A stretch of 64,000 bases of DNA from NCBI GenBank assembly GCA_015075305.1, contig JABTUS010000004.1, positions 62,001-126,000 on the forward strand, read 5' to 3'. The first letter of the stretch is position 1, and every line of letters starts with the position of its first letter. Below, in pieces: positions 1-64,000 of this stretch. The notes beneath the pieces are model-generated. The model saw only the letters and a list, made by a program, of their open reading frames with translations, searched no databases and was not told where the DNA came from. The position numbers and the translations under genes were made by a program. This DNA comes from Opitutaceae bacterium. GTDB taxonomy: Bacteria > Verrucomicrobiota > Verrucomicrobiia > Opitutales > Opitutaceae.

Positions 1-227
1 GCGTCTGGCGCTGTCATGGATCAGGTGATTGGAAGTCGGAAAGTGGCAGGGATGCGGGCATGCAGATGGAGAAATTCAATAGGATCCGAATTTCGACTGC
101 GAGTCGAATGCCGGCAGCAGGAACCCCGGCAGTTTTCATCGATTGGCTGCCGGCTCGATTGTGCTGCCTGCGAGCAATGTGGGGATTGTTGCGAACGTGG
201 CGACAATCGGAGCAATTTCGCGTGTGC

Positions 228-1868
228 CTATGGCGACATCGTCAGGAGCAATACGGCGTCGTTCCAGTCGGAGGGTCGATGAAAGGTCGCCGCAGGCGTA
301 GGCAAACTCAATGCGTCGCTAATGACGACAAATTTCCCTGTGACGGGATTGTACCAGCGCCCTGTCATCCCTGCTGGCGCCGCGCTCAAATCGACGACGA
401 TCTCGGGATTGTCGGGAAGGTAGGCCACGAGCAGATCGCCGGAGGCTGATCGAGAAGCGGCCATGCGTTTCTGGGGATCGGCAGCTTGGTTGAGAACCAG
501 TTCAGGTGCGGGCACCAGCCGCGTCCAGTCGATGACTGAGAAGAAATCGCGCAGGTGCGTCATCTGCGTCGCACTTGGCCAGGTGAGTGCGTTGCGCCAG
601 TAGTCGTAGGTATCGGCGTCGGTGTTGAAACGCCACACGCCTCCCAAGCCGCCAGGCACCTTTGGGGGAATATCACCTGCGCCGTAGGTGTAGCCGCGCG
701 AGCCGGACAGCCAGGCTATCCAGCCGAGTTTGCGGACATCCTGCTCGCGCCAGTTCGGCGCGTGGTCGTGTCCGTGGGCGTCATACATCGCCTCGATATT
801 GATGACTGGCTTGATGGGCGGCCTCCTCCACAATTCGAGGGTCCAATCCGCCGCGGCTGCGTAGGCCTGGTTCAGACGCCCTGAGTGATGGCCGGACTGA
901 AGGCCGCAAAAGTCCTCATAGTCGGCGTCGTGATAGCGTTTGGCCGTCTCGAAGTGCGTTCCGGGGTGCTGGGTGACCAGGTGCGTGGTGAGCTGATGGT
1001 AGGTTCTGGCGGCCTCCTCGTTTTGAAGATCGATTCGCTGATCGAAGCTTGGCGAGAAAATCACCATGTGACCGGCGAGCCTGCCGGCGACGTAGCGATG
1101 AAAAGCGAGTGGGCGCTGCTGGATCCCAAAGCCCGCAGGCGAATTGCCAAGTCCAGTAAGGAGCACCATCAGGCTTCGGTCGTTGGCGGAGGCCAGTTTG
1201 ACTTCAAGATCCCGCCAATAGAGAGGATTCGGGGAGTTGTCCTCGCGGAATGGAGCGTGACCGCTGGCGGGTGCCATGTTGCCGCTGCGCTTCACCATGG
1301 TGGCCACGGTCTGCAGCACGGTGAAGCCCTGGCGGGCACGCACGTCCATGTAGTCCTGAAATTCCGCCAGCGTGGCCTTCCAGATCGCATTCCAGCCGGT
1401 GTCACCCATCCAGAGGAAAGGCGTGCCGTCGGCATGGATCAGGTACCGCCTGTCGGGACTGACACGCAGATCTCCGTGGCGGTAGAGGGGATTGTCCCCG
1501 TCGTAGGCTTCGACGTGGACCTCCCCGGTGCGACCATGCAGGCCTGCGTCCGAGGGATCGCTGCAGGTCGTGGTCCAATGCCAGGTTCCCGTGCTCGGAA
1601 ACGCCGCTCGAAAGCGGAAGCCGCGTTCAGCGTCCCAGAAGGCGGGAACCTTGAAACTTGCGTTTCCCGGACCCGCGAAACGCACGTCGATTTGAACGTC
1701 CGAGTAGGGCTTGGCGTGCACCTTTTCCGCGGCCAGCGCGCCTTCCCAGCGCTGCCATTGGACGGCTTTGTCAGGTACCGCGTCTGCGCGGGCGGCGAGT
1801 TCGAGGCAGGCGACCAGTATCACTGATCGAATCCATGGAGTGAGGATTGACAATGCCTGGTTTTGCAT
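228..1868 (-). CDS. Secreted DUF5060/DUF4038 glycoside hydrolase (GH140/apiosidase-like)
   Basis: A 546-aa protein with an N-terminal signal peptide (hydrophobic SVILVACLELAA, cleavage after about residue 30). A beta-sandwich of the DUF5060 type follows (about 31-122, with the FPSTGTWHW signature), then a DUF4038 TIM-barrel (about 125-445, opening with IHADGTPFLWMGDTGW). A C-terminal sandwich of the putative collagen-binding type ends near GRWYNPVTGKF. The INIEAMYD segment in the barrel carries a glutamate in the position expected for a catalytic acid of this clan. Family members act on side chains of plant polysaccharides such as rhamnogalacturonan II. The product is probably periplasmic or secreted. 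It starts 10 bp after the orphan antitoxin gene. The exact substrate cannot be read from sequence. Confidence 0.85.
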   Translation of the reverse strand: MQNQALSILTPWIRSVILVACLELAARADAVPDKAVQWQRWEGALAAEKVHAKPYSDVQIDVRFAGPGNASFKVPAFWDAERGFRFRAAFPSTGTWHWTTTCSDPSDAGLHGRTGEVHVEAYDGDNPLYRHGDLRVSPDRRYLIHADGTPFLWMGDTGWNAIWKATLAEFQDYMDVRARQGFTVLQTVATMVKRSGNMAPASGHAPFREDNSPNPLYWRDLEVKLASANDRSLMVLLTGLGNSPAGFGIQQRPLAFHRYVAGRLAGHMVIFSPSFDQRIDLQNEEAARTYHQLTTHLVTQHPGTHFETAKRYHDADYEDFCGLQSGHHSGRLNQAYAAAADWTLELWRRPPIKPVINIEAMYDAHGHDHAPNWREQDVRKLGWIAWLSGSRGYTYGAGDIPPKVPGGLGGVWRFNTDADTYDYWRNALTWPSATQMTHLRDFFSVIDWTRLVPAPELVLNQAADPQKRMAASRSASGDLLVAYLPDNPEIVVDLSAAPAGMTGRWYNPVTGKFVVISDALSLPTPAATFHRPSDWNDAVLLLTMSP

Positions 1869-1877
1869 GGTGAGAGA

Positions 1878-2123
1878 TCAATTTTTGCGGGCAAGGTCCC
1901 GGCCTTCATGACGGGGAACCTCCGGCAAATCCGGGCACGATCCCGCGAGGGCAATGAATCTTTGTCGTCGCTCCTCGAAGTTGGAGTCCAGCGGTTCAAG
2001 CAAGACACCACGCGGCGTCTTGAGAATTTGAAATTCCCTGCCCTTGAATCGGAAGTCACGAGGCAGCTTCACCGCTTGAGAGCCACCATGTTGAAATATT
2101 TTAGCTTTTGAAATGGTTGCCAT
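1878..2123 (-). CDS. VapB-type antitoxin (AbrB/SpoVT fold), no toxin partner
   Basis: An 81-aa protein starting MATISKAKIFQHGGSQAV. This N-terminus matches the AbrB/MazE swapped-hairpin DNA-binding fold of VapB antitoxins (GGSQAVKLPRDFRF). The C-terminal half (LDSNFEERRQRFIALAG) is the kind of tail that wraps a PIN toxin. A GTG two codons upstream (2129) is an alternative start. VapB genes normally overlap a downstream vapC, but here the next gene downstream is the glycosidase, 10 bp away, so the toxin is missing. It may be a remnant of a decayed module or may act on a toxin encoded elsewhere. It is unrelated to the Phd/PIN pair at 3298-3998. Confidence 0.75.
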   Translation of the reverse strand: MATISKAKIFQHGGSQAVKLPRDFRFKGREFQILKTPRGVLLEPLDSNFEERRQRFIALAGSCPDLPEVPRHEGRDLARKN

Positions 2124-2347
2124 GGCCACATATGGATACGCGCCAGTGCGGGTGTCGAGCCTTGGCCGCGTTCACAATTGTTGTCGCGATGAAACTCGCC
2201 GAAACAGTGGAAGATCCATCAGACGCAGTTTGGAATTCTGCTGATACTGTGCTGCCGCCGCGCCGTGCGAAGAGGGAAGTGCGGGGTAAACGGCAGCGGA
2301 AAAAACAAAAGATTGATGGATTCACGCCGCCCGCGGAAGATCCGCCG

Positions 2348-3154
2348 ATGTCAACCGTGGCCCTGGACGGAAAGGTTCTTGTGGTGATTGGTGGCACGAC
2401 GGGTCTTGGCCTGTCGGCTGCGCGCGCGATGATTGAAGCGGGCGCGAAGGGCGTCGTTCTGACGGGGCGCGACGACAATTCCGCGCGATCGGTGCAGGCG
2501 CTGCTGGGTGATGCCGCGGCGACATTCACGGGCGATGCCGTTGATCCGAAGCATGCGCCATCCGCCATTGCGCTGGCGCGGGAAAAGTTTGGCTCTTTCG
2601 ACGGGCTCTACCATGTCGCTGGAGGAAGTGGGCGAAGATTTGGGGATGGCCCCCTGCATGAAATCACCGACGAGGGGGTTCGTGCCACGCTTGAGATGAA
2701 CCTCCACTCGCTGATCTTTTCGAACCGGGCCGCGGTCCGCCAGTTTCTCGACCAAGGGTCGGCCGGGGCTGTGCTCAACATGGGGTCGGTGCTTGGCTGG
2801 TCGCCGTCACCCCACTACTTTTCCACACACGTCTACGCGGCGGCGAAGTCGGCGGTCATTGGATTCACGCAGTCCGTGGCTGCGCGTTACGCGTCTCAGA
2901 ACATCCGTTTCAATGTCATCGCGCCGGCGCTGATTGAAACGCCGATGGCCAGGCGGGCGGCTGAAGATGACCAGATTCGTGAGTTCATTCACTCAAAACA
3001 GCCGCTGGACGGCGGACGAATCGGCCGGCCGGATGACTGTGACGGAGCGGCGGTTTTTCTACTGTCCGATGCGGCGCGATTCGTAACGGGCCAGGTGCTT
3101 GCCGTCGATGGCGGCTGGTGCCTGAGCGAAGGGCAGGTGGCCGCGGGGGAATGA
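2348..3154 (+). CDS. SDR-family NAD(P)-dependent oxidoreductase
   Basis: A 268-aa classical short-chain dehydrogenase. It has the cofactor-binding GGTTGLGLSAA near the N-terminus and a catalytic Tyr163-x3-Lys167 (YAAAK). It has the usual C-terminal DAARFVTGQVLAVDGGW, and its length is typical of the family. The ATG at 2348 is chosen because family homology begins right there; the open frame extends upstream to 2108, but that part looks non-coding. Substrate is unknown. The 3' part of the gene plus about 54 bp downstream is repeated 1,160 bp further on, with an in-frame deletion, on the other side of a toxin-antitoxin pair. Confidence 0.88.
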   Translation: MSTVALDGKVLVVIGGTTGLGLSAARAMIEAGAKGVVLTGRDDNSARSVQALLGDAAATFTGDAVDPKHAPSAIALAREKFGSFDGLYHVAGGSGRRFGDGPLHEITDEGVRATLEMNLHSLIFSNRAAVRQFLDQGSAGAVLNMGSVLGWSPSPHYFSTHVYAAAKSAVIGFTQSVAARYASQNIRFNVIAPALIETPMARRAAEDDQIREFIHSKQPLDGGRIGRPDDCDGAAVFLLSDAARFVTGQVLAVDGGWCLSEGQVAAGE

Positions 3155-3208
3155 GGCTGAATGAATCGGACCCTGGAGGCATTCCATACCGAAGGATGTG
3201 AGCAGTTT
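3011..3208. repeat. Direct repeat, copy 1 (3' end of SDR gene)
   Basis: This stretch recurs at 4171-4368 with a single mismatch seen (3190 C versus 4350 T). The first 179 bp are identical by eye. It covers the last 48 codons of the SDR gene and 54 bp beyond its stop. Less conserved homology extends upstream in both copies. Confidence 0.9.
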
Positions 3209-3297
3209 TGTTGCGCATCCCCGGCCGCCCCTCCGTATGATGGACTGAACGCATTTCGTTTTGAGGCTCTCTGGCGACGCTTGACTCCGGCGGATTC

Positions 3298-3561
3298 GTG
3301 AGTCATTTCCGTGATACATTGAAAACGGCGACTGTCCGCCAGATCCGCAACAAGTTTCCAGAGGTCCTGCGCATGCTTCGGGACGGTGGCTCCGTAGCCA
3401 TCACGTCCCGGCGCAAGGTGGTGGCGACCTTGACGCCGCCTCCGCCGGTGGCCCGCGCCGAGCGTGGCTGGGGCGATCTCGCCGATCGGCGCCGGGCCTT
3501 GCTGGCGAGGCCGGTCGCACGGATTTCGGGAGCTGACCTCCTGACCGCCGACCGGGAGTGA
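3298..3561 (+). CDS. Phd/YefM-type antitoxin
   Basis: An 87-aa protein with a GTG start. The TVRQIRNKFPEVLRMLRDGGSVAITSRRKVVATLTP segment (about 11-46) is the Phd/YefM DNA-binding and dimerisation fold, including the typical 'I T x x x K x V A x L' strand. The C-terminal half is the disordered toxin-neutralising tail. The stop codon overlaps the GTG of the downstream PIN gene (GTGA, 3558-3561), so translation is coupled. Such modules usually repress their own promoter; no operator could be defined here. The pair lies between two copies of an SDR gene end, which suggests it arrived by insertion or by a duplication event. Confidence 0.8.
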   Translation: MSHFRDTLKTATVRQIRNKFPEVLRMLRDGGSVAITSRRKVVATLTPPPPVARAERGWGDLADRRRALLARPVARISGADLLTADRE

Positions 3562-3998
3562 CGGTGGCCACCTACGCCGACACCTCCTTCCTTTTCTCGC
3601 TGTTCGTCCATGACGCGAACACAGCCGCCGCGTTGGCCTGGCTTGAGAAGCATCCGGTGCCAATTCCCCTGACCGACTTCCAGCGATGTGAACTGGAAAA
3701 TGCGATCCGGCTGGCGGTCTTCCGGAGAAGCATCGATCCAGCCGCGGCCGCGGAAGCGTTACGGACACTGGAAGCCGACGTTGCCGCGGGAAATCTTTTC
3801 GAGCAAAACGCGACTTCGTCCGACCTTTTTGCCGCGGCGGGGCGTATTGGAGCCGCACATACCAGCCGGCTCGGTATCCGGACGCTCGACTTGCTCCACC
3901 TTGGATTGGCGGTGCATCTTCGGTCCAAGCTTTTTCTGACTTTCGATGCCCGCCAACGGGAGGGCGCCAAGGCGGTCGGTCTTCGTATCGGTCCTTGA
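3558..3998 (+). CDS. VapC-like PIN-domain toxin
   Basis: A 146-aa PIN-domain ribonuclease. The four acidic residues expected for metal binding are visible: Asp8 (YADTSF), Glu45 (RCELENA), Asp111 (RTLDLLHL) and Asp130 (FLTFDARQ). All are intact, so the toxin is predicted to be active. GTG start overlapping the antitoxin stop by 4 nt. PIN toxins of TA modules cleave tRNA or rRNA, but the target cannot be inferred here. The ARQREGAKAVGL ending is typical of the family. Confidence 0.85.
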   Translation: MTVATYADTSFLFSLFVHDANTAAALAWLEKHPVPIPLTDFQRCELENAIRLAVFRRSIDPAAAAEALRTLEADVAAGNLFEQNATSSDLFAAAGRIGAAHTSRLGIRTLDLLHLGLAVHLRSKLFLTFDARQREGAKAVGLRIGP

Positions 3999-4035
3999 AT
4001 TGATCCGGCTTAGCCGGCGTACTCTGCCATGGAGG

Positions 4036-4314
4036 TTCACGGACGATGCCGTCGATCCGAAGCATGCGCAGTCCGCCATCGCGCCGGCGTTGGTTGAAAC
4101 ACCGATGGCCAAACGGGCCGCGGGTGATGATCGAATTCTTGGGTTCATACGCACAAAACAACCCCTGGATGGCGGACGAATCGGCCGGCCGGATGACTGT
4201 GACGGAGCGGCGGTTTTTCTACTGTCCGATGCGGCGCGATTCGTAACGGGCCAGGTGCTTGCCGTCGATGGCGGCTGGTGCCTGAGCGAAGGGCAGGTGG
4301 CCGCGGGGGAATGA
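4036..4314 (+). pseudogene. Truncated duplicate of the SDR gene with a 117-codon internal deletion
   Basis: Reads in frame with the upstream SDR gene. It matches the region beginning near 2523 up to 2572, then jumps to the region from 2921 to the SDR stop. The jump removes 351 nt, exactly 117 codons, at a short shared AT(C/T)GCG sequence. The Rossmann glycine motif and the catalytic Tyr/Lys are both absent, so it cannot be an active enzyme. The upstream part has diverged somewhat while the last 140 bp is nearly identical to the parent. No convincing start codon or ribosome-binding site is seen. Confidence 0.85.
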
Positions 4315-4368
4315 GGCTGAATGAATCGGACCCTGGAGGCATTCCATACTGAAGGATGTGAGCAGTTT
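4171..4368. repeat. Direct repeat, copy 2
   Basis: Second copy of the 198-bp repeat at 3011-3208, offset exactly 1,160 bp, same orientation. Recombination between the copies would delete the Phd/PIN toxin-antitoxin pair. Confidence 0.9.
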
Positions 4369-4537
4369 GTTCCTGTGCCCTGCAGTCTGGTGCTCAGATG
4401 GCTGCGGCTTGTGAGAGGCGCTTTAACTCCCTGATGAACACTGTTAGGGCTTTTCAATCCACTGGCGTCGCCCTAGAAGACCGGGATTCACCCGGCTGTC
4501 GGGAACCAATCCCCTGTCAAGCTGACCCAAAACCCTC

Positions 4538-6442
4538 ATGATTGAGAAAAGACGTGCCGCAATGGAATCAGCAATCACTTCACAACGGTGGCTGTGCCTT
4601 GGGTTTTTAACATGGCTGCTGACGGCGCTTCCCGCGTTCTCCCAGGGTGCCAGTTTGCCCGCTGACATCAATACCATCGTCTCGACCCAGCCAATGGAAA
4701 TCGAGGCGGAGGGGACTGGTGTTCATGGGCAGTTTATGGTCGCCAAAGAAATCCTGAGTGCGGACTCGAGCGGCGACTTGGTTTATTCAATCACGGAACC
4801 TCCAAAGTTTGGGCGCGTTGGTCTGGCTGGCGGCGATGATTCGGACGTATTCAAGAACACAACATCGCGCCTCGGTTACTTTGCCTATCGCCCGCAGGAC
4901 GATTATGTGGGTGAGGACTCCTTCGGCTATAGCGTGAAGAATGAGACCTCCGGTCTCGTTTATAGGAACCGCGTGGTGATCACCGTGAAGCCGCCGCCGC
5001 CGGTTGAACTTCAGAAATTTGAAGTGAGCGCCGACCGTGAACGCGTGGTCAACGCGAGCGAAGTGACCCTGACCACGCGACCCAATACTCAGGTGAGCCA
5101 GAAGCTTCCGAGTCATGAGGACTTCATGTCGGAGGCGGACCGTTTGTCGGTGGTCGGTGCGAAGGTGGTGTATTTGCTCGATGATGCGGCGAAACCTCAG
5201 AACGGGATGGCCAGGCTCGATCGGCAAACGGGGCAGCTGACCTATTCGCCGAACCCCGGATTCTTCGGCGTGGACCATTTCAAGTATTACACGACGGATG
5301 AGAACAACCCGCATCTGGGGGTGGAGAACACCGTGACGGTCAATGTGGAGCCGGTTCGAATCAAGCGGCACATTGTCGCGGATCGCTCGCGGAGCCGGGA
5401 AGTCGATCTTGTCTTTGTCATCAACAATTCGCCATCGATGGCCGCGCATCAGAGCCGACTTGCGGAGAATCTCAGTCGTTTCAGGCAGCTCTTCGACAAG
5501 CGGGATCTGGACTACAGGATAGGTGTGCTGACGACGGATTTTGTGAACAGGGATTCGCGCGGCGGATACGGACCCCCGCGCTATTATAAGGAGGTTCGAT
5601 CGATCGAGCTGGATGCGAACGGTCACCCCGTGCTCGATCGGCGCAACCGCCCCAAAGTGATCAGCAAGCGCGTCGCAAGCAATGGCAACCTCGTCACGCT
5701 TCCCGTCATGCCTCAGCCATGGGTTACGCGCCAGACACCCAACGGCATTTTTGCGGAACTCGTGAAGGTCGGGACAAACGGGGACAGCAACCGGACAGCA
5801 TTCACCGCAGTGTACAATTTCGTCGCCGGATACTACAACAAGCAGCACACTTTCCTTCGCCCGGATGCGACGACTTTCGTCGTCTTCTTCATGGATGAGG
5901 AGGAAACACGCATGGCGACATGGAGAACCTTCCGGGATGGAACCCGGCAGGCGGAATGGGTCGAGGATGGAAAACTGCCCGACTTGATCCGGCAGTACAA
6001 CCTTCGTCACCCAGAGGCACGTCAGACTCTCGACGGCTACATCAATGACTGGGTCTTGAAGCCCTTCATCATCGTGAAGGGAAACAAGCGAGGGAATATT
6101 GAAATGCACGCCGTGGTTGCGCATGGCAACATCTCTCATCGTCGCGCAGCGGAACTGACCGGAGGCACGGTGCTGGACATCGAATCCGATTTCTCCGCAC
6201 AGCTCGCGGCGCTCGGTGATCGCATTGCGGATACGGTTGCCGTCGCCTTGGAGCCTGTTCAGGTCACGGCGACCCTCTACAAGAAGAGTTTCCGGGTCCT
6301 GGTGGATGGCCGGGAGATTCCTGCTGATCCCGAGAATGGGTTCTCATACGACGAGCGCTCACACAGCATTCGATTCAACGGCGATTCCAAGAAGAAGGCG
6401 TTCACCGCAAAGATCGACATCACCTACGAGGAGCACATGTGA
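4538..6442 (+). CDS. Secreted von Willebrand factor A protein with cadherin-like repeats
   Basis: A 634-aa exported protein. A signal peptide (LCLGFLTWLLTALPAFSQG) follows either the ATG at 4538 or the in-frame ATG at 4562; neither has a clear ribosome-binding site. Two bacterial Ig/cadherin-like repeats with a shared YxGxDxFxY-type signature lie at about 45-150 (YVGEDSFGY) and 165-275 (FFGVDHFKY). A vWA domain starts near 288 (VDLVFVINNSPSM). The metal-site motif DxSxS reads N296-x-S-x-S, so the first Asp is Asn. The C-terminal region resembles a small beta domain. The role is probably extracellular binding or adhesion. The gene stands alone, convergent with carbonic anhydrase. Confidence 0.75.
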   Translation: MIEKRRAAMESAITSQRWLCLGFLTWLLTALPAFSQGASLPADINTIVSTQPMEIEAEGTGVHGQFMVAKEILSADSSGDLVYSITEPPKFGRVGLAGGDDSDVFKNTTSRLGYFAYRPQDDYVGEDSFGYSVKNETSGLVYRNRVVITVKPPPPVELQKFEVSADRERVVNASEVTLTTRPNTQVSQKLPSHEDFMSEADRLSVVGAKVVYLLDDAAKPQNGMARLDRQTGQLTYSPNPGFFGVDHFKYYTTDENNPHLGVENTVTVNVEPVRIKRHIVADRSRSREVDLVFVINNSPSMAAHQSRLAENLSRFRQLFDKRDLDYRIGVLTTDFVNRDSRGGYGPPRYYKEVRSIELDANGHPVLDRRNRPKVISKRVASNGNLVTLPVMPQPWVTRQTPNGIFAELVKVGTNGDSNRTAFTAVYNFVAGYYNKQHTFLRPDATTFVVFFMDEEETRMATWRTFRDGTRQAEWVEDGKLPDLIRQYNLRHPEARQTLDGYINDWVLKPFIIVKGNKRGNIEMHAVVAHGNISHRRAAELTGGTVLDIESDFSAQLAALGDRIADTVAVALEPVQVTATLYKKSFRVLVDGREIPADPENGFSYDERSHSIRFNGDSKKKAFTAKIDITYEEHM

Positions 6443-6517
6443 CCCGCCCGTGTCCGACCTGGTCCTCAAGGTCAGCCGGCACGCAAAAGATGGCCTTGGT
6501 CCGCCGAACTCCAGACG

Positions 6518-7198
6518 CTAGTCGAGGCCCTCGGAGCCACTTCTGATCCTGCCCGCCTCGATGGCGGCGAGTGCGCCCTGGAACTGGCCTGGGAGCTGGT
6601 CGAAAGACGAGACGCTCATTCCCAGATTGCGGATGATGCCGTCGGTCAGTCCGTAGATCCAGCTATGCACCGTCAGCGGCTGGCCCCTGTCCCAGGCATC
6701 TCGAACGATCGTCGTCTGGCAAACGTTGGACACCTGTTCAATGACATTCAATTCGCACAAGGTGTTTATCTGCGCTCGTTCGCCCGGCACCGCATGCACG
6801 CAGTTCCGGTGGCGTTCGCGGACATCCTGGACATGGCGCAGCCAGTTGTCCGCGAGACCGATTCGATCGCAGCGCAGCGCGGTTCGCACGCCGCTGCAGC
6901 CGTAGTGACCGACAACAATGATGTGCCTGACCTTGAGCAGATCGACCGCGAACTGCATCACCGACAGGCAGTTCAGATCCGTGTGAATGACGACATTGGC
7001 GATGTTTCGGTGAACGAAGAGTTCTCCTGGCAGGAGATTGACGATTTCGTTCGCCGGGACACGGCTGTCGGAACAGCCGATCCACAAGTATTCCGGTGAC
7101 TGCTGTTGGGAAAGTTTCTGGAAGAATTCAGGATCGTGCCGACGAATTGTTTCAGACCAGTCCCGATTTCTTGCAAACAGGTGATCGAGTTGTCCCAT
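6518..7198 (-). CDS. can: Beta-class carbonic anhydrase
   Basis: A 226-aa cytoplasmic beta-carbonic anhydrase catalysing CO2 hydration to bicarbonate. The zinc site is complete and sits at positions Cys42, Asp44 and Arg46 (CSDSR) and His98-x2-Cys101 (HYGC), the same numbering I recall for E. coli Can. The SVMQFAVDLLKVRHIIVVGHYGCSG region is also characteristic. The ATG at 7198 is used because homology starts immediately (MGQLDHLFARN). It lies 59 bp downstream of the isocitrate dehydrogenase gene on the same strand, so it may be co-transcribed with a CO2-releasing enzyme. Confidence 0.93.
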   Translation of the reverse strand: MGQLDHLFARNRDWSETIRRHDPEFFQKLSQQQSPEYLWIGCSDSRVPANEIVNLLPGELFVHRNIANVVIHTDLNCLSVMQFAVDLLKVRHIIVVGHYGCSGVRTALRCDRIGLADNWLRHVQDVRERHRNCVHAVPGERAQINTLCELNVIEQVSNVCQTTIVRDAWDRGQPLTVHSWIYGLTDGIIRNLGMSVSSFDQLPGQFQGALAAIEAGRIRSGSEGLD

Positions 7199-7257
7199 AC
7201 GGTTCCATCGCAGCGGCGGGAGGCGGAGTTGTCGATGGGATTTCGTGTGCGCAGGCG

Positions 7258-9849
<2,592 letters not shown>

Positions 9850-9877
9850 GCCCGCCGTGTAGGGGTACGCGGCGGGC
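9850..9877. terminator. Rho-independent terminator, possibly bidirectional
   Basis: GCCCGCCG at 9850-9857 pairs with CGGCGGGC at 9870-9877. The stem extends to about 11 bp including one G-U pair, over a short AGGGG-type loop. On the plus strand it is followed by TCTTTCTTTT; on the minus strand by ATTGTTTTCTT. It sits 25 bp past the stop of the minus-strand TPR gene and most likely ends the L,D-transpeptidase/dinG/TPR transcript. Confidence 0.8.
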
Positions 9878-9901
9878 TCTTTCTTTTCCGGTGCGTGCAC
9901 T

Positions 9902-10216
9902 TCAATCCCACGAGATTTCGTTGAGCAGGCCGCGCACCTCCTCAGCCGGATCTTCGTGATGCTGCTCCAATGCCAGATGGAGCGCTTCCTCCAGCAGTGG
10001 CCTGGCTTCCCGCCGGCGGCCCTGCGTCAGCAGGATCCGCCCGAGAAGGATTCTCGGAATCATCCAGTCCGGTTTCGCTGCCATGCATTGGCGGAGGTGG
10101 GGCTCAGCGTCCGCACTTCGCTCGGCGGCAATGAGCGCCTGGGCCAGGCTGAAACGGAACAGCGCATTGTCCGGCTGCTCCGCCGTGAGTTTCGAAAAGT
10201 GAGCGATTCTATCCAT
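9902..10216 (-). CDS. Small tetratricopeptide-repeat protein
   Basis: A 104-aa soluble protein made of about two and a half TPR-like helix pairs (FRFSLAQALIAAERSADAEPHL and RILLGRILLTQGRRREARPLLEEAL). TPR proteins mediate protein-protein contacts. No signal peptide or enzymatic motif is seen. It is the last gene of a minus-strand group after dinG (gap 44 bp) and is followed by a strong terminator. A specific function cannot be assigned. Confidence 0.75.
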   Translation of the reverse strand: MDRIAHFSKLTAEQPDNALFRFSLAQALIAAERSADAEPHLRQCMAAKPDWMIPRILLGRILLTQGRRREARPLLEEALHLALEQHHEDPAEEVRGLLNEISWD

Positions 10217-10260
10217 GCTGCGTGGCGGGGTGATCGGTTTCGGAATCTGATTTCGAGCAT

Positions 10261-12342
10261 TCAGAATGGCCGGAATTTCATCTCGCGGTCTGCGCGGGTT
10301 ATTCGCACGTGTTCCCGCTGAGGCAATGCTTCCAGGAAAAGCCTGCCGTAGGTTTTTGCGAGGACGCGAGAGTCGAGTATCGTTATCACGCCGCGATCCG
10401 ATGCGGTGCGAATCAGGCGGCCCACGCCCTGGCGAAACCGGATGATTGATTCCGGCAGCGTCAGCTCGGCGAACGGATTTCCGCCTGCGTCGCGAATGGC
10501 GTCACTGCGCGCCTCAAGCAGCGGATGGGTTGGCGGATCAAAGGGAAGCCGGGTCACTATGACCTGCGACAACGCGGCACCTGGCACATCCACACCGGTC
10601 CAGAAGCTGTCGGTGCCGAAGAGTATCGCGTCGCCCGCGCGGCGCATTTCCCTCGCGAGTTCCGTGCGCGAGAGCGACTCGCCCTGCATCAGCAGCGGTC
10701 TGCCCTGTTCGCGCAGTTCATCGGCGAGCGATTGCGCGACGGCGCGCATGTCCGAATAGCTGGTGAAAAGCACGAGTGTGCCGCCGGAGACCTTCCGCAC
10801 GCAGAACCCCACGTAATCAGTGAGCGCATCCAGCGCGAGCCGGGCTTCCTGTCTGGAAGGAAGAGGCATGTCCGCGGCGATGTATACGCGCATGTTCCTT
10901 TCGTAGTCGAACGGGGAGGCCACGGAGACGGCGCGGGCACCCTGCGCTCCTATCCTCTGCGCGAAAGGTTCCAGGCTTCCACCGATTTCAAGCGTCGCGC
11001 TTGTACAGACAACGCTCGTGCGACATCCGAAGAGCCGCTGATGCAACTGCGGCGCGACGTCGAGCGGGGCGCTTCGCAGGGTTACGATCGTCTGTCGTTT
11101 TCCCGAGCGTTCAGCCCAGTAGACGCTCTTCTCGTCCGCCAGGCTCAGCCATTCCTTGAGCCCCGTCTGGATTGCCTGGATGCGCGCCTTCTGATCGAGG
11201 AATTCGTCGCGGTCGTGGCCGTCGTCAAATCGATCCGCCATCTGTGCCAGGAGGCGCTCCAGAGCACCAAGCGCCCCGCCCAATTCGGCGTCACTGCAGC
11301 CGGGCTCGCGTAGCCGCACAATCTGGCGCTCACCCAGCAATGAGACGGCCAGGTTGCCGAAGAAAGCCTGGGACGCCTTGATGGTGCCGGCGACCAACCC
11401 CTGGCCGGTTTCGCTCCGGTGCTTCATGAACAGGCCGCGGCTTGTTTTTGGATTGAAAAGTTGCCTGAGCGCGCGATCGACGCCGTAGCTGCTGAGGTGC
11501 AGTCCAAACTTGTCGCTGGCGACCTCCGCCACCGTGTGAGCCTCGTCGATGACGAGGAAATCATCGGGAAACAGAATGCCGCGGGCTCCGCTCCTGGCGC
11601 CATTCACCCGGGCGCCTCCTGCATTGATCAGCGCGAAGAGCAGGGCGTGGTTGACGATGATGACATGAGCCTCGCGAATCCGGGCGCGCGCCCTTTGATA
11701 GAAGCACACTTTTTCATTGCAGTGCTTGCGGGCGCAGGAAGAGGAGTCGGCATTGACCAGTTCCCAAACCTCGGGTCTTGGTGGCGGAGCAAGTTCATGA
11801 CGGATTCCAGTCTCCGAGTGCTCCGCCCAGTCCGCGATGCGCTGCAACTCCGCATATTCGTCATCGGGAAGGATGGTGGCGCGATCCGCGAGAGTGAGGG
11901 AAAGGCGGGTGGTGCAGAGATAGTTGCCCTTGCCAAGAAGCATGCAGCTCCTGAACGAGGCGAAGTTTGCACCGTCCGGCAAAGCTGCGAGCACGCGTCG
12001 ACAGATGGGGAGATCCTTGGTCTCGAGCTGCTCCTGAAGGGAGATCGTGTGCGTTGAGACGATGAGTTGCCGGCTCTGGTCCATCGCCTGCACAATCCCT
12101 GGCAGCAGGTACGCGAGGGACTTGCCCACGCCTGTGCCCGCCTCGAAGAGCAATGGAGCATCCTCGGCAAAGGCGCGTGCGACGGTTGACGCCATTTCCG
12201 CCTGCTGGGGGCGGAACTCGAGTCGGAGCGCCGACTGAAGCACGCCACCCTCCGCAAATATTCGGGACGTCACTGCTGGAGCCTTCGATGGAGACGGGGG
12301 CGGTGAATCCGGGAATTCCGCTTCGTTGCGCAAACCGATCAT
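10261..12342 (-). CDS. dinG: DinG/XPD-family ATP-dependent DNA helicase
   Basis: A 693-aa superfamily 2 helicase. Walker A is EAGTGVGKS (Lys74) and the Walker B/DEAH box is VIDEAH. Late helicase motifs are present (FGTDSFWTGVDVPG and QGVGRLIRT). Four cysteines between motifs Ia and II match the iron-sulfur cluster arrangement of XPD/DinG: one in the GKGNYLC block, then CARKHC and CFYQRA. DinG unwinds 5'-tailed DNA, D-loops and R-loops during replication stress. There is no exonuclease domain. It starts 9 bp after the L,D-transpeptidase stop, so it is transcribed with it. Confidence 0.88.
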   Translation of the reverse strand: MIGLRNEAEFPDSPPPSPSKAPAVTSRIFAEGGVLQSALRLEFRPQQAEMASTVARAFAEDAPLLFEAGTGVGKSLAYLLPGIVQAMDQSRQLIVSTHTISLQEQLETKDLPICRRVLAALPDGANFASFRSCMLLGKGNYLCTTRLSLTLADRATILPDDEYAELQRIADWAEHSETGIRHELAPPPRPEVWELVNADSSSCARKHCNEKVCFYQRARARIREAHVIIVNHALLFALINAGGARVNGARSGARGILFPDDFLVIDEAHTVAEVASDKFGLHLSSYGVDRALRQLFNPKTSRGLFMKHRSETGQGLVAGTIKASQAFFGNLAVSLLGERQIVRLREPGCSDAELGGALGALERLLAQMADRFDDGHDRDEFLDQKARIQAIQTGLKEWLSLADEKSVYWAERSGKRQTIVTLRSAPLDVAPQLHQRLFGCRTSVVCTSATLEIGGSLEPFAQRIGAQGARAVSVASPFDYERNMRVYIAADMPLPSRQEARLALDALTDYVGFCVRKVSGGTLVLFTSYSDMRAVAQSLADELREQGRPLLMQGESLSRTELAREMRRAGDAILFGTDSFWTGVDVPGAALSQVIVTRLPFDPPTHPLLEARSDAIRDAGGNPFAELTLPESIIRFRQGVGRLIRTASDRGVITILDSRVLAKTYGRLFLEALPQREHVRITRADREMKFRPF

Positions 12343-12351
12343 GACTTCGTT

Positions 12352-12891
12352 TCAGTCTCCAATCCATACCCAGTCGCCGGCGCGAACTTCGTCGTAGAGC
12401 TCGATGATGTCCCGGTTGGACATTCGCACGCACCCGCCGCTCGCGGGTGTCCCGAGTTTGTTCTCGTGACGTGTGCCGTGGATGTAGATGTAGCGATCAT
12501 GCGTGTCGACTTGCCCTCCGGCGTTGATGCCCGCTTCCAGCCCGCGCAGCCAGAGGATGCGGCTCGTGATCAGGTCATCCGTCCGGATCTCGTCGGCGGT
12601 GTATTCCGAAAAGTGCCGACCGGTTGGGATTCTTCCCTTGAAAACCACACCGGACGGCTGGCCTCCGCCAATTCTCTCCGCAATCTCATGCAATCCCCGT
12701 GGGGTTCCGAGGGAGTCTGCGACATTTGAGGGCGGGCGAATCGATGTCGAAACGGCAAATGTCCTTGTCAGTGAGTTTCGGCAATAGAATTGCAGAGTCT
12801 GGGATGTGATGCGCACAACGAGAATCCGGTCTGTGGGCTTGATACCCAGGCGGTGTGCGGTTTTTATTACCTGTTCAACTGGAGACTCCAT
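12352..12891 (-). CDS. L,D-transpeptidase (YkuD/ErfK family)
   Basis: A 179-aa protein with the YkuD fold starting at ILVVRITSQTLQFY. The active-site signature IHGT (His139) and SGGCVRM (nucleophile Cys154) is complete. The family forms 3-3 peptidoglycan cross-links or attaches proteins to diaminopimelate. No signal peptide or membrane anchor is visible from the ATG at 12891, which is unusual for an enzyme acting outside the inner membrane. No ribosome-binding site precedes that ATG. Its start lies 1 bp from the start of asd on the opposite strand. Confidence 0.85.
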   Translation of the reverse strand: MESPVEQVIKTAHRLGIKPTDRILVVRITSQTLQFYCRNSLTRTFAVSTSIRPPSNVADSLGTPRGLHEIAERIGGGQPSGVVFKGRIPTGRHFSEYTADEIRTDDLITSRILWLRGLEAGINAGGQVDTHDRYIYIHGTRHENKLGTPASGGCVRMSNRDIIELYDEVRAGDWVWIGD

Positions 12892-12892
12892 C

Positions 12893-13948
12893 GTGAATCA
12901 AAATCGTTACGCTATAGGCATCGTCGGCGCCACTGGCGCTGTCGGTCAAGAGCTTGTCCGGCTCCTGCACGAAAGGAATTTCCCCATGAGTACGCTGCGG
13001 CTATATGCATCGGCGCGTTCGGCGGGCAAGCACACGGAGCGAGACGGCAGAAAATATCGGGTGGAACTGGCTCAAAAGGGGGCGTTTGCCGGACTGGATC
13101 TCGTTTTCTTTGCGGCTGGCGGATCGGTTACGCGGGCGCTTGCGCCGGATGCCGTGTCATCCGGATGCGTTGTCATCGACAAGAGCTCGGCGCTGCGAAT
13201 GGATCCGCGGGTTCCGCTCGTGATTCCGGAAATCAATCCGCAGGAATTGCTGCGGCATGAGGGAATAATCGCGAATCCCAATTGCTCCACAGCAGTGATG
13301 CTGATGGGGCTGTGGCCTCTGCATCTGGCCTTCGGGGTCAGGCGAATTATTGTATCGACCTTTCAATCCGTCTCGGGAACCGGTGCGGAGGCTGTTCAGG
13401 AACTCACGGCGCAGATAAAGGCGCACGTTGGGGGCAGGCCACTTCCCCGAAAGGTGTATCCCCATCAGATTGCATTCAACTGCATCCCGCAGGTCGATTC
13501 CTTCGGAGCTGATGGCTACACAGGGGAGGAGACCAAGATGGCGCAGGAGAGTCGAAAGATCATGAACCTGCCCAACCTCAAGGTGTCTGCGACATGCGTT
13601 CGGGTTCCCGTGGTCCGCGCCCATTCCATTTCGGTCAGCGCGGAGTTTGAGCGTCCGGTTGACCTTGCGACCGCGCGTGCTGCAATCGCCGCGTTCCCTG
13701 GCGCGCAATTGGTGGATGATACCTCCAAGTCGGAATATCCAACGCCCCTGGACTTTGCCGAGAAGGCCCGCTGCGGTGTTGGGCGACTCCGGATCGACAC
13801 CGCCTTGGACAACGGCCTTTCCTTCTGGGTTAGCGGTGACAACCTGTGGAAAGGGGCTGCGTTGAATGCGATCCAGAATGCCGAATGGATGGCCTCGAAT
13901 GGCGTTCTCGAGGAATCCGGCGAGCTCGTGGCGCCCAGCGCGCACTGA
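12893..13948 (+). CDS. asd: Aspartate-semialdehyde dehydrogenase
   Basis: A 351-aa enzyme that reduces aspartyl phosphate to aspartate semialdehyde, the branch point to lysine/diaminopimelate, threonine and methionine. NADP-binding GATGAVGQELVRLL is near the N-terminus and the catalytic Cys131 lies in NPNCST. The FQSVSGTGAEAVQEL block is typical of the Gram-positive/Verrucomicrobia-like branch. The GTG at 12893 is chosen because homology starts there and GGAG (12881-12884) is well placed as a ribosome-binding site. That site lies inside the divergent L,D-transpeptidase gene. Confidence 0.94.
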   Translation: MNQNRYAIGIVGATGAVGQELVRLLHERNFPMSTLRLYASARSAGKHTERDGRKYRVELAQKGAFAGLDLVFFAAGGSVTRALAPDAVSSGCVVIDKSSALRMDPRVPLVIPEINPQELLRHEGIIANPNCSTAVMLMGLWPLHLAFGVRRIIVSTFQSVSGTGAEAVQELTAQIKAHVGGRPLPRKVYPHQIAFNCIPQVDSFGADGYTGEETKMAQESRKIMNLPNLKVSATCVRVPVVRAHSISVSAEFERPVDLATARAAIAAFPGAQLVDDTSKSEYPTPLDFAEKARCGVGRLRIDTALDNGLSFWVSGDNLWKGAALNAIQNAEWMASNGVLEESGELVAPSAH

Positions 13949-14023
13949 ACGCCGGCTCCGATCAATCTCGAATAAACCCTTGCCTCCAAGTATTCCCGCG
14001 GGTTTATCTGATCGTTTCTGTCC

Positions 14024-14100
14024 GGACGGCTAGCTCAGTTGGTTAGAGTACCTCGCTTACACCGAGGGTGTCGGGGGTTCGAGTCCCTCGCCGTCCACCA
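14024..14100 (+). tRNA. tRNA-Val (anticodon UAC)
   Basis: A complete cloverleaf: acceptor GGACGGC/GCCGTCC, anticodon stem CCTCG/CGAGG around loop CTTACAC (anticodon TAC), T-arm with TTCGAGT, and an encoded CCA at 14098-14100. It lies 123 bp upstream of ilvN. Confidence 0.97.
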
Positions 14101-14223
14101 GTCTTGCGGATGCTGTCCGGCGATGCGCGAGGCTGGCTCTCGGTGCCTTGATGTGGCGAGAGGCTGTTTTCACGCCGGCAACATTCCGGCATCGCAACCG
14201 TCATTTCCCGACCAAACCTTCTC

Positions 14224-14694
14224 ATGAGACATACGATATCCGTACTGGTTGAAAACAAGTTCGGTGTTCTCACGCGTGTATCCGGAATGTTTTCCGGACG
14301 CGGTTTCAACATCGATTCGCTCAATGTCGCACCGACGCATGATGCATCGCTGTCCCGCATCACCGTGGTGATCAAGGGTGGAGACGGCTCGCTCGACATG
14401 GTCACAAAGCAGTTGCGGAAGCTGATCAATGTCGTGGATGTCGTGAACTTCAAGGAGGGGCAGGCGGTTGTTCGCGAACTGGTTCTTGTGAAGATCAAGG
14501 CCGACGCGAAGGTGCGATCGGAGATCATGCAGATTTGCGACATCTTCCGGGCGAAGATTGTCAATGTGGCCAAGGATGCCGTGATCGTGGAAGTGACGGG
14601 CGACGAGGCGAAAACCGCAGCCTTCTTGAAGCTGGTCGACGATTTCGGCATTCTGGAACTCGCCCGCACGGGACAACTTGCACTCAAACGATAG
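14224..14694 (+). CDS. ilvN: Acetolactate synthase small (regulatory) subunit
   Basis: A 156-aa regulatory subunit. An ACT domain lies at about 3-75 ([19 protein letters not shown] and GFNIDSL), where the branched-chain amino acid feedback inhibitor binds. A C-terminal ALS_ss domain follows ([18 protein letters not shown]). It pairs with the catalytic IlvB subunit in valine, leucine and isoleucine synthesis. ilvB, usually immediately upstream, is absent from this position, which is occupied by tRNA-Val. ilvC follows after 26 bp. Confidence 0.94.
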
Positions 14695-14720
14695 AATCAA
14701 TTTCTCAAGCCCTTATCATC

Positions 14721-15746
14721 ATGCCCGCCAAAGTCTATACTGACAAGGATGCCGATCTCGGCCAGTTCCAGAACAAAACCCTCGCCGTTCTCGGCTACGG
14801 TTCCCAAGGCCATGCACACGCGCTGAATCTCAAGGATTCCGGCTGCAAGGTCATCATCGGCCTCTACCCCGGTTCAAAATCGCGGGTGGTGGCGGAACAG
14901 CACGGCTTTGAAGTCGTTGACACCGCTGAGGCGGTTCGTCGTGCCGACGTCATCATGGTTGCGCTGCCGGATATGAAACAGGCGGATGTTTACGAGAAGG
15001 ACATCCTGCCGAATCTCACCAAGGGGAAAACGCTGCTTTTCTCCCACGGCTTGAGCATTCATTTCGGCCTGATCAAGCTGCCCAAGGACGTTGACTGCAT
15101 CATGGTCGCCCCTAAGGGCCCCGGGCATATGGTCCGCAGGCTTTATACGGAAGGCAAAGGCATGCCCGCGTTGATTGCGGTTGCGCAGGACAAATCGAAA
15201 AAAGGAAAAAAGACGGCGTTGGCATGGGCGAAGGGCATAGGCTCGACCCGCGCCGGTGTGCTGCAGACGACATTCAAGGAAGAGACGGAGACGGATCTCT
15301 TTGGCGAGCAGGCGGTCCTTTGCGGTGGGGCAAGCGCTCTGGTCCAGGCGGGTTTTGAAACCTTGGTTGAGGCCGGGTACCAGCCTGAAATGGCGTATTT
15401 CGAGTGCCTTCATGAGCTCAAGCTGATCTGTGACCTCATGTACGAAAGCGGCATCGCCGGGATGCGTTTCTCCGTTTCGGAAACGGCAAAGTACGGCGAC
15501 ATCACGCGCGGTCCGCGCATCGTTGGCGCCAGGACAAAAGCCGAGATGAAGAAGATCCTGAAGGAGATTCAGTCCGGCAAATTCACCAAGGAGTGGGTGA
15601 AGGAATACAAGGGCGGATTGAAGAACTACAACAAACTCCTCAAGGCGGGGGAGAAACACTCCATTGAGAAAACCGGCGCCTACCTCCGCGGGCTCATGCC
15701 CTGGATGTCAAAGAAGAACCTCAAGGGTGTGCAGGCTTCGTACTGA
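14721..15746 (+). CDS. ilvC: Ketol-acid reductoisomerase (class I)
   Basis: A 341-aa enzyme converting acetolactate to dihydroxy-isovalerate with NADPH and Mg2+. The Rossmann motif is [14 protein letters not shown]. The metal-binding helices contain the conserved [12 protein letters not shown] and [10 protein letters not shown] acidic residues. The length fits the short class I form. The ATG at 14721 is the conserved start ([13 protein letters not shown]). It forms an operon with ilvN. The rest of the pathway is not in the window. Confidence 0.96.
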
Positions 15747-15878
15747 GTCTTTGCCACCCGGGCGCTTGCTGATTCCGCGACGGTTGCGCAGAGCTCCCGT
15801 TTTGCGCACTCTGGCCGGCGCAAGTTGGTTCAACGCAGGAACTCGCTTCCGTTTCGAAGCGGGTTCATCACCCGATTT

Positions 15879-16745
15879 GTGAGTCGTCTGCTGATCGCCA
15901 CTCGGAAGAGTCCGCTCGCACTGGCCCAGGCCGCGCTTGTTGCCGGGCGTTTCCGTTCGTTCCTGGGATGGGATGCGGAATTCCGGAAAATCGTCACGAC
16001 CGGAGATCGGCAGGCGGAGTGGTCGCTCGAGCAAAAGGGAGGGAAGGGGCTATTCACCTCCGAACTCGAACAGGCGTTGCTCAGGCACGAGGCTGACATC
16101 GCGGTTCACAGCACGAAGGATCTGCCGGGCGACATGGCCGCTGGGCTGGAGATTGCGGGGTATCTGCCGCGTGAGGATCCTCGCGACATTCTGGTCCTTC
16201 GTGCGGGTGTTGCCTCTCCCCGCACGGTGGCCACCGGGAGCCCGCGTCGACGGCTGCAGCTCCAAAACCTCCATCCGGGAGTATCGTTTTGCGAGATGCG
16301 CGGAAACGTGGAGACCCGGTTGCGCAAGATCGCGGAGACAGGGGTTGCGGACGGCACCGTGCTGGCGGCGGCGGGTTTGAAGCGACTGGGAATCGAGCGC
16401 TGGCCCGGTCTCGATTTTCTGCCAATGGAGCTTTCTTCAATGGTTCCGGCGGTTGGCCAGGCCGCGATCGCCGTCCAGTGCCGGCAGGGCGAGGCTCATC
16501 GCTGGGTGCGTGCGTTGGATGAATCCACCGCGCTCACGGTGAATCTTGAACGGGCGTTTCAGCGGGAAATGGGGGCGGGGTGCCACACGGCGGTTGCGGT
16601 GCATGCGACCGCCGGGCGTCTCTACTTTTTCCATGAAAAGGTCGGCATCCGCGAGGCGAGCCTGGGATCCGAGGACTTTTCAAATCCGGAACACTCGGCC
16701 CGCCAGTGGTTGCGGAAGTTTGGTGTTTTCGTTGGAAACGTCTGA
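15879..16745 (+). CDS. hemC: Hydroxymethylbilane synthase (porphobilinogen deaminase)
   Basis: A 288-aa enzyme that links four porphobilinogens into hydroxymethylbilane for haem and cobalamin. It has the N-terminal LLIATRKSPLALAQA, the KGGKGLFTSELEQALL and VHSTKDLP blocks, and the dipyrromethane-cofactor cysteine Cys235 in GAGCHTAVAVH. The GTG at 15879 is chosen because homology begins at SRLLIATRKS; a TTG at 15825 would add 18 unconserved residues. The cobA-hemD fusion, next in the pathway, starts 15 bp downstream. Confidence 0.94.
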   Translation: MSRLLIATRKSPLALAQAALVAGRFRSFLGWDAEFRKIVTTGDRQAEWSLEQKGGKGLFTSELEQALLRHEADIAVHSTKDLPGDMAAGLEIAGYLPREDPRDILVLRAGVASPRTVATGSPRRRLQLQNLHPGVSFCEMRGNVETRLRKIAETGVADGTVLAAAGLKRLGIERWPGLDFLPMELSSMVPAVGQAAIAVQCRQGEAHRWVRALDESTALTVNLERAFQREMGAGCHTAVAVHATAGRLYFFHEKVGIREASLGSEDFSNPEHSARQWLRKFGVFVGNV

Positions 16746-16760
16746 CAACCCCTTTTGATC

Positions 16761-18326
16761 ATGCCAGTCGGCAAGGTATATCTGGTTGGTGCGGGGCCGG
16801 GTGATCCCGGTCTTGTGACTTTCCGTGCGAAGGAACTGATCGAGAACGCCGACGTGCTCGTTTACGATTATCTTGTCCACCCGGACCTGCTGCTGTGGTG
16901 CAGGCGGGATGCGCAAAAGATCTATGTCGGGAAAAAGGCCGGACTTCATGCCCTGCCGCAGGATGAAATTGAGGCCCTGCTCGTGAAGCATGCGAAGGAA
17001 GGTGCAACGGTCGTGAGACTCAAGGGTGGCGATCCGTTCATCTATGGTCGTGGGGGCGAGGAGATGCGTCGCCTGCGCGATGCGGGAGTTCCGTTTGAGG
17101 TTGTGCCCGGCGTGACCGCGGCTTTGGCGGCAGGCGCATACGCCGGCATCCCACTGACCCAGCGCAACACGAGCTCATCGCTCATACTGCTGACGGGCCA
17201 TGAAAGTCCCGAGAAGAATGCGTTGCAGACCGACTGGGCGCAGTTTGCGAGGATTTCGAATGCCACGCTTGCCATCTACATGGGCATGAGCCGTCTCAGG
17301 GAGATCATGAGCCGCCTTAGGGACGGAGGCATGTCAGCAGAGACCCCGGCGGCCGTTGTACAATGGGCGTCCCTTGGGTGCCAGCGCTCGGTCGTTGGAA
17401 CGGTGGCTGATCTTGCGGACAGGGCGGCCGAAGCGGAATTGGGGTCGCCGGCCATCATAGTTGTCGGGGAGGTCGTCGGCCAGCGGGAGCAACTCGGCTG
17501 GTTTGAGCACCTGCCGCTATTTGGTCGCCGTATAGCGATCACCCGCACCCGCGCGCAGACGAGCGAATTGCGCGGGCGCCTGGAGGAGCTCGGGGCGGAA
17601 GTCCTTGAGATCCCTCTCATCGATGTTGTGAAGGACGTTTCCAACGATCGCCTCGCGGAGGTGTTTCCTGAGTTTGGTTCGTATGACTGGCTCGTTTTCA
17701 CCAGCCCCAACGGAGTGAGGTTCTTCTTCGAGGAATTCGATCGCGTTTTCGACGACATTAGAAGCCTTGGTCTGATGCGCATCGCCTGTGTGGGCGAGGG
17801 GACCGCCCGCGCGGTCAAGGAGCGGCATTTGAAGGTGGAATGCCAGCCCGAGTTCTCCACGGGTGAGGCGCTGGCGGATGCCTTGATTGCGACGGGGAGC
17901 CTGGACAATGCGAAAGTCCTGGTGATAACCGGCAATCTCAATCGCGACGTGCTGGTCAGGAAGCTGGAAAGCGCCCGTGGCATTGTCGACCTGCTTCCCG
18001 TCTATCGAACATCCAGGACGGATCTCTCGTCTGATCCCCGCGCGGACACATTCAGGACCCTTGGAGCCGATGCCATCCTGTTCGCCAGCAGCAGCGCGGT
18101 CGAGTCTTTCGTCGCCCAGGCGGCCTCGCTTCGGCTGGACAAGGACGCTCGCCGGCCGCTGGCTGGGAGCATTGGGCCGCTTACGTCCGCGACCATGAAG
18201 GCGCGGGGAGTACCGGTGGATTTCGAGGCCGCCAAGCCCGGCCTTCAATCCTTGGTTGAAGCGCTGGTCAGAAAAATGGGTTCCAGCCCAGGAAAAAACC
18301 GTCCCGCCAAAACCGACAAGGCATGA
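16761..18326 (+). CDS. Uroporphyrinogen-III C-methyltransferase / uroporphyrinogen-III synthase fusion
   Basis: A 521-aa two-domain enzyme. Residues about 1-245 are a SUMT/CobA methyltransferase (VYLVGAGPGDPGLVTFRA, VVRLKGGDPFIYGRGGEE). Residues about 255-505 are a HemD-type uroporphyrinogen-III synthase (RIAITRTRAQ, VFTSPNGVRFFFEE). HemD closes the ring of the HemC product, and CobA then methylates it toward sirohaem and cobalamin. This fusion is common in Verrucomicrobia, Firmicutes and Bacteroidetes. The ATG at 16761 is used. Its stop overlaps the downstream aminotransferase start by 4 nt (ATGA). Confidence 0.93.
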   Translation: MPVGKVYLVGAGPGDPGLVTFRAKELIENADVLVYDYLVHPDLLLWCRRDAQKIYVGKKAGLHALPQDEIEALLVKHAKEGATVVRLKGGDPFIYGRGGEEMRRLRDAGVPFEVVPGVTAALAAGAYAGIPLTQRNTSSSLILLTGHESPEKNALQTDWAQFARISNATLAIYMGMSRLREIMSRLRDGGMSAETPAAVVQWASLGCQRSVVGTVADLADRAAEAELGSPAIIVVGEVVGQREQLGWFEHLPLFGRRIAITRTRAQTSELRGRLEELGAEVLEIPLIDVVKDVSNDRLAEVFPEFGSYDWLVFTSPNGVRFFFEEFDRVFDDIRSLGLMRIACVGEGTARAVKERHLKVECQPEFSTGEALADALIATGSLDNAKVLVITGNLNRDVLVRKLESARGIVDLLPVYRTSRTDLSSDPRADTFRTLGADAILFASSSAVESFVAQAASLRLDKDARRPLAGSIGPLTSATMKARGVPVDFEAAKPGLQSLVEALVRKMGSSPGKNRPAKTDKA

Positions 18327-19417
18327 AAGTCCCGTTTCTTGATCTCACGCTCCAGCATCGTGAACTCCGCTCGGAGATCCTCGCGGCGATCACGGCCACC
18401 TACGACGGCACCCGGTTCTGTCTCGGCAGGGATGTTGAAGGATTTGAGTCCGCATTCAGCCAAACCCTCGGCTACAAGCGGGCGCTCGGCATGAACAGCG
18501 GCACGTCGCCGCTTCATGTCGCATCGGTCTGCGCCGGCCTTCAGGCCGGAGACGAGGTGATCACGACACCCTTCACGTTTGCCTCGAGTGCCTGGGGCAT
18601 CAGCTACGTCGGGGCGACACCGGTGTTTGTCGACATAGATGCCGCAACCTTCAATCTCGATCCCGCGAGGATTGAGGCGGCGATCACGCCCAGGACCAGG
18701 GCCATTGTTGTTGTGCACCTTTTCGGTCAACCGGCCGCGATGGGGCCGATCCTGGAAATTGCGCGGCGGCACAGCCTCTTTGTCGTGGAGGACTGCGCCC
18801 AGGCGGTGGGCGCCCAATACCGGGGCACACCGGTCGGATACCTTGGCGACTGCGGAACGTTCAGCTTCTATCCGACGAAAAACCTTGGCGGCTGCGGCGA
18901 GGGAGGGGCCTTCGTGTCGCGTCGCGATGATGTCTTTGAGCGGGCGCGCGCCCTGCGCGTGCACGGGTCGCTGAAGCGTTATCATCATGATTTTGTGGGC
19001 TTCAATTTCCGCATGGATGGGTTCCAGGGGGCCGCCCTGACGGTGAAGCTGCCGCACCTGGCAAGGTGGACCGCACGTCGCCGCGAGATTGCCTCGCGCT
19101 ACCTGCAGGGCATCCGGCTTTCCGACACGGTTCTTCCCGCCCGGGTCGACGATGGCGAGAGTGTATATCATCAGTTTACGCTGCGCCATCCGCGGCGCGA
19201 CGCGCTTCGAGAGCATCTGGCAGGGCTCGAAATCGGCACTGATCTAATCTATCCGAAGTGCCTGCACCAGCAGCCGTGCTACTCGCAATTGAATGTGCGG
19301 CCAGGGAGCCTGCCCGTGGCCGAGCAGGCCGCCGCCACCTGCCTGAGCCTGCCGATTTTCCCAGAGCTTACAGACGCGCAGGTCGAAGCCGTGATCAACG
19401 GCGTGAACTCATTTTAG
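18323..19417 (+). CDS. DegT/DnrJ/EryC1/StrS-family PLP aminotransferase
   Basis: A 364-aa sugar aminotransferase-like protein. The PLP lysine is Lys186 in SFYPTKNLGG, preceded by VVEDCAQAVGA (the Asp contacts the pyridine nitrogen). The LGMNSGTSPLH and TPFTFASSA blocks are typical. These enzymes aminate nucleotide-linked keto-sugars for surface glycans. It overlaps the cobA-hemD fusion by 4 nt yet faces the glycan gene cluster convergently, so it may serve that cluster despite sitting in a haem operon. Confidence 0.9.
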   Translation: MKVPFLDLTLQHRELRSEILAAITATYDGTRFCLGRDVEGFESAFSQTLGYKRALGMNSGTSPLHVASVCAGLQAGDEVITTPFTFASSAWGISYVGATPVFVDIDAATFNLDPARIEAAITPRTRAIVVVHLFGQPAAMGPILEIARRHSLFVVEDCAQAVGAQYRGTPVGYLGDCGTFSFYPTKNLGGCGEGGAFVSRRDDVFERARALRVHGSLKRYHHDFVGFNFRMDGFQGAALTVKLPHLARWTARRREIASRYLQGIRLSDTVLPARVDDGESVYHQFTLRHPRRDALREHLAGLEIGTDLIYPKCLHQQPCYSQLNVRPGSLPVAEQAAATCLSLPIFPELTDAQVEAVINGVNSF

Positions 19418-19597
19418 TCCGTCCGGCGCCTGCCGGCGGCCATGCGCTGCGCGCGAACCCTGGGCATGACAAGGCATGTCATCTCCAACGGAGGGGGGAT
19501 CGGCTGGAGGGGCACGCTTTGTCGTGACCTGGATTGCGGGCTCGAGCGAAAGGTTCGGACAAGGTTGAGTCGTGTATTGTCGACGCAACTACACGGT

Positions 19598-20362
19598 TCA
19601 CCGGAACCAGCGCCGCCATCCGCGTGCTTTCGGCCGGATGATGCAGAAATGGCCGGCAAACCGCTGGGGCAGCACGAGCTGGTAGGCCCCGTGCGTGCGC
19701 ACGATGAATTCGTCGACGGCTGTCTTTGCGCCGGTTGAAAAGAAGTCGTAGTCGTCCACGACAATCCGTCCTCCCGGAGCCAGGTGGCCATGCAGGTAGT
19801 TGAGCGCATGGGTGATTCCGTCGTAGAAATCGAAGTCCACGTAGGCAAAACAAACCTTCCCGGGGCCGATTCCCGGCTGAAGCGTTTGTTCAACGAGCCC
19901 GGGTTGAAGGCGAAATCGCGTCTCGGGGAAACCGATTTCATTGAGACGAACCCTCACTTCCTCGATTTCACAGCGCATTTCCCCCTGATAGCGCTCGATG
20001 GAGCCGAGATTGAAAATATCGTCCTTCAACACGTCCTTGGACGAGGGTTTCGGAAGCCCGGCAAAGGTGTCGTACAGCCAGAGCATCTTGTCAGTGCCGC
20101 GAATCTCGTTTGCCAGCAGTGCGGATGTCGCTCCCTGGGCCACTCCAAATTCACACACGTCCCCCGGCTGGTCCATGGCGCAGTGAAGTTCGTTCAGCAG
20201 ATGCATCGCCTGGCTGATGCCGGTGCCCAGCAGGCGTGCCATCAACTGCTTTCTTCCAGGCCGGTCGGGGAGGCGCGGGAAGCAGGTGGCGCGCAGCGCA
20301 TCATGCATTTCGTGCACAAGCGGCGGATATTTCAACTGGGCGTTGGGCTCGAGCGGTGTCAT
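19598..20362 (-). CDS. TylF/MycF-family O-methyltransferase
   Basis: A 254-aa SAM-dependent methyltransferase of the macrocin O-methyltransferase type. The motifs seen are CEFGVAQGATSALLA (SAM-binding), LWLYDTFAGLPKP, FAYVDFDFYDG and GGRIVVDDYDFF with metal-ligand aspartates. The family methylates sugar hydroxyls. It is the last gene of the minus-strand glycan operon, 15 bp after the GT2 gene. The acceptor sugar is unknown. Confidence 0.87.
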   Translation of the reverse strand: MTPLEPNAQLKYPPLVHEMHDALRATCFPRLPDRPGRKQLMARLLGTGISQAMHLLNELHCAMDQPGDVCEFGVAQGATSALLANEIRGTDKMLWLYDTFAGLPKPSSKDVLKDDIFNLGSIERYQGEMRCEIEEVRVRLNEIGFPETRFRLQPGLVEQTLQPGIGPGKVCFAYVDFDFYDGITHALNYLHGHLAPGGRIVVDDYDFFSTGAKTAVDEFIVRTHGAYQLVLPQRFAGHFCIIRPKARGWRRWFR

Positions 20363-20377
20363 GGACGGTTGACCAAC

Positions 20378-21346
20378 TCAGACAACAGCACTCATCGCGG
20401 GAGCAGCAGCCCAGATTTCCTGAAGCGTTGCGCCATGGCGTGCGATGTCCCTGTGGTAGCGGGCAAGGATGTCATCGCAGGATCGTGGCCGAACCAGCGC
20501 CATCAGCCAGGAATTCAGCGCGTTCAGGACCGCAGTGCGGGCATCCCGTGAGTCGCGTGCCGCATGCTCCGAACGTCCCCAGGGGGAGGCATTCAGTGAT
20601 TTGATCAAGAATTCCATCGAATAGTTCCAGACGCAGCGTCTCAGGAGCATCGGTGGACCAGGGGGTGGCGTCGAGGTGAGAACGCCCATGATTTCCCGCC
20701 ATCGATTCAGTCCGCCGGAGTTGGTCTTGGTTTGTGGATGATCACGATTTGCCGCAAGAAAGAACGGCAGTCTTCGACCACGCAGACCGGCGGCGAAGAA
20801 GCGCGTCAGCCACTCGTAGTCAAGAAACCATTTCAGGTCCTCGCGCAGGGCGCCCACTTTCCGAAGGCATTCGCGGCGCAAAAACAGCGTCGGCTGGCAG
20901 ATGTAGTCGTGGGAGAAATAGAAGCGGTCGCGATCGCATTCCTCCGTGAAGGGATTCGGTGTCAGTATGCGCCCTTCCGGATCGATTTCCAAAGCATCGC
21001 CATAGACAAAATCCAGGCCGGGGTCAGCGGAGAAGGCCGCGTCCACCCTCGCCAGCGCGTGTGGCAGGTAGCTGTCGTCCGAATTGAGCCAGGCAACAAT
21101 CTCGCCACGCGAGCGTGCCAGGCCCCGGTTGATGGCGTCAGCCTGACCGTTGTCTCTTTCACGGACCCACTGAATCTTGTCGGAGTATCGGGCAAGGATG
21201 CCGGCTGTATCGTCCGTTGACACGGCGTCCATCACGTGGATTTCGAGCGGGAACGGAGCCTGGTCCAGCATGCTTCGAAGCGCCTGCTCAATCCATCGGC
21301 CGTGATTGAAAGTCGGCATGACCAGGCTGAATCTCGGTGCGGTCAT
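20378..21346 (-). CDS. Family 2 glycosyltransferase
   Basis: A 322-aa cytoplasmic GT-A fold enzyme. It begins FSLVMPTFNHGRWIEQALRSML and carries the nucleotide-sugar/metal motif WLNSDDSYLP. It also has ERDNGQADAINRGLARSRGE, a feature common in GT2 enzymes of polysaccharide loci. There are no membrane segments. Its start overlaps the stop of the upstream GT4 gene by 4 nt. The sugar donor is not predictable. Confidence 0.88.
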   Translation of the reverse strand: MTAPRFSLVMPTFNHGRWIEQALRSMLDQAPFPLEIHVMDAVSTDDTAGILARYSDKIQWVRERDNGQADAINRGLARSRGEIVAWLNSDDSYLPHALARVDAAFSADPGLDFVYGDALEIDPEGRILTPNPFTEECDRDRFYFSHDYICQPTLFLRRECLRKVGALREDLKWFLDYEWLTRFFAAGLRGRRLPFFLAANRDHPQTKTNSGGLNRWREIMGVLTSTPPPGPPMLLRRCVWNYSMEFLIKSLNASPWGRSEHAARDSRDARTAVLNALNSWLMALVRPRSCDDILARYHRDIARHGATLQEIWAAAPAMSAVV

Positions 21347-22569
21347 GCTTCAACGACCGGAGCACCGGCGGGGACGGAGGCCGACCGGGCCAGGAGCCGC
21401 ACAGCCGTGCGCTTCTCCCGGGGGCTCAGCTCGGTGCGCGCCATGAGCGATCGCGGCAGGCGGATGTTTCTGTTCAACCAGGCCTGGACCGACGAACGAC
21501 CTCGAATCGCGTCTTGAAAGGCCCGGAGATGCCCGTCAATGAAGTCGCGCGTCGAATAGCGGGCGATGCGCCGGGATCCTTCGGATGCGAGCTGTGTTCG
21601 CAGTCCCGCATCCGCGCAGATGCGCTGGATGGCATCCGAGATGGAATCCACGCTCTCCGCATCGAAATAGAGAGCCGCCGTGCCCGCCACTTCCGGCTGG
21701 CTCGTATTGCGCGCGCAGGCGATCGGGCATCCCGCCTGCATGGCCTCGATCAAGGGAATGCCAAAGCCCTCGAACAGCGAGGGAAAGATCAGCGCTCGCG
21801 CGTGCTGGTACAGCCAGGCAATTTCGGAGCGTTTCAGTCGCCCGAGGTGCGCGATGCGTTTCCCGCATCCCGTGTCCTTCACCATGTCAGCCCATGTTTT
21901 CTCCTGATTCAGGAGGCTTCCGGTGCAGACCAGGCAAAGGTCGGGGTTGGATGCGCAGACCCGCCGCATGGCTTCGACAAGCCGATTGTGGTTCTTGTGT
22001 TTCCAGAAGTTTGCGGGATAGAAAACGAAAGGCCGGTCTGCAAAGGGAAAGCGGGACGGCATCAACGCCGATGGCAGCTCATCGGGCACATGGTGAACCA
22101 CGTGGCATTTGGATGCGCGGATGCCTGTGAGCGAAACAGCCATCGATTTGGTGAATGACGACACTGCGATCACACTGTCCGCCATGCGCAGCGACCAGTC
22201 GTAATGGAAAAATCGCTCGGCCAACTCCGCGCTTGTGAAATATTCCGGATGAAAGCGCTCCTGCATGTCGTGGAATGTCAGGACTGCGGGCTTGGGAAAC
22301 GGGCGCGGCCAGAGGGTTCCGAAAGGGCAGAAATACACGTCGATTTCACTCGCATGGGAGAAGGCGTCCTCCTGCGTCCGCATGCGGATTTCATGGCGGC
22401 GCGTTGCCGGTGGCAGGGTGTCCAGCAGGGCGTCGTTGTGGTCGAATGAGAACAGCACCATCGGGTGCTCGGGAGCGTGGAGAGGCCACAGGCGCAGCAG
22501 GGTGAGCGCGTAGTTGGTGACGCCACCGTTGTCCGGGGCGAGCAGATGGAGTCCAACGCCGATTCTCAT
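21343..22569 (-). CDS. Family 4 glycosyltransferase
   Basis: A 408-aa GT-B fold enzyme. It begins MRIGVGLHLLAPDNGGVTNYALTLL-like and contains ARALIFPSLFEGFGIPLIEAM, the conserved donor-binding E-x7-E region of GT4. The middle segment FYPANFWKHKNHNRLVEAM resembles mannosyltransferases of O-antigen clusters, though donor identity is uncertain. It overlaps both neighbours by 4 nt, so the three glycosyltransferase genes are translationally coupled. Confidence 0.88.
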   Translation of the reverse strand: MRIGVGLHLLAPDNGGVTNYALTLLRLWPLHAPEHPMVLFSFDHNDALLDTLPPATRRHEIRMRTQEDAFSHASEIDVYFCPFGTLWPRPFPKPAVLTFHDMQERFHPEYFTSAELAERFFHYDWSLRMADSVIAVSSFTKSMAVSLTGIRASKCHVVHHVPDELPSALMPSRFPFADRPFVFYPANFWKHKNHNRLVEAMRRVCASNPDLCLVCTGSLLNQEKTWADMVKDTGCGKRIAHLGRLKRSEIAWLYQHARALIFPSLFEGFGIPLIEAMQAGCPIACARNTSQPEVAGTAALYFDAESVDSISDAIQRICADAGLRTQLASEGSRRIARYSTRDFIDGHLRAFQDAIRGRSSVQAWLNRNIRLPRSLMARTELSPREKRTAVRLLARSASVPAGAPVVEA

Positions 22570-24896
22570 CGTCTGACGGGATTCGCGAAGTCCTGCAGCG
22601 TCGCGATGAGACTGAGCCAGGCGCCGCGAATGGGACGGCTGTTGTCAAAGGCGCTCAGCGCCCGGGCTGCAGTGGCATCACTGCGCGTGCGTGCCGGCAG
22701 GTCGGCGTAGCGCCGGCCATCGCGCAGGTGGCGCTGCCAGTGCCATTCAAGGGAAGTTTCGACAATCAGGTAGTTGAGCCAGACTGCGGGCGCGTGACGG
22801 CCGAGTTTTCCGCCATAGCGCTTCTGGTGGGCGAGATTTCCACGAAAATCGCTCCAGGTCTTGAGCCAGACCGTTTTCAGACTGAATGCGCACGTGCCTC
22901 CGATGGATCTGAAGAAGAACCGGGCTCCTTCGCCGTTTCTCCAGAAATAGCGCCAGGTTCTGAATGCGGAGTCGCGCCGGTGATCGTGGTAGGCGACCAG
23001 ACTCGGCTCGTAACGAAGGCGGTGTCCCTGGGCTGCGAGGCGCCGGCACAGATCGACATCCTCGCCAACCGCAAGCTGCGGATCGAATCCACCTGTGGCC
23101 CGAAAGGCGTCCGCCTTCACCAGCAGCGCCGCACTGTACAGCCAGTCGCAGTCTCTGGCGACCCTGTCCTGCTGGCTCCAGAAATTCGACAAGTCGGTGA
23201 CGCGTTCCCAGAAGCCGCCGCGCCTGCCAGGCAGGCGGGCACCGATCGCCGCGACAGTGGGATTCTCTTCGTCGAGTCTGCGAAGCAGGGCGACGGCGCA
23301 CGCCAGGAAGTCGATGGCGGGCTGAATGTCGTCGTCAATGAAGACGAGCCATTTTCCGCGTGCATGGGTGACGCCTGCATTGCGGGTTTGTGACGGCGGC
23401 GCGCGATTGGGAAGCACGACACGGGCCAGTGTGAGCCCGGCAAAATTCGATGGAATCCGGGACTCTCCCGCTCCAGCTACAACGACTTCCCAGTCCACTC
23501 CGGGCGGCACCTGGCTTGCGAGCGCCGCAAGTGTGGGGCCCGCACTTTCCGGTCGCCCCATGGGAATGACGACTGAAAGCAGCGGAGTCGCCCCGGGAGG
23601 GTTGGATCCAGGCGCTGGTTGCAGAGATGACTGGCGCTGCTTGTCGAGCAGCGACTGGATGATCTGGAGCCGGGCAAAGCGATCGGAGTCGAGAAAGAGG
23701 ATTTCCTCCTGCAGCCGCGATACGAGCGCGGCGCCGCTCCGTTCCCCAGACCAGGACGGAGCGAACGGCACGAGTGTTGAATCATGGTCCCGCATCAGCG
23801 CGTTCAGCGCGCTCATGACTAGATCAACGGGTATGTCGGAGACACACGGGTATCGCTCGAAGACGCAGTGCCACTGGCAGCCCGCGCATGCCGGCAGACC
23901 CTGGACAATCTTCACTCGTCCCGTTTGCGGATGAAATCTCTGCTTCTGGCCTCCGCCAAAGACTGCAAGGGTTGGCACGTTCAGCAGGGCCGCCAGGTGG
24001 ACGTACGCGGTGTCATTGCAGACGAGCGCTGCACCCTGCTGGAGGAGGCGGGAAATTTCCACCAGGTCACCGCGTGCAAAGGTTCTGATGTCCTTCCCCG
24101 GGGTCTCCCGGATAGGTTTCAGGAAGTCAGAATCGAGAGGGCCGGCGAGATAGGTCACCGACCATCCGCATTTTCGCAGGCGGGCGTCCAGTTCAAGATA
24201 CTTGTCCGCAGGCCATGCGCGCCAGGCCGGGCCGCCGACGCCGGGGGCCAGTATGATCTGACCTGCGTTCGACGTCGTCCCACTGATCGGAATCTTCAGT
24301 TTGGCGGGAAGATCCCAGGCAATCGCGCCGGAGTGTGGCAGCGCCTGCAGGAGCTTGCGCAGGAGGCAGTCCTCCGACGTTTCGGGATCAAAGGGAATCT
24401 CCACTGTGAACAACGGAGAGCAGGCGCCAATGAGTTCGCCGGCGGCATTGACCGGGATCTGGCGGGCCGTTGTTGGAGCCGCGCCGATGCGAATCGGGGC
24501 GCGTGCCGCGGCGATCGACGCCTCGGCCACCCATGTCCGGTTGCCCACGGCGGCGACAGCCGCATCCCACGGCTGGGATTCCAGGAAAACCCTCCACCAA
24601 GCCAGATGTGCCTCCGTCACACTTGTCCACTCCGCAAACGGATGCAGTGGAATGGGGACGAGGACGAGACCCGCACAATGCAAGCTTTGCAGGCGGTCCG
24701 CTTCCATGCCTGGAGAAGCCCCGAGGTTGGGATGAAAAACGGACACTCCGGAGAAAAGGGATGCCACGTCCTCCATGCCATCGCGCACGTGCCAGAGGAC
24801 GAGTGCGTCGGGGTTCGCGGAGGCCAGTGCCTGCAGATGCCGCGCGATGACCAGCTGGTCACCCAGCGAATCTGGTTTTGAAACGAGAATACGCAT
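22566..24896 (-). CDS. Bifunctional glycosyltransferase: GT9 heptosyltransferase-like domain fused to a GT2 domain
   Basis: A 776-aa fusion. Residues about 1-330 are a GT9 (LPS heptosyltransferase-like) domain: MRILVSKPDSLGDQLV, IILAPGVGGPAWRAWP, and ALVCNDTAYVHLAALLNVPTLAVFG. This is followed by a Cys-containing CAGCQWHC segment. After a linker, residues about 415-700 form a GT2 domain (LSVVIPMGRPESAGPTL, FIDDDIQP, GEDVDLCRRLAAQGH). The ATG at 24896 is used since the conserved GT9 start lies there. It overlaps the methyltransferase gene by 38 nt. Two transfers in one polypeptide suggest sequential additions to the same glycan. Confidence 0.87.
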   Translation of the reverse strand: MRILVSKPDSLGDQLVIARHLQALASANPDALVLWHVRDGMEDVASLFSGVSVFHPNLGASPGMEADRLQSLHCAGLVLVPIPLHPFAEWTSVTEAHLAWWRVFLESQPWDAAVAAVGNRTWVAEASIAAARAPIRIGAAPTTARQIPVNAAGELIGACSPLFTVEIPFDPETSEDCLLRKLLQALPHSGAIAWDLPAKLKIPISGTTSNAGQIILAPGVGGPAWRAWPADKYLELDARLRKCGWSVTYLAGPLDSDFLKPIRETPGKDIRTFARGDLVEISRLLQQGAALVCNDTAYVHLAALLNVPTLAVFGGGQKQRFHPQTGRVKIVQGLPACAGCQWHCVFERYPCVSDIPVDLVMSALNALMRDHDSTLVPFAPSWSGERSGAALVSRLQEEILFLDSDRFARLQIIQSLLDKQRQSSLQPAPGSNPPGATPLLSVVIPMGRPESAGPTLAALASQVPPGVDWEVVVAGAGESRIPSNFAGLTLARVVLPNRAPPSQTRNAGVTHARGKWLVFIDDDIQPAIDFLACAVALLRRLDEENPTVAAIGARLPGRRGGFWERVTDLSNFWSQQDRVARDCDWLYSAALLVKADAFRATGGFDPQLAVGEDVDLCRRLAAQGHRLRYEPSLVAYHDHRRDSAFRTWRYFWRNGEGARFFFRSIGGTCAFSLKTVWLKTWSDFRGNLAHQKRYGGKLGRHAPAVWLNYLIVETSLEWHWQRHLRDGRRYADLPARTRSDATAARALSAFDNSRPIRGAWLSLIATLQDFANPVRR

Positions 24897-26445
24897 TGCG
24901 CAGCCTCTGAAAGGATTTCGTGTGGATTGCCGCTCTGCGAAACACCGCCGCACCCGTCACGTAGTCATGATGCGGCGCGGTGAGTCGATGCCATGCCAGG
25001 AAGGAAGGCATGTCCTCCTCATTCCATTCCAGCGGTGCGATGGGATGGAGGCTGGCGTGGCGCGCCATCAGTGCCTCGAACTCGAGGCGCGTGAGCGCGC
25101 TGCCATTCCACTCCGGGTAGCTCATGCCCATCGCGGGCTCGGCGATGTCGAATGACATGGCAAACAAGCCCCCCGGCTTGAGGACACGCGCAACTTCACG
25201 GACAGCCATTTCCTTGTCGGGCTGATGCTCGATCACTGAGAGGCTTGTCACGGCATCGATGGTTGAGGATTCCGCGGGCAGGCGTGTGTCCGCGACAATC
25301 TCCCAGGAGACGTCCGGATTGTTCAATTTCCTCCTGACGAATTCCCAGTGCTCAACGTAGTTCGCAGCGGTTTCCACCAGGGTCACCTTCGCTCCCTTCA
25401 TGGCGAGCCACCAGGGCAGGGGAGAGAGTTCACTGCCGATGTCGAGCAGGCGCGCTTCCCTCCAGTGCAACTGGTCGAGGCCTCCATACCAGAGTGCAGG
25501 GTACTCCCAGATCTTTGACCAGGTGGAGAATTCGCGCAATCCCAGCGGTCGGGCAAAGGCGTTCAATTCGTCCATGAAAGTCCGCCAGGGGGCTGAGAAC
25601 ATTTCCGGCAGATTGGCCAGGAGGCGGCGCGCGCGCCTCGTCGGAGTCCTTCTGCGGGCGACGACAAATTCATGGGCGCGAATCCAGGACTCGTCGTTGG
25701 AGAGAACCTCGAAACCCGCCATCGAAAGCAGGAACCCGATGGATTGGCGGGTGAAGATGAATGAGTGCTCCCACGGGTCATAGACCTTTGGCGTGATCGG
25801 GCCGAAATCGGCTTCGCCTGGAACAACGAGTGGCAGTTGAAGGAACAGGATTCCTTCCGGGCGCAGTGCGCTGTGTGCGCATTTCAGGAATTCGACCGGA
25901 TCCAGCGAGTGCTCGAGGACGTCGCAAGCGACAAAGAGATCGCAGGTCGGAACGGCCGCACCGGGCCAAACTCCTGCTATCACCTCCAGGCCGGTTGCCT
26001 GATGCACGGCCGCTGCCGTGGCGGGATCCGGCTCGACTCCGACAACCCTCCAGCTGCGATCGCGAAGGCGGGCGAGCAACGAGCCTTCCGCACAGCCGAT
26101 CTCCACCGCTGTCCGCGGAGAGTCCTTTCGTGCATGACGCTCGATTGCCGCCAGCCACAGCTCGACCCGGCCGTCCCGGGCGAAAATCTCGCGGCGCTCA
26201 TTCAGGGTGGGATGCGCCTTCTGCTGCTGGCGCGAGTGCCAGTACCTTTCCATGCTGTAGAAATCCACGACATGTTCCGGGCGCAGGCGCTGTCCCGCGA
26301 CATGGGTGCCGCAGCGCTCACAGACAAAGTAGGCGTCACTGCTCGGGCATGGGCCGCGTGACCGTCCGCCGCACCAGCAGCAGGAGACGCGGAAAAACCA
26401 CTCGGAGGGGGCTGGCGGTGCGGCCTGGAACTCCACTGATGACAT
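24859..26445 (-). CDS. Double-domain SAM-dependent methyltransferase
   Basis: A 528-aa protein. A four-cysteine zinc-ribbon-like head (CCWCGG and CERCGT, about 22-47) precedes a first methyltransferase domain with motif I VEIGCAEGSLLARL and post-I VVGVEPD. A second domain in the C-terminal half has LLDIGSELSPLPWWLA and VTSLSVIEHQPDKEMAVREVARVLKPGG. Similar tandem methyltransferases occur in O-antigen and capsule loci, where they cap or modify sugars. It lies between the sulfotransferase-like gene (3 bp) and the GT9-GT2 fusion. Confidence 0.82.
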   Translation of the reverse strand: MSSVEFQAAPPAPSEWFFRVSCCWCGGRSRGPCPSSDAYFVCERCGTHVAGQRLRPEHVVDFYSMERYWHSRQQQKAHPTLNERREIFARDGRVELWLAAIERHARKDSPRTAVEIGCAEGSLLARLRDRSWRVVGVEPDPATAAAVHQATGLEVIAGVWPGAAVPTCDLFVACDVLEHSLDPVEFLKCAHSALRPEGILFLQLPLVVPGEADFGPITPKVYDPWEHSFIFTRQSIGFLLSMAGFEVLSNDESWIRAHEFVVARRRTPTRRARRLLANLPEMFSAPWRTFMDELNAFARPLGLREFSTWSKIWEYPALWYGGLDQLHWREARLLDIGSELSPLPWWLAMKGAKVTLVETAANYVEHWEFVRRKLNNPDVSWEIVADTRLPAESSTIDAVTSLSVIEHQPDKEMAVREVARVLKPGGLFAMSFDIAEPAMGMSYPEWNGSALTRLEFEALMARHASLHPIAPLEWNEEDMPSFLAWHRLTAPHHDYVTGAAVFRRAAIHTKSFQRLRNAYSRFKTRFAG

Positions 26446-26448
26446 GGC

Positions 26449-27180
26449 TCAGATGGTTTCCGCGTAGCCGAATCGGACCGCGCTGTCCGGTTTGATTGCA
26501 TGCAAATGCGTCCGCCACGCTGCATCGGATGACCAGTGGGTATTGTCGCCCACCCGATAGAAACTGCGCGCACCCGGACGCGTCATGCGGTCGAAGCGTG
26601 TCCACTCGAAAACAAACTCGGGTGAGAGCTTGGGCCTGACGTCCACAAACTCAGTCACGCGCCTGAGGCTGTCCGCGTCCTTCTTGAGGTCCTCGAATCG
26701 AATGAGGTGAACTTTCGCCGGATGATCGCGAAGCAGCATCATGGCCTTGTCGTAGAACGCATCATACTGGGCGTACGCGTCGCGAAGCCAGACCCGGATG
26801 TCGCTGATTCGAGCACCCCAGCGCTCCGTGGCGGTGTGGTACCAACTGTAAATGGTCGGATGGGGATGGCGAATGAGAATGATGACGGGATCGGCGCCGA
26901 TCACGGGACCGCCATGGAGTCCCTGGGCTGATGCGTTGATGTGCACCGGCTGGTAGGGGACGCCCTCCTCACGGAGTTTCATGGCGTAGATCGCCAGCGG
27001 GTTCAGTTCTTCGCTCCGCTGCCTGGCCTCCGGATTGTCGACATGCTCATTGGGAAAGAAGACCAGATCGAAAAGTCCGGTGAAGCCTGTCCAGAGGAAA
27101 TGACTGCCCGTGCGGGGAAAAGCGTAGTAGTCCACGCGTTTCGCGAGCGTGGTTCCGAAATAGTAGCCGTCTGAATGCAT
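26449..27180 (-). CDS. Sulfotransferase-like protein
   Basis: A 243-aa protein. The YYAFPRTGSHFLW segment (about 17-29) matches the 5'-phosphosulfate loop of PAPS-dependent sulfotransferases. VIILIRHPHPTIYSWYH (about 100-116) matches the 3'-phosphate-binding R..P..S strand-helix. No start has a strong ribosome-binding site; the ATG at 27180 keeps it clear of the upstream permease gene, and an upstream start at 27270 would overlap it. It probably sulfates a glycan built by this operon. The family call is moderate because overall similarity to canonical enzymes is weak. Confidence 0.68.
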   Translation of the reverse strand: MHSDGYYFGTTLAKRVDYYAFPRTGSHFLWTGFTGLFDLVFFPNEHVDNPEARQRSEELNPLAIYAMKLREEGVPYQPVHINASAQGLHGGPVIGADPVIILIRHPHPTIYSWYHTATERWGARISDIRVWLRDAYAQYDAFYDKAMMLLRDHPAKVHLIRFEDLKKDADSLRRVTEFVDVRPKLSPEFVFEWTRFDRMTRPGARSFYRVGDNTHWSSDAAWRTHLHAIKPDSAVRFGYAETI

Positions 27181-27224
27181 CAGGTGGGAGTCAATTGTCC
27201 GGCCGGTGGCGCGGACGCGTTCGG

Positions 27225-28073
27225 TTAGAGCACGTCGGCGAATGCAGGTCTGGTTCTCCTGAAAACCCACAGACCGAGGACCATGGCTGTCATGCCGAAG
27301 ATGTAGGTGTAGAGCATGGCTCCTGTGGATGGAGATTCCCCCCAGAGCACCGTTTTTCGAGCCAGATCAATGCCTTGCAGCAGGGGATTGAATTTCAGGA
27401 ACTGCCAGACCGGAGGAGGGATCCTCGAAGGCGAAAAAAATATGGCGCTCGCCCACATGAGCACGAGTGCGGCGAATGTCACCAGCTGCTGAAGATCCCG
27501 AAGGAAAACCCCGAGGGCTGCGAGAAGCCAGCAGACTCCAAGACTCATCATGACCATGGGCAGCAGTATGACCGGCAGCCAAAGCGCTGTCCATGGAATG
27601 GGGATTTTGGCCAGGAAAGCACCGGTGAAGAACAGGACAAGTATCACCAGAAAATGAAACACAGCCGCCCCCACTGTTGCAGCCGGAAGAATCTCCAGGG
27701 GAAACACGACCTTCTTGACGAAGTTGGGGTTGGTGACAATCAGAGCGGGCGCGGGTGCGAAGGAATCGACGAACAGGTGATAGAAGGAAAGGCCCAGAAA
27801 GATGGTGAAGGCGTAGGTGATGGGACCGTCGCCCGTGCGGTTGGAGAAGTGTCCCGGAAATATCACGCTGAAGACGAACGTGTAGATGGCCAGCATGAGC
27901 AGCGGGTTGAGGATCGACCAGCCGAACCCGAGCAGGCTGCCCTTGTGCCTGCCCTCGATCTGCCGCTTGGTGAACTGCCAGAGCAGGTGACGGTATCTCC
28001 ACAGAGCGGCCCAGGAATCCGGTGAAGCTGGTTTGGCGAGCATGGCTGGAACCATGACTTTGACGTCATTCAT
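27225..28073 (-). CDS. ABC-2 type permease of a polysaccharide exporter (Wzm-like)
   Basis: About 282 aa with six predicted membrane helices. The amphipathic entry motif LLWQFTKRQIEGRHKGSLLGFGWSI is typical of Wzm/TagG permeases. RIPPPVWQFLKFNPLLQGIDLARKTVLWG near the C-terminus is the usual re-entrant region. It exports lipid-linked glycans across the inner membrane, powered by a Wzt-type ATPase, but no ATPase gene occurs in this operon or window. The start is uncertain: ATG 28073 is used, while ATG 28124 and TTG 28169 are in frame. Confidence 0.85.
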   Translation of the reverse strand: MNDVKVMVPAMLAKPASPDSWAALWRYRHLLWQFTKRQIEGRHKGSLLGFGWSILNPLLMLAIYTFVFSVIFPGHFSNRTGDGPITYAFTIFLGLSFYHLFVDSFAPAPALIVTNPNFVKKVVFPLEILPAATVGAAVFHFLVILVLFFTGAFLAKIPIPWTALWLPVILLPMVMMSLGVCWLLAALGVFLRDLQQLVTFAALVLMWASAIFFSPSRIPPPVWQFLKFNPLLQGIDLARKTVLWGESPSTGAMLYTYIFGMTAMVLGLWVFRRTRPAFADVL

Positions 28074-28172
28074 GGGAAATCCAAGCAGGTCTTCCAGATC
28101 CCTGGACCGTCCCCATTGGCGCATTCCGGCAGGACCCCCGGTCGCACGGAATGTCCCGTGAAGACTCAAGGA

Positions 28173-29591
28173 TCAGGAGATCTTGTTCTGCTGGGAGGCG
28201 CGGACCGACTTGGGATCGACGAGCAGCACGCCGGTGCGTTCACCAGGAACGAATTCCTGGCTCAATTGATCAATGACGTAGCTCTTCAAGTTGACGGCGC
28301 GATCCATGAAGAGCGAGATGACGTTGAAAAGGTTGAACCTCGGCGTTTCTGCGGGCGCATCGGGATCCACGGTCACGTGCACGCTGTGGGAGGGGGATGC
28401 GTCTGCCTGGGCGACTTCTGAGATGTTGAGTGGCGCGTCGTTCAGGATGTGCGGCCCGTTGGCGCCGGACGCATCCGAGTGCGGCAGGGATTCGCCATGG
28501 AAGAAGCCGCTTCCAAGGTCCTCGACCGTGACAGCCACAGAAACCTTTGCCTCCGCTACCGGAGTGACGGCGGCACTGGCAAAATGAGTTGCACTGGACT
28601 CAATCTGAAGCGTGTGCCGCATCGACTCCGGCACAGGAAGCTCATTGTGTGCGCCACCCTGCGCGTGTCTCAATTCGGCCACGACACGTGTCACTGTGCC
28701 GACATCCAAGCCGGTGGCTTCGAAGCCGCCCACCTTGTTGAAGAGGACCTCCAAACGGTCCAAATAGGAGCGCAGGTCAATTTCCGTGGTCAGCGGAGGG
28801 ATTTCCGGCTTGACGGGGTCGACCGTGCTTCCCTGTCCCCCAGGAATCGGTGTCGTTGGAGTGATGGGAGTGGAGGGGGAAGCGGGCTCCGTCGGATTCG
28901 TTGGGCTGTGGGAATCCGGAACGTTTGGTGCAATGGTCACATCGCGGGTGCCCAGTCGAATCTGGGAGGAAATGTCCTCAAAGCCCGAAAGCCCTTTCCA
29001 CGATCTCGGGTTGGATGGATCCCAGGATGCAGGAGTAATCGGGAGCGCAATCACCGCGCGGTCATTGATCATGCTGACGAGGTTCAACGACTTGCTTTCG
29101 GTCTCGAGAATCAGCGAGTTCAGCTTCAGGACAACCGAGGTGCCACCGAGATCGTTGATCTTGGCCTCCATCTTGTCTCCGGCCAGCAGCAGGTCACCGT
29201 GGACGGAATTGAGCGAAAGCTTGTCCACATTTGAGGCAATTATGCCGCCTCCCCAGACATCGATTCGCGGGGCCTCGAGTGCGCGGACGTCGGTGATGTA
29301 GAGGTTGTACAGGACGTCTTTGCCTTCGAAACGCACATTGTCGAAGTTTGAGAGATCGATACTCGTGACGGTCGCCGGCAGCTTGTCGAAATTGATGGTC
29401 AGATCGATGTCCGCCGAGCCATGGAGCACAAGGCGGTTGGGGATCTTCGGATCAAAGGATGCGTCGATGTGGCCCGTTGCGTCGATTGCCTGCACGACCA
29501 GATCAAATTCGGGAATGGGCAGGGCGACGCCCGCAAAGAGGGCTCGCGCCTCCAAGACCTCCAAGGAAAGCGATTTTTTGGCCGAACGCAT
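28173..29591 (-). CDS. Predicted surface protein with LEPR-like N-terminal motif
   Basis: A 472-aa protein with no assignable enzymatic domain. Residues about 7-20 (SLSLEVLEARALFAG) resemble the LEPR-xLL-type N-terminal motif of large surface proteins in Planctomycetes and relatives, with Ala in place of Pro. Residues about 55-180 look like parallel beta-helix or repetitive strands (VTSIDLSNFDNVRF, LSLNSVHGDLLLAGDK). About 228-270 is a Pro/Thr/Ser-rich linker suited to O-glycosylation. It appears to be the first gene of the glycan operon, which points to a glycan-decorated or glycan-anchored surface protein. Function is inferred only. Confidence 0.55.
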   Translation of the reverse strand: MRSAKKSLSLEVLEARALFAGVALPIPEFDLVVQAIDATGHIDASFDPKIPNRLVLHGSADIDLTINFDKLPATVTSIDLSNFDNVRFEGKDVLYNLYITDVRALEAPRIDVWGGGIIASNVDKLSLNSVHGDLLLAGDKMEAKINDLGGTSVVLKLNSLILETESKSLNLVSMINDRAVIALPITPASWDPSNPRSWKGLSGFEDISSQIRLGTRDVTIAPNVPDSHSPTNPTEPASPSTPITPTTPIPGGQGSTVDPVKPEIPPLTTEIDLRSYLDRLEVLFNKVGGFEATGLDVGTVTRVVAELRHAQGGAHNELPVPESMRHTLQIESSATHFASAAVTPVAEAKVSVAVTVEDLGSGFFHGESLPHSDASGANGPHILNDAPLNISEVAQADASPSHSVHVTVDPDAPAETPRFNLFNVISLFMDRAVNLKSYVIDQLSQEFVPGERTGVLLVDPKSVRASQQNKIS

Positions 29592-29603
29592 TTTCTAAGG
29601 CAT

Positions 29604-29656
29604 AAATTAGATTTACGGCTCAATTACTGGCAAGCTTAGGTTTGCCTGCTGGCAAA
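29604..29656 (-). promoter_or_regulatory. Candidate promoter and inverted repeat upstream of the glycan operon
   Basis: On the minus strand, TTGCCA (29628-29633) and TAATTT (29604-29609) are 18 bp apart and could be -35/-10 boxes, which would leave a leader of only a few nucleotides before the ATG at 29591. Just upstream, TTTGCC (29641-29646) and GGCAAA (29651-29656) form a 6-4-6 inverted repeat, a possible operator. Weak evidence. Confidence 0.3.
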
Positions 29657-29781
29657 ACAAGTGGCCTTCGATCGTCAACGGGCTGCCTCAATCTGGCACG
29701 CGAAGGCAAACATGCAACACAACGGCCATTGCATGAAAGCAGCAGCTGCACGTTCCGCAATTTATTCTGATGGAAAGGGAT

Positions 29782-30153
29782 CTACTTTCTGTACCACTCT
29801 CCGGATTCGCGCTGCAGCCAGACACCGGGAGTGCTGTTGGCAGCAATCTGCCTGGCGCGCGCCCGCCCGACCTGATCCGGTGCGCTGCCGGTCAATTTGG
29901 CGATGTCTGCGTACACTATTTCGCGATCCTTGTTTTCGGCCGATGAGACTTCCGATGCTCGATCCGATGGATGGCGCACCTCGGTGTAACCGCGGTTGTT
30001 TTCGCCAATTGATCCCTCCCGCCGCAGTGCGTCGAGTGCAGGCTGGCGCTGCTCCATGCGCGCCTTTACGGCGTCCATGTTGTCAGCTCGCAGGATTGGC
30101 AAGGCGAGCGCGAGCAGGAGAACGATACCGAAATGGAAGAGCAGGCGTGTCAT
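29782..30153 (-). CDS. YdbL-like DUF1318 periplasmic protein
   Basis: A 123-aa protein with a signal peptide (LLFHFGIVLLLALALPILRA). A DUF1318/YdbL domain follows (AVKARMEQRQPALDALRREGSIGENNRGY). The C-terminal ANSTPGVWLQRESGEWYRK ending is typical of the family. In E. coli, ydbL is transcribed with ydbH and ynbE, which form an envelope lipid-transport bridge; YdbL is an accessory factor. It overlaps the YnbE-like gene by 4 nt. No ydbH-like AsmA protein is in the window. Confidence 0.8.
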   Translation of the reverse strand: MTRLLFHFGIVLLLALALPILRADNMDAVKARMEQRQPALDALRREGSIGENNRGYTEVRHPSDRASEVSSAENKDREIVYADIAKLTGSAPDQVGRARARQIAANSTPGVWLQRESGEWYRK

Positions 30154-30359
30154 GATGAATTGGGAGACGGGGAGGACGATGAATTGATGACGCTCGATTT
30201 TCGATCGAGATCACCGAAGAAATCAGTCAGGGCGCGATCGACCTTCACATTCACGTCAACCACAGCGTGAACCTGGATCGGCTCCAGTTTCACGTGCAGG
30301 CAGCCTGCGCTGAAGGTCATGGCAATCAGTCCGACACAGGTGGTGGTTCGATGAAACAT
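30150..30359 (-). CDS. YnbE-like small lipoprotein
   Basis: A 69-aa lipoprotein. The lipobox FSAG-Cys20 ends a short signal peptide. The mature part (VKLEPIQVHAVVDVNVKVD) matches the strand-forming core of YnbE, the outer-membrane lipoprotein partner of the AsmA-like protein YdbH in E. coli. The tail is a Ser-rich stretch. It overlaps the downstream ydbL-like gene by 4 nt, preserving the ynbE-ydbL order. Confidence 0.75.
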   Translation of the reverse strand: MFHRTTTCVGLIAMTFSAGCLHVKLEPIQVHAVVDVNVKVDRALTDFFGDLDRKSSVINSSSSPSPNSS

Positions 30360-30489
30360 GGATTTGGCGGGTAGGCTGAATGACAGCCATCCGCCTGTCG
30401 ATGTTTCAAGGTCACGGCAAAGTCGCTGGCAGGCGGCGCATCAACGAATCAATCTCCCAGTGGGGATTGATGATTTTCAGTCTTCAAAT

Positions 30490-30567
30490 TGGGGCGGCCA
30501 ACGGGACTCGAACCCGCGACCCCAAGATCCACAATCTTGTGCTCTAACCAACTGAGCTATGACCGCC
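30490..30567 (-). tRNA. tRNA-His (anticodon GUG)
   Basis: A cloverleaf on the minus strand with anticodon stem CAAGA/TCTTG around TTGTGGA (anticodon GTG). The acceptor GCGGTCA/TGGCCGC is extended by an encoded G-1 opposite C73, the identity element of tRNA-His. CCA is encoded (30490-30492). Confidence 0.96.
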
Positions 30568-30873
30568 GTAGGGAGTCGGACAAATTCTCGACAGCGCTCG
30601 CACCTGTCAATCCCTTTGAGCAGTCCGTGATTCCGGGATGCACTGGGCTTGCGAGTGCAGGCCGGGAGTCTGACGTTCCGAATGATTTTGCCATGGACGC
30701 TTTGGGCGGCGATCGGACTCGATCGATGCCGCTGGCACGATTCCAACACCCCCCCAGATGAAGTGTCAGAAGCCTGTCGTGCGTCTTCGTTTTGGCGCTT
30801 CACTCCGTTAGAGCGCCTGCGCATGGTTTCGGTTTACCCTTTTTGTCTTCAGTAGCGCCACCCGAAGCTCTTC
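30568..30873. other. Intergenic region between tRNA-His and the MFS gene
   Basis: About 300 bp with no convincing gene. It should contain promoters for tRNA-His (minus) and for the MFS carrier (plus). No clear hairpin or repeat was identified. Confidence 0.4.
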
Positions 30874-32289
30874 ATGTCATCAACGCCTCCTCCGCCGTCT
30901 GGGTCGAACGATTCAAAAAGTGCTGCGACTTCCGTGGACGCGGAAGGCAGGAAGCTCTGGACGGTCGGCACGCTGACGTACACCACCGGCGCACTTGCCG
31001 TTCTCTTCGGCTGGCTGCTGTGGGGAGACTTCGCCTGGCAGCTCAAGGAGCGCTCGGCGATTCCGGTCGTGCAGATCATGCTGAAGACGTTCAAGTCGTC
31101 GGATTTTCTCACGGGCCTTTTTCTCGCCACGCTGCCTGCGTTGATCGGGATCATCGCACAACCCATCATCAGCTATCGCAGCGACAGGCACCGTGGAAGG
31201 TGGGGACGTCGAATCCCGTACCTTCTGCTCACCACGCCCATGGCCACGGCGAGCATGTTCAGCCTGGCTTTCAGCCCCCATATTGGAGCGTGGATCCACA
31301 ATGAGCTTGGCCTGGCTCCGGAGTCGCTCAACTTTTCGATTCTCCTGGTGATGGGGCTGTCCTGGACGGTCTTCGAATTCGCAACTCTGGCGGCGAATGT
31401 GGTTTTCGGCGCACTCATCAACGATGTCGTGCCGCGCGGGATCATCGGCCGGTTTTTCGGCATGTTCCGCGCGGTGAGCCTGCTGACGGGAATTTTCTTC
31501 AATTATTTCCTGATGGGAAAGGTGGAGGGCCATTTCACCATCATTTTTTCCGCACTGGGAGCCGCCTACGGCCTGGGTTTCACGCTGATGTGCTTGTTCG
31601 TGAAGGAGGGGGATTACCCGCCTCCTTCAGAGCCCGACTCGACTGGATCAAGGGGGTTCGTGGCGGCGGCGCGATCCTACATGCGGGACTGCTTTTCGAG
31701 GTCCTACTACGTGTGGGCGATCGTTTCCATGGCGCTGGCCATGGTCGCATTTCTGCCGGTCAACATGTACAGCGTGTTCGCCGCAAAATCGTTTGATCTG
31801 TCGATGGACGCCTATGGCAAGTACCTCGCTGCGACCTATGCCTGCTCGCTCCTGCTGTCATTTCCGCTGGGCTGGCTTGCCGATCGTTTCCATCCCATCC
31901 GCGTCGGACTTGCGGCGCTTGCCATCTACACGGTCGTCATGGTGATTGCGTTTGCCGGAATCCACGGACCCGCCGCGTTTGGCGTCTTCTTTCTGTTTCA
32001 CGGCGTGCTGTCCGGCTGCTATCTGACCGGCGCGGCGGCACTCGGGCAGATGTTGTATCCGAAAATCAAGTACGCCCAATACGCCTCCGCCGTCGCCGCA
32101 GCCCAGGCCCTCTTCACCATCCTCCTGGGCCCGGTGCTGGGAGGATTTCTCGACCTCATGCATCATGAGTACCGCTACATCTTCGCCGCCGGCGGGATCA
32201 TCTCATTTGCTGCACTGGCAAGCGGCTATGTTGTCTACCGCGGATTCATGAGATTTGGCGGGCCTGGCGGTTACCAGGCTCCGGAATAG
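30874..32289 (+). CDS. MFS transporter, GPH/sugar-cation symporter-like
   Basis: A 471-aa carrier with 12 predicted membrane helices after a 35-residue hydrophilic Ser/Pro-rich head. The loop 2-3 signature is PIISYRSDRHRGRWGRRIPYLLL, which resembles the sucrose/maltose and GPH-type symporters (RSDR...GRRRPY). It imports a sugar or glycoside with a cation, but the substrate cannot be read. It is a single gene with no obvious operon partner, flanked by tRNA-His and a convergent BON lipoprotein. Confidence 0.85.
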   Translation: MSSTPPPPSGSNDSKSAATSVDAEGRKLWTVGTLTYTTGALAVLFGWLLWGDFAWQLKERSAIPVVQIMLKTFKSSDFLTGLFLATLPALIGIIAQPIISYRSDRHRGRWGRRIPYLLLTTPMATASMFSLAFSPHIGAWIHNELGLAPESLNFSILLVMGLSWTVFEFATLAANVVFGALINDVVPRGIIGRFFGMFRAVSLLTGIFFNYFLMGKVEGHFTIIFSALGAAYGLGFTLMCLFVKEGDYPPPSEPDSTGSRGFVAAARSYMRDCFSRSYYVWAIVSMALAMVAFLPVNMYSVFAAKSFDLSMDAYGKYLAATYACSLLLSFPLGWLADRFHPIRVGLAALAIYTVVMVIAFAGIHGPAAFGVFFLFHGVLSGCYLTGAAALGQMLYPKIKYAQYASAVAAAQALFTILLGPVLGGFLDLMHHEYRYIFAAGGIISFAALASGYVVYRGFMRFGGPGGYQAPE

Positions 32290-32346
32290 CCGGAAGGCCG
32301 CGCTGTGCGGATGCGGTCTGGCTGACGGGCCCGGCCCGCCGGACAG

Positions 32347-32664
32347 CTACTTGACGATGATGTTGTTCTCCACGGCCTTCACACCGGGTATTGCCTTTGC
32401 AAGCGATTCGGCCCGCTCCTTCTGCTCCGCGGTATCCACGAAGCCGCTCAACTGAACCGTACCCCGGAAGCTCTCCACCTTGACGTCGCGTGCGCGGACG
32501 AGTTCATCCGAAGCGAACGCCTTCTTTACGCGCGCAGTGATGGCCGTGTTGTCGATGTACTCTCCGGTGCTCTCGGAAGTCGCCGTGCCCGCGCAGCCGG
32601 TGAGTCCGAGCGAGAGGGGAAGCAGGGTGAGCGAAACGGCGAGACAGATTGAATGAATTTTCAT
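32347..32664 (-). CDS. BON-domain lipoprotein (OsmY-like)
   Basis: A 105-aa lipoprotein with lipobox LTG-Cys24. One BON domain (about 38-105) follows: AITARVKKAFASDELVRARDVKVESFRGTVQLSGFVDTAEQKERAESLAKAIPGVKAVENNI-type pattern. BON domains bind phospholipid membranes and are linked to osmotic or envelope stress. The ATG at 32664 is chosen because the signal peptide starts there; an upstream in-frame extension is hydrophilic and not credible. Confidence 0.88.
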   Translation of the reverse strand: MKIHSICLAVSLTLLPLSLGLTGCAGTATSESTGEYIDNTAITARVKKAFASDELVRARDVKVESFRGTVQLSGFVDTAEQKERAESLAKAIPGVKAVENNIIVK

Positions 32665-33170
32665 GGGAATGGGATTGAGTGTACAGCGACGATTCAGCCG
32701 CCCAATCAAGAAGCAATGCGCTTTTTCTGAGGGAGCGGATTTGGTGATTGAACGCATGGATGGGAGGTCACCCGGAGCAACTCAGGACAAGAGTGTTCGT
32801 CCAAAATGAGAAGTTCCCTGAGAAAGGGAAATCCCCCAATTTGCGGGCGGGTGGGGCACCAGCGCGAAACTTTGCGGTCTGTAGTGCGTTGATGATTCCG
32901 ATCCACGATACACCAAGGTACTTCACCCTACGCGCGCAGCGATCCGCACCGGCGTCGTGCGCAGGGTTCAGCCCCATGGACACCGCTCATCGAAATGATA
33001 TCCTCTTCCTGCCGATCAGGGCGAAGAATGTCAGGAATCAACGCCAGCTCCGTTAGCATGCGAGTGCCGTGGAAGCGGCGAATTTTTTGCACTCCCGCGC
33101 GTGTCTCCCCGGACGCCGGATGCCACATTTGGGATGCGAAAAATCCAATTGCCGCGGCATTTGATCCAGT
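32665..33170. other. 506-bp intergenic region between divergent BON and LuxR-type genes
   Basis: No gene with credible coding features was found on either strand. It should hold promoters for the minus-strand BON lipoprotein and the plus-strand regulator. No strong palindrome or terminator was recognised. Confidence 0.45.
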
Positions 33171-33884
33171 ATGAGGACCCTTGAATTTCCGACTCCTCCC
33201 GCTGCACCGCTTGCAACCAGCCCCACGGCTGGAAAGTTTCGTCTGTTCCTGGTCGATGGCCATCCCATTACGCGCCAGGGCGTGCGCATGCTGGTGGAGC
33301 GCGAAAGCGACCTTGTCGTGTGCGGGGAGGCAGGCAGCGCGGCGGGTGCGATGGATCTCATTCCCAAGGCCGCGCCGGATCTCGCCATCATTGAAATCGC
33401 GCTGAAAACTACGAGCGGCCTTGAGCTCATGAAGAACATCAAGGCCGTGCTGCCCGAACTGCCGGTGCTCATCATGTCGATCCATGATGAGTCCCTCTAT
33501 GCCGAGCGCGCGCTGCGCGCCGGGGCGAAGGGCTACATCATGAAACGCGAGGCCAGCGAGAAGATACTCGTCGCGATTCGCCGCGTGCTCTCCGGCGAGC
33601 TTTACCTCAGCGAAAGAATGAAGGAGAGGATGCTCCATCGTCTTGTGAAGAGCCCGCACGAGGATGTGGTTTTCACCATCGATACGCTCAGTGATCGCGA
33701 GATGGAGGTCTTTCAACTCATCGGAAATGGATTCAGCACGCGGCAGGTTGCCGCGAAGCTCAATTTGAGCGTCAAGACGATCGATTCCTATCGTGAGCAC
33801 CTGAAGCTGAAGCTGCGGCTGGAAAAGGGTGCGGACCTGGTTCGCTACGCGATTCAATGGGCGCGCAGCGAAGATGTCGTCTGA
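33171..33884 (+). CDS. NarL/LuxR-family response regulator with degenerate receiver
   Basis: A 237-aa protein with a receiver domain (about 22-140) and a C-terminal LuxR helix-turn-helix (about 170-232: LSDREMEVFQLIGNGFSTRQVAAKLNLSVKTIDSYREHL-type). The phosphoacceptor Asp is replaced by Glu75 (PDLAIIEIAL). One acidic-pocket Asp is Gly30 (LVDGHPITR); Lys125 is retained. Glu often mimics a phosphorylated state, so it may be constitutively active or phosphorylation-independent. No histidine kinase is adjacent. It is convergent with the ABC permease gene. Confidence 0.88.
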   Translation: MRTLEFPTPPAAPLATSPTAGKFRLFLVDGHPITRQGVRMLVERESDLVVCGEAGSAAGAMDLIPKAAPDLAIIEIALKTTSGLELMKNIKAVLPELPVLIMSIHDESLYAERALRAGAKGYIMKREASEKILVAIRRVLSGELYLSERMKERMLHRLVKSPHEDVVFTIDTLSDREMEVFQLIGNGFSTRQVAAKLNLSVKTIDSYREHLKLKLRLEKGADLVRYAIQWARSEDVV

Positions 33885-33926
33885 TGCGGGGAAGCCGCTC
33901 TCTCCAGCCTCGGACCGGCTGCTTCT

Positions 33927-34892
33927 TCAGGAACGGTTCCGTCGGCTGATGCCGAGGGGAATGGCACCGAGAAGGATCATTCCTTTCAGCACCTTCTGGA
34001 GGTACGGCGAAACATCCATGAGATTGAGACCGTTGTTGATGACCCCGAGAATCAACGCGCCGATGAATGTGCCGAGCACCGAACCGCTGCCTCCCGTGAT
34101 GGCGGCCCCCCCGAGCACAACGGCTGCAATTGCATCCAGTTCGTAGCCGACGCCGGCGTTGGGCTGCCCCGACATCAACCGGGAGCTCAATACCAGGCCC
34201 GCGATGGCGGCGGTCAGACCGCTCAATGTATAGGCGAGAATCTGGTAGCGGGCCACGGGGACACCGGAGAACCTGGCGGCCGTCGCATTGCCTCCGATCG
34301 CGTAGAAGTAGCGACCAGCCACATGACGCCGGAGCAGCAGGGATCCGCAGGTCATCACGGCCAGCATGACGAGTGTGGGGATCTGCAATCCCGCAATTGA
34401 GCCGCGCCCCAGCGAACTGAATGATTCGGGCAGGCCGGTTTGAGGATATCCACCTGTTGAAAGCAGGGCGAGACCGCGGGGAATCTCCATGGTCGCAAGC
34501 GTCACAATGATCGCCGGAAGGTGTGCGCGGGCGATCAGGAAGCCGTTGATGACGCCAAAGAGGGTGCCGGTGAGGAGTGCCGCGAGCGCCGCGACGGGAA
34601 CGGGAGCGCCCGCGAGCATGGACGCGGCGGCGACTGTCATTGACAACGCCATCACCGAGCCCACGGAGAGGTCGATTCCCCCTGAAATGATGACAAAGGT
34701 CATGCCCGTGGCCAGGATCGCATTGATCGAGACCTGGCGCCCAATGTTGCGGAAATTTTCCCAATCGAGGAATCGATCAGATGCCACCGACAGTATGACG
34801 CAGAGGGTGAGCAGCGTCAGGATCGCGAAAACCTCCGGCGGCCAGGTTCTCCGTGAGAGCCCCAGGGGAAGTGCGATGCGAGGCAGCTTCAC
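33927..34892 (-). CDS. Sugar-type ABC transporter permease (RbsC family)
   Basis: A 321-aa membrane protein with about 8-10 helices. The RbsC signature TFVIISGGIDLSVGSVMALS lies near residue 65-85 and AVVLGGAAITGGSGSVLGTFIGALILGVINNGLNL toward the C-terminus. It forms the channel of a carbohydrate ABC importer of the CUT2 class. Its start overlaps the binding-protein gene by 4 nt. It is the last gene of the operon, and no CUT2 ATPase (RbsA-like) is encoded in the operon or window. Confidence 0.9.
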   Translation of the reverse strand: MKLPRIALPLGLSRRTWPPEVFAILTLLTLCVILSVASDRFLDWENFRNIGRQVSINAILATGMTFVIISGGIDLSVGSVMALSMTVAAASMLAGAPVPVAALAALLTGTLFGVINGFLIARAHLPAIIVTLATMEIPRGLALLSTGGYPQTGLPESFSSLGRGSIAGLQIPTLVMLAVMTCGSLLLRRHVAGRYFYAIGGNATAARFSGVPVARYQILAYTLSGLTAAIAGLVLSSRLMSGQPNAGVGYELDAIAAVVLGGAAITGGSGSVLGTFIGALILGVINNGLNLMDVSPYLQKVLKGMILLGAIPLGISRRNRS

Positions 34893-35839
34893 CAGGAGAA
34901 GCCCTTGGCGTTGTCTCGCGTGAGCAGCTTGACATCAATGGGGACCTCCCGGGGAAGCTTCGCTCCCCACCGGGCGGCCAGCGCAAGACCCAGGGCAATG
35001 CGGACCTGGTCGCGGGGGAACTGGGCGACAGTTGCCTTGAACGGGCTGTCGGTGAGGATCGCGTCGACCACCTCGGCGAGGCCGTCGACGCTGACGAGCG
35101 CGACGTCGCGCCGGCTTGACTGGATGGCGGCGGCGGCTCCGACCGCTCCGCCGTCGTTGACGCTGAAAAGTCCGCGCAGGCTGGGCTGGGCCTGCAGCAT
35201 GTTTTCCGTGGCGGCGAGCGCCGCGGTTCGCTCCTGGCGTCCGTTCTGAGTCGCAACGATCCGGATGCCCGGGTGCCGGGCGATGGCGTCCTTGAATCCG
35301 CGCACGCGCTCGAGAATGGGGACGACGGCGATTCCGTCCAGTATCGCGACATCGCCCTGGCCGCCGAGGATTCGCGCGAGTTCCTCTCCCGCAAGCCGGC
35401 CGGCGTCGTAGTTTCGAGAGCCGACAAATGAGTCGATGGGCCCGCTGGCCTGTGCATCAAGCGCGATCACAGTGACGCCCTTCTGCTTGGCTGTCCGCAC
35501 GGCGGCTTCTATTCCTGCAGAATCCGTCGGATTGAGAAGAAGGATGTCGATTCCCTTCTGGACCAGGTCCTCGACGTCCGCGATCTGCTTGGTTACGTCG
35601 TGACGCGCATCAGTAACGAAGAGTTCGGCGCCAAGCGAGTGGCCGGCCGCCTCAAAGGCTTCACGCATCGCCACAAAATAGGGATTGTTCAACTCCTGAA
35701 AGGAAATGCCGATGCGAAGGGGCTTCTGCGCCGGCGAGGCGGACTCGGGCCCGCTGGGTTTGCAGCCTGCGACAAGCACAAGCAGAACCAGGATGAGGAA
35801 GGTCGGGAGCGAGGGAGGGTGGGAGTGCCGAGGGTGCAT
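34889..35839 (-). CDS. Sugar ABC transporter substrate-binding lipoprotein (RbsB family)
   Basis: A 316-aa lipoprotein with lipobox LVAG-Cys26. It belongs to periplasmic-binding-protein fold type I (IGISFQELNNPYFVAMREAFEAAG, VTKQIADVEDLVQKGIDILLLNPTDSAGI, VNDGGAVGAAAAIQ). It binds a sugar or polyol and delivers it to the RbsC-like permease encoded next. The ATG at 35839 gives a clean lipoprotein signal; a longer in-frame extension upstream overlaps glpD and is rejected. Position after glpD suggests a glycerol-containing or polyol ligand, which is inference only. Confidence 0.9.
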   Translation of the reverse strand: MHPRHSHPPSLPTFLILVLLVLVAGCKPSGPESASPAQKPLRIGISFQELNNPYFVAMREAFEAAGHSLGAELFVTDARHDVTKQIADVEDLVQKGIDILLLNPTDSAGIEAAVRTAKQKGVTVIALDAQASGPIDSFVGSRNYDAGRLAGEELARILGGQGDVAILDGIAVVPILERVRGFKDAIARHPGIRIVATQNGRQERTAALAATENMLQAQPSLRGLFSVNDGGAVGAAAAIQSSRRDVALVSVDGLAEVVDAILTDSPFKATVAQFPRDQVRIALGLALAARWGAKLPREVPIDVKLLTRDNAKGFSW

Positions 35840-35852
35840 GGCTGGGATTGTT

Positions 35853-37334
35853 TCAAGTCGGGGATGATGTCTGCCTTCTGTTTCGATCGTGAATGAGAGG
35901 CAGGTAGGCGGCAAGTTCCCCGGCAGTGCGTTCGCAGGACCAGCCTGCAATCGCCGCCATCCAGCCGGCGGCCTGCTGGGCGCGTTCCGCGGCGTCGGCA
36001 TGATAGTAGTGCCAGCCGCTTCGGCGAACCATCACGTCCGTGAGAGAGACCGCCCATTCGTTTTCAATGAAGTGGCTGACTGCCTGGGCGGTGAATTCCG
36101 ACGGCAGGATGCCGCTGTACCGTGTCTCATCCGGAGGCAGCAGGGGTTCCCGTGCTGAACGGCACGGAGAGGCCGGCAGCCCGAGAAAACTCACGAGCTG
36201 GTCCACCGTCTGCTCGGCCATGAGGCGATAGGTTGTGAGTTTTCCGCCTGCAACGTCCCACCAGGCGGGCTCCGGACTTCGAATCTGGTGGGCGCGCGAG
36301 ATGTCCGACGGGGATCCGTCGGGATTTGCGATGAGGGGGCGCAGGCCGGCCCAGGTGCTGACGACTTCGCTTTCCTGCAGACGCAGCGTCGGAAACGCCC
36401 GGTTGACGGCCTTGAGCACGTAGGCGATGTCGTTCGCATCCGTTGCCACCGACTCGGGGCTTCCGTGAAAATCGGTGTCGGTCGTGCCGATGATCAGCCG
36501 TTCACCCCAGGGGATGACAAAGAGAATGCGCCTGCCTTCGGTGATGACGACGGCGTCATTCACTGGCAGGCGGCTGCGATCCACAACGATGTGAATGCCC
36601 TTGCTCAGGCGAAGCTTCACCGCACTGTGGGCAAGCCCCTGGGCCCAGGGGCCGGTCGCATTGACGATCGTCCGGGCCCGAAGCTCGAATTCCCGGCCTT
36701 TGATCTCGTCGCGGATCTGCGTCACCCATTGCCTACCGACGCGCCGTGTTGAAAGGAATTGAGCGTAGTTGGAAACGCGAGCACCCGCCGCCGTGGCTGA
36801 TCGGAGTGTGTCAAGGACCAGGCGTGCGTCATTGGTGAGGGCGTCGAAGTAGCGGACGGAGCCTCGCAGGCCGTCGTTGCGCAGCCCGGGAAGCATGCGT
36901 CGCGTCTCTGAAACCGTGTATCCCTGTGATGCCCCGAAATTCCTGAAGCTGCAGAGCAAATCGTAGAGTTTCACGCCGATGCGCAACTGCCAGAGCGGCC
37001 GCCCGCCGGGACGGAAGGCGGGGAAGACGAAGCCGAGCGGATCACCAAGATGTGGTGCGATGTCGCGCAGGATTTGTTTCTCAAGGCTTGCCTCACGAAC
37101 AAGCCCCACGCGGCCCTGCTCAAGGTAGCGCAATCCTCCATGGAGCAGCCGGGTTGACCGGGAACTGGTGCCGAAGGCAAAATCGTGCCGGTCGACCAAG
37201 GCGGTGCGCAGGCCGCGCTGGGCTGCATCGCGGGCGATCCCGCTGCCAACAATGCCTCCGCCGATGACAAGGACGTCGAATTCCGCCCGTGCCAGCTGAT
37301 CCAGTGTTTCTGTCCGTGATGGAGTGGGTGTCAT
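35853..37334 (-). CDS. glpD: FAD-dependent glycerol-3-phosphate dehydrogenase
   Basis: A 493-aa aerobic-type GlpD. The FAD dinucleotide motif is VLVIGGGIVGSGIARDAAQRG. Signature blocks are TSSRSTRLLHGGLRYLEQ and GTTDTDFHG. The C-terminal domain has the typical VMVRRSGWHYYHAD segment. It oxidises sn-glycerol-3-phosphate to dihydroxyacetone phosphate and passes electrons to quinone at the inner membrane. No glycerol kinase is in the operon, so substrate may arrive already phosphorylated through the GlpT-like carrier. It lies 5 bp after the HAD phosphatase gene. Confidence 0.92.
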   Translation of the reverse strand: MTPTPSRTETLDQLARAEFDVLVIGGGIVGSGIARDAAQRGLRTALVDRHDFAFGTSSRSTRLLHGGLRYLEQGRVGLVREASLEKQILRDIAPHLGDPLGFVFPAFRPGGRPLWQLRIGVKLYDLLCSFRNFGASQGYTVSETRRMLPGLRNDGLRGSVRYFDALTNDARLVLDTLRSATAAGARVSNYAQFLSTRRVGRQWVTQIRDEIKGREFELRARTIVNATGPWAQGLAHSAVKLRLSKGIHIVVDRSRLPVNDAVVITEGRRILFVIPWGERLIIGTTDTDFHGSPESVATDANDIAYVLKAVNRAFPTLRLQESEVVSTWAGLRPLIANPDGSPSDISRAHQIRSPEPAWWDVAGGKLTTYRLMAEQTVDQLVSFLGLPASPCRSAREPLLPPDETRYSGILPSEFTAQAVSHFIENEWAVSLTDVMVRRSGWHYYHADAAERAQQAAGWMAAIAGWSCERTAGELAAYLPLIHDRNRRQTSSPT

Positions 37335-37339
37335 CGTTC

Positions 37340-38197
37340 TCAGTCAAGCGTCGCGAAGAGTTCGCCCAGTTCCGCGAGAGAGGGCACCACGAGATCGGGC
37401 TTGATCTCGGCTCGGGCCGCATCCCCAGCAGTCGCTTCGCCGGAGAGGACCAGCACTCCCGCGGCACCGGCCTGCTTTGCCATGCGGATGTCGGTGTACA
37501 TGCGATCGCCGACCATCGCGACTTCGTGCGGCTTCAGGCCGTGTCTGGCCAAAATGCCGCCGAGCATGTCAGGATCCGGCTTGCCCAGAGTGACATCGGG
37601 CCGGCGGCCGGCGGCCTTTTCAATGGCTGCACAAATTGAACCGCAGTCAACGAGGACGGTCGGCTGGTCAGTCGGGCACACGAAGTCGGGGTTCGTCGCG
37701 AGATAGGTCTTGCCCTGGCGAATCCACCAGCAGGCGCGGCCGAGGCGGGAAAAGGTGAGCGTGGTGTCAAAAGCGACGACAACCGCATCCGGTTCATCAT
37801 CGGACGAATCCCGGGTTGAGACAAATCCGGCAGCTTCAAATTCAGCGATCATGCTCGGAGTGCCGAGGAGGAACAATCGTTGAATCCGGGGAAATCGCGC
37901 TCGAAGGCAATCGATGGTGGCCTGTGCGGATGTATGGAGCTCCTCTCGCTGGACGGTAAGTCCCATCTTCTGCAGACTGGCCAGGTAGTCCGCTACACTT
38001 TTCGATGGGTTGTTGGTCAGAAACGTGTAGCCGATCCCCAGTGTTCGCAGCAGCTGAAGAAATGGAGGCGTGAACGGGAAAAGCGTACCGCCCTTGTAGA
38101 TCGTCCCATCCATATCCAGGGCGACATGACGAACCGGGCGGAGTTTTTCCCTGAAGCCGGCGAGGGACGGATGCGTGAGGGCGGCAGCCATGTTCAT
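37340..38197 (-). CDS. HAD-superfamily phosphatase, NagD/AraL type (class IIA)
   Basis: A 285-aa (or 283 from the ATG at 38191) cytosolic phosphatase. All four HAD motifs are present: LDMDGTIYKGG (I), FLTNNPSKS (II), the Lys of LGKPDPDM (III) and MVGDRMYTDIRMA (IV). The GTIYKG start is typical of NagD, AraL and glycerol-phosphate phosphatases, which hydrolyse small sugar phosphates and phosphoglycolate. In B. subtilis, araL sits beside araM, a glycerol-1-phosphate dehydrogenase; the same two families occur here two genes apart. It could release glycerol or prevent toxic sugar-phosphate build-up. Confidence 0.9.
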   Translation of the reverse strand: MNMAAALTHPSLAGFREKLRPVRHVALDMDGTIYKGGTLFPFTPPFLQLLRTLGIGYTFLTNNPSKSVADYLASLQKMGLTVQREELHTSAQATIDCLRARFPRIQRLFLLGTPSMIAEFEAAGFVSTRDSSDDEPDAVVVAFDTTLTFSRLGRACWWIRQGKTYLATNPDFVCPTDQPTVLVDCGSICAAIEKAAGRRPDVTLGKPDPDMLGGILARHGLKPHEVAMVGDRMYTDIRMAKQAGAAGVLVLSGEATAGDAARAEIKPDLVVPSLAELGELFATLD

Positions 38198-38206
38198 TGG
38201 CGGAAA

Positions 38207-39508
38207 TCAGTGTGACTGGCCGTACCCGTGGGCACGCGCGGGCCAGGCAAGGAGAAACAGGAGGGTACCGATCGCCGCAGTAGCAACCAAGGCTCCGATT
38301 GCGACGTTCCATCCATGGTGCTGCGAGATGTACCCGAGTCCCAATCCGGACAGGATGGTGCTGAGATAGCCGAAAAGGCCGGTGAATCCGACTGCGGTGC
38401 CGGCGGCGTGCTTGGTTGCGAGATTTGCGGCAATGATGCCAACGAGCGCCTGCGGACCGTAGATGAAGAATCCCGCTCCTCCCAGCAGGCCCGCGGCCAC
38501 CAATGGCGACTGCGAGGGGAGTTTCCAGAAGGCAAGCAGGAAGCATCCGGCCAGAGCCATGCAGAAAACGCAGGTGCGCGCGCCACGCCCTCCGAAAATG
38601 CGGTCGGTGATCCAACCGGTCGCGAGCATTCCAAGAATTCCGGCGATTTCAAAGGCCGCCACCATCCAGCCCGCATGGCTGAGCGAGACGCCCTTGGATT
38701 CAGTCAGCAGGGTTGGCCCCCAGTCGAGCACGCCGTACCGAAAGGTGTACACGAAGAAATTGGCGATCGCGACAATCCAGATGAACGGATTCGCGAAAAC
38801 CTGCCGCCGCACGAAGCGCTTGAAATCCTCCGGTGCCTCCCCGCCGGATTTTCGTCCCTGGGAGTCACTGACCTGGATCTCAGGAAGTCCAACCGAGCGG
38901 GGTGTGTCACGAAGCGCGAACCAGAGGAAAATGCAGGCGATGCCCGCGACCGCGGCCGGTGCAAAGAAGGCCCAGCGCCATCCATAGGCGACAACATATC
39001 CGCAGAAGATCACGACCAGAGCGCCTCCGATGGAGTGGGAGGTGTTCCACACTGACATCCGTGTGGCGAGCTCGTTGGGATGATACCAGTGCGTCATCAG
39101 GCGCGCGCAGGGTGGAAAACCCATGCCCTGCACCCAGCCGTTCGCCATCCAGGTGATTCCCAGTACCAGCACGGCTGAACTGAAGCCGAACACCACATTG
39201 GCCAGGGCCGAGAGCAGGAGCCCGGTGATCATGAAGGTGCGCGCATTGGCACGGTCACCGAGGAAGCCATTTGCAAACTTGGAAACGCCGTAGAGGAGTC
39301 CGTGCAGTGTCAGGAACAGGCCGAGGTCGGACTTGGTGATGCCGAGATCCTGCTGCATGGCGGGCATCGCCAGACTGAGGTTCTTGCGCACGAAATAGTA
39401 GGCCGCGTAACCAACCATGGTGGCGATGAGCGTGCGACGCTGCCAGTAGCGAAACCGGGCCTGGTCTTCGCTGGAGAGAGAAGTTTCGATGGTGGACATG
39501 GTCAGCAT
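38207..39508 (-). CDS. MFS transporter, organophosphate:phosphate antiporter (GlpT/UhpT-like)
   Basis: A 433-aa 12-helix carrier. The N-terminal YWQRRTLIATMVGYAAYYFVRKNLSLAMPAMQQDLGI-type region and HWYHPNELATRMSVWNTSHSIGGAL are signatures of the OPA family, which exchanges sugar or glycerol phosphates for phosphate. The ATG at 39508 has GGAG about 7 nt upstream; GTG 39514 and ATG 39499 are alternatives. It overlaps the glycerol-1-phosphate dehydrogenase gene. Context predicts uptake of glycerol phosphates, but hexose phosphates cannot be excluded. Confidence 0.87.
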   Translation of the reverse strand: MLTMSTIETSLSSEDQARFRYWQRRTLIATMVGYAAYYFVRKNLSLAMPAMQQDLGITKSDLGLFLTLHGLLYGVSKFANGFLGDRANARTFMITGLLLSALANVVFGFSSAVLVLGITWMANGWVQGMGFPPCARLMTHWYHPNELATRMSVWNTSHSIGGALVVIFCGYVVAYGWRWAFFAPAAVAGIACIFLWFALRDTPRSVGLPEIQVSDSQGRKSGGEAPEDFKRFVRRQVFANPFIWIVAIANFFVYTFRYGVLDWGPTLLTESKGVSLSHAGWMVAAFEIAGILGMLATGWITDRIFGGRGARTCVFCMALAGCFLLAFWKLPSQSPLVAAGLLGGAGFFIYGPQALVGIIAANLATKHAAGTAVGFTGLFGYLSTILSGLGLGYISQHHGWNVAIGALVATAAIGTLLFLLAWPARAHGYGQSH

Positions 39509-40887
39509 GCCCACGCTCCGCCTGGGCCGAAAAGCGTGTCGAGGCAGCGCTCCAGCGACTGCGTGCGAATGGCCAGATCCAGAACCGTGAAGCGCCGGCG
39601 GATGTAGTAGGCTCGATGGAAAGTCTGTCGAAGCCGATCACTGGTGAGGCCCAGTTCCGACGGGCGGGTGGGGGCTCCGACAAGTTCCAGGCGCCTCCGA
39701 AGCTCAGCATAGGGAAGCAACTGGGCGCGAAGTTGGGCGCTGAGGGAGGGCCAGCAGCGCGCAAGTGTGATCAACTGATCCCGCAGCTGATCGGCGGATA
39801 TGTACTTGGCGCGGGTCTCCTGCGCGGCGGTTTCGAGAAAATCGCTGGCTGTGAAGAGGCGGCGGATTTCGGCCTCTGTCGCCGTCCACGCCGGCCAGCG
39901 TGAAACGCAGCGTTCAACATCCAGTTTTTCAAACGGAATCCTGAGAAGCTCCTCATAGAGGGATGCAACCGCGAGCGTGGCCAGCCCCACCTTGAAGCCG
40001 TGGGATGGCGCATGGCCCAGGTGCGTATGGTGCTCCATGTCCCAGAGGTGACTGAATTGATGCTCCGCTCCCGAGGCTGGACGGCTCGACCGGGTCCATT
40101 GCATCGCGAAGCCTCCAAGCATGAGTCCCTCCGTGAGTGCTTCGATCGCGCGGGCATCGCCGCGGCGGGCTCCCGCGGGGTCAGCCAGAGCCTCGCGCAG
40201 GCCGCCCTGCACGATCGCCCATGCGCGCGGTTCGATCGGCTCGACGCGAAGCGCGTTTGCAACCAGCCAATCGGCTCCGGCGGTAATCTTTGCCTGCAGG
40301 TCCGCATAACCTGAAGCGGTCATGTCCGCCGGTGCACTCCGGAGAACATCGAGATCCGCGACCACGGCGCGCGGTGCGGGGCAGCTGAAGGTCTGTTTTG
40401 CCCCCTGATGGGTTATGGACGCACCGAAGGCGGTGTATCCGTCCATCGATGCCGCTGTGCTGACGCAGAGGTAGGGGCGGTCGACACGGTGGGAGGCGAG
40501 CTTGACGAGATCGTTGATGGTTCCTGATCCAACTGCGACGGCGATGGCGTTCGATTCCCTGATGACCGGCTCCAGCCTTTCGACAAAGCGGATTTCGGCG
40601 TGGAGATCGGGATCGTCGAGAATGCAGGCGGGAGCCTGTGCAAGTCCGGCAAGGCGAAGCTGACTGTCGACTGAGGCACCTGCGACACGATGGGTGTTGG
40701 GGTCGCAGACCACCAGCGCCTTCCGCCCCGGAAATTGTTCGCTGAAAATTCTGGCGGTGCCAGCAATGGCACCCGTCCCGATATGAAGCGCCTGTGTTTC
40801 GGTAGCGGCAGCGAGCGCCTCAGCCAGCGACTGTCGCGGCGGTGGAATGGATGGAGCGGGCAGCGACGAAGTCGCTTGTGAAGTCAT
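39502..40887 (-). CDS. sn-Glycerol-1-phosphate dehydrogenase (EgsA/AraM family)
   Basis: A 461-aa NAD(P)-dependent iron-containing-ADH-fold enzyme. The cofactor motif is AVGSGTINDLVKLAS, and TAASMDGYTAFGASI follows. Metal ligands are likely the Asp of GYADLQAKI/GADWL and the His residues of GAEHQFSH and PSHGFKVG. It interconverts dihydroxyacetone phosphate and sn-glycerol-1-phosphate, the stereoisomer used in archaeal lipids and made by B. subtilis AraM. It is about 60 residues longer than AraM. It is the first structural gene after the SorC-type regulator and overlaps the carrier gene. Confidence 0.85.
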   Translation of the reverse strand: MTSQATSSLPAPSIPPPRQSLAEALAAATETQALHIGTGAIAGTARIFSEQFPGRKALVVCDPNTHRVAGASVDSQLRLAGLAQAPACILDDPDLHAEIRFVERLEPVIRESNAIAVAVGSGTINDLVKLASHRVDRPYLCVSTAASMDGYTAFGASITHQGAKQTFSCPAPRAVVADLDVLRSAPADMTASGYADLQAKITAGADWLVANALRVEPIEPRAWAIVQGGLREALADPAGARRGDARAIEALTEGLMLGGFAMQWTRSSRPASGAEHQFSHLWDMEHHTHLGHAPSHGFKVGLATLAVASLYEELLRIPFEKLDVERCVSRWPAWTATEAEIRRLFTASDFLETAAQETRAKYISADQLRDQLITLARCWPSLSAQLRAQLLPYAELRRRLELVGAPTRPSELGLTSDRLRQTFHRAYYIRRRFTVLDLAIRTQSLERCLDTLFGPGGAWAC

Positions 40888-40935
40888 AAATTCTGGTCTC
40901 GTCGAGGTTTGATGCGGGAGGCGGGCATTCCGCCG

Positions 40936-41922
40936 CTATTTCCTTCGCGTTCTTTCCTTTCGAGCGGAAGGAACTGAGGGCTGGTCAAGCAGGGCGAGCG
41001 CACCCGATTCATCGATGATGAGCGCCTTGAGCAGCTGGGCGCGGATCGCAGCAGCTATTGCAGGGGATCGATCACTCCCGGAAACGACCCCGATCGTGAG
41101 GGGGATCCTGCGAATCTGGCCGAACTCCGCGCTCATGACCTGGTCCCGCCACGCGGTGTCGCACTCCCGTCCCTCGCTGTCGAGGAAACGTCCGCACATC
41201 TCGCCGATTGCGCCGGCGTTGCGCAGTTCCCTTATGTTGGCTGGGGTGAGCGCCCCGCGCTCGACAAAAACCGAGTTTTCCAAGGTGCCGAGACCGACAA
41301 CGGCAACTTGTGCACGGTCGAGATGGTCGTGCACCGCCCGGACCTGCGGAAGCTTCAGCAGAGCGTCGCGCGTGCGCTTTTCCGGGATGTACGCGGGGAC
41401 ATTCAGGGCGAGGAAGCTGCCGCCGAGGCGCTGGGCCACAACCCTGCCCACCTCCTGGGCGTCAAATGCGCTCACGGTGGAATCGACGCTGCCCATCGCC
41501 TGGACAACCGTGATCGCCTTGTTGCGCGGCTCCGGGAGGTGGTGCACGAGTTCGTAGATGGTGCGGCCGCCCGCGATCGCGACGACATCCCCCGGTTTGA
41601 TGAGGGAGTCGAGCGTGGCGGAGGCAAAGTGGCCCACCGCCCGGCGAAGATCCGACGCGTTGAGGCCCTCAAGCGCCTTGATGACGATCACCGTGCCGAG
41701 GTGGAAGCGCGAACGGATGCGCGCCTCGAGATCGGCATGGCGGGGGTCGTAGTCCGCGACGGTGATGCGGACGATGCCGCGTTCGCGGGCGAGGGCAAGC
41801 AGGCGGGATACCTTGGCCTGGGATACCTTGACGAATTTCGCGACCTCGTTCTGGCCCAGGCCGTCGATGTAATAGAGCCGCGCCGCTAGACGGAGGCGGT
41901 CGTCTGAATAGGTGTTCGACAT
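40936..41922 (-). CDS. SorC/DeoR-type sugar-binding transcriptional regulator
   Basis: A 328-aa regulator. An N-terminal HTH (LYYIDGLGQNEVAKFVKVSQAKVSRLLALARERGIVRI-type, about 10-48) is followed by a SorC effector domain (GDVVAIAGGRTIYELVHHL, VVGLGTLENSVF). Members bind phosphorylated sugars and control catabolic operons. The ATG at 41922 is preferred because the conserved N-terminus begins there. It is probably autoregulated and controls the six downstream genes, and perhaps the divergent TonB receptor, through palindromes at 42004-42060. Confidence 0.88.
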   Translation of the reverse strand: MSNTYSDDRLRLAARLYYIDGLGQNEVAKFVKVSQAKVSRLLALARERGIVRITVADYDPRHADLEARIRSRFHLGTVIVIKALEGLNASDLRRAVGHFASATLDSLIKPGDVVAIAGGRTIYELVHHLPEPRNKAITVVQAMGSVDSTVSAFDAQEVGRVVAQRLGGSFLALNVPAYIPEKRTRDALLKLPQVRAVHDHLDRAQVAVVGLGTLENSVFVERGALTPANIRELRNAGAIGEMCGRFLDSEGRECDTAWRDQVMSAEFGQIRRIPLTIGVVSGSDRSPAIAAAIRAQLLKALIIDESGALALLDQPSVPSARKERTRRK

Positions 41923-42003
41923 GCGGAGAGCGTGCGGAATGGGAGTGGCATCACGCCAGCCAGGAACTGGGCGAAAGTGCGGTGGGAATATCGGAAGGGA
42001 GGC

Positions 42004-42015
42004 TTGACACGTCAA
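42004..42015. promoter_or_regulatory. Palindrome TTGACacGTCAA, candidate operator
   Basis: A perfect 5-2-5 inverted repeat in the divergent region between the SorC-type regulator and the TonB receptor. Its first six bases also form a consensus -35 (TTGACA) toward the receptor. Its centre lies 43 bp from that of the palindrome at 42045-42060, about four helical turns. Confidence 0.4.
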
Positions 42016-42044
42016 AATTTCGGTATCTGAATGGAATCACAATG

Positions 42045-42060
42045 CTGAATAGATATTCAG
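42045..42060. promoter_or_regulatory. Palindrome CTGAATAgaTATTCAG, candidate operator
   Basis: A perfect 7-2-7 inverted repeat, almost midway between the regulator ATG (41922) and the receptor ATG (42197). Symmetry and position fit a binding site for the SorC-type regulator, controlling both directions. Confidence 0.5.
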
Positions 42061-42196
42061 TCAAGTGAATACCCACCCCCTATTGAAAATATTCCGGCGA
42101 CCGCCCCATCCGGCTCCGCGCGCCGCCGCGGCCGCTCCGCGGCGAAAAGGGGGGTGCGCCCGGAATTTCCATTCAAGCCAGGTCAACCTCACCACC

Positions 42197-43338
42197 ATGT
42201 CATCACAAACCATCCCATGCCGCCGCGCAGGTTTTGCGCGGGGCTTTCTTCAGCTCTTCGCCGCCCTGGTCTCAGTCGCGGGCGCGCTGCAGGCGCAGAC
42301 AGCGTCAACCGGCGGAGTCCGCGGGCGCGTCTTCAACGTGGCCACGAACGAATACATCCGCAATGCCGAGGTGCGCGTCGAGGGCACGCCGCTCGTTGTC
42401 TACTCCTCGGATGGCGGAGCGTTTGTCATTTCGGGTGTGCCGGCCGGCGAGGCGACGATTGTGACAAGCTACACCGGACTGCAGGAGACGCGAACCACCG
42501 TGACGATCACGGCCGGGCAGACGACCGCGGTCGACGTCAACATGAGGGAGATCAGCTATGGTGCGGCGGGTCCCGGGGGCGACAAGGTGATCACACTTGA
42601 GAAGTTCGAGGTGGCGGACACGCGCAGCGGACAGGCCAAGGCGATCATGGAGCGCCGCGCATCGATCAACGCCAAGAACGTTGTCGCGGCTGACAACTAT
42701 GGGGAGCTCACGATGGGAGACGTGGGCGAGTTCATGAAGTCAATGCCGGGCATCTCGCTCGACTACACCGAGGTGGACGCCACCCAGGTGCGCATCGGTG
42801 GTCTGGATCCGAAATACTCCACCTTCACGACCGACGGTGCACGCATGGCGACGGCAACATCCAACAACAATGCAGGCCGTCAGAATTCCTTCGAGCAGAT
42901 GTCCATCACCGGAATCGAATCGATCGAGTTCAACAACACCCTGACCGCGCGCATGGATGCCGATTCCCCGGGAGGCACCATCAATCTCCGAAGCAAATAC
43001 GCGTTCCAGCGCAAGGATCGCTCGATCATCTTTCAGGTTTATGGCGTCGGCACCTCTGACGCCGATCTGAAACGCGAGTACTTTCCTGACGACAAGAAGC
43101 ACAACCGCATCTTCCCATCGGGTCAGTTTGGCTATGCCGAGGTGTTCATGGATGGCCGGCTGGGCGTCGAATTCAACACCAGCTACAACGCCAACTTCGT
43201 CCAGCAGGACCGTGTCCAGATGCGCTACAACTACAACACGCCGGCTTCCGGTGCGACGGTCGACACTCCCAGGTTGAACGACATCATGTTCCGGCCAGGA
43301 CCCAAGATGACCTCGCGCCAGGCGGCAAACCTGAGCGT
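42197..43338 (+). pseudogene. TonB-dependent receptor, N-terminal part (interrupted by IS)
   Basis: The first 380 codons of an outer-membrane receptor. There is a signal peptide (FLQLFAALVSVAGALQAQ), then a carboxypeptidase-regulatory-like domain (about 38-125: GGVRGRVFNVATNEYIRNAEVRV). The plug domain follows (about 140-290: TLEKFEVAD..., MPGISLDYTEVDATQVRIGG, GGTINLRS) with the first barrel strands. An insertion sequence enters after the codons for NLSV, so the reading frame ends inside the element at 43438. Removing the element and one target copy restores one 1,023-codon frame. Without the barrel this piece cannot function. Confidence 0.9.
43330..43338 (+). repeat. Target-site duplication, left copy (CCTGAGCGT)
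   Basis: A 9-bp direct repeat flanking the insertion, identical to 45273-45281. The length fits the 8-10 bp duplications of the ISAs1 family. Confidence 0.9.
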
Positions 43339-43434
43339 CAGCGCGCATTCCCAGTTTCCGCAAATGACTGAGAGGAAGCGAGATTCCACGATTTTGCGGG
43401 ACATTTCGGAAAAACTTTTTCACTCTGGGTGGCC

Positions 43435-44871
43435 ATGAGCACAATGCCACTTGGGAAGCAGCCGAAGCCGCTGCCGGAAGATCGCGCGATGTTGTTGCGC
43501 ACGGTGCAGACGCAGGTTCTCGACACACCGGAACTGCGATTGAGAGCGCAGCAGCTGCTCAAGGAGCACCATTACCTTGGCGGGGTTCAGGCGGTGGGAG
43601 AGCAGATTCATTACGCGGTGAGCGATGCGCAGGGTGAGTGGGTGGCGGTGCTGATATTCGCGGCGGCCGCGCAGCACCTGCGGGCGCGAGAGCAGTGGAT
43701 TGGATGGAGCGATGAGCAGAGAAGGAGGAGGCTGGCGCTGGTGGCCAACAACGTGCGCTTCCTGATATTGCCCGGACGCAGCGTGCCCAATCTGGGTTCC
43801 GTGGTGCTCAGCCGGATACTGGCAAGGCTTGGCGAGGACTGGCAGGCGCGCTACGCTCATCCGGTGCTCGTGGTGGAGACCTTTGTGGATCCCGAGCGTT
43901 TCCAAGGCAGCGTCTACCGGGCCTCGGGTTGGACGGAGCTGGGGCTTACCAAGGGGCACGGACGCACACGGCGCGACTACTACGAAAACCACAACCGGCC
44001 CAAGCGGCTTTTTGTGTGTGAACTGGTCAGAAACGCGCGCCGCAGCCTTCAGGCCGAGCACCTGAAGCCCTCGCTGGCGGCGGTCGAGGCCAGGGTGCCG
44101 GTGCGCAGCACGCTCAAGGCCGCGGCACTCAAGTCGCTCTCGGAGCACTTTCGTGCGGTGCCTGAGTACCGGCAGCGTGTGGGCCGGTATCCGCTCTTTG
44201 CGCTGCTGGGGCTGACCGCGTGCGCCTATCTTGCCGGAGCGCCCCGGGGACAGAAGGATCTGGCGGCGTTTGCACGCCGGCTCTCCTCGCGCCAGCGCGG
44301 CGCGCTTGGTGTGAGGCGCATTTCCGGGAGCGGCTATCCGGCTCCCAGTCAGCCGACATTCAGCCGGATGTTCGCCCGCGTGAGCGAGGAGCAGATTGAG
44401 GCGGTGCTGCTCGCGCACCAGTCGCAGGTGCGGGGAGCACCGCCCAGTGGGCAGATCGTCGTGCTCGATGGCAAGGTGCCCAGGCACAGCGGCGGACTCA
44501 ATGTGGTCACCGCGGTCACCGTGCCCAGCCTTCACTTCCTGGGCACCGAGGTGGTGGCTGAAAAAACCAATGAGATACCCGCCGTGCGCACCCTGTGCTC
44601 GAGGCTCGAACTCGACGGGCGGCTTGTCAGCATCGATGCGCTGCACACCCAGGCGGAGACCGCCCGCCAGATCGTGCTCGAACACGGCGGCGACTACCTG
44701 ATGACCGTCAAAGGCAACCAGCCCCAGCTCGCCGCGACGGTGCAGGCGGCGGTGCCCGATCCCTCCCCCCCCCCTTTTTTTCTCCCCGCTGAACGATCCG
44801 ATGGCGGTGCGCTGCACCACAATGGAGAAAGGCCAGCCGGTCACCCGCACCCTTGTCGCTCGCGAGTTTGA
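43435..44871 (+). CDS. ISAs1-like transposase with N-terminal DUF4338 (DruA-like) domain, first frame
   Basis: 478 codons from ATG 43435. Residues about 30-200 look like DUF4338: LLKEHHYLGGVQAVGEQIHY, VANNVRFLILPGRSVPNLGS, ETFVDPERFQGSVYRASGW and YYENHNRPKRLFVCEL. Residues about 230-340 match the ISAs1 'DDE_Tnp_1-associated' N-terminus (FRAVPEYRQRVGRYPLFALLGL). The first two catalytic acids are seen in VVLDGKVPRHS and VSIDALHTQ, followed by DYLMTVKGNQPQ. The frame then runs through C10T7 (44765-44781) and ends in unrelated sequence. The true C-terminus with the catalytic Glu lies one frame over. Confidence 0.88.
   Translation: MSTMPLGKQPKPLPEDRAMLLRTVQTQVLDTPELRLRAQQLLKEHHYLGGVQAVGEQIHYAVSDAQGEWVAVLIFAAAAQHLRAREQWIGWSDEQRRRRLALVANNVRFLILPGRSVPNLGSVVLSRILARLGEDWQARYAHPVLVVETFVDPERFQGSVYRASGWTELGLTKGHGRTRRDYYENHNRPKRLFVCELVRNARRSLQAEHLKPSLAAVEARVPVRSTLKAAALKSLSEHFRAVPEYRQRVGRYPLFALLGLTACAYLAGAPRGQKDLAAFARRLSSRQRGALGVRRISGSGYPAPSQPTFSRMFARVSEEQIEAVLLAHQSQVRGAPPSGQIVVLDGKVPRHSGGLNVVTAVTVPSLHFLGTEVVAEKTNEIPAVRTLCSRLELDGRLVSIDALHTQAETARQIVLEHGGDYLMTVKGNQPQLAATVQAAVPDPSPPPFFLPAERSDGGALHHNGERPAGHPHPCRSRV
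44765..44781 (+). repeat. Homopolymer run C10T7 at the transposase frameshift
   Basis: Ten C (44765-44774) followed by seven T (44775-44781), exactly where the transposase reading frame switches. It may be a sequencing or replication error or a slippage site. Confidence 0.9.
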
Positions 44872-45262
44872 CGGGGAAGCCGCCGGTTTTCCCCTGCTTG
44901 CACAAGCCGCCCGGCTCCACCGGCACCGCACCCTCAAGCCATCCGAGACGGTGACTCTGATCACCAGTCGTCCACTGGCCCAACTGCCTGCGGCCCACTG
45001 GCTCAAGGTCAATATCCAGCACTGGGGCATCGAGAACGGACTGCATGCACGCCTCGACGTCTCACGCCATGACGACACCTGCCGCCTGCGCACACGAAGG
45101 GCCGTGCGCATCCACGCCATCTTCAACCGCTGGGCAAACAGCCTGTTCATCCACTGGCGCCGAAAACCTCATCACACCACCACTGACTTCATCGCCGCCA
45201 TGGCTGAAAACCATGACCAACGCGCCGTCTCCGCCGTCACCTCCCGCCACTTCCCTTCGTGA
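44801..45262 (+). pseudogene. C-terminal part of the ISAs1-like transposase, +1 frame
   Basis: 153 codons counted from the first ATG in this frame. Conserved ISAs1 C-terminus: PAAHWLKVNIQHWGIENGLHARLDVSRHDD (third catalytic acid, the Glu of GIEN) and IHAIFNRWANSLFIHW. Homology starts just after the C10T7 run, so one base gained there explains the break; transcriptional or ribosomal slippage is the alternative. The TGA stop (45260-45262) overlaps a GTG (45259) that opens the frame of the receptor's C-terminal half. Confidence 0.85.
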
Positions 45263-45272
45263 ATACGCGCTG

Positions 45273-45281
45273 CCTGAGCGT
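45273..45281 (+). repeat. Target-site duplication, right copy (CCTGAGCGT)
   Basis: Identical to 43330-43338; restores the receptor frame NLSVDYRLT when joined. Confidence 0.9.
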
Positions 45282-47211
45282 CGACTATCGTCTCACTCCG
45301 GAACTGACGCTCTCGTGGAGGAGCACCTATTCGTTCTACGATGTGGAGTATGTGAATCAGTACACCTACCTCTACGCCCCGGTGGCGACCCAGGTGGCGG
45401 GCAGCTCGATCACGCATGTCGTGGTGAACCCGGTGAATGCGGCGACAGGTGCCGTGGTCACCGGCGGAAGCAGTCCTCGCTTCCGGACGGAGTACTCCCA
45501 CCGGTACGCCGGAACGCCGGCGATGCTGCTCGCCCCAAAGCTGGAATACAAGGGGAACACATTCGAAGTGGCATTCCGGCCGAGCTATGCCAGATCGGAA
45601 TTCAATTTCCGTGACAACAGCAAGGGCTTCTTCCAGCGGACGGACACCTGGATCACACGCATCGGATTCACGGCGGACCGCCCGTCTGAAAACTCTCCAA
45701 CATGGACTCTCAAGCAAACGGCCGGTCGTCCCTGGGGTGATCCCGCCAGTGTGAATCGCGATGACGACATCGGCAATAACATCCGCAACGCGGAATCGGA
45801 CGCATCCAACGAACAATACGTCGGCAACCTCGATTTCAAGAAGGTGCTGGGCGTCCGAGGCTTTCCGGTCACCCTTTTTGGAGGCCTGGGCTATCGCACC
45901 AACGAATGGAAATCCATTGAAGGGTCGTATCGGCAGTTCCAATACGTCGGATCGACCGGCAATCTGAACCAGATGGATCCGCAGGCACTCATTCCCGCGA
46001 CGACAAACTACAAGTTCGATCTCAATCTGGATGGCCGTGGCGGGAATGTCACCGCGCAGAACTTTAGGGCGGACAGCAACTACGGTGTCTATGACATCTA
46101 CAGGCAGCACCCGGAGTATTTCGTTCCCGACACCACCGGCAATCTGACGCGGAAATTCCAGAACAACAAAAAAATATCCGAGGACATCAGCTCGGCCTAC
46201 GTGGAGGGACAGACAAAGGTCGGAAAAGCCCGCTTTGATCTCGGGCTGCGTTATGAGAGAACGGAAACTGCGGCATTGGTCGCCAATGTTCGTCCGGACA
46301 AGGAGGTCACCGCCGCAAACTACGCGCTGAACACGGTGGAGGGCATCACGTACAAGTACCGCAACGGCGAGCAGAACACGCGGCGCGGAAAGTACGGCGA
46401 CTGGTTCCTCAGCGGCGGCATGAAGTATGACATCACGAAAAAGCTGACCGGCCAGATTGCCTTCTCCGACTCGATCCTGCGCCCTGACTACGGAAATCTC
46501 GGCGGCATCGCGACGGTGAATGACAGCACCCAGATTGTAAACGTGCCGAATCCGGAGTTGAAACCGGAGCATTCCACGAAGTACTACGCGGGAATCCAAT
46601 ACTTCCTGGAACCGTCCGGCATCATCGGGCTGTCCTATTACAAACTCAAGGTGAACGACATGCAGCAGGCGGGCATCACCATCAACCCCGCGGATGCGGG
46701 CTACGATCCCACCGACTATCCGGGGTACACCTTTGTCAGTGCAGTGAACGGCGTTGGAACGTTTGAGACCGAGGGCATCACCGCGGAGTACAGCCAGCAG
46801 CTCACGTTCCTCCCGGGTGCACTCAAGGGCCTGAGCCTCCATGGATCGGTGACCCGTGTCATTGCCGACGGCCTGCGCATCGGTGTGCCCAATCGTTCCG
46901 GCAACTGGGGGCTTCGCTACCGGTACGGCCGGTTCAATGCCCAGATCAACGGCACCTGGACGACGATGTATCGCATTGGTTCGCTGAGTGACACTCCCAC
47001 GACCAATAACACGGGAATCCGCTGGCTGGCTGCGCGGGAGATGTGGAACCTCAGCGCCGGGTTCAGGCTGACAAAGCACTTTGACCTCATGCTATCGGGC
47101 CGCAATATCTTCAATGAGCCGTCGATCCAGTACACCAACGTCCCGGGGCGCGTCTATCTCTATGACGTCTATGGATCGCTGTGGAGTGCGGGCATTCGCG
47201 GTTCCTTCTGA
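45282..47211 (+). pseudogene. TonB-dependent receptor, C-terminal barrel part
   Basis: 643 codons of beta-barrel (SVDYRLTPELTLSWRSTYSFYDVEY... to the end GSLWSAGIRGSF with terminal Phe, the usual outer-membrane insertion signal). The frame is open from GTG 45259 inside the IS end, so a cytosolic fragment lacking signal peptide and plug could be made, but it cannot act as a receptor. The barrel contains EKLTG-type strands (KKLTGQIAFSDSILRPDYGNL and NPELKPEHSTKYYAG) typical of Opitutaceae carbohydrate receptors. The downstream lipoprotein follows after 5 bp. Confidence 0.9.
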
Positions 47212-47216
47212 TCGCA

Positions 47217-48386
47217 ATGAAAAGACTGTCCTTGATTCTCCCGCTTGCCGCGGTGCTGGCCGGTTGTGTGGCCAGCGCACCGGCACCGGGTCCGGCGGCG
47301 GTGCGGACGATGCCCCTCCGCCAGAATGGCGGCACCTGGCCCACCAGCCACGTGCAGGGCATCGCGGTAGACGTGAAGGGTGGCTACATCTACTATTCGT
47401 TCACCACTCTGCTGGCCAAGTATGACTTCAGCGGCAGGCTCGTGGGAACGCTTGTCGGCTGGACCGGCCATCTCGGTGACCTCGATTTCAATGCGCAGAA
47501 TGGCCGCGTGTATGGATCGCTTGAATACAAGAAGAGCCGGTCCTTCTACATTGCGGTCATCGATGTGAGCCGCCTCAACCGGATCGGTCTCGATGCCACC
47601 GAGTCCGACATCTTCCGGATTGTCTACCTTCCCGAGGTTGCCGGCGACTTCACGGCCGACATGAACGGGGACGGTGTTTTTGACGGGGACGTGGCGAAGA
47701 CTCCGGATCATCGCTACGGCTGTTCGGGTATTGATGGCGTCGCCTTCGGTCCGCAGTTCGGGCGGACCGACGGCCCGTCGTTCCTCACGGTCGCCTATGG
47801 CATCTATGCCAATGCGGACAGAAGCGACAATGACCACCAGGTTCTGCTGCAATATGACATCAGTGAATGGAGTCGTTATGAGCGTCCGGTGAGGGAGGCC
47901 GGTGCGACTCAAAGCGGTCCAAGTGACGTGCAGGGAAAATACTTCGTGCGCACCGGCAACACGAGCTGGGGCGTGCAGAACCTCGCCTACGATGAAAGTC
48001 AGCAACGCTGGTTCATGGGCGTCTACAAGGGCATCAAGCCATCCTTTCCCAATTACCTCCTCTTTGCCGTCGAAGCGCGCACGCAACCCATGCGCGGAAA
48101 CCTGATCGGTGTTCGGAATCCGGGTGGACTGGGGGAGGAGCAGGGGCTCCTGCTGGCCCTGGCGGACGACGGTTTGAAGGATCCTGCAACTGGAATTCGA
48201 GGTTGGAACCAGAAGGCGAATGTCGGGCTCCAGCCGGTCGGCCACGGACTCACCTACCTTTGTGAAAACTCAGGTGCCAAGAATAGCCAGACGGCGGATA
48301 TCACACTGTATCGCTGGGCAGGACGGGCTGAAGCTCCGTATGTGCCGGCGAAACCTGCTGATCTGGCGCGAATCCAAACGCAATAG
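47217..48386 (+). CDS. Lipoprotein encoded with the TonB receptor, probable beta-propeller
   Basis: A 389-aa lipoprotein with lipobox LAG-Cys17. The mature part has repeated short strands (GIAVDVKGGYIYYSF, GDLDFNAQNGRVYGSLEY) suggesting a propeller-like fold. A calcium-loop-like segment DMNGDGVFDGD lies near residue 150, followed by YGCSGIDGVAFGP. No catalytic motif is recognised. It starts 5 bp after the receptor stop and is likely part of its operon, perhaps binding the receptor's ligand at the surface. The IS insertion upstream may reduce its expression. Confidence 0.6.
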   Translation: MKRLSLILPLAAVLAGCVASAPAPGPAAVRTMPLRQNGGTWPTSHVQGIAVDVKGGYIYYSFTTLLAKYDFSGRLVGTLVGWTGHLGDLDFNAQNGRVYGSLEYKKSRSFYIAVIDVSRLNRIGLDATESDIFRIVYLPEVAGDFTADMNGDGVFDGDVAKTPDHRYGCSGIDGVAFGPQFGRTDGPSFLTVAYGIYANADRSDNDHQVLLQYDISEWSRYERPVREAGATQSGPSDVQGKYFVRTGNTSWGVQNLAYDESQQRWFMGVYKGIKPSFPNYLLFAVEARTQPMRGNLIGVRNPGGLGEEQGLLLALADDGLKDPATGIRGWNQKANVGLQPVGHGLTYLCENSGAKNSQTADITLYRWAGRAEAPYVPAKPADLARIQTQ

Positions 48387-48414
48387 GCGGAGAATCGATT
48401 GACGTGGGTCGGGG

Positions 48415-48489
48415 TGGTGCGAGCGGCGGGAATCGAACCCACATCAACGGCTTCGGAGACCGCTACACTATCCATTGTGCTACGCCCGC
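48415..48489 (-). tRNA. tRNA-Arg (anticodon CCG)
   Basis: Minus-strand cloverleaf: acceptor GCGGGCG/CGCTCGC, anticodon loop CTCCGAA (anticodon CCG, codon CGG), T-arm TTCGATT, encoded CCA (48415-48417). The anticodon stem is GCGGT/GCCGT with two G-U pairs. Confidence 0.93.
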
Positions 48490-48517
48490 AGAATTGCGGC
48501 TAAGGAAACGGGCTCAA

Positions 48518-48548
48518 TCCATCACGTCAAGCATGCTGACGTGATGGA
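48518..48548. repeat. Perfect 12-bp inverted repeat
   Basis: TCCATCACGTCA (48518-48529) and TGACGTGATGGA (48537-48548) around a 7-nt loop (AGCATGC). It lies between tRNA-Arg and a separate terminator. No T-run follows on either strand, so it is not a classical terminator; it could be an RNA-processing hairpin or an operator near the tRNA promoter. Confidence 0.7.
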
Positions 48549-48613
48549 CTTGAATGAGGCGGTTCCCGCCTGCGCGATTGCGGCTGCGAAGCAGCGGAGA
48601 GAAGTGGATGAGC

Positions 48614-48643
48614 GCAAAAAAGGCAGGTCTGGATTGACCTGCC
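48614..48643 (-). terminator. Rho-independent terminator of the small basic protein gene
   Basis: On the minus strand, GGCAGGTC and GACCTGCC form an 8-bp stem with a 6-nt loop (48622-48643), followed by TTTTTT (48616-48621). It is 25 bp past the stop of the 51-aa gene. Confidence 0.88.
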
Positions 48644-48668
48644 GAAAGAGGGTTGAATGTGCGATCGA

Positions 48669-48824
48669 TCAGACGTCGGGCTTCGTCTTCTTGAGCCCGA
48701 GAATCCGGTCTCCGGCCTTCCACAGGCCGCGCTTTTTCAGAAGATCCACACGCTCGAAGCGCTTGAGGACATTGCGTTTCACAATGATGCCGGATGCTCC
48801 CTGGAGACTCTTGTGTTGTGACAT
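48669..48824 (-). CDS. Small basic protein of the Verrucomicrobia/Chlamydiae type
   Basis: 51 aa, very basic, starting MSQHKSLQGASG and containing KRNVLKRFERVDLLKKRGLW and a GLKKTKPDV tail. It resembles the short 'small basic protein' family restricted to Verrucomicrobia and Chlamydiae (TIGR04137, from memory), which is thought to be ribosome- or rRNA-linked by its size, charge and constancy. It has its own strong terminator. It is a useful phylum marker. Start ATG at 48824. Confidence 0.82.
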   Translation of the reverse strand: MSQHKSLQGASGIIVKRNVLKRFERVDLLKKRGLWKAGDRILGLKKTKPDV

Positions 48825-48862
48825 GACGAAAGATGATTGACGGTCTGTTTCGAGTTAAAGGG

Positions 48863-49189
48863 TCAAGACTGTGCAGCGGATCTGGCCCATGACAAGTACT
48901 TTTCACTGACTGATGTCGCGTCGACGACCACCCACTCAGGGGTGTCGTACGGATGCAGGGAAAGCAGCAATGTCTCCAGATGCGACTCTTTCCCGGCCAG
49001 GAACTTGACGGTCAGTCTGTATTCCGAAGCGGCTTCGATTTCCTCCTTCCACCGATAGATGGATTGAATCGGTCCATCGATCTGGCAGCAGACGGCCAGA
49101 CTTCGATGGACAAGTTCCCGGGAAAGCCGCTCTGCGTCAGCGGCTGACGCGAGTGTTGTCCAACCAATCTTGAGCGCTGCGCCAGGCAT
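48863..49189 (-). CDS. cutA: CutA-family divalent cation tolerance protein
   Basis: A 108-aa small cytoplasmic trimer-forming protein. Family blocks seen: AERLSRELVHRSLAVCCQID, SIYRWKEEIEAASEYRLTVKF and LHPYDTPEWVVVDA. The CutA family binds divalent metals in vitro, but its physiological role is unclear despite the name. The ATG at 49189 fits the usual length; a TTG at 49204 is an alternative. It lies 17 bp after rimO on the same strand, so the two are probably co-transcribed. Confidence 0.92.
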   Translation of the reverse strand: MPGAALKIGWTTLASAADAERLSRELVHRSLAVCCQIDGPIQSIYRWKEEIEAASEYRLTVKFLAGKESHLETLLLSLHPYDTPEWVVVDATSVSEKYLSWARSAAQS

Positions 49190-49206
49190 CGAAACGTGGC
49201 ACAAGG

Positions 49207-50622
49207 CTACTGGGCCTGCCTTGCCACCTTGTAGGCCGCGGGCTGTTCTCCGGTTGGAAGCGCCAGGAGATCATAGTCGCGGTAGGCATTGATCGTCACG
49301 CTGGCAAAATCACCAACGGTCAGTTCGCGCGGCACGTAGACGCGCCCGTCGATATCCGGGGCGTCGGCCTCTCCCCGGGCGATGCCGGGCTCCTCGACGA
49401 GGACCTTCAGGGTGCGTCCGAGCTGGCTGGCGCTCACCTGCGCGGCGATATCCTTCTGCAGACCCATCACCCGGTGCCAGCGCGCCTCTTTCACCTTGGG
49501 AGGAATCTGCTGCTCCATCTTTGCCGCGCGCGTTCCCTCCTCCTGGGAATAGCGAAACACGCCAAGACGTTCAAAGCGTGCTTCGCGAATGAACTCGCAC
49601 AGTTCATCCACGTCCGCCTCGGTCTCCCCCGGGAAACCCACGATGAATGTCGTGCGGATCGCGATGCCGGGGATCCCGGTGCGAATGCGCCTGATGAGGT
49701 CGCGAATATAGTCGCCGCTCGTCTCGCGCTGCATGGCTGTCAGCATGGGCGCGCTGATGTGCTGGAGCGGTATGTCGATGTAACGCGCCACCTTGGGGCA
49801 CTCGGCGATCGTCTGGATGAGTTCGTCACTCCAGTGCGCGGGATGTGTATAGAGCAGGCGTATCCAGAAATCCCCTTCAATTGCATTCAACTGTCGCAGC
49901 AGGGTCGTCAGCGCGGTTCCCCTGGAGGAATCGACGGGCGTGCGCGGGTTGGGGCGCTGTTCCCAGGTGTCCATCCCAAAGAAGGTTGTATCCTGAGAAA
50001 TGAGGTCGAGTTCGCGCACCCCCTCGGCGACAAGCCCCCTGGCCTCGGCAACGACGCTTTCCACGGTCCGGCTTCTGTGTCGCCCACGAATCTGTGGAAT
50101 GATGCAGAAAGTGCAGGGGTGATTGCAGCCCTCCGCGATCTTGATGTACGCGAAATGCTTCGGAGTCAGCCGGAAGCGCGGCGTGTCGTAGTCGGGGATG
50201 TAGGTTGAATGGCGCGTGACAAAATTCTCGGGAGCCGGACTTGCCGCGCGCTCCTTCGCATAGATCGACTCGATGATGGGTGCGACTCTGGTAACCTGAT
50301 CGAGTCCGATGAAAGCGTCGACCTCATGGGAGAGCTCCTGGGAAAGCTCCTTGGAAAAGCGCTGGGACATGCAGCCGGCAACGATCAGCTTCTGTTCCTT
50401 GCGGCGCTTGCGAAGGCCGCGATTCTGGTGAACCTCGAGGATGTGGCCGATCGACTCCTCCTTGGAGGAATCGATGAAGGAACAGGTGTTGACGATGACG
50501 ACGTCCGCCTTCTCCGCCTCCGGAATAACGGTCATGCCAGCCTTGTGCAGGTGGCCGACCATGATCTCGCTGTCGACGAGGTTCTTGGCGCAACCCAGTG
50601 AAATCAGACTGACCTTGATCAT
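49207..50622 (-). CDS. rimO: Ribosomal protein S12 methylthiotransferase
   Basis: A 471-aa radical-SAM enzyme that adds a methylthio group to Asp of ribosomal protein uS12. The N-terminal MTTase domain (VSLISLGCAKNLVDSEIM) carries three cluster cysteines (LGCAKN, NTCSFI, AGCMSQ). The radical-SAM motif CNHPCTFC is followed by IPQIRGRHRSR. A C-terminal TRAM domain runs to the end. The NLVDSE sequence distinguishes RimO from MiaB. About 27 residues longer than E. coli RimO. cutA follows. Confidence 0.93.
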   Translation of the reverse strand: MIKVSLISLGCAKNLVDSEIMVGHLHKAGMTVIPEAEKADVVIVNTCSFIDSSKEESIGHILEVHQNRGLRKRRKEQKLIVAGCMSQRFSKELSQELSHEVDAFIGLDQVTRVAPIIESIYAKERAASPAPENFVTRHSTYIPDYDTPRFRLTPKHFAYIKIAEGCNHPCTFCIIPQIRGRHRSRTVESVVAEARGLVAEGVRELDLISQDTTFFGMDTWEQRPNPRTPVDSSRGTALTTLLRQLNAIEGDFWIRLLYTHPAHWSDELIQTIAECPKVARYIDIPLQHISAPMLTAMQRETSGDYIRDLIRRIRTGIPGIAIRTTFIVGFPGETEADVDELCEFIREARFERLGVFRYSQEEGTRAAKMEQQIPPKVKEARWHRVMGLQKDIAAQVSASQLGRTLKVLVEEPGIARGEADAPDIDGRVYVPRELTVGDFASVTINAYRDYDLLALPTGEQPAAYKVARQAQ

Positions 50623-50702
50623 GAATGCGTAGCCGAAGGATGCAGATTTCTTGTGCCGAGGCAGGCGGAATCGCCCGTGAATCGGACCTCTGCCTCAAGT
50701 GA

Positions 50703-50730
50703 CAAAAAAACCGCGGCTGGAGGGCCGCGG
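50703..50730 (-). terminator. Strong rho-independent terminator
   Basis: On the minus strand, CCGCGGC and GCCGCGG form a 7-bp GC stem with loop CCTCCA (50711-50730), followed by TTTTTTT. It begins 8 bp past the stop of the 33-aa gene and separates it from rimO. Confidence 0.92.
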
Positions 50731-50738
50731 TAAGTGGG

Positions 50739-50840
50739 CTACTTCTTGGCCTTGGCGTTTTTCTTTGCAGCCTCTTTTCTGCGTTTGATGCGTGCTAGAC
50801 GGCGTTTTCTCTTGATGACCTTGTTGGATTGGCGACCCAT
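50739..50840 (-). CDS. 33-aa Lys/Arg-rich protein, possibly ribosome-associated
   Basis: An ATG at 50840 opens 33 codons beginning MGRQSNKVIKRKRRL and ending NAKAKK; more than half of the residues are Lys or Arg. It is followed directly by a strong terminator, which supports it as an independently expressed small gene. Size and charge resemble accessory ribosomal proteins, but I do not recognise a named family. It is not part of the T2SS operon, which ends 222 bp upstream. Confidence 0.7.
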   Translation of the reverse strand: MGRQSNKVIKRKRRLARIKRRKEAAKKNAKAKK

Positions 50841-51062
50841 GGATGGAAAGGATAAGCGTTTACGTTTCCCTCGTTTCGGCTGTCGAGTCAAGCCCGTGAA
50901 TATGTATCGTCCGGCTGTGAGATCGGTGCCATTTCAATCCGGACCGGTTTGAAATTCGGGTCACAATCCAATCCGAATGGCGCTTGGACAAGCCACGAGG
51001 GAGATTGTGAGATGGGTTACACTTTGTCCGGGACATGGGGGTGCGGATGCCCTGGCGCGTTC

Positions 51063-52220
51063 CTACTGGGGTGACTTGTTGGAAGTCGGGGGAGCCTGGT
51101 CGAGATACATGTCCACCTCGCCCGGCTTGAAAGCCTTCGATTCCAACTGAAGCTTGCTGCGCTCGGAATGCGTCAGTTTCGAGAGATCCTCGGGCTGTTG
51201 AACGACGTGCGGAGTTAGAAAGATCAGGAGTTCGGTCTTCGAGTTTTGAGTGACCGTCCGCTTGAACAACTGCCCAAGCAGCGGTATGTCGCCGAGGAGG
51301 GGGATCTTGTTGTCCTGATTGATGCTCTGGTTGGAAATGAGACCGCCAATCACAACCGTGCGATCGCTGGGCGTCACCACGACGGTGTCCGCGGATCGTT
51401 TGTCGATCACCGGGGTGCTGACGGTTTCCGAGATCGCAACGGTCTTTTCGCTCAAGGCGGAGATCTCCGGAGTGACGATCATCTCAACGAGGCCCGCCGA
51501 GGTGATGAAGGGAGTCACCCGCAGGATGATGCCGATGTCCTGGTATTGCACGGTGTTCGTCGTCTGACCGGTGTCGCTGATCCTCGAGTTGGTGATGAAG
51601 GGAACCTCCTGGCCGACCATGATCGTGGCCTGCTGGCTGCTGCGCGCCAGGATGGAGGGGCGGGAAAGGATCTCGGTTTTTCCCACGGTCGACAGGGCGT
51701 GGATTGTGGCATCCACGTCTGCGTTCAGGATATTGAAAAATCCGCCGGTCGTGGGTGAGCCGAATTTCGTCGCGGCCGTCGAGACAATGTCGTTGCCCAG
51801 ATAGGTGCCCCGCTGGCTGAACTCCGCTCCCAGATCGAGGTCCTTGTTGTGCGTCACCTGCATGAATACGACATTGATCAGGACCTGCGGTTTCGGTCGG
51901 TCCAGACTCTCGATGATCTCCTTGATGTTCTTGTTGGTTTCGTCGTCGGCGACGACGATCAGGCGCCTTGTGATCGGATCGCTGCTGATCATGGCGTCGC
52001 CAAGCATGGTCGAATTCTGGTACTGTCTGTCACCTGCGGTGCGACCGCTGCGGGATGCGGCGGGACGCTGACTGGTGTTGGTCGTGCTGGAGCTGCGGTT
52101 TCCGGTCGTGCGGCTCGGCGTTCCCGGACGCGTGGTCTGGGCGGCGGCGGGCAGCCATGCGGAAAGCAGCGACAGCATCGCAAGGAGTCGGATTGAAGAA
52201 GATCGGAGGAGAGTCCTCAT
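51063..52220 (-). CDS. gspD: Type II secretion secretin GspD, C-terminal half (exported separately)
   Basis: A 385-aa protein with its own signal peptide (LLAMLSLLSAWLPAAAQ) and a Ser/Arg/Thr-rich linker (about 29-70). It then has the second half of an N3 domain (DPITRRLIVVADDETNKNIKEIIESLD) and a full secretin barrel domain (about 110-360: VLINVVFMQV, VGQEVPFITNSR, YQDIGIILRVTPFI, VVIGGLISN, IPLLGDIPLLGQLF). It forms the outer-membrane channel. The N0-N2 domains and first half of N3 are encoded by the gene 26 bp upstream. The C-terminal S-domain is short, so a pilotin may not be used. Confidence 0.88.
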   Translation of the reverse strand: MRTLLRSSSIRLLAMLSLLSAWLPAAAQTTRPGTPSRTTGNRSSSTTNTSQRPAASRSGRTAGDRQYQNSTMLGDAMISSDPITRRLIVVADDETNKNIKEIIESLDRPKPQVLINVVFMQVTHNKDLDLGAEFSQRGTYLGNDIVSTAATKFGSPTTGGFFNILNADVDATIHALSTVGKTEILSRPSILARSSQQATIMVGQEVPFITNSRISDTGQTTNTVQYQDIGIILRVTPFITSAGLVEMIVTPEISALSEKTVAISETVSTPVIDKRSADTVVVTPSDRTVVIGGLISNQSINQDNKIPLLGDIPLLGQLFKRTVTQNSKTELLIFLTPHVVQQPEDLSKLTHSERSKLQLESKAFKPGEVDMYLDQAPPTSNKSPQ

Positions 52221-52246
52221 GGCATGAAAGGGATTGGGTGATTCCG

Positions 52247-53452
52247 TCAGCGCTGACCGCGGCTGGATGAACTGTTGAGCAGGCCGCTGGCACTCTGCTG
52301 GCTGTTGTTGTTTGCACGGGCCGAGAGCGGATCACTCTGGTTGCTGCTTGTGCTCCGGGACGTGGTGCTTTCAAAGAGGTTCTTGAGGACATTCTCGACC
52401 TGGCTCACGTCGGCGTTCTCCAGGGTGTAAACAAACACCTTTTGTTTGCGGGCGCTGCTCTCGTCCAGTTGGGCAATGATCTCGCCGATCTGCAGCAGCG
52501 TGTCCTTTGATCCGGTGACGATGAGCGACTGGGTGCGGGGATCGGCGACTGCGGTGACCGGAGTCGTGGTTCGACTGCCGCTATTGCTCCGGCTGCTGCT
52601 GTCGCGGCCCCCGTTTCTGGATCCTGATCCGCCCCGGTTGGACAGGAATGCCGCGAACCGGGATTGGCTGCCGAACGGGAGTCCGCCCGCCGTTGACGCG
52701 CCGCCGGGAGCGCCGGAATTCGGGTAGAGGTTGGTGATCAGGTCCGCCATTTCGGTCGGATCGGCGTTGTGCAGCTTGAAGATGCGCATCGCGGCATCAC
52801 TTTGCACCGAAAGATCGAGCGCCGACACGATCTCGACGATGTGCCGGACATTGAGATTGGTGTCAGTGACGACGAGGGAGTTGCTGTCCTCGTTGGCGGT
52901 GATTGTTGCGCTGCTCGGAACCAGCGTGGCGATGTCGACGAGAACCTTTGCCGCCGTAATGTAGCGCAGCGGGATGACCTGCATGATCATTTCGGCGTTC
53001 GCCGGGATTTCCCGGGGATCGTTGCCGGTGCGAATCGGAAGATTCTTCTTCTTCGCCTCCTCCCGCGATGCGACTATCAGATTCCTGCCCTGCAGGGTTG
53101 CCGTGTAACCGTTCTTGTTGAGTGCCAGATTGAGAAGCTGGATCGCCTCGGCCTTTGAGACCGGCTGCGCGCTCCACATGTCGACGGTGCCGCGGACGGG
53201 TGTCTCCAGGATGATCACGAAGCCGGCTGCATCGCTCATGTAGTTGAGAACGGCTTCCAGCGGCGCGCCGCGGAAGTTGAAGCGAAGGGTGCCGTCCTTC
53301 GGGTAGCTGGAGCTGGAGTCCGGGCCGGTTGTTGCGGCCTTGACGGCTGGAAGCGTCTCGGCTGGCGCCGCCGGCGTCTGGGCGGCCAGTCCGCCCTGCA
53401 GCAGCAGGAGCGCGGCGATCGATCGGCTTGCGGGGAAATGAGGGATTTTCAT
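52247..53452 (-). CDS. gspD: Type II secretion secretin GspD, N-terminal periplasmic half (N0-N1-N2-partial N3)
   Basis: A 401-aa exported protein (signal peptide about 1-25). An N0-like domain lies at about 55-130 (LRFNFRGAPLEAVLNYMSDAAGFVII), N1 about 153-215 (VIPLRYITAAKVLVDIATLV) and N2 about 220-335 with a Gly/Ser/Arg insertion. The first half of N3 follows (VFVYTLENADVSQVENVLKNLF). It ends in a Ser/Asn/Gln-rich tail with no barrel domain. It overlaps gspC by 4 nt and is followed by the barrel-encoding gene, so the two must assemble as one secretin. Confidence 0.85.
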   Translation of the reverse strand: MKIPHFPASRSIAALLLLQGGLAAQTPAAPAETLPAVKAATTGPDSSSSYPKDGTLRFNFRGAPLEAVLNYMSDAAGFVIILETPVRGTVDMWSAQPVSKAEAIQLLNLALNKNGYTATLQGRNLIVASREEAKKKNLPIRTGNDPREIPANAEMIMQVIPLRYITAAKVLVDIATLVPSSATITANEDSNSLVVTDTNLNVRHIVEIVSALDLSVQSDAAMRIFKLHNADPTEMADLITNLYPNSGAPGGASTAGGLPFGSQSRFAAFLSNRGGSGSRNGGRDSSSRSNSGSRTTTPVTAVADPRTQSLIVTGSKDTLLQIGEIIAQLDESSARKQKVFVYTLENADVSQVENVLKNLFESTTSRSTSSNQSDPLSARANNNSQQSASGLLNSSSSRGQR

Positions 53453-54108
53453 TCGGTCAGTTGTTTTTGGCGTTGTTCCATCAGGCGGCGCAGCGTTGCG
53501 GGCGCATCGCTTGGGATGGGAACCGGCGTGTTGGGAGAGGCGGAGACTGCCGCAGGAGGCGGTGGGCTGTCTCCAAGCGGCTGCAGCACGGTGCTGACGA
53601 TCCAGTCTCCTCCCTTGCTTCGGCGCAGGGATTCGCCCAAGCGCAGCGTAAGAATGCGTTCATTCGAGGTCAGTGAGACGCTTCGCGGAGCAATCTGGGC
53701 AACCGTGAATCCGGCGATGGAATCTCCGATTGGGATCGTCTTCTGGTAGCGTGGATCATTGCCGTCGAAGAATGCAAAGAGGCCCTTTTCATATTGAAGG
53801 GTGCCGACGAATGTGACCACTCGATCCGTCGGCGCGGGCGCGGTCGGCGCGGTTCCGCGCGTCATGCGCGGCAGCCGGCTGGAATCAAAAATGTTTCGCT
53901 CTCCGATCGAGCGAAACCGGTCGAACATGTCCGCGGGCTGACGGGCCGGAGCGGGGTCGGTCTGCCGGAGATCGTCGCGGGATTGCGCATGAAGCACGGA
54001 ACCGCTCATGAGATCGAGGATCCCGATGGCGCCCGCGACCAGGAGCGCGGTGCGGCGAGCGGCGAGCCGCAATGAGGACTCGGAAAATCCGGCAGCGCGG
54101 GAAATCAT
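53449..54108 (-). CDS. GspC-like inner-membrane T2SS component
   Basis: A 219-aa protein with one N-terminal membrane segment (RTALLVAGAIGILDLMSGSVL). A periplasmic region resembles the GspC homology domain (FRSIGERNIFDSSRLPR, TFVGTLQYEKGLFAFFDG, SVSLTSNERILTLRLGESL). The C-terminal PDZ or coiled coil of Proteobacterial GspC is absent. GspC links the inner-membrane platform to the secretin N0 domain; its gene overlaps that of the N-terminal secretin half. Assignment rests on position and pattern, so moderate confidence. Confidence 0.72.
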   Translation of the reverse strand: MISRAAGFSESSLRLAARRTALLVAGAIGILDLMSGSVLHAQSRDDLRQTDPAPARQPADMFDRFRSIGERNIFDSSRLPRMTRGTAPTAPAPTDRVVTFVGTLQYEKGLFAFFDGNDPRYQKTIPIGDSIAGFTVAQIAPRSVSLTSNERILTLRLGESLRRSKGGDWIVSTVLQPLGDSPPPPAAVSASPNTPVPIPSDAPATLRRLMEQRQKQLTE

Positions 54109-54647
54109 GGCCTGCCTTCCAGGGCGGCGAGGCGCAGGCCGCTCACGGTCATTCCGATGGACAAACGCTGACCCTGGTCGTCCCGACTGGAGAGTTCGAC
54201 AGCGTCAATCCGCAGCGCGAGAGGGGATCGTTCCACGTCGTAGAGGAGCCGGACCAGGTTGGCGAGTGATCCGCTTGCGTCGACGCGACACTCGAGCACG
54301 GAGTAGCGCGGATTGGCGCCGCGTTTCCATTGCGGTTTGATCGATCCGATCTCGACGCGGCTGTCCCTCCCCCACTGGTCAAACGCATTGAGCACGAGCT
54401 GCTCGGCGATGGCAGCGTCCTTGGGCAGGGCGCCGTCCTGAATCTCCTTCCAGAGCTGATGGGTTCGCTCGGAACGCTCAATGCTCGCGGCTCCGGAAGC
54501 GAGCGAGCGCTTGAGAACCCCGATCTCCTGCGAGCGTGCGGTCCAGTGGCGGCTCAGCGGGGTGACCAGCAGTCGATCGACCAGAAACAATGCCACAATT
54601 GAAATGGCGGCGATCATCAGCAGGCGTTGGCGGGGGATGGCGCTCAT
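54105..54647 (-). CDS. GspM/PilO-like T2SS protein
   Basis: A 180-aa protein with one N-terminal membrane helix (LLMIAAISIVALFLVDRLLV), a coiled-coil stretch and a ferredoxin-like periplasmic domain (YSVLECRVDASGSLANLVRLLYDVERSPLALRIDAVEL). This layout is that of GspM/PilO, which pairs with GspL/PilN. It overlaps both the gspL-like gene upstream and the gspC-like gene downstream by 4 nt. Confidence 0.78.
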   Translation of the reverse strand: MSAIPRQRLLMIAAISIVALFLVDRLLVTPLSRHWTARSQEIGVLKRSLASGAASIERSERTHQLWKEIQDGALPKDAAIAEQLVLNAFDQWGRDSRVEIGSIKPQWKRGANPRYSVLECRVDASGSLANLVRLLYDVERSPLALRIDAVELSSRDDQGQRLSIGMTVSGLRLAALEGRP

Positions 54648-56005
54648 GATTCCGGGGTGCGTGTGACCTGGAAGGTGAAGGAGAACTGGGCGGGTGATTT
54701 CCCCCGGATCTGTTCAACCTTGAGATTGGCGACTTCCGTCCGCTGGCGCAGTTTTTCAAGGGAAGCCAGAAGTGCGGTGTTGTCACGGGTGACTCCGGTG
54801 ACGGTCACGCTGGACTGATTTCTGATCTCGAAGGACTTGGCGGTAACCGTGCCGTTTTCCGGAAAAACGTCGGTCACGAGACGGAGGACCTGAAGCGTCC
54901 GGTAGGAGGTGTCATGCCACGGACGAAACTCGCGGATGCGCGCCTGCAGGCCTTCGAGCTCATCGACCTGCGGCTGGATTTGCGCCCATTCACGACGGAG
55001 GTTCCAGGTTTCATATTCCCGCCAGGTGAATGCCGCGACGATTCCGACGATTGCGACAGCCAACAATGCAGCGGCGGAGCGGAGGCGTCGGCGATTGTAG
55101 CGGCGGGTCCACCGCTCCCAACGACTCGGCCGGGGTGGCAGGAGGTTCGGAAGTTCGCCAGCGGCCTGCAGACCGCGACTGGCGATGGCAGCGGCGCTCT
55201 GCTGGAGCGTCCATTCGGCGATTTCCAGCGAAATGGACGCCGAAGTTGCCCAGCCGGCGAGCAATTCGCGGATGACCTGGCATTCGGAAGGCTCACCAAG
55301 CAGACGAAGCTTGCGGATGCGCCGGCGGATCGGAGGCGGACATTCCTCGAAGGTGATGCGGATGTCGCGGACCAGAGCGGCGGGCGTTTCGATCGTGGAT
55401 GTCAGCGTCCGTGCGGTCACCATCCCTTTTCCGAAACTGATGGTCAGGGATGGAGGCGATTCCGAAAGCAACAGGGACAGGATGCCCTCGTCCGCTGCCT
55501 CCGCAGGCTTCGGAAGCGCGGCTGGATGCAGCGTGAAACGGATCGGCTTCAGACCGGCTGTCGAGAGCAGGTCGGACATGCGATCGACGTCCGTCCGACG
55601 AATCGCGAATTGGGTGATGATGGTCACACCGTCGATAGTCTGAGTCGACCGGGTGATGAACAGATCATCGCGTTCGCAGGGAAAGGCGCTTTCGGCCTCC
55701 AGTTGAAGCAGGCTTTCCGCGTCGGCTTGCGGCAGGCCCGGCAGTTCCGTTGCCACGGACATGGACCATTCGGCGGGGAGTGCGACGATGCAGCGCCTTT
55801 CGCGCACACCGGCACGCGTCAGATGTTCGGAGAGCCGCGCAGCGGTTTGGGGTGGATCATTCCAGACGTTTTCAACCGGAAGCGGGTCGATCGGAGCCGC
55901 CTCAATCGAATCCGCGGCACCGGATGCGTGTGCGACATGGATGCCTCGCCGGCTGAAAACCAAGCCGAGCAAGGAAGCTTTTCTGGATGAGATGAGTCGG
56001 TTCAT
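54644..56005 (-). CDS. GspL-like (PilM-PilN fusion) T2SS protein
   Basis: A 453-aa protein. Residues about 1-270 form an actin-like PilM/GspL cytoplasmic domain (LLGLVFSRRGIHVAHASG, CIVALPAEWSM). A membrane helix lies at about 315-335 (SAAALLAVAIVGIVAAFTW), followed by a PilN-like periplasmic domain with coiled coil (LRREWAQIQPQVDELEGLQARI). GspL recruits the GspE ATPase to the membrane. The ATG at 56005 overlaps the gspK stop by 4 nt; a longer in-frame extension would lie inside gspK. Confidence 0.82.
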   Translation of the reverse strand: MNRLISSRKASLLGLVFSRRGIHVAHASGAADSIEAAPIDPLPVENVWNDPPQTAARLSEHLTRAGVRERRCIVALPAEWSMSVATELPGLPQADAESLLQLEAESAFPCERDDLFITRSTQTIDGVTIITQFAIRRTDVDRMSDLLSTAGLKPIRFTLHPAALPKPAEAADEGILSLLLSESPPSLTISFGKGMVTARTLTSTIETPAALVRDIRITFEECPPPIRRRIRKLRLLGEPSECQVIRELLAGWATSASISLEIAEWTLQQSAAAIASRGLQAAGELPNLLPPRPSRWERWTRRYNRRRLRSAAALLAVAIVGIVAAFTWREYETWNLRREWAQIQPQVDELEGLQARIREFRPWHDTSYRTLQVLRLVTDVFPENGTVTAKSFEIRNQSSVTVTGVTRDNTALLASLEKLRQRTEVANLKVEQIRGKSPAQFSFTFQVTRTPES

Positions 56006-57351
56006 CGCCTGGCAACAAGGTGATCCCGCAGTTGATCGCGCTGGGCCGATCCCAACGCCCATCCCGCTGCCGTCAAATCCTGCCGCGAGAGGATGCGCGG
56101 CAAATCCCGGCGGGTGTCAAAGACGAACTTGGCGCGCGAATAGCCGCGACCGTACGGACCGACGGCGACGATATCGGCTGAAAATTGGTAGGATTGATCG
56201 GTCAGATAGCGACCCGCGCGGACTATGGTGGCCCGATCCAGGACCTCCGGCAGCCAGGCGAACGAGGAGAGCGCATCGGGGTGAGCTGAGCGGTAGGCAA
56301 CGATCGCGCGAGCCTTGTCCCAGTCGAATCCGGGAATGCAGGCGAGCACGGCCTCCGGTGCGGTATTGACATTGATGAGGCCCGTCACGTCGGTGCCGGT
56401 GATGTCGGTGTGTATCTGCTGGAATTCCGCCGCGGTGAACCGCCCTCGAATCATGAATTCGGCCACGCTCGCCACCGGTGACGACCCCACGCCGCTGAGA
56501 ATGGACTGCGCGCGCGCTTCGCCCAGCTTGGTGGAGAGCAGTTGTACAAGCCGGGGGCGCTGGTCCGGCAGCTGCACATTGATGCGCTGTCCGCCGTCGG
56601 CGCGTGTCCGGGGCTGGCGGGAATAAACCGTGACGTATTCGAGGATCCCGGGCGAAAGCACCCCATCGCGGTCGTCCATTGGCTGGCTGGCATCTCCGTC
56701 GTCCTCATTCGGATCCAGTGTTCCGTTTCGATTGGTGTCCTCTCCGAACAGAATTCGCAGCGTCGCACCGTAGACCAGACGCAGTTCATCAATGCTTTCA
56801 AAAGGGGCGTTTTTCGCGAGACGGGGCGGGTCCAGGCGGGCGTAGGTCTCGTCCTCGGCTCCATTTTCCGTCGGCTCGGAATTGCGATCACGCCAGTCGA
56901 TGATGGCTGCCGCAAGCTCGATGGTCATTCCCGGCAGGGCCTCGAGCATGGCCCGCGAGGCGGTGTTGATGTTCAGCTTGGATGCCTCATCCACGATGTT
57001 GAAGACAGGGTCCGTCGACGGTGCCAGATTCGGATCGCGACCCAGGATCCAGAAGGCGGCATCGCCCACCGGAACATCCTCGGCAAGATAATCGGTGGAG
57101 AGGGGGAGCGATCCGTTCGCTGCATGCCGGCTCAGGACGAACTGGACATAGCGTGCGCCGCCATCGACGGCGGACTCGGCGGCAAGCGACACCACTCGAT
57201 TGTCCGCGCTGCGAAGCTCCATGGCGGTGCTTTCAGCGAAGTAGAGCGCCAGCGCTGCAAGTCCGAAACACACCCACATGACAATGATCAGGATTGCCCC
57301 GCGTGTGCCGCGGATCGCCATTGCGGGCGATGATCGGTGCGAGGCAGTCAT
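56002..57351 (-). CDS. gspK: Minor pseudopilin GspK
   Basis: A 449-aa large pseudopilin. A short leader precedes RGAILIIVMWVCFGLAALALYF, which lacks the Glu5 of other pseudopilins, as is usual for GspK. LNINTASRAMLEALPGM and LINVNTAPEAVLACIPG are helix-hairpin-helix-like GspK repeats. An EF-hand-like calcium loop, DTNRNGTLDPNED, lies in the middle. GspK caps the pseudopilus tip with GspI and GspJ. It overlaps gspJ and gspL by 4 nt each. Confidence 0.87.
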   Translation of the reverse strand: MTASHRSSPAMAIRGTRGAILIIVMWVCFGLAALALYFAESTAMELRSADNRVVSLAAESAVDGGARYVQFVLSRHAANGSLPLSTDYLAEDVPVGDAAFWILGRDPNLAPSTDPVFNIVDEASKLNINTASRAMLEALPGMTIELAAAIIDWRDRNSEPTENGAEDETYARLDPPRLAKNAPFESIDELRLVYGATLRILFGEDTNRNGTLDPNEDDGDASQPMDDRDGVLSPGILEYVTVYSRQPRTRADGGQRINVQLPDQRPRLVQLLSTKLGEARAQSILSGVGSSPVASVAEFMIRGRFTAAEFQQIHTDITGTDVTGLINVNTAPEAVLACIPGFDWDKARAIVAYRSAHPDALSSFAWLPEVLDRATIVRAGRYLTDQSYQFSADIVAVGPYGRGYSRAKFVFDTRRDLPRILSRQDLTAAGWALGSAQRDQLRDHLVARR

Positions 57352-58055
57352 GGCACGGCCTCCGGCTCCGGAGAATCTGTTGCGGCGAGGCTGACAAAAA
57401 CGGGGATCACCATCTCGACCGGCGCGGTTCGCGTGGCTCCGTCGTTCGAATCCTCAGCCAGCTGCAAGGTCAGACGTACCGCCTTCGGCAGGGAGGCAGT
57501 CGCCTCTGAATCCCAAGTGTCCACCCAGGTGCTGCCGTCAAAATATTCGAAGAATGCCGAAGCGACATTGCCCAGGAGCCACTGAACCTCCGGCTGGTCG
57601 GCGGTGGCCGTCAGCAGATTCCGGCTGAATGTGCGAACCAGGTCATACCGATCGGGGTCGGGGCCGGGTTGCAGGTAGTAAGCGACGCGCTGGGCGTCGG
57701 CAAAGGGCGTGAGGGGACTTATCTCACCCGAGTTTGTGAAAAACTCCGCACTGATGCGCTCCCCCTGGATCGACGAATCCAGGTTGTAATCCACGGCAGT
57801 CTGAAAGCTGGTCGCGATTGTGCCGCCCGGGAGCATCAGTCCCAGGAAATCCTTTTTTATCCGATCCAGAGCCCGGTAGAGTGACAGCTCCTGATCACTG
57901 CGTCGTTGAGCGGTGTTGCGCAGACGAAGGGCGCCAAAGAAGGCTCCCTGAACCGCGAGGACGACGATCGCTCCAACGGCCATCGCAAGGATGACCTCAA
58001 GGAGAGTGAATCCTGACGCCTGCCGCGGACGCCGGTTGGTTCGCGAAATTTTCAT
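57348..58055 (-). CDS. gspJ: Minor pseudopilin GspJ
   Basis: A 235-aa pseudopilin. The prepilin peptidase site is SGFTLLEVILAM (cleavage before Phe, Glu5 present), followed by a long hydrophobic helix. The globular part contains ELSLYRALDRIKKDFLGL, typical of GspJ. It overlaps gspI and gspK by 4 nt. No prepilin peptidase (gspO) is in the window. Confidence 0.83.
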   Translation of the reverse strand: MKISRTNRRPRQASGFTLLEVILAMAVGAIVVLAVQGAFFGALRLRNTAQRRSDQELSLYRALDRIKKDFLGLMLPGGTIATSFQTAVDYNLDSSIQGERISAEFFTNSGEISPLTPFADAQRVAYYLQPGPDPDRYDLVRTFSRNLLTATADQPEVQWLLGNVASAFFEYFDGSTWVDTWDSEATASLPKAVRLTLQLAEDSNDGATRTAPVEMVIPVFVSLAATDSPEPEAVP

Positions 58056-58558
58056 TCAAACTGAACGGACGTGGCATCGGGATCCGTTTGGGTCAGGGTT
58101 GGGTCGTAAAGCGTGCCCATGCTGACGTCATAGCTCTTGCCCTGAACGTCGAAAGTGACCTCGACCGTCACGAGATTCATGGCGTCCATTTCCCAATTGG
58201 ACGTCTGCACGCGCCAATCGTAAGTATTGGAGCCCTCTCGAGCCTGACCGGATTCGGACCCGATCTGGCCTGTCACGACGAACTCGTTCAGAATGCGCTT
58301 CGCAATCCGGGCGGCACCGGCCTTTCGATCCGCGACCGTTCCCACCCGATTGACAATGCTCACCCCTTCGAGCGCCACGGGGATGATCACTGCCATGAGC
58401 GTGAGCGAGGCGAGGACTTCGGCCAGTGTGAACCCCCGGCTCGGCCCGGGCGAAACGGTCGCGCGTGGGTTCGCCACGGCTCCATCTCTGGGGCGCATGG
58501 CCGTCGCTGAAAGGCAATCCCGCGCGTCGCGATTCATCATCACCCGTTCCATCTTCAT
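58052..58558 (-). CDS. gspI: Minor pseudopilin GspI
   Basis: A 168-aa pseudopilin with a leader of about 41 residues, unusually long for this class, ahead of RGFTLAEVLASLTLMAV (Glu5 present). The true start may be one of several internal ATGs, since MKMERVMM offers three. The C-terminal part (MNLVTVEVTFDVQGKSYDVSMGTLY) is GspI-like. It follows gspH with stop and start directly adjoining. Confidence 0.78.
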   Translation of the reverse strand: MKMERVMMNRDARDCLSATAMRPRDGAVANPRATVSPGPSRGFTLAEVLASLTLMAVIIPVALEGVSIVNRVGTVADRKAGAARIAKRILNEFVVTGQIGSESGQAREGSNTYDWRVQTSNWEMDAMNLVTVEVTFDVQGKSYDVSMGTLYDPTLTQTDPDATSVQFE

Positions 58559-59128
58559 TCAGCGATTGGTTTTTCCGCCCACAGGGATGAGCTCATAAGC
58601 GAGGCCGTTTGACATCAGCTGAAGGGAGACGGCGGATAGATCGTCCTGCCTCAAAATCACCTGAGAGACGCTGGCTGCGTCAACGAGGCCATCAGGCCGA
58701 AAGAGGATGCCCGCTGGGATCGAGTGCTGAGGCATTTCATCATCCTCGTAGGGGGGCGGTTCCGTGGAAGCGACGGTCTCGATGGTGACGTCTCGATCGA
58801 CATCGTAGACGACCGAGCGTTCGTCCTCATCGGAGAAGCCGGCTTGAATTTTGAGTCCGTATTGACGCGCGGAGGCGTCGATCCAGAGAAGCATTGGGTA
58901 TCCCTCGGTGGCGGCGCGACTCTGCGCATAGTGGGTCAGCGACAGGAGACGCCTCGCCTCGCGGTCGAGCGCGCGCCCGCGGAAGAAACCGGCCATTTGT
59001 GGCACCGCCAAGCTGGCTGCGATGGCAAGCAAAGCCATGACCAGAATGAGTTCGATCAGCGTGAAGCCAGAGCGCGGCCGCGATGAACCACGGCTAGCGG
59101 CCGGCAATCGCTCCGTTGAAGATGTCAT
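58559..59128 (-). CDS. gspH: Pseudopilin GspH
   Basis: A 189-aa pseudopilin. Cleavage site SGFTLIELILVMALLAIAAS (Glu5 present) after a leader of about 21 residues from ATG 59128. ALDREARRLLSLTHYAQSRAATEGYPMLLWID is characteristic of GspH. It overlaps the 3' end of gspG by 35 nt. It connects the pseudopilus shaft to its tip. Confidence 0.83.
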   Translation of the reverse strand: MTSSTERLPAASRGSSRPRSGFTLIELILVMALLAIAASLAVPQMAGFFRGRALDREARRLLSLTHYAQSRAATEGYPMLLWIDASARQYGLKIQAGFSDEDERSVVYDVDRDVTIETVASTEPPPYEDDEMPQHSIPAGILFRPDGLVDAASVSQVILRQDDLSAVSLQLMSNGLAYELIPVGGKTNR

Positions 59129-59552
59129 CCGCGGTATTGAGCTGTCCGTCGGGGCCCGCCGATCGCAGGTCGTAACCCGACGGATTGTTGCGACCCGGAA
59201 ATTCATAGACATAGGGGTGACCCCACGGATCGAGGGGAATGTCGCTCTTCAAATAGGGGCCGCGCCAGCCGGAAACATCCCCCGGGGCGACGACCAGCGA
59301 TTGAAGGCCGGCTCCACCAACGGGGTAGGCTCCCGTATCGACCTCAAAGGCATCGAGCGCCGTGCCAAACGTCGCGATTTGAGTCTGGGCGGCCGTGATG
59401 CGAGCCTGTTCCGTTCGTCCGGTGAATTTCGGAAGGACAAGTGCGGCAAGCGTGCCGAGAATGACGAGGACGAGCAGCAGCTCAACCAGAGTGAATCCGG
59501 AGGTGCCGCGGCGGATCGGGGATGACAGTGTGCGCATGGTCGGAAAAATCAT
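59094..59552 (-). CDS. gspG: Major pseudopilin GspG
   Basis: A 152-aa protein. The cleavage site SGFTLVELLLVLVILGTLAALVLP with Glu5 is classical. GPYLKSDIPLDPWGHPYVYEFPG and the calcium-site loop SAGPDGQLNTADDI are diagnostic for GspG. It polymerises into the pseudopilus that pushes folded exoproteins through the secretin. It overlaps the gspF stop by 4 nt. Confidence 0.95.
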   Translation of the reverse strand: MIFPTMRTLSSPIRRGTSGFTLVELLLVLVILGTLAALVLPKFTGRTEQARITAAQTQIATFGTALDAFEVDTGAYPVGGAGLQSLVVAPGDVSGWRGPYLKSDIPLDPWGHPYVYEFPGRNNPSGYDLRSAGPDGQLNTADDIFNGAIAGR

Positions 59553-60868
59553 TTGATGTGATCCTGCAGGGAGAAGATGGGAATCAGCATCCCTATGAAA
59601 ATGGTGCCGACGAACGCGGCGATCAGGAAGAGCAGCAGGGGTTCAGCGAGAGACACGACGGACTTCAACTCGCGGTCGAGATCGGTTTCAGTCGTTCCCG
59701 CGATGCGGACGAGTTCCTTGTCCAACCGGCCGCTTTCCTCCGCGACGGATATCATTTCGATGACAGCCCCGGGGAAGAGCGATCGATTCTTCGCAAGGCT
59801 GACACCCAGCGGCTGCCCCTCCTTGACGCGATCGATGGAGTCGCTGACCGCGTCGACCAGGATCTGGTTTCCAATCGAGCGCCGCGCGACATTCAGTCCG
59901 CTGATCAGGGGGACACCGGCTCCGAGCAATGTTCCCAGCATGCGGCAGAATCGCGCCATTGCGTACTGGGCGGTGAGTGAACCGATGGCTGGAACCTTGA
60001 GCAGGGAGCCCTCCCAGGCCCGTCGTCCGCGTTCCGATTTTAACCAACTGCGGAGCACCCAGACAAGCGCGGCAATCGCCGCCGCAACCAGGAGGCCGTA
60101 GCTCCGGATGATTTCACTGATTCCGACGATGATCTGCGTGATGAGCGGCAGCTCGGCATTGAATCCCTTGAAGACCAGTTGAAATTTTGGAATGAAGAAG
60201 ACCAGGAGAAAGATGATCACGGCGATTGCCAGGACCAGCAGCACGGCGGGATAGATGAGGGCGGCTGCGACCTTCGATTTCAGTTCCTTCTCCCGCGACT
60301 GAAAATCGGCGATCTGCGCGAGGACCAGGTCAAGGAATCCGCCCGTCTCCCCGGCCTCCACCATGGCGACATAGACACGGGGGAAAGTTTCCGGCGAGAG
60401 AGCCATTGCGGACGACAAGGACATGCCGTCGACGACCCGGTCGTGCAGCTCCTTCCATTTTGCCTTGGCCGTTGGAACCACCGCCTCCCGATGAAGAATG
60501 CCCAGCGCGCGGCTGAATGGGACGCCTGCAGCGAGCAGACTTGAGAGCAGCCGGGTGAAGTTCTCGAGGATCCTGGGTGTGATTTGTCGCGGGCGATGCC
60601 AGAGTGAATTCGTGGCTTTTCCCTCGGGGGATGCCGGGCGGGCCTTCGATTTTGAATCGGACTCGGAGGACAGGTTGTTCCCATTTCGTGACTCAGGTTT
60701 TGGGTGTCCCGATGAGCGATTGCTGGACTGAGCACCCTCAGTCAACCGGATCGGCTTGAGCCCGCGACCCTCGATCTCACGCAGAGCCTGCTGTCGACCG
60801 CCAGCCTCCAGCACGCCTTCGACGACTCCACCGTCTGACTGCAGGGCCTTGTAGGTGAATGCAGGCAT
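59549..60868 (-). CDS. gspF: T2SS inner-membrane platform protein GspF
   Basis: A 439-aa protein with two repeated T2SSF domains (about 100-225 and 302-430). Each carries a GxLxxG-like core: LLAAGVPFSRAL with VEAGETGGFLDLVL, and LLGAGVPLISGL with VAEESGRLDKELV. Three membrane segments are seen. A hydrophilic Ser/Lys-rich insertion at about 45-90 is longer than usual. GspF couples GspE to pseudopilus assembly. It overlaps the gspE stop by 1 nt. Confidence 0.93.
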   Translation of the reverse strand: MPAFTYKALQSDGGVVEGVLEAGGRQQALREIEGRGLKPIRLTEGAQSSNRSSGHPKPESRNGNNLSSESDSKSKARPASPEGKATNSLWHRPRQITPRILENFTRLLSSLLAAGVPFSRALGILHREAVVPTAKAKWKELHDRVVDGMSLSSAMALSPETFPRVYVAMVEAGETGGFLDLVLAQIADFQSREKELKSKVAAALIYPAVLLVLAIAVIIFLLVFFIPKFQLVFKGFNAELPLITQIIVGISEIIRSYGLLVAAAIAALVWVLRSWLKSERGRRAWEGSLLKVPAIGSLTAQYAMARFCRMLGTLLGAGVPLISGLNVARRSIGNQILVDAVSDSIDRVKEGQPLGVSLAKNRSLFPGAVIEMISVAEESGRLDKELVRIAGTTETDLDRELKSVVSLAEPLLLFLIAAFVGTIFIGMLIPIFSLQDHIK

Positions 60869-62571
60869 CAGGCGACGGAGTTGCTACCGACAACGAGGAC
60901 CTCATTGGACGGAGAGGCGCTCAGAATCTCGTCGATGGTCGTCAGCCCCTCCCGGACCAGGCGCCGACCATCCTCGGCGAGTGTCCGCATGCCACCATGC
61001 ATCGCCGCGGCACGCAGGAGATCGGAGGAAGCGTTTTTCAGGATCAGTTCGCGGATTTCGGCGCTGTTGTCCATCCACTCAAAGATGGCGTGCCGCCCGT
61101 GATAACCCGTCTGGCGGCATTCACGACAACCGACAGCCTGGTAAACCGCGGTGTCTGTGTTAAGTCCGAGGCTGCGTTTGAAGGCTGCTGCATCCGGTCG
61201 ATCGTCCGGTCGTTTGCAGTGGGGGCAGAGGAGGCGCACAAGGCGCTGTGCGAGGACCGCCTCCAGTGAGGAGGCGACCAGGTAGGGCTCGACGCCCATG
61301 TCGACCAGACGGGTGATTGCACCCGGGGCATCATTGGTGTGAAGAGTCGAGAAAACCAAGTGCCCGGTCAGTGAGGCCTGAACGGCGATTTGGGCTGTTT
61401 CATGGTCGCGAATTTCGCCGATCAGGATGACATCCGGATCGTGTCGCAGGATCGACCGCAGGCCGCGAGCGAATGTGAGGCCGGATTTTTCGGAGACCTG
61501 GATCTGATTGACTCCGCGCAATTGGTATTCGATCGGGTCCTCAATTGTTATGATCTTGCGCTCGGCATCATTGATTTCCTGCAATGCGGTGTAGAGCGTG
61601 GATGTTTTTCCGCTGCCAGTCGGTCCGGTCACGAGGACGATGCCATGAGGAAGCTGCAGGACCCGCTGCAGGCAGGCCAGCTCCCGTTGAGCCATGCCCA
61701 GATCTCGCACGCCGCGGAGTGCCGCATTCTGGCGCAGCAGGCGCATGACGACCGCCTCGCCGTGCAGCATGGGGATGATGGATACGCGGATGTCGATCTC
61801 TGCCGCATCGATCTTGACCTTTATCCGACCGTCTTGAGGAAGTCGCTTTTCCGCGATGTTCAGGTGGCTCAGAATCTTGACCCGGGCAACGATCGCAGGC
61901 TGGAAACGCTTGACCTGCGCCGGTACGGGAACGTCCTGCAGCACTCCATCGATGCGGTAGCGGATGCGCAGTTCATTCTCGAATGGCTCGAGATGGACGT
62001 CGGAAGCCCGCAGGTCGATCGCGTCCTTGAGCACTTGATTGACGAAGCGGATGATCGAGGCGTCCTCAGCCGCATCATCGAGATTGCCATCGCCGGCACC
62101 GTCGTCGTCGACGACCTGGATCGCCGTCTCACCGTCAAGGATGCCAATGGTGTCCGCGCCTACGCCGAGGCGTTTCTTCAACTCTCGTTGAATGATCTCG
62201 CCGGGCGCGAGCACCGGAATGAGGCGGAGGCCCGTGACAACCTTCAGGCCGTCGATTGCGCTGGAAAAGAACAGACGCGCCGTTGCGATTTCGATTGCAT
62301 CGTCCCGGCGGCGGATGGGCAGCAGTCCATCGCGCAGGAGCAGTCGTGCCGGAAAGAGGGACAACAGGTCCTTGTCCGGGTGGGCATCGTCCAGCGTGCT
62401 GAAGGTCAGCCCGTATTCCTGCGCAAGCCAGCGCAGGGCGTTTTCCTCGGACACCGATGCCGCATCAGTCGTCGCCAGATAGGCGTGCGCATCCGTTTCC
62501 GTCAGTTGACGGGTCGTGATCATCCGACTGAGCAATTCCGGAAGGGTTCGCGAGACTTCGGGGGCTGGCAT
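60868..62571 (-). CDS. gspE: T2SS assembly ATPase GspE
   Basis: A 567-aa secretion ATPase. N-terminal GspE/MshE-like domain, then DAIDLRASDVHLEPFENELRIRYRIDG. Walker A GPTGSGKTS (Lys322), Asp box and Walker B (DVILIGEIRD), and His box TGHLVFSTLHTND are present. A four-cysteine metal site follows (LCPHCKRP and GCRECR). It drives pseudopilus assembly from the cytoplasm, anchored by the GspL-like protein. It lies 18 bp after the hypothetical secreted protein gene. Confidence 0.95.
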   Translation of the reverse strand: MPAPEVSRTLPELLSRMITTRQLTETDAHAYLATTDAASVSEENALRWLAQEYGLTFSTLDDAHPDKDLLSLFPARLLLRDGLLPIRRRDDAIEIATARLFFSSAIDGLKVVTGLRLIPVLAPGEIIQRELKKRLGVGADTIGILDGETAIQVVDDDGAGDGNLDDAAEDASIIRFVNQVLKDAIDLRASDVHLEPFENELRIRYRIDGVLQDVPVPAQVKRFQPAIVARVKILSHLNIAEKRLPQDGRIKVKIDAAEIDIRVSIIPMLHGEAVVMRLLRQNAALRGVRDLGMAQRELACLQRVLQLPHGIVLVTGPTGSGKTSTLYTALQEINDAERKIITIEDPIEYQLRGVNQIQVSEKSGLTFARGLRSILRHDPDVILIGEIRDHETAQIAVQASLTGHLVFSTLHTNDAPGAITRLVDMGVEPYLVASSLEAVLAQRLVRLLCPHCKRPDDRPDAAAFKRSLGLNTDTAVYQAVGCRECRQTGYHGRHAIFEWMDNSAEIRELILKNASSDLLRAAAMHGGMRTLAEDGRRLVREGLTTIDEILSASPSNEVLVVGSNSVA

Positions 62572-62589
62572 GGTGGAAAAACTGTCCGC

Positions 62590-63153
62590 CTAGGGCAGGA
62601 GACCCATCAGCACCGCGATGGCTTCCTGACGAACATTGAGGACGGCGCGCAATTCCTCCTGGGCGCCTGCGAGTTTTTCGGCATTCTGTTTGCGAACCTC
62701 CCGAAGTCGTTCGAGCCGCGCCTTGAGATCCGCAACCGTGGCATTGTTTTGGATGGCGGTCGAAAGGGCTTCCGCCTCGGGATTGGATCCGCCACCTGAC
62801 ATGCCAAAGCGGGATCGCGCACCGTCGCTGCCGCCGCCCGGCGTGCCCATGAAAACGCCGCCAAACAGGGAGTTTCGGCGCAACTCCTCCACTTTCGCGA
62901 GCCGTTGACTGATCAACGACCATTCCTCGTCATTGCTGACATCAAAACGCTGCCTCAGCGCATCCAGCATGCGTTGGCGCCGCTCTTCCAGGGACGTGCT
63001 TGCGCGGCGTTCCCTTCGAAATGAACGACCATCGGCCGGAGCGCCGTCATTGGCTGCTGAATTTGGCGACTGAGCACGGATCGTGACACACAGGCAGCCG
63101 AGCATTGCGACGATCGGAATGGCCCGGCGCAACTTGTGGTGGGACAGAGTCAT
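62590..63153 (-). CDS. Secreted coiled-coil protein at the head of the T2SS operon
   Basis: A 187-aa protein with a signal peptide (IPIVAMLGCLCVTIRAQ). It has two helical, charged regions with coiled-coil character: about 50-95 (LEERRQRMLDALRQRFDVSNDEEWSLISQRLAKVEELR) and about 125-180 (ADLKARLERLREVRKQNAEKLAGAQEELRAVL). They are joined by a Gly-rich linker. I do not recognise the family. As the first gene of the operon, immediately before gspE, it may be an envelope accessory factor of this secretion system; this is inference from position. Confidence 0.65.
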   Translation of the reverse strand: MTLSHHKLRRAIPIVAMLGCLCVTIRAQSPNSAANDGAPADGRSFRRERRASTSLEERRQRMLDALRQRFDVSNDEEWSLISQRLAKVEELRRNSLFGGVFMGTPGGGSDGARSRFGMSGGGSNPEAEALSTAIQNNATVADLKARLERLREVRKQNAEKLAGAQEELRAVLNVRQEAIAVLMGLLP

Positions 63154-63332
63154 GAGGATGGTTGATTGAAATGGATCAATGGCACGCGGAGGGACCTTGG
63201 GTTAGACGCCCGCGAGGGCTGGCCGGTATCATGCAAAGATCATTCATTGCTACTGCCGCTCCGGAAATTTCCATGTCCCTGCGCGACAGCGCGACAGCAA
63301 TGGGATTGTCAGCCGCGACAATTGAGCTGACG

Positions 63333-64000
63333 ATGTCCGTTGTGCACCGTTTCCTCCTGTTTTCGTGCCTTGCGGCGGCTGCGATGGGATCGCCGGCAAC
63401 CTGGTCGCCGGGCAACCTGCCTCCCCTCGCTGTGGACGGGCCGACGCTGTGTCCAGGGCCCTATCTCACACCCGAGCAGGGTGCGGCGACTCTGGAGGAA
63501 GGAAGGCGCTACTTTAACGACGCTTCGACATGGAAAGCCTATGCCGCCCATGTGCGGGAAAGGGTGCAGGCGGGCGCGGGGCTGCGGCCGTATCCGCGCC
63601 GGACGCCGTTGAAGCCGATTCTCGGAGCAAAGCGCATTCATAGTGGCTACACGGTTGAGAATGTCGCCTTTGAATCCGTACCGGGGTATTTTGTTTGCGG
63701 AAATCTCTATCGTCCTGTGTCCGCCGCTGGTGGCGCTGCGCCGGTCGTGCTGTCGACGCACGGACACGGAAAGCGGATTGAGTCGGACGAGGACTACGCG
63801 CGCCAGGGGCGGTTCACGCCATGGATGCAGGCCCGTTGCGCGACGCTGGCGCGACTGGGTGCGGTGGTGCTGTCGATTGAAATGGTCGGTTACGGGGAGT
63901 CCATCGACCAGGTCTCGCAGGATGCCCACAAGCGCCCGTTTTCGCTGACGCTTCAAACTTGGAATGCGATGCGCGCGCTCGATTTTCTGCTGTCTCTGGA
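63333..64000 (+). CDS. Secreted alpha/beta-hydrolase (acetyl xylan esterase/DLH-like), 3' end outside the window
   Basis: 222 codons visible, frame open at the window edge. Signal peptide SVVHRFLLFSCLAAAAMGS. The mature part contains GYTVENVAFESVPGYFVCGNLYRP and VVLSTHGHGKR (oxyanion-hole HGH), then VVLSIEMVGYGES. This pattern is seen in esterases of the acetyl-xylan-esterase/dienelactone-hydrolase group from polysaccharide-degrading Verrucomicrobia and Planctomycetes. The nucleophile Ser region lies beyond the end. An in-frame ATG at 63273 is an alternative start. It is divergent from the T2SS operon, whose machinery could export it. Confidence 0.75.
   Translation, partial: MSVVHRFLLFSCLAAAAMGSPATWSPGNLPPLAVDGPTLCPGPYLTPEQGAATLEEGRRYFNDASTWKAYAAHVRERVQAGAGLRPYPRRTPLKPILGAKRIHSGYTVENVAFESVPGYFVCGNLYRPVSAAGGAAPVVLSTHGHGKRIESDEDYARQGRFTPWMQARCATLARLGAVVLSIEMVGYGESIDQVSQDAHKRPFSLTLQTWNAMRALDFLLSL

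Follow-up and report, generated by a model that had tools for sequence, protein, structure and literature searches.

A bacterial type II secretion secretin encoded by two genes, divided inside the N3 domain and proposed to be joined through its half-domains

Can the secretin of a type II secretion system (T2SS) be built from two separately encoded chains, and if so, where do they meet? The question is raised by two neighboring genes in a window of 64,000 nucleotides (the whole stretch of DNA analyzed here) from an Opitutaceae bacterium, which together resemble the secretin GspD. We refer to them as D1 (an ORF of 401 aa) and D2 (385 aa); the two reading frames differ. Their features are listed below, in positions of the window and from the start of D1 to the end of D2.

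52247..53452 (-), D1, which encodes the N-terminal half of GspD: a putative signal peptide, the domains N0 to N2, the opening strand and helix of N3 and a low-complexity tail, from the ORF, Pfam and TIGR02517
53381..53452 (-), putative signal peptide of D1, residues 1-24, cleavage proposed before a Gln, from the translation by eye
53078..53281 (-), N0 domain, D1 residues 58-125 (PF21305, E 3.3e-12)
52373..52453 (-), N3a, the first strand and helix of N3, D1 residues 334-360, from the alignment, conservation and the secondary structure in models of relatives
52250..52372 (-), Ser/Asn/Gln/Gly low-complexity tail of D1, residues 361-401, first half of the N3 loop, from conservation
52221..52246 (-), gap of 26 nt between the D1 stop and the D2 start, from the ORFs
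51063..52220 (-), D2, which encodes the C-terminal half of GspD: a putative signal peptide, a linker, the remainder of N3 and the secretin barrel, from the ORF, PF00263 and TIGR02517
52140..52220 (-), putative signal peptide of D2, residues 1-27, followed by Gln28, from the alignment and a signal-peptide rule
52029..52139 (-), Ser/Arg/Thr-rich linker, D2 residues 28-64, second half of the N3 loop, from the ORF translation and conservation
51894..52028 (-), N3b, the other two strands and the helix of N3 with a lead-in, D2 residues 65-109, from Pfam, the alignment and the model of locus L008
51198..51698 (-), secretin barrel domain, D2 residues 175-341 (PF00263, E 3.4e-48)

Pfam identified in D1 the N0 domain of GspD and three Secretin_N stretches, and in D2 a complete Secretin domain together with only the second half of a Secretin_N (profile positions 31-69 of 69, residues 74-112, E 0.0043), which at 17.7 bits stays below the cut-off of 28.2. 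The best NCBIfam model for both proteins is that of GspD (TIGR02517), of which D1 covers positions 1-286 (166.1 bits) and D2 positions 265-600 (233.8 bits); neither of them alone reaches the cut-off of 351.35 bits, so such systems may be annotated as lacking a secretin. N0 and the ring domains N1-N3 are present only when D1 and D2 are taken together. The XcpQ structure 5wln was matched by D2 (E 6.1e-37) and, at its N-terminal domains, by D1 (E 2.2e-11), and a profile of D2 relatives also matched solved GspD structures.

Within N3, the break is located in the loop that follows the opening strand and helix. A sequence-only reading of this DNA had proposed this same division, with the rest of N3 and the barrel in the second gene, and Pfam, TIGR02517 and the relatives all agree with it. 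After dropping four repeats we have gathered 125 split loci (105 clusters at 90% identity) and aligned the 102 pairs in which D1 is complete and the signal peptide of D2 was called. N3a is found in D1 and N3b in D2 in 101/102 of them, with nothing crossed; the exception, L129, is a three-gene locus that entered the pairing with its first gene alone. The alignment was used instead of a motif search for the N3 halves, which missed N3a in 48/125 loci and N3b in 10/125. Mean information is 2.53 bits for N3a and 2.46 for N3b, with the other domains at 2.25-2.72, and comes to 1.67 in the tail of D1 and 1.65 in the linker of D2. The Ser/Asn/Gly loop in which the break had been placed can be recognized in these two low-complexity stretches and also in the intact relatives (loci L151, L154, L157, L159 and L161), all five of which have a long low-complexity loop exactly at the cut site. 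The alignment of D2, as a single sequence, to XcpQ starts at XcpQ residue 288, after a Gly/Asn-rich stretch, and the profile of D2 relatives, linker included, extends back to residue 266. A loop, 288-303, was omitted from the cryo-EM model of PulD (passages of PMC6882859), and the D2 relatives align to PulD from about residue 307, in a numbering that may be offset relative to that publication.

Two genes 26 bp apart, each with a signal peptide, had been described from the sequence alone, and the description stands: the ORFs lie as stated and both D1 and D2 of the source have, by eye, starts like those of signal peptides. For the relatives we have used a crude rule that considers charge, a hydrophobic stretch and small residues at -3 and -1, with a bonus for Gln after the cleavage site. 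It fires at D2 in 122/125 split loci, more than by chance: the other two frames of almost the same DNA give 12/125 and 4/125, the test stretch reaching up to 300 nt before the end of D1 and the control DNA beginning 100 nt before it. The three D2 starts that were missed (L090, L104 and L140) resemble signal peptides by eye. At D1 the rule calls a signal peptide in 79/102. A Gln follows the D2 cleavage site in 100/122, a count inflated by the bonus of the rule, and Gln28 is nearly invariant in 32 aligned D2 sequences whose starts were chosen without it. Shine-Dalgarno-like motifs before D2 give a weak signal (35/122 against 16.2 expected).

At first sight, adjacent ORFs in different frames resemble a frameshift, and one could think of a relic or an artefact, that is, of a gspD in decay or of an error in the assembly or the frame. 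We give this next to no credence, given that the same split and the signal-peptide-like D2 starts recur over so many loci and clusters. The offsets of D2 relative to D1 are distributed nearly evenly over the three frames (49/44/36, with the four repeats included). Between the source and a relative from the same genus (L008), dN/dS is 0.083 for D2 and 0.113 for D1, with dS above 1, and between L007 and L008 it is 0.036 and 0.085, respectively; judging by these ratios of about 0.1, purifying selection acts on both genes. Decay, assembly error and frameshift were rejected on the offsets, the D2 starts and dN/dS, in line with the earlier argument that a chance frameshift does not account for two signal peptides. 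Just as hard to believe is that one polypeptide is made after all, through a programmed frameshift or stop readthrough. What speaks for it is the adjacency of the genes and nothing else, and the signal peptide of D2 would fall in the middle of such a chain; the spread of the offsets over all three frames led us to reject programmed recoding.

How widespread is the split? Close relatives were searched for an intact gspD at this locus and none of those examined has one. Within the genus D2 is in its own frame in 10/10 genomes, with D1 upstream at all 10 loci, and in the family 14 of the 80 genomes match (E 1e-40), all 14 with the split. The sample of the order contributed 2 matching genomes out of 177, both among those already counted, and within the order the system is rare and patchy. 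In the class 48/286 genomes match and the best matches are split in 46 of these 48, the exceptions being a distant single-chain secretin (genome G368) and a genome with a giant secretin only (G423). The phylum sample gave matches at 1e-60 in 10/387 genomes, 8 of them split, the low-scoring L081 and L082 being not split. Among the best 80 named loci, 74 are split, five are intact and one (L121) starts inside D2 at a contig end. Taxon names are here the record labels as deposited, and most records are MAGs. By these labels the split loci belong mostly to Verrucomicrobiota, but also to Kiritimatiellota, Sumerlaeota, Hydrogenedentota and Omnitrophota, with two lacking a phylum label, and the intact ones are L151 (Sumerlaeota), L154, and L157, L159 and L161 (Planctomycetota). 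Plasmid records gave no match at 1e-40, and viral contigs gave three distant secretins and nothing else. The division of a ring-building domain has been kept, then, across much of the phylum and, by record labels, beyond it, and such wide retention of a split N3 suggests that a pore of this kind can be put together from parts that are exported on their own.

The arrangement of the pair is also quite constant. D1 is in its own ORF just upstream of D2 at the 47/47 loci first examined, and the gap, with starts set by the rule, is of -28 to 98 nt in 116/122 loci and longer in six. At locus L124 (2768-3578) D1 and D2 are about 800 nt apart, and no gene was recognized between them by eye. From the translation and the consensus, the D1 of relatives outside Opitutia (e.g., L124) seemingly has one N domain more than that of the source. 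A separate observation concerns giant secretins, open frames of about 1800-4300 aa with a secretin match (L163 in G419, L164 in G475 and L165 in G423), which appear in at least 13 of the 48 matching genomes of the class (E 1e-40). The L165 piece (3524 aa) combines, in a single chain, one barrel with 32 Secretin_N stretches, which makes the stack of ring domains very long; its start resembles N0 weakly, scoring below the Pfam cut-off.

The genes around D1 and D2 are T2SS genes, with no T3SS cluster, and the operon continues upstream of D1 as follows.

53449..54108 (-), GspC-like protein (NCBIfam GspC_delta, E 1.4e-8, 34.8 bits, below the cut-off of 150)
54105..62571 (-), remainder of the T2SS operon: M, L, K, J, I, H, G, F and E (reading order from E to M)

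The stop of the GspC-like gene overlaps the start of D1 by 4 nt, and a Pfam search with its product gave no match. N0 is the GspC-binding domain, and the GspC-like protein is its expected partner. Among the remaining genes, M, K, J, G and E score over their Pfam cut-offs and I below its own; GspL has weak PilN/PilM matches only, under their cut-offs, GspE and GspF match NCBIfam T2SS models with scores under the cut-offs, and GspH was assigned by eye, from a pilin-like start and its position. Among the best 80 named loci, 66 have a homologue of L nearby, 68 one of M and 66 one of C, and several of the others are short contigs. Before gspE there is a protein of 187 aa (62590-63153, minus strand) with a signal-peptide-like start and no NCBIfam match. 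Elsewhere in the window (43429-47211) the translations suggest a transposase-like ORF that seems to carry a frameshift; it is immediately followed by an ORF resembling a TonB receptor, for which no start is obvious.

The source genome encodes also an intact GspD-like protein of 705 aa (G000:C1:1030-3147) that covers positions 2-595 of TIGR02517 and sits, with E-like and F-like genes, in a small T2SS-like D-E-F cluster (L194 1030-6241, G000:C1). The D1/D2 pair may therefore not be the sole route out. One might even imagine D1 as a shared vestibule serving this intact secretin, or both, with D1-D2 pairing of secondary importance. We regard this as very improbable: over the span covered the intact protein has N domains of its own, and in none of the best 80 loci was D2 found without D1 where there was room for it (L121 is cut by the contig and five loci are single-chain).

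The reading that we favor, and hold to be quite likely, is that of a bacterial multi-chain T2SS secretin in which two exported chains are joined by complementation of N3 half-domains. On the sequence side it is backed by the split, its place and its breadth, the signal-peptide-like starts, the selection on both genes and the conserved neighborhood. Both D1 and D2 would be exported by Sec. D2 would form the barrel and carry the second half of each N3, and D1 would supply N0-N1-N2 plus the first strand and helix of N3, which would be a KH-like ring-building domain (strand-helix-strand-strand-helix). Docking of the D1 half on the D2 half would take place in the periplasm, presumably at a 1:1 stoichiometry, and only upon this docking would N3 fold and become the joint between vestibule and pore. 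We infer a role in secretion for the assembled complex, and the secretin probably works only once the two N3 half-domains find each other.

Alternatively, D2 could be the whole working pore and D1 a loose adaptor to the inner-membrane platform, with N3 left incomplete, much as proposed for RhcC1. D1 does retain N0, the GspC-binding domain, beside a GspC-like gene, and RhcC1 and RhcC2 have been assigned to one system despite their different origins (passages of PMC3459982). However, N3a, in D1 a strand and a helix without a partner, is conserved about as strongly as full domains, and there are relatives with three chains that are cut again inside domains and not between them; on balance we find a loose adaptor improbable. 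These three-gene loci come from a Verrucomicrobiales MAG (L129, 1719-4761) and a Sumerlaeota MAG (L123, 1489-5080). The first gene encodes N0-N1 and the first half of N2, the second the other half of N2 up to the first half of N3, and the third the rest of N3 and the barrel, domains of the new pieces being assigned by eye and from the profile ranges (2-208/209-457 and 2-219/223-458). Where the start is present, each piece begins, by eye, like a signal peptide. L130 (1-2682), near L123, has the same layout except that its first gene is truncated where the contig ends, and on the tree L123/L130 are widely separated from L129, so that the three loci represent two lineages. The extra cut is inside N2, at the loop matching the N3 cut. 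That a domain should again be divided, and at the equivalent loop, is the strongest indirect evidence for half-domains as joints, as the favored two-chain assembly would have them.

Structure models were obtained with AlphaFold2 from read-through single chains of the relatives L008 and L099, the D1/D2 pair of the source being unsuited to this kind of folding as its frames do not join. The overall confidence of both models is low (35 alignment rows, pLDDT 65.3 and pTM 0.37 for L008; 36 rows, 66.5 and 0.35 for L099), and the training of AlphaFold2 includes knowledge of GspD. In both models N3a is predicted as strand-helix and N3b as strand-strand-helix, with pLDDT in ten-residue blocks of 65-85 and 74-87, respectively; two complete N3 domains were looked for and are absent. 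N0 of both models aligns to solved GspD N0 domains with rmsd 1.3-1.9. For the L008 model, the matches to XcpQ and pIV set in at the first N3 strand, and the N3-starting alignments to solved secretins mostly begin at model residue 283-286, which is N3a (5w68, 5wln, 9k8v, 7ofh and 6pee, among others); that to 8jvb begins at 296. Residues 383-547 of the L099 model, which span the break, match the N domain of HofQ (2y3m; 63 residues, rmsd 2.4, Z 7.2) and also 1tua, which we take to be a KH-domain protein (61 residues, rmsd 2.2, Z 6.2), both Z values being in the range graded as middling by the comparison tool. The models show that the N3 halves fit together within one chain and so rebuild N3, and the binding of separate chains is beyond what they show. 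Of the reassembly through N3 put forward by the sequence-only reading, the fit of the halves is what conservation and these two read-through models support. Mean-field DCA on the 102 pairs (effective number 63, L129 included) placed 4 N3a-N3b couplings in the top 150 versus 5.1 expected, and the positive control, N2a-N2b, failed too (4 versus 4.0).

A wider reading, which taken as a whole is tentative and in our opinion rather unlikely, makes half-domain complementation a general secretin joint in this group. KH-like N domains would be cut after the first strand and helix, each piece would be provided with a signal peptide, and the ring would consist of two or three exported chains. The vestibule would be freed from the pore and could differ from it in turnover or in copy number (e.g., 12 copies, in keeping with GspC, below a pore of 15); the unassigned half N-domain proteins of the mitochondrial T2SS would also be explained. 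The sequence-only reading had likewise imagined a vestibule that could be exchanged or turned over separately. A 15:12 mismatch between GspD and GspC has been reported and debated (passages of PMC10550240), and makes the question of copy number a hard one in single-chain GspD. The split pair could serve as a natural system for measuring the copy numbers of vestibule and pore apart.

As for the origin of the split, the cut in an ancestral gspD would have fallen within a long loop of Gly, Ser and Asn, and D2 would have acquired a start and signal peptide of its own, either newly arisen or retained from a duplicated copy. The similarity between the D1 and D2 signal peptides is equal within and between loci (20.5 versus 20.7, 79 loci), which speaks neither for nor against an origin by duplication. 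The intact L151 gene follows K, L, M and C genes, as at the source locus, and near the other intact genes are K and M (L154), L and M (L159), M (L161) or none (L157). On the tree the five intact loci are one starred clade, two label changes being needed when distant paralogues are included. Rooting on these paralogues is unreliable, their branches being long, and with the root unsure one old split without return and one rejoining both fit.

Canonical GspD (PulD, XcpQ/XcpD, EpsD) has likewise the order N0-N1-N2-N3-barrel and an operon in which a GspC-like gene accompanies most of the genes from E to M, whereas here there are two genes, two signal-peptide-like starts, a divided N3 and two long halves of a low-complexity loop. 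That GspD is normally one polypeptide, taken as established in the sequence-only reading, is uncontradicted by our searches as far as bacteria are concerned, but in mitochondria a split GspD has been reported (passages of PMC8134430). In the open-licence PMC literature we found no report of a split bacterial GspD, and the passages of PMC3422733, PMC13274419, PMC6532946, PMC9251779 and PMC4500985 are silent on it. T2SS secretins have been described as a C-module (N3 and barrel) plus an N-module (N0-N2) (passages of PMC10550240); this bimodular view likewise divides vestibule from pore, but the cut here is inside N3 and not at the N2/N3 border of the modules.

Closer in arrangement are RhcC1 and RhcC2 of the rhizobial and P. 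syringae T3SS-2, a secretin in two genes (PMC3574062, PMC3973906) that, like D1 and D2, divide a normal secretin into an N-terminal and a C-terminal part. In the passages at hand RhcC2 derives from a Tad secretin and RhcC1 from another one, by partial replacement (PMC3459982). That system differs in being a T3SS, in the different origin of its parts and in the other genes between them, and the passages of PMC3574062, PMC3973906 and PMC3459982 mention no domain shared by both chains. D2 is not such a C-terminal part of other, Tad-type origin, GspD being the best model for both halves. In the mitochondrial T2SS, GspD is split into several polypeptides, with GspDN1-N3, and GspDN2 and GspDN3 are halves of an N domain; the authors were unable to assign the pieces to N1, N2 or N3 (passages of PMC8134430). 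That system is eukaryotic, and its N0 and GspC were not found (same passages), whereas the one described here is bacterial and has N0. An N domain shared between two polypeptides is found both in mitochondrial GspD and here (N3, and N2 as well in L123 and L129), a likeness of arrangement from which we claim no kinship, and in this sense the split pair is a bacterial counterpart to the split mitochondrial GspD.
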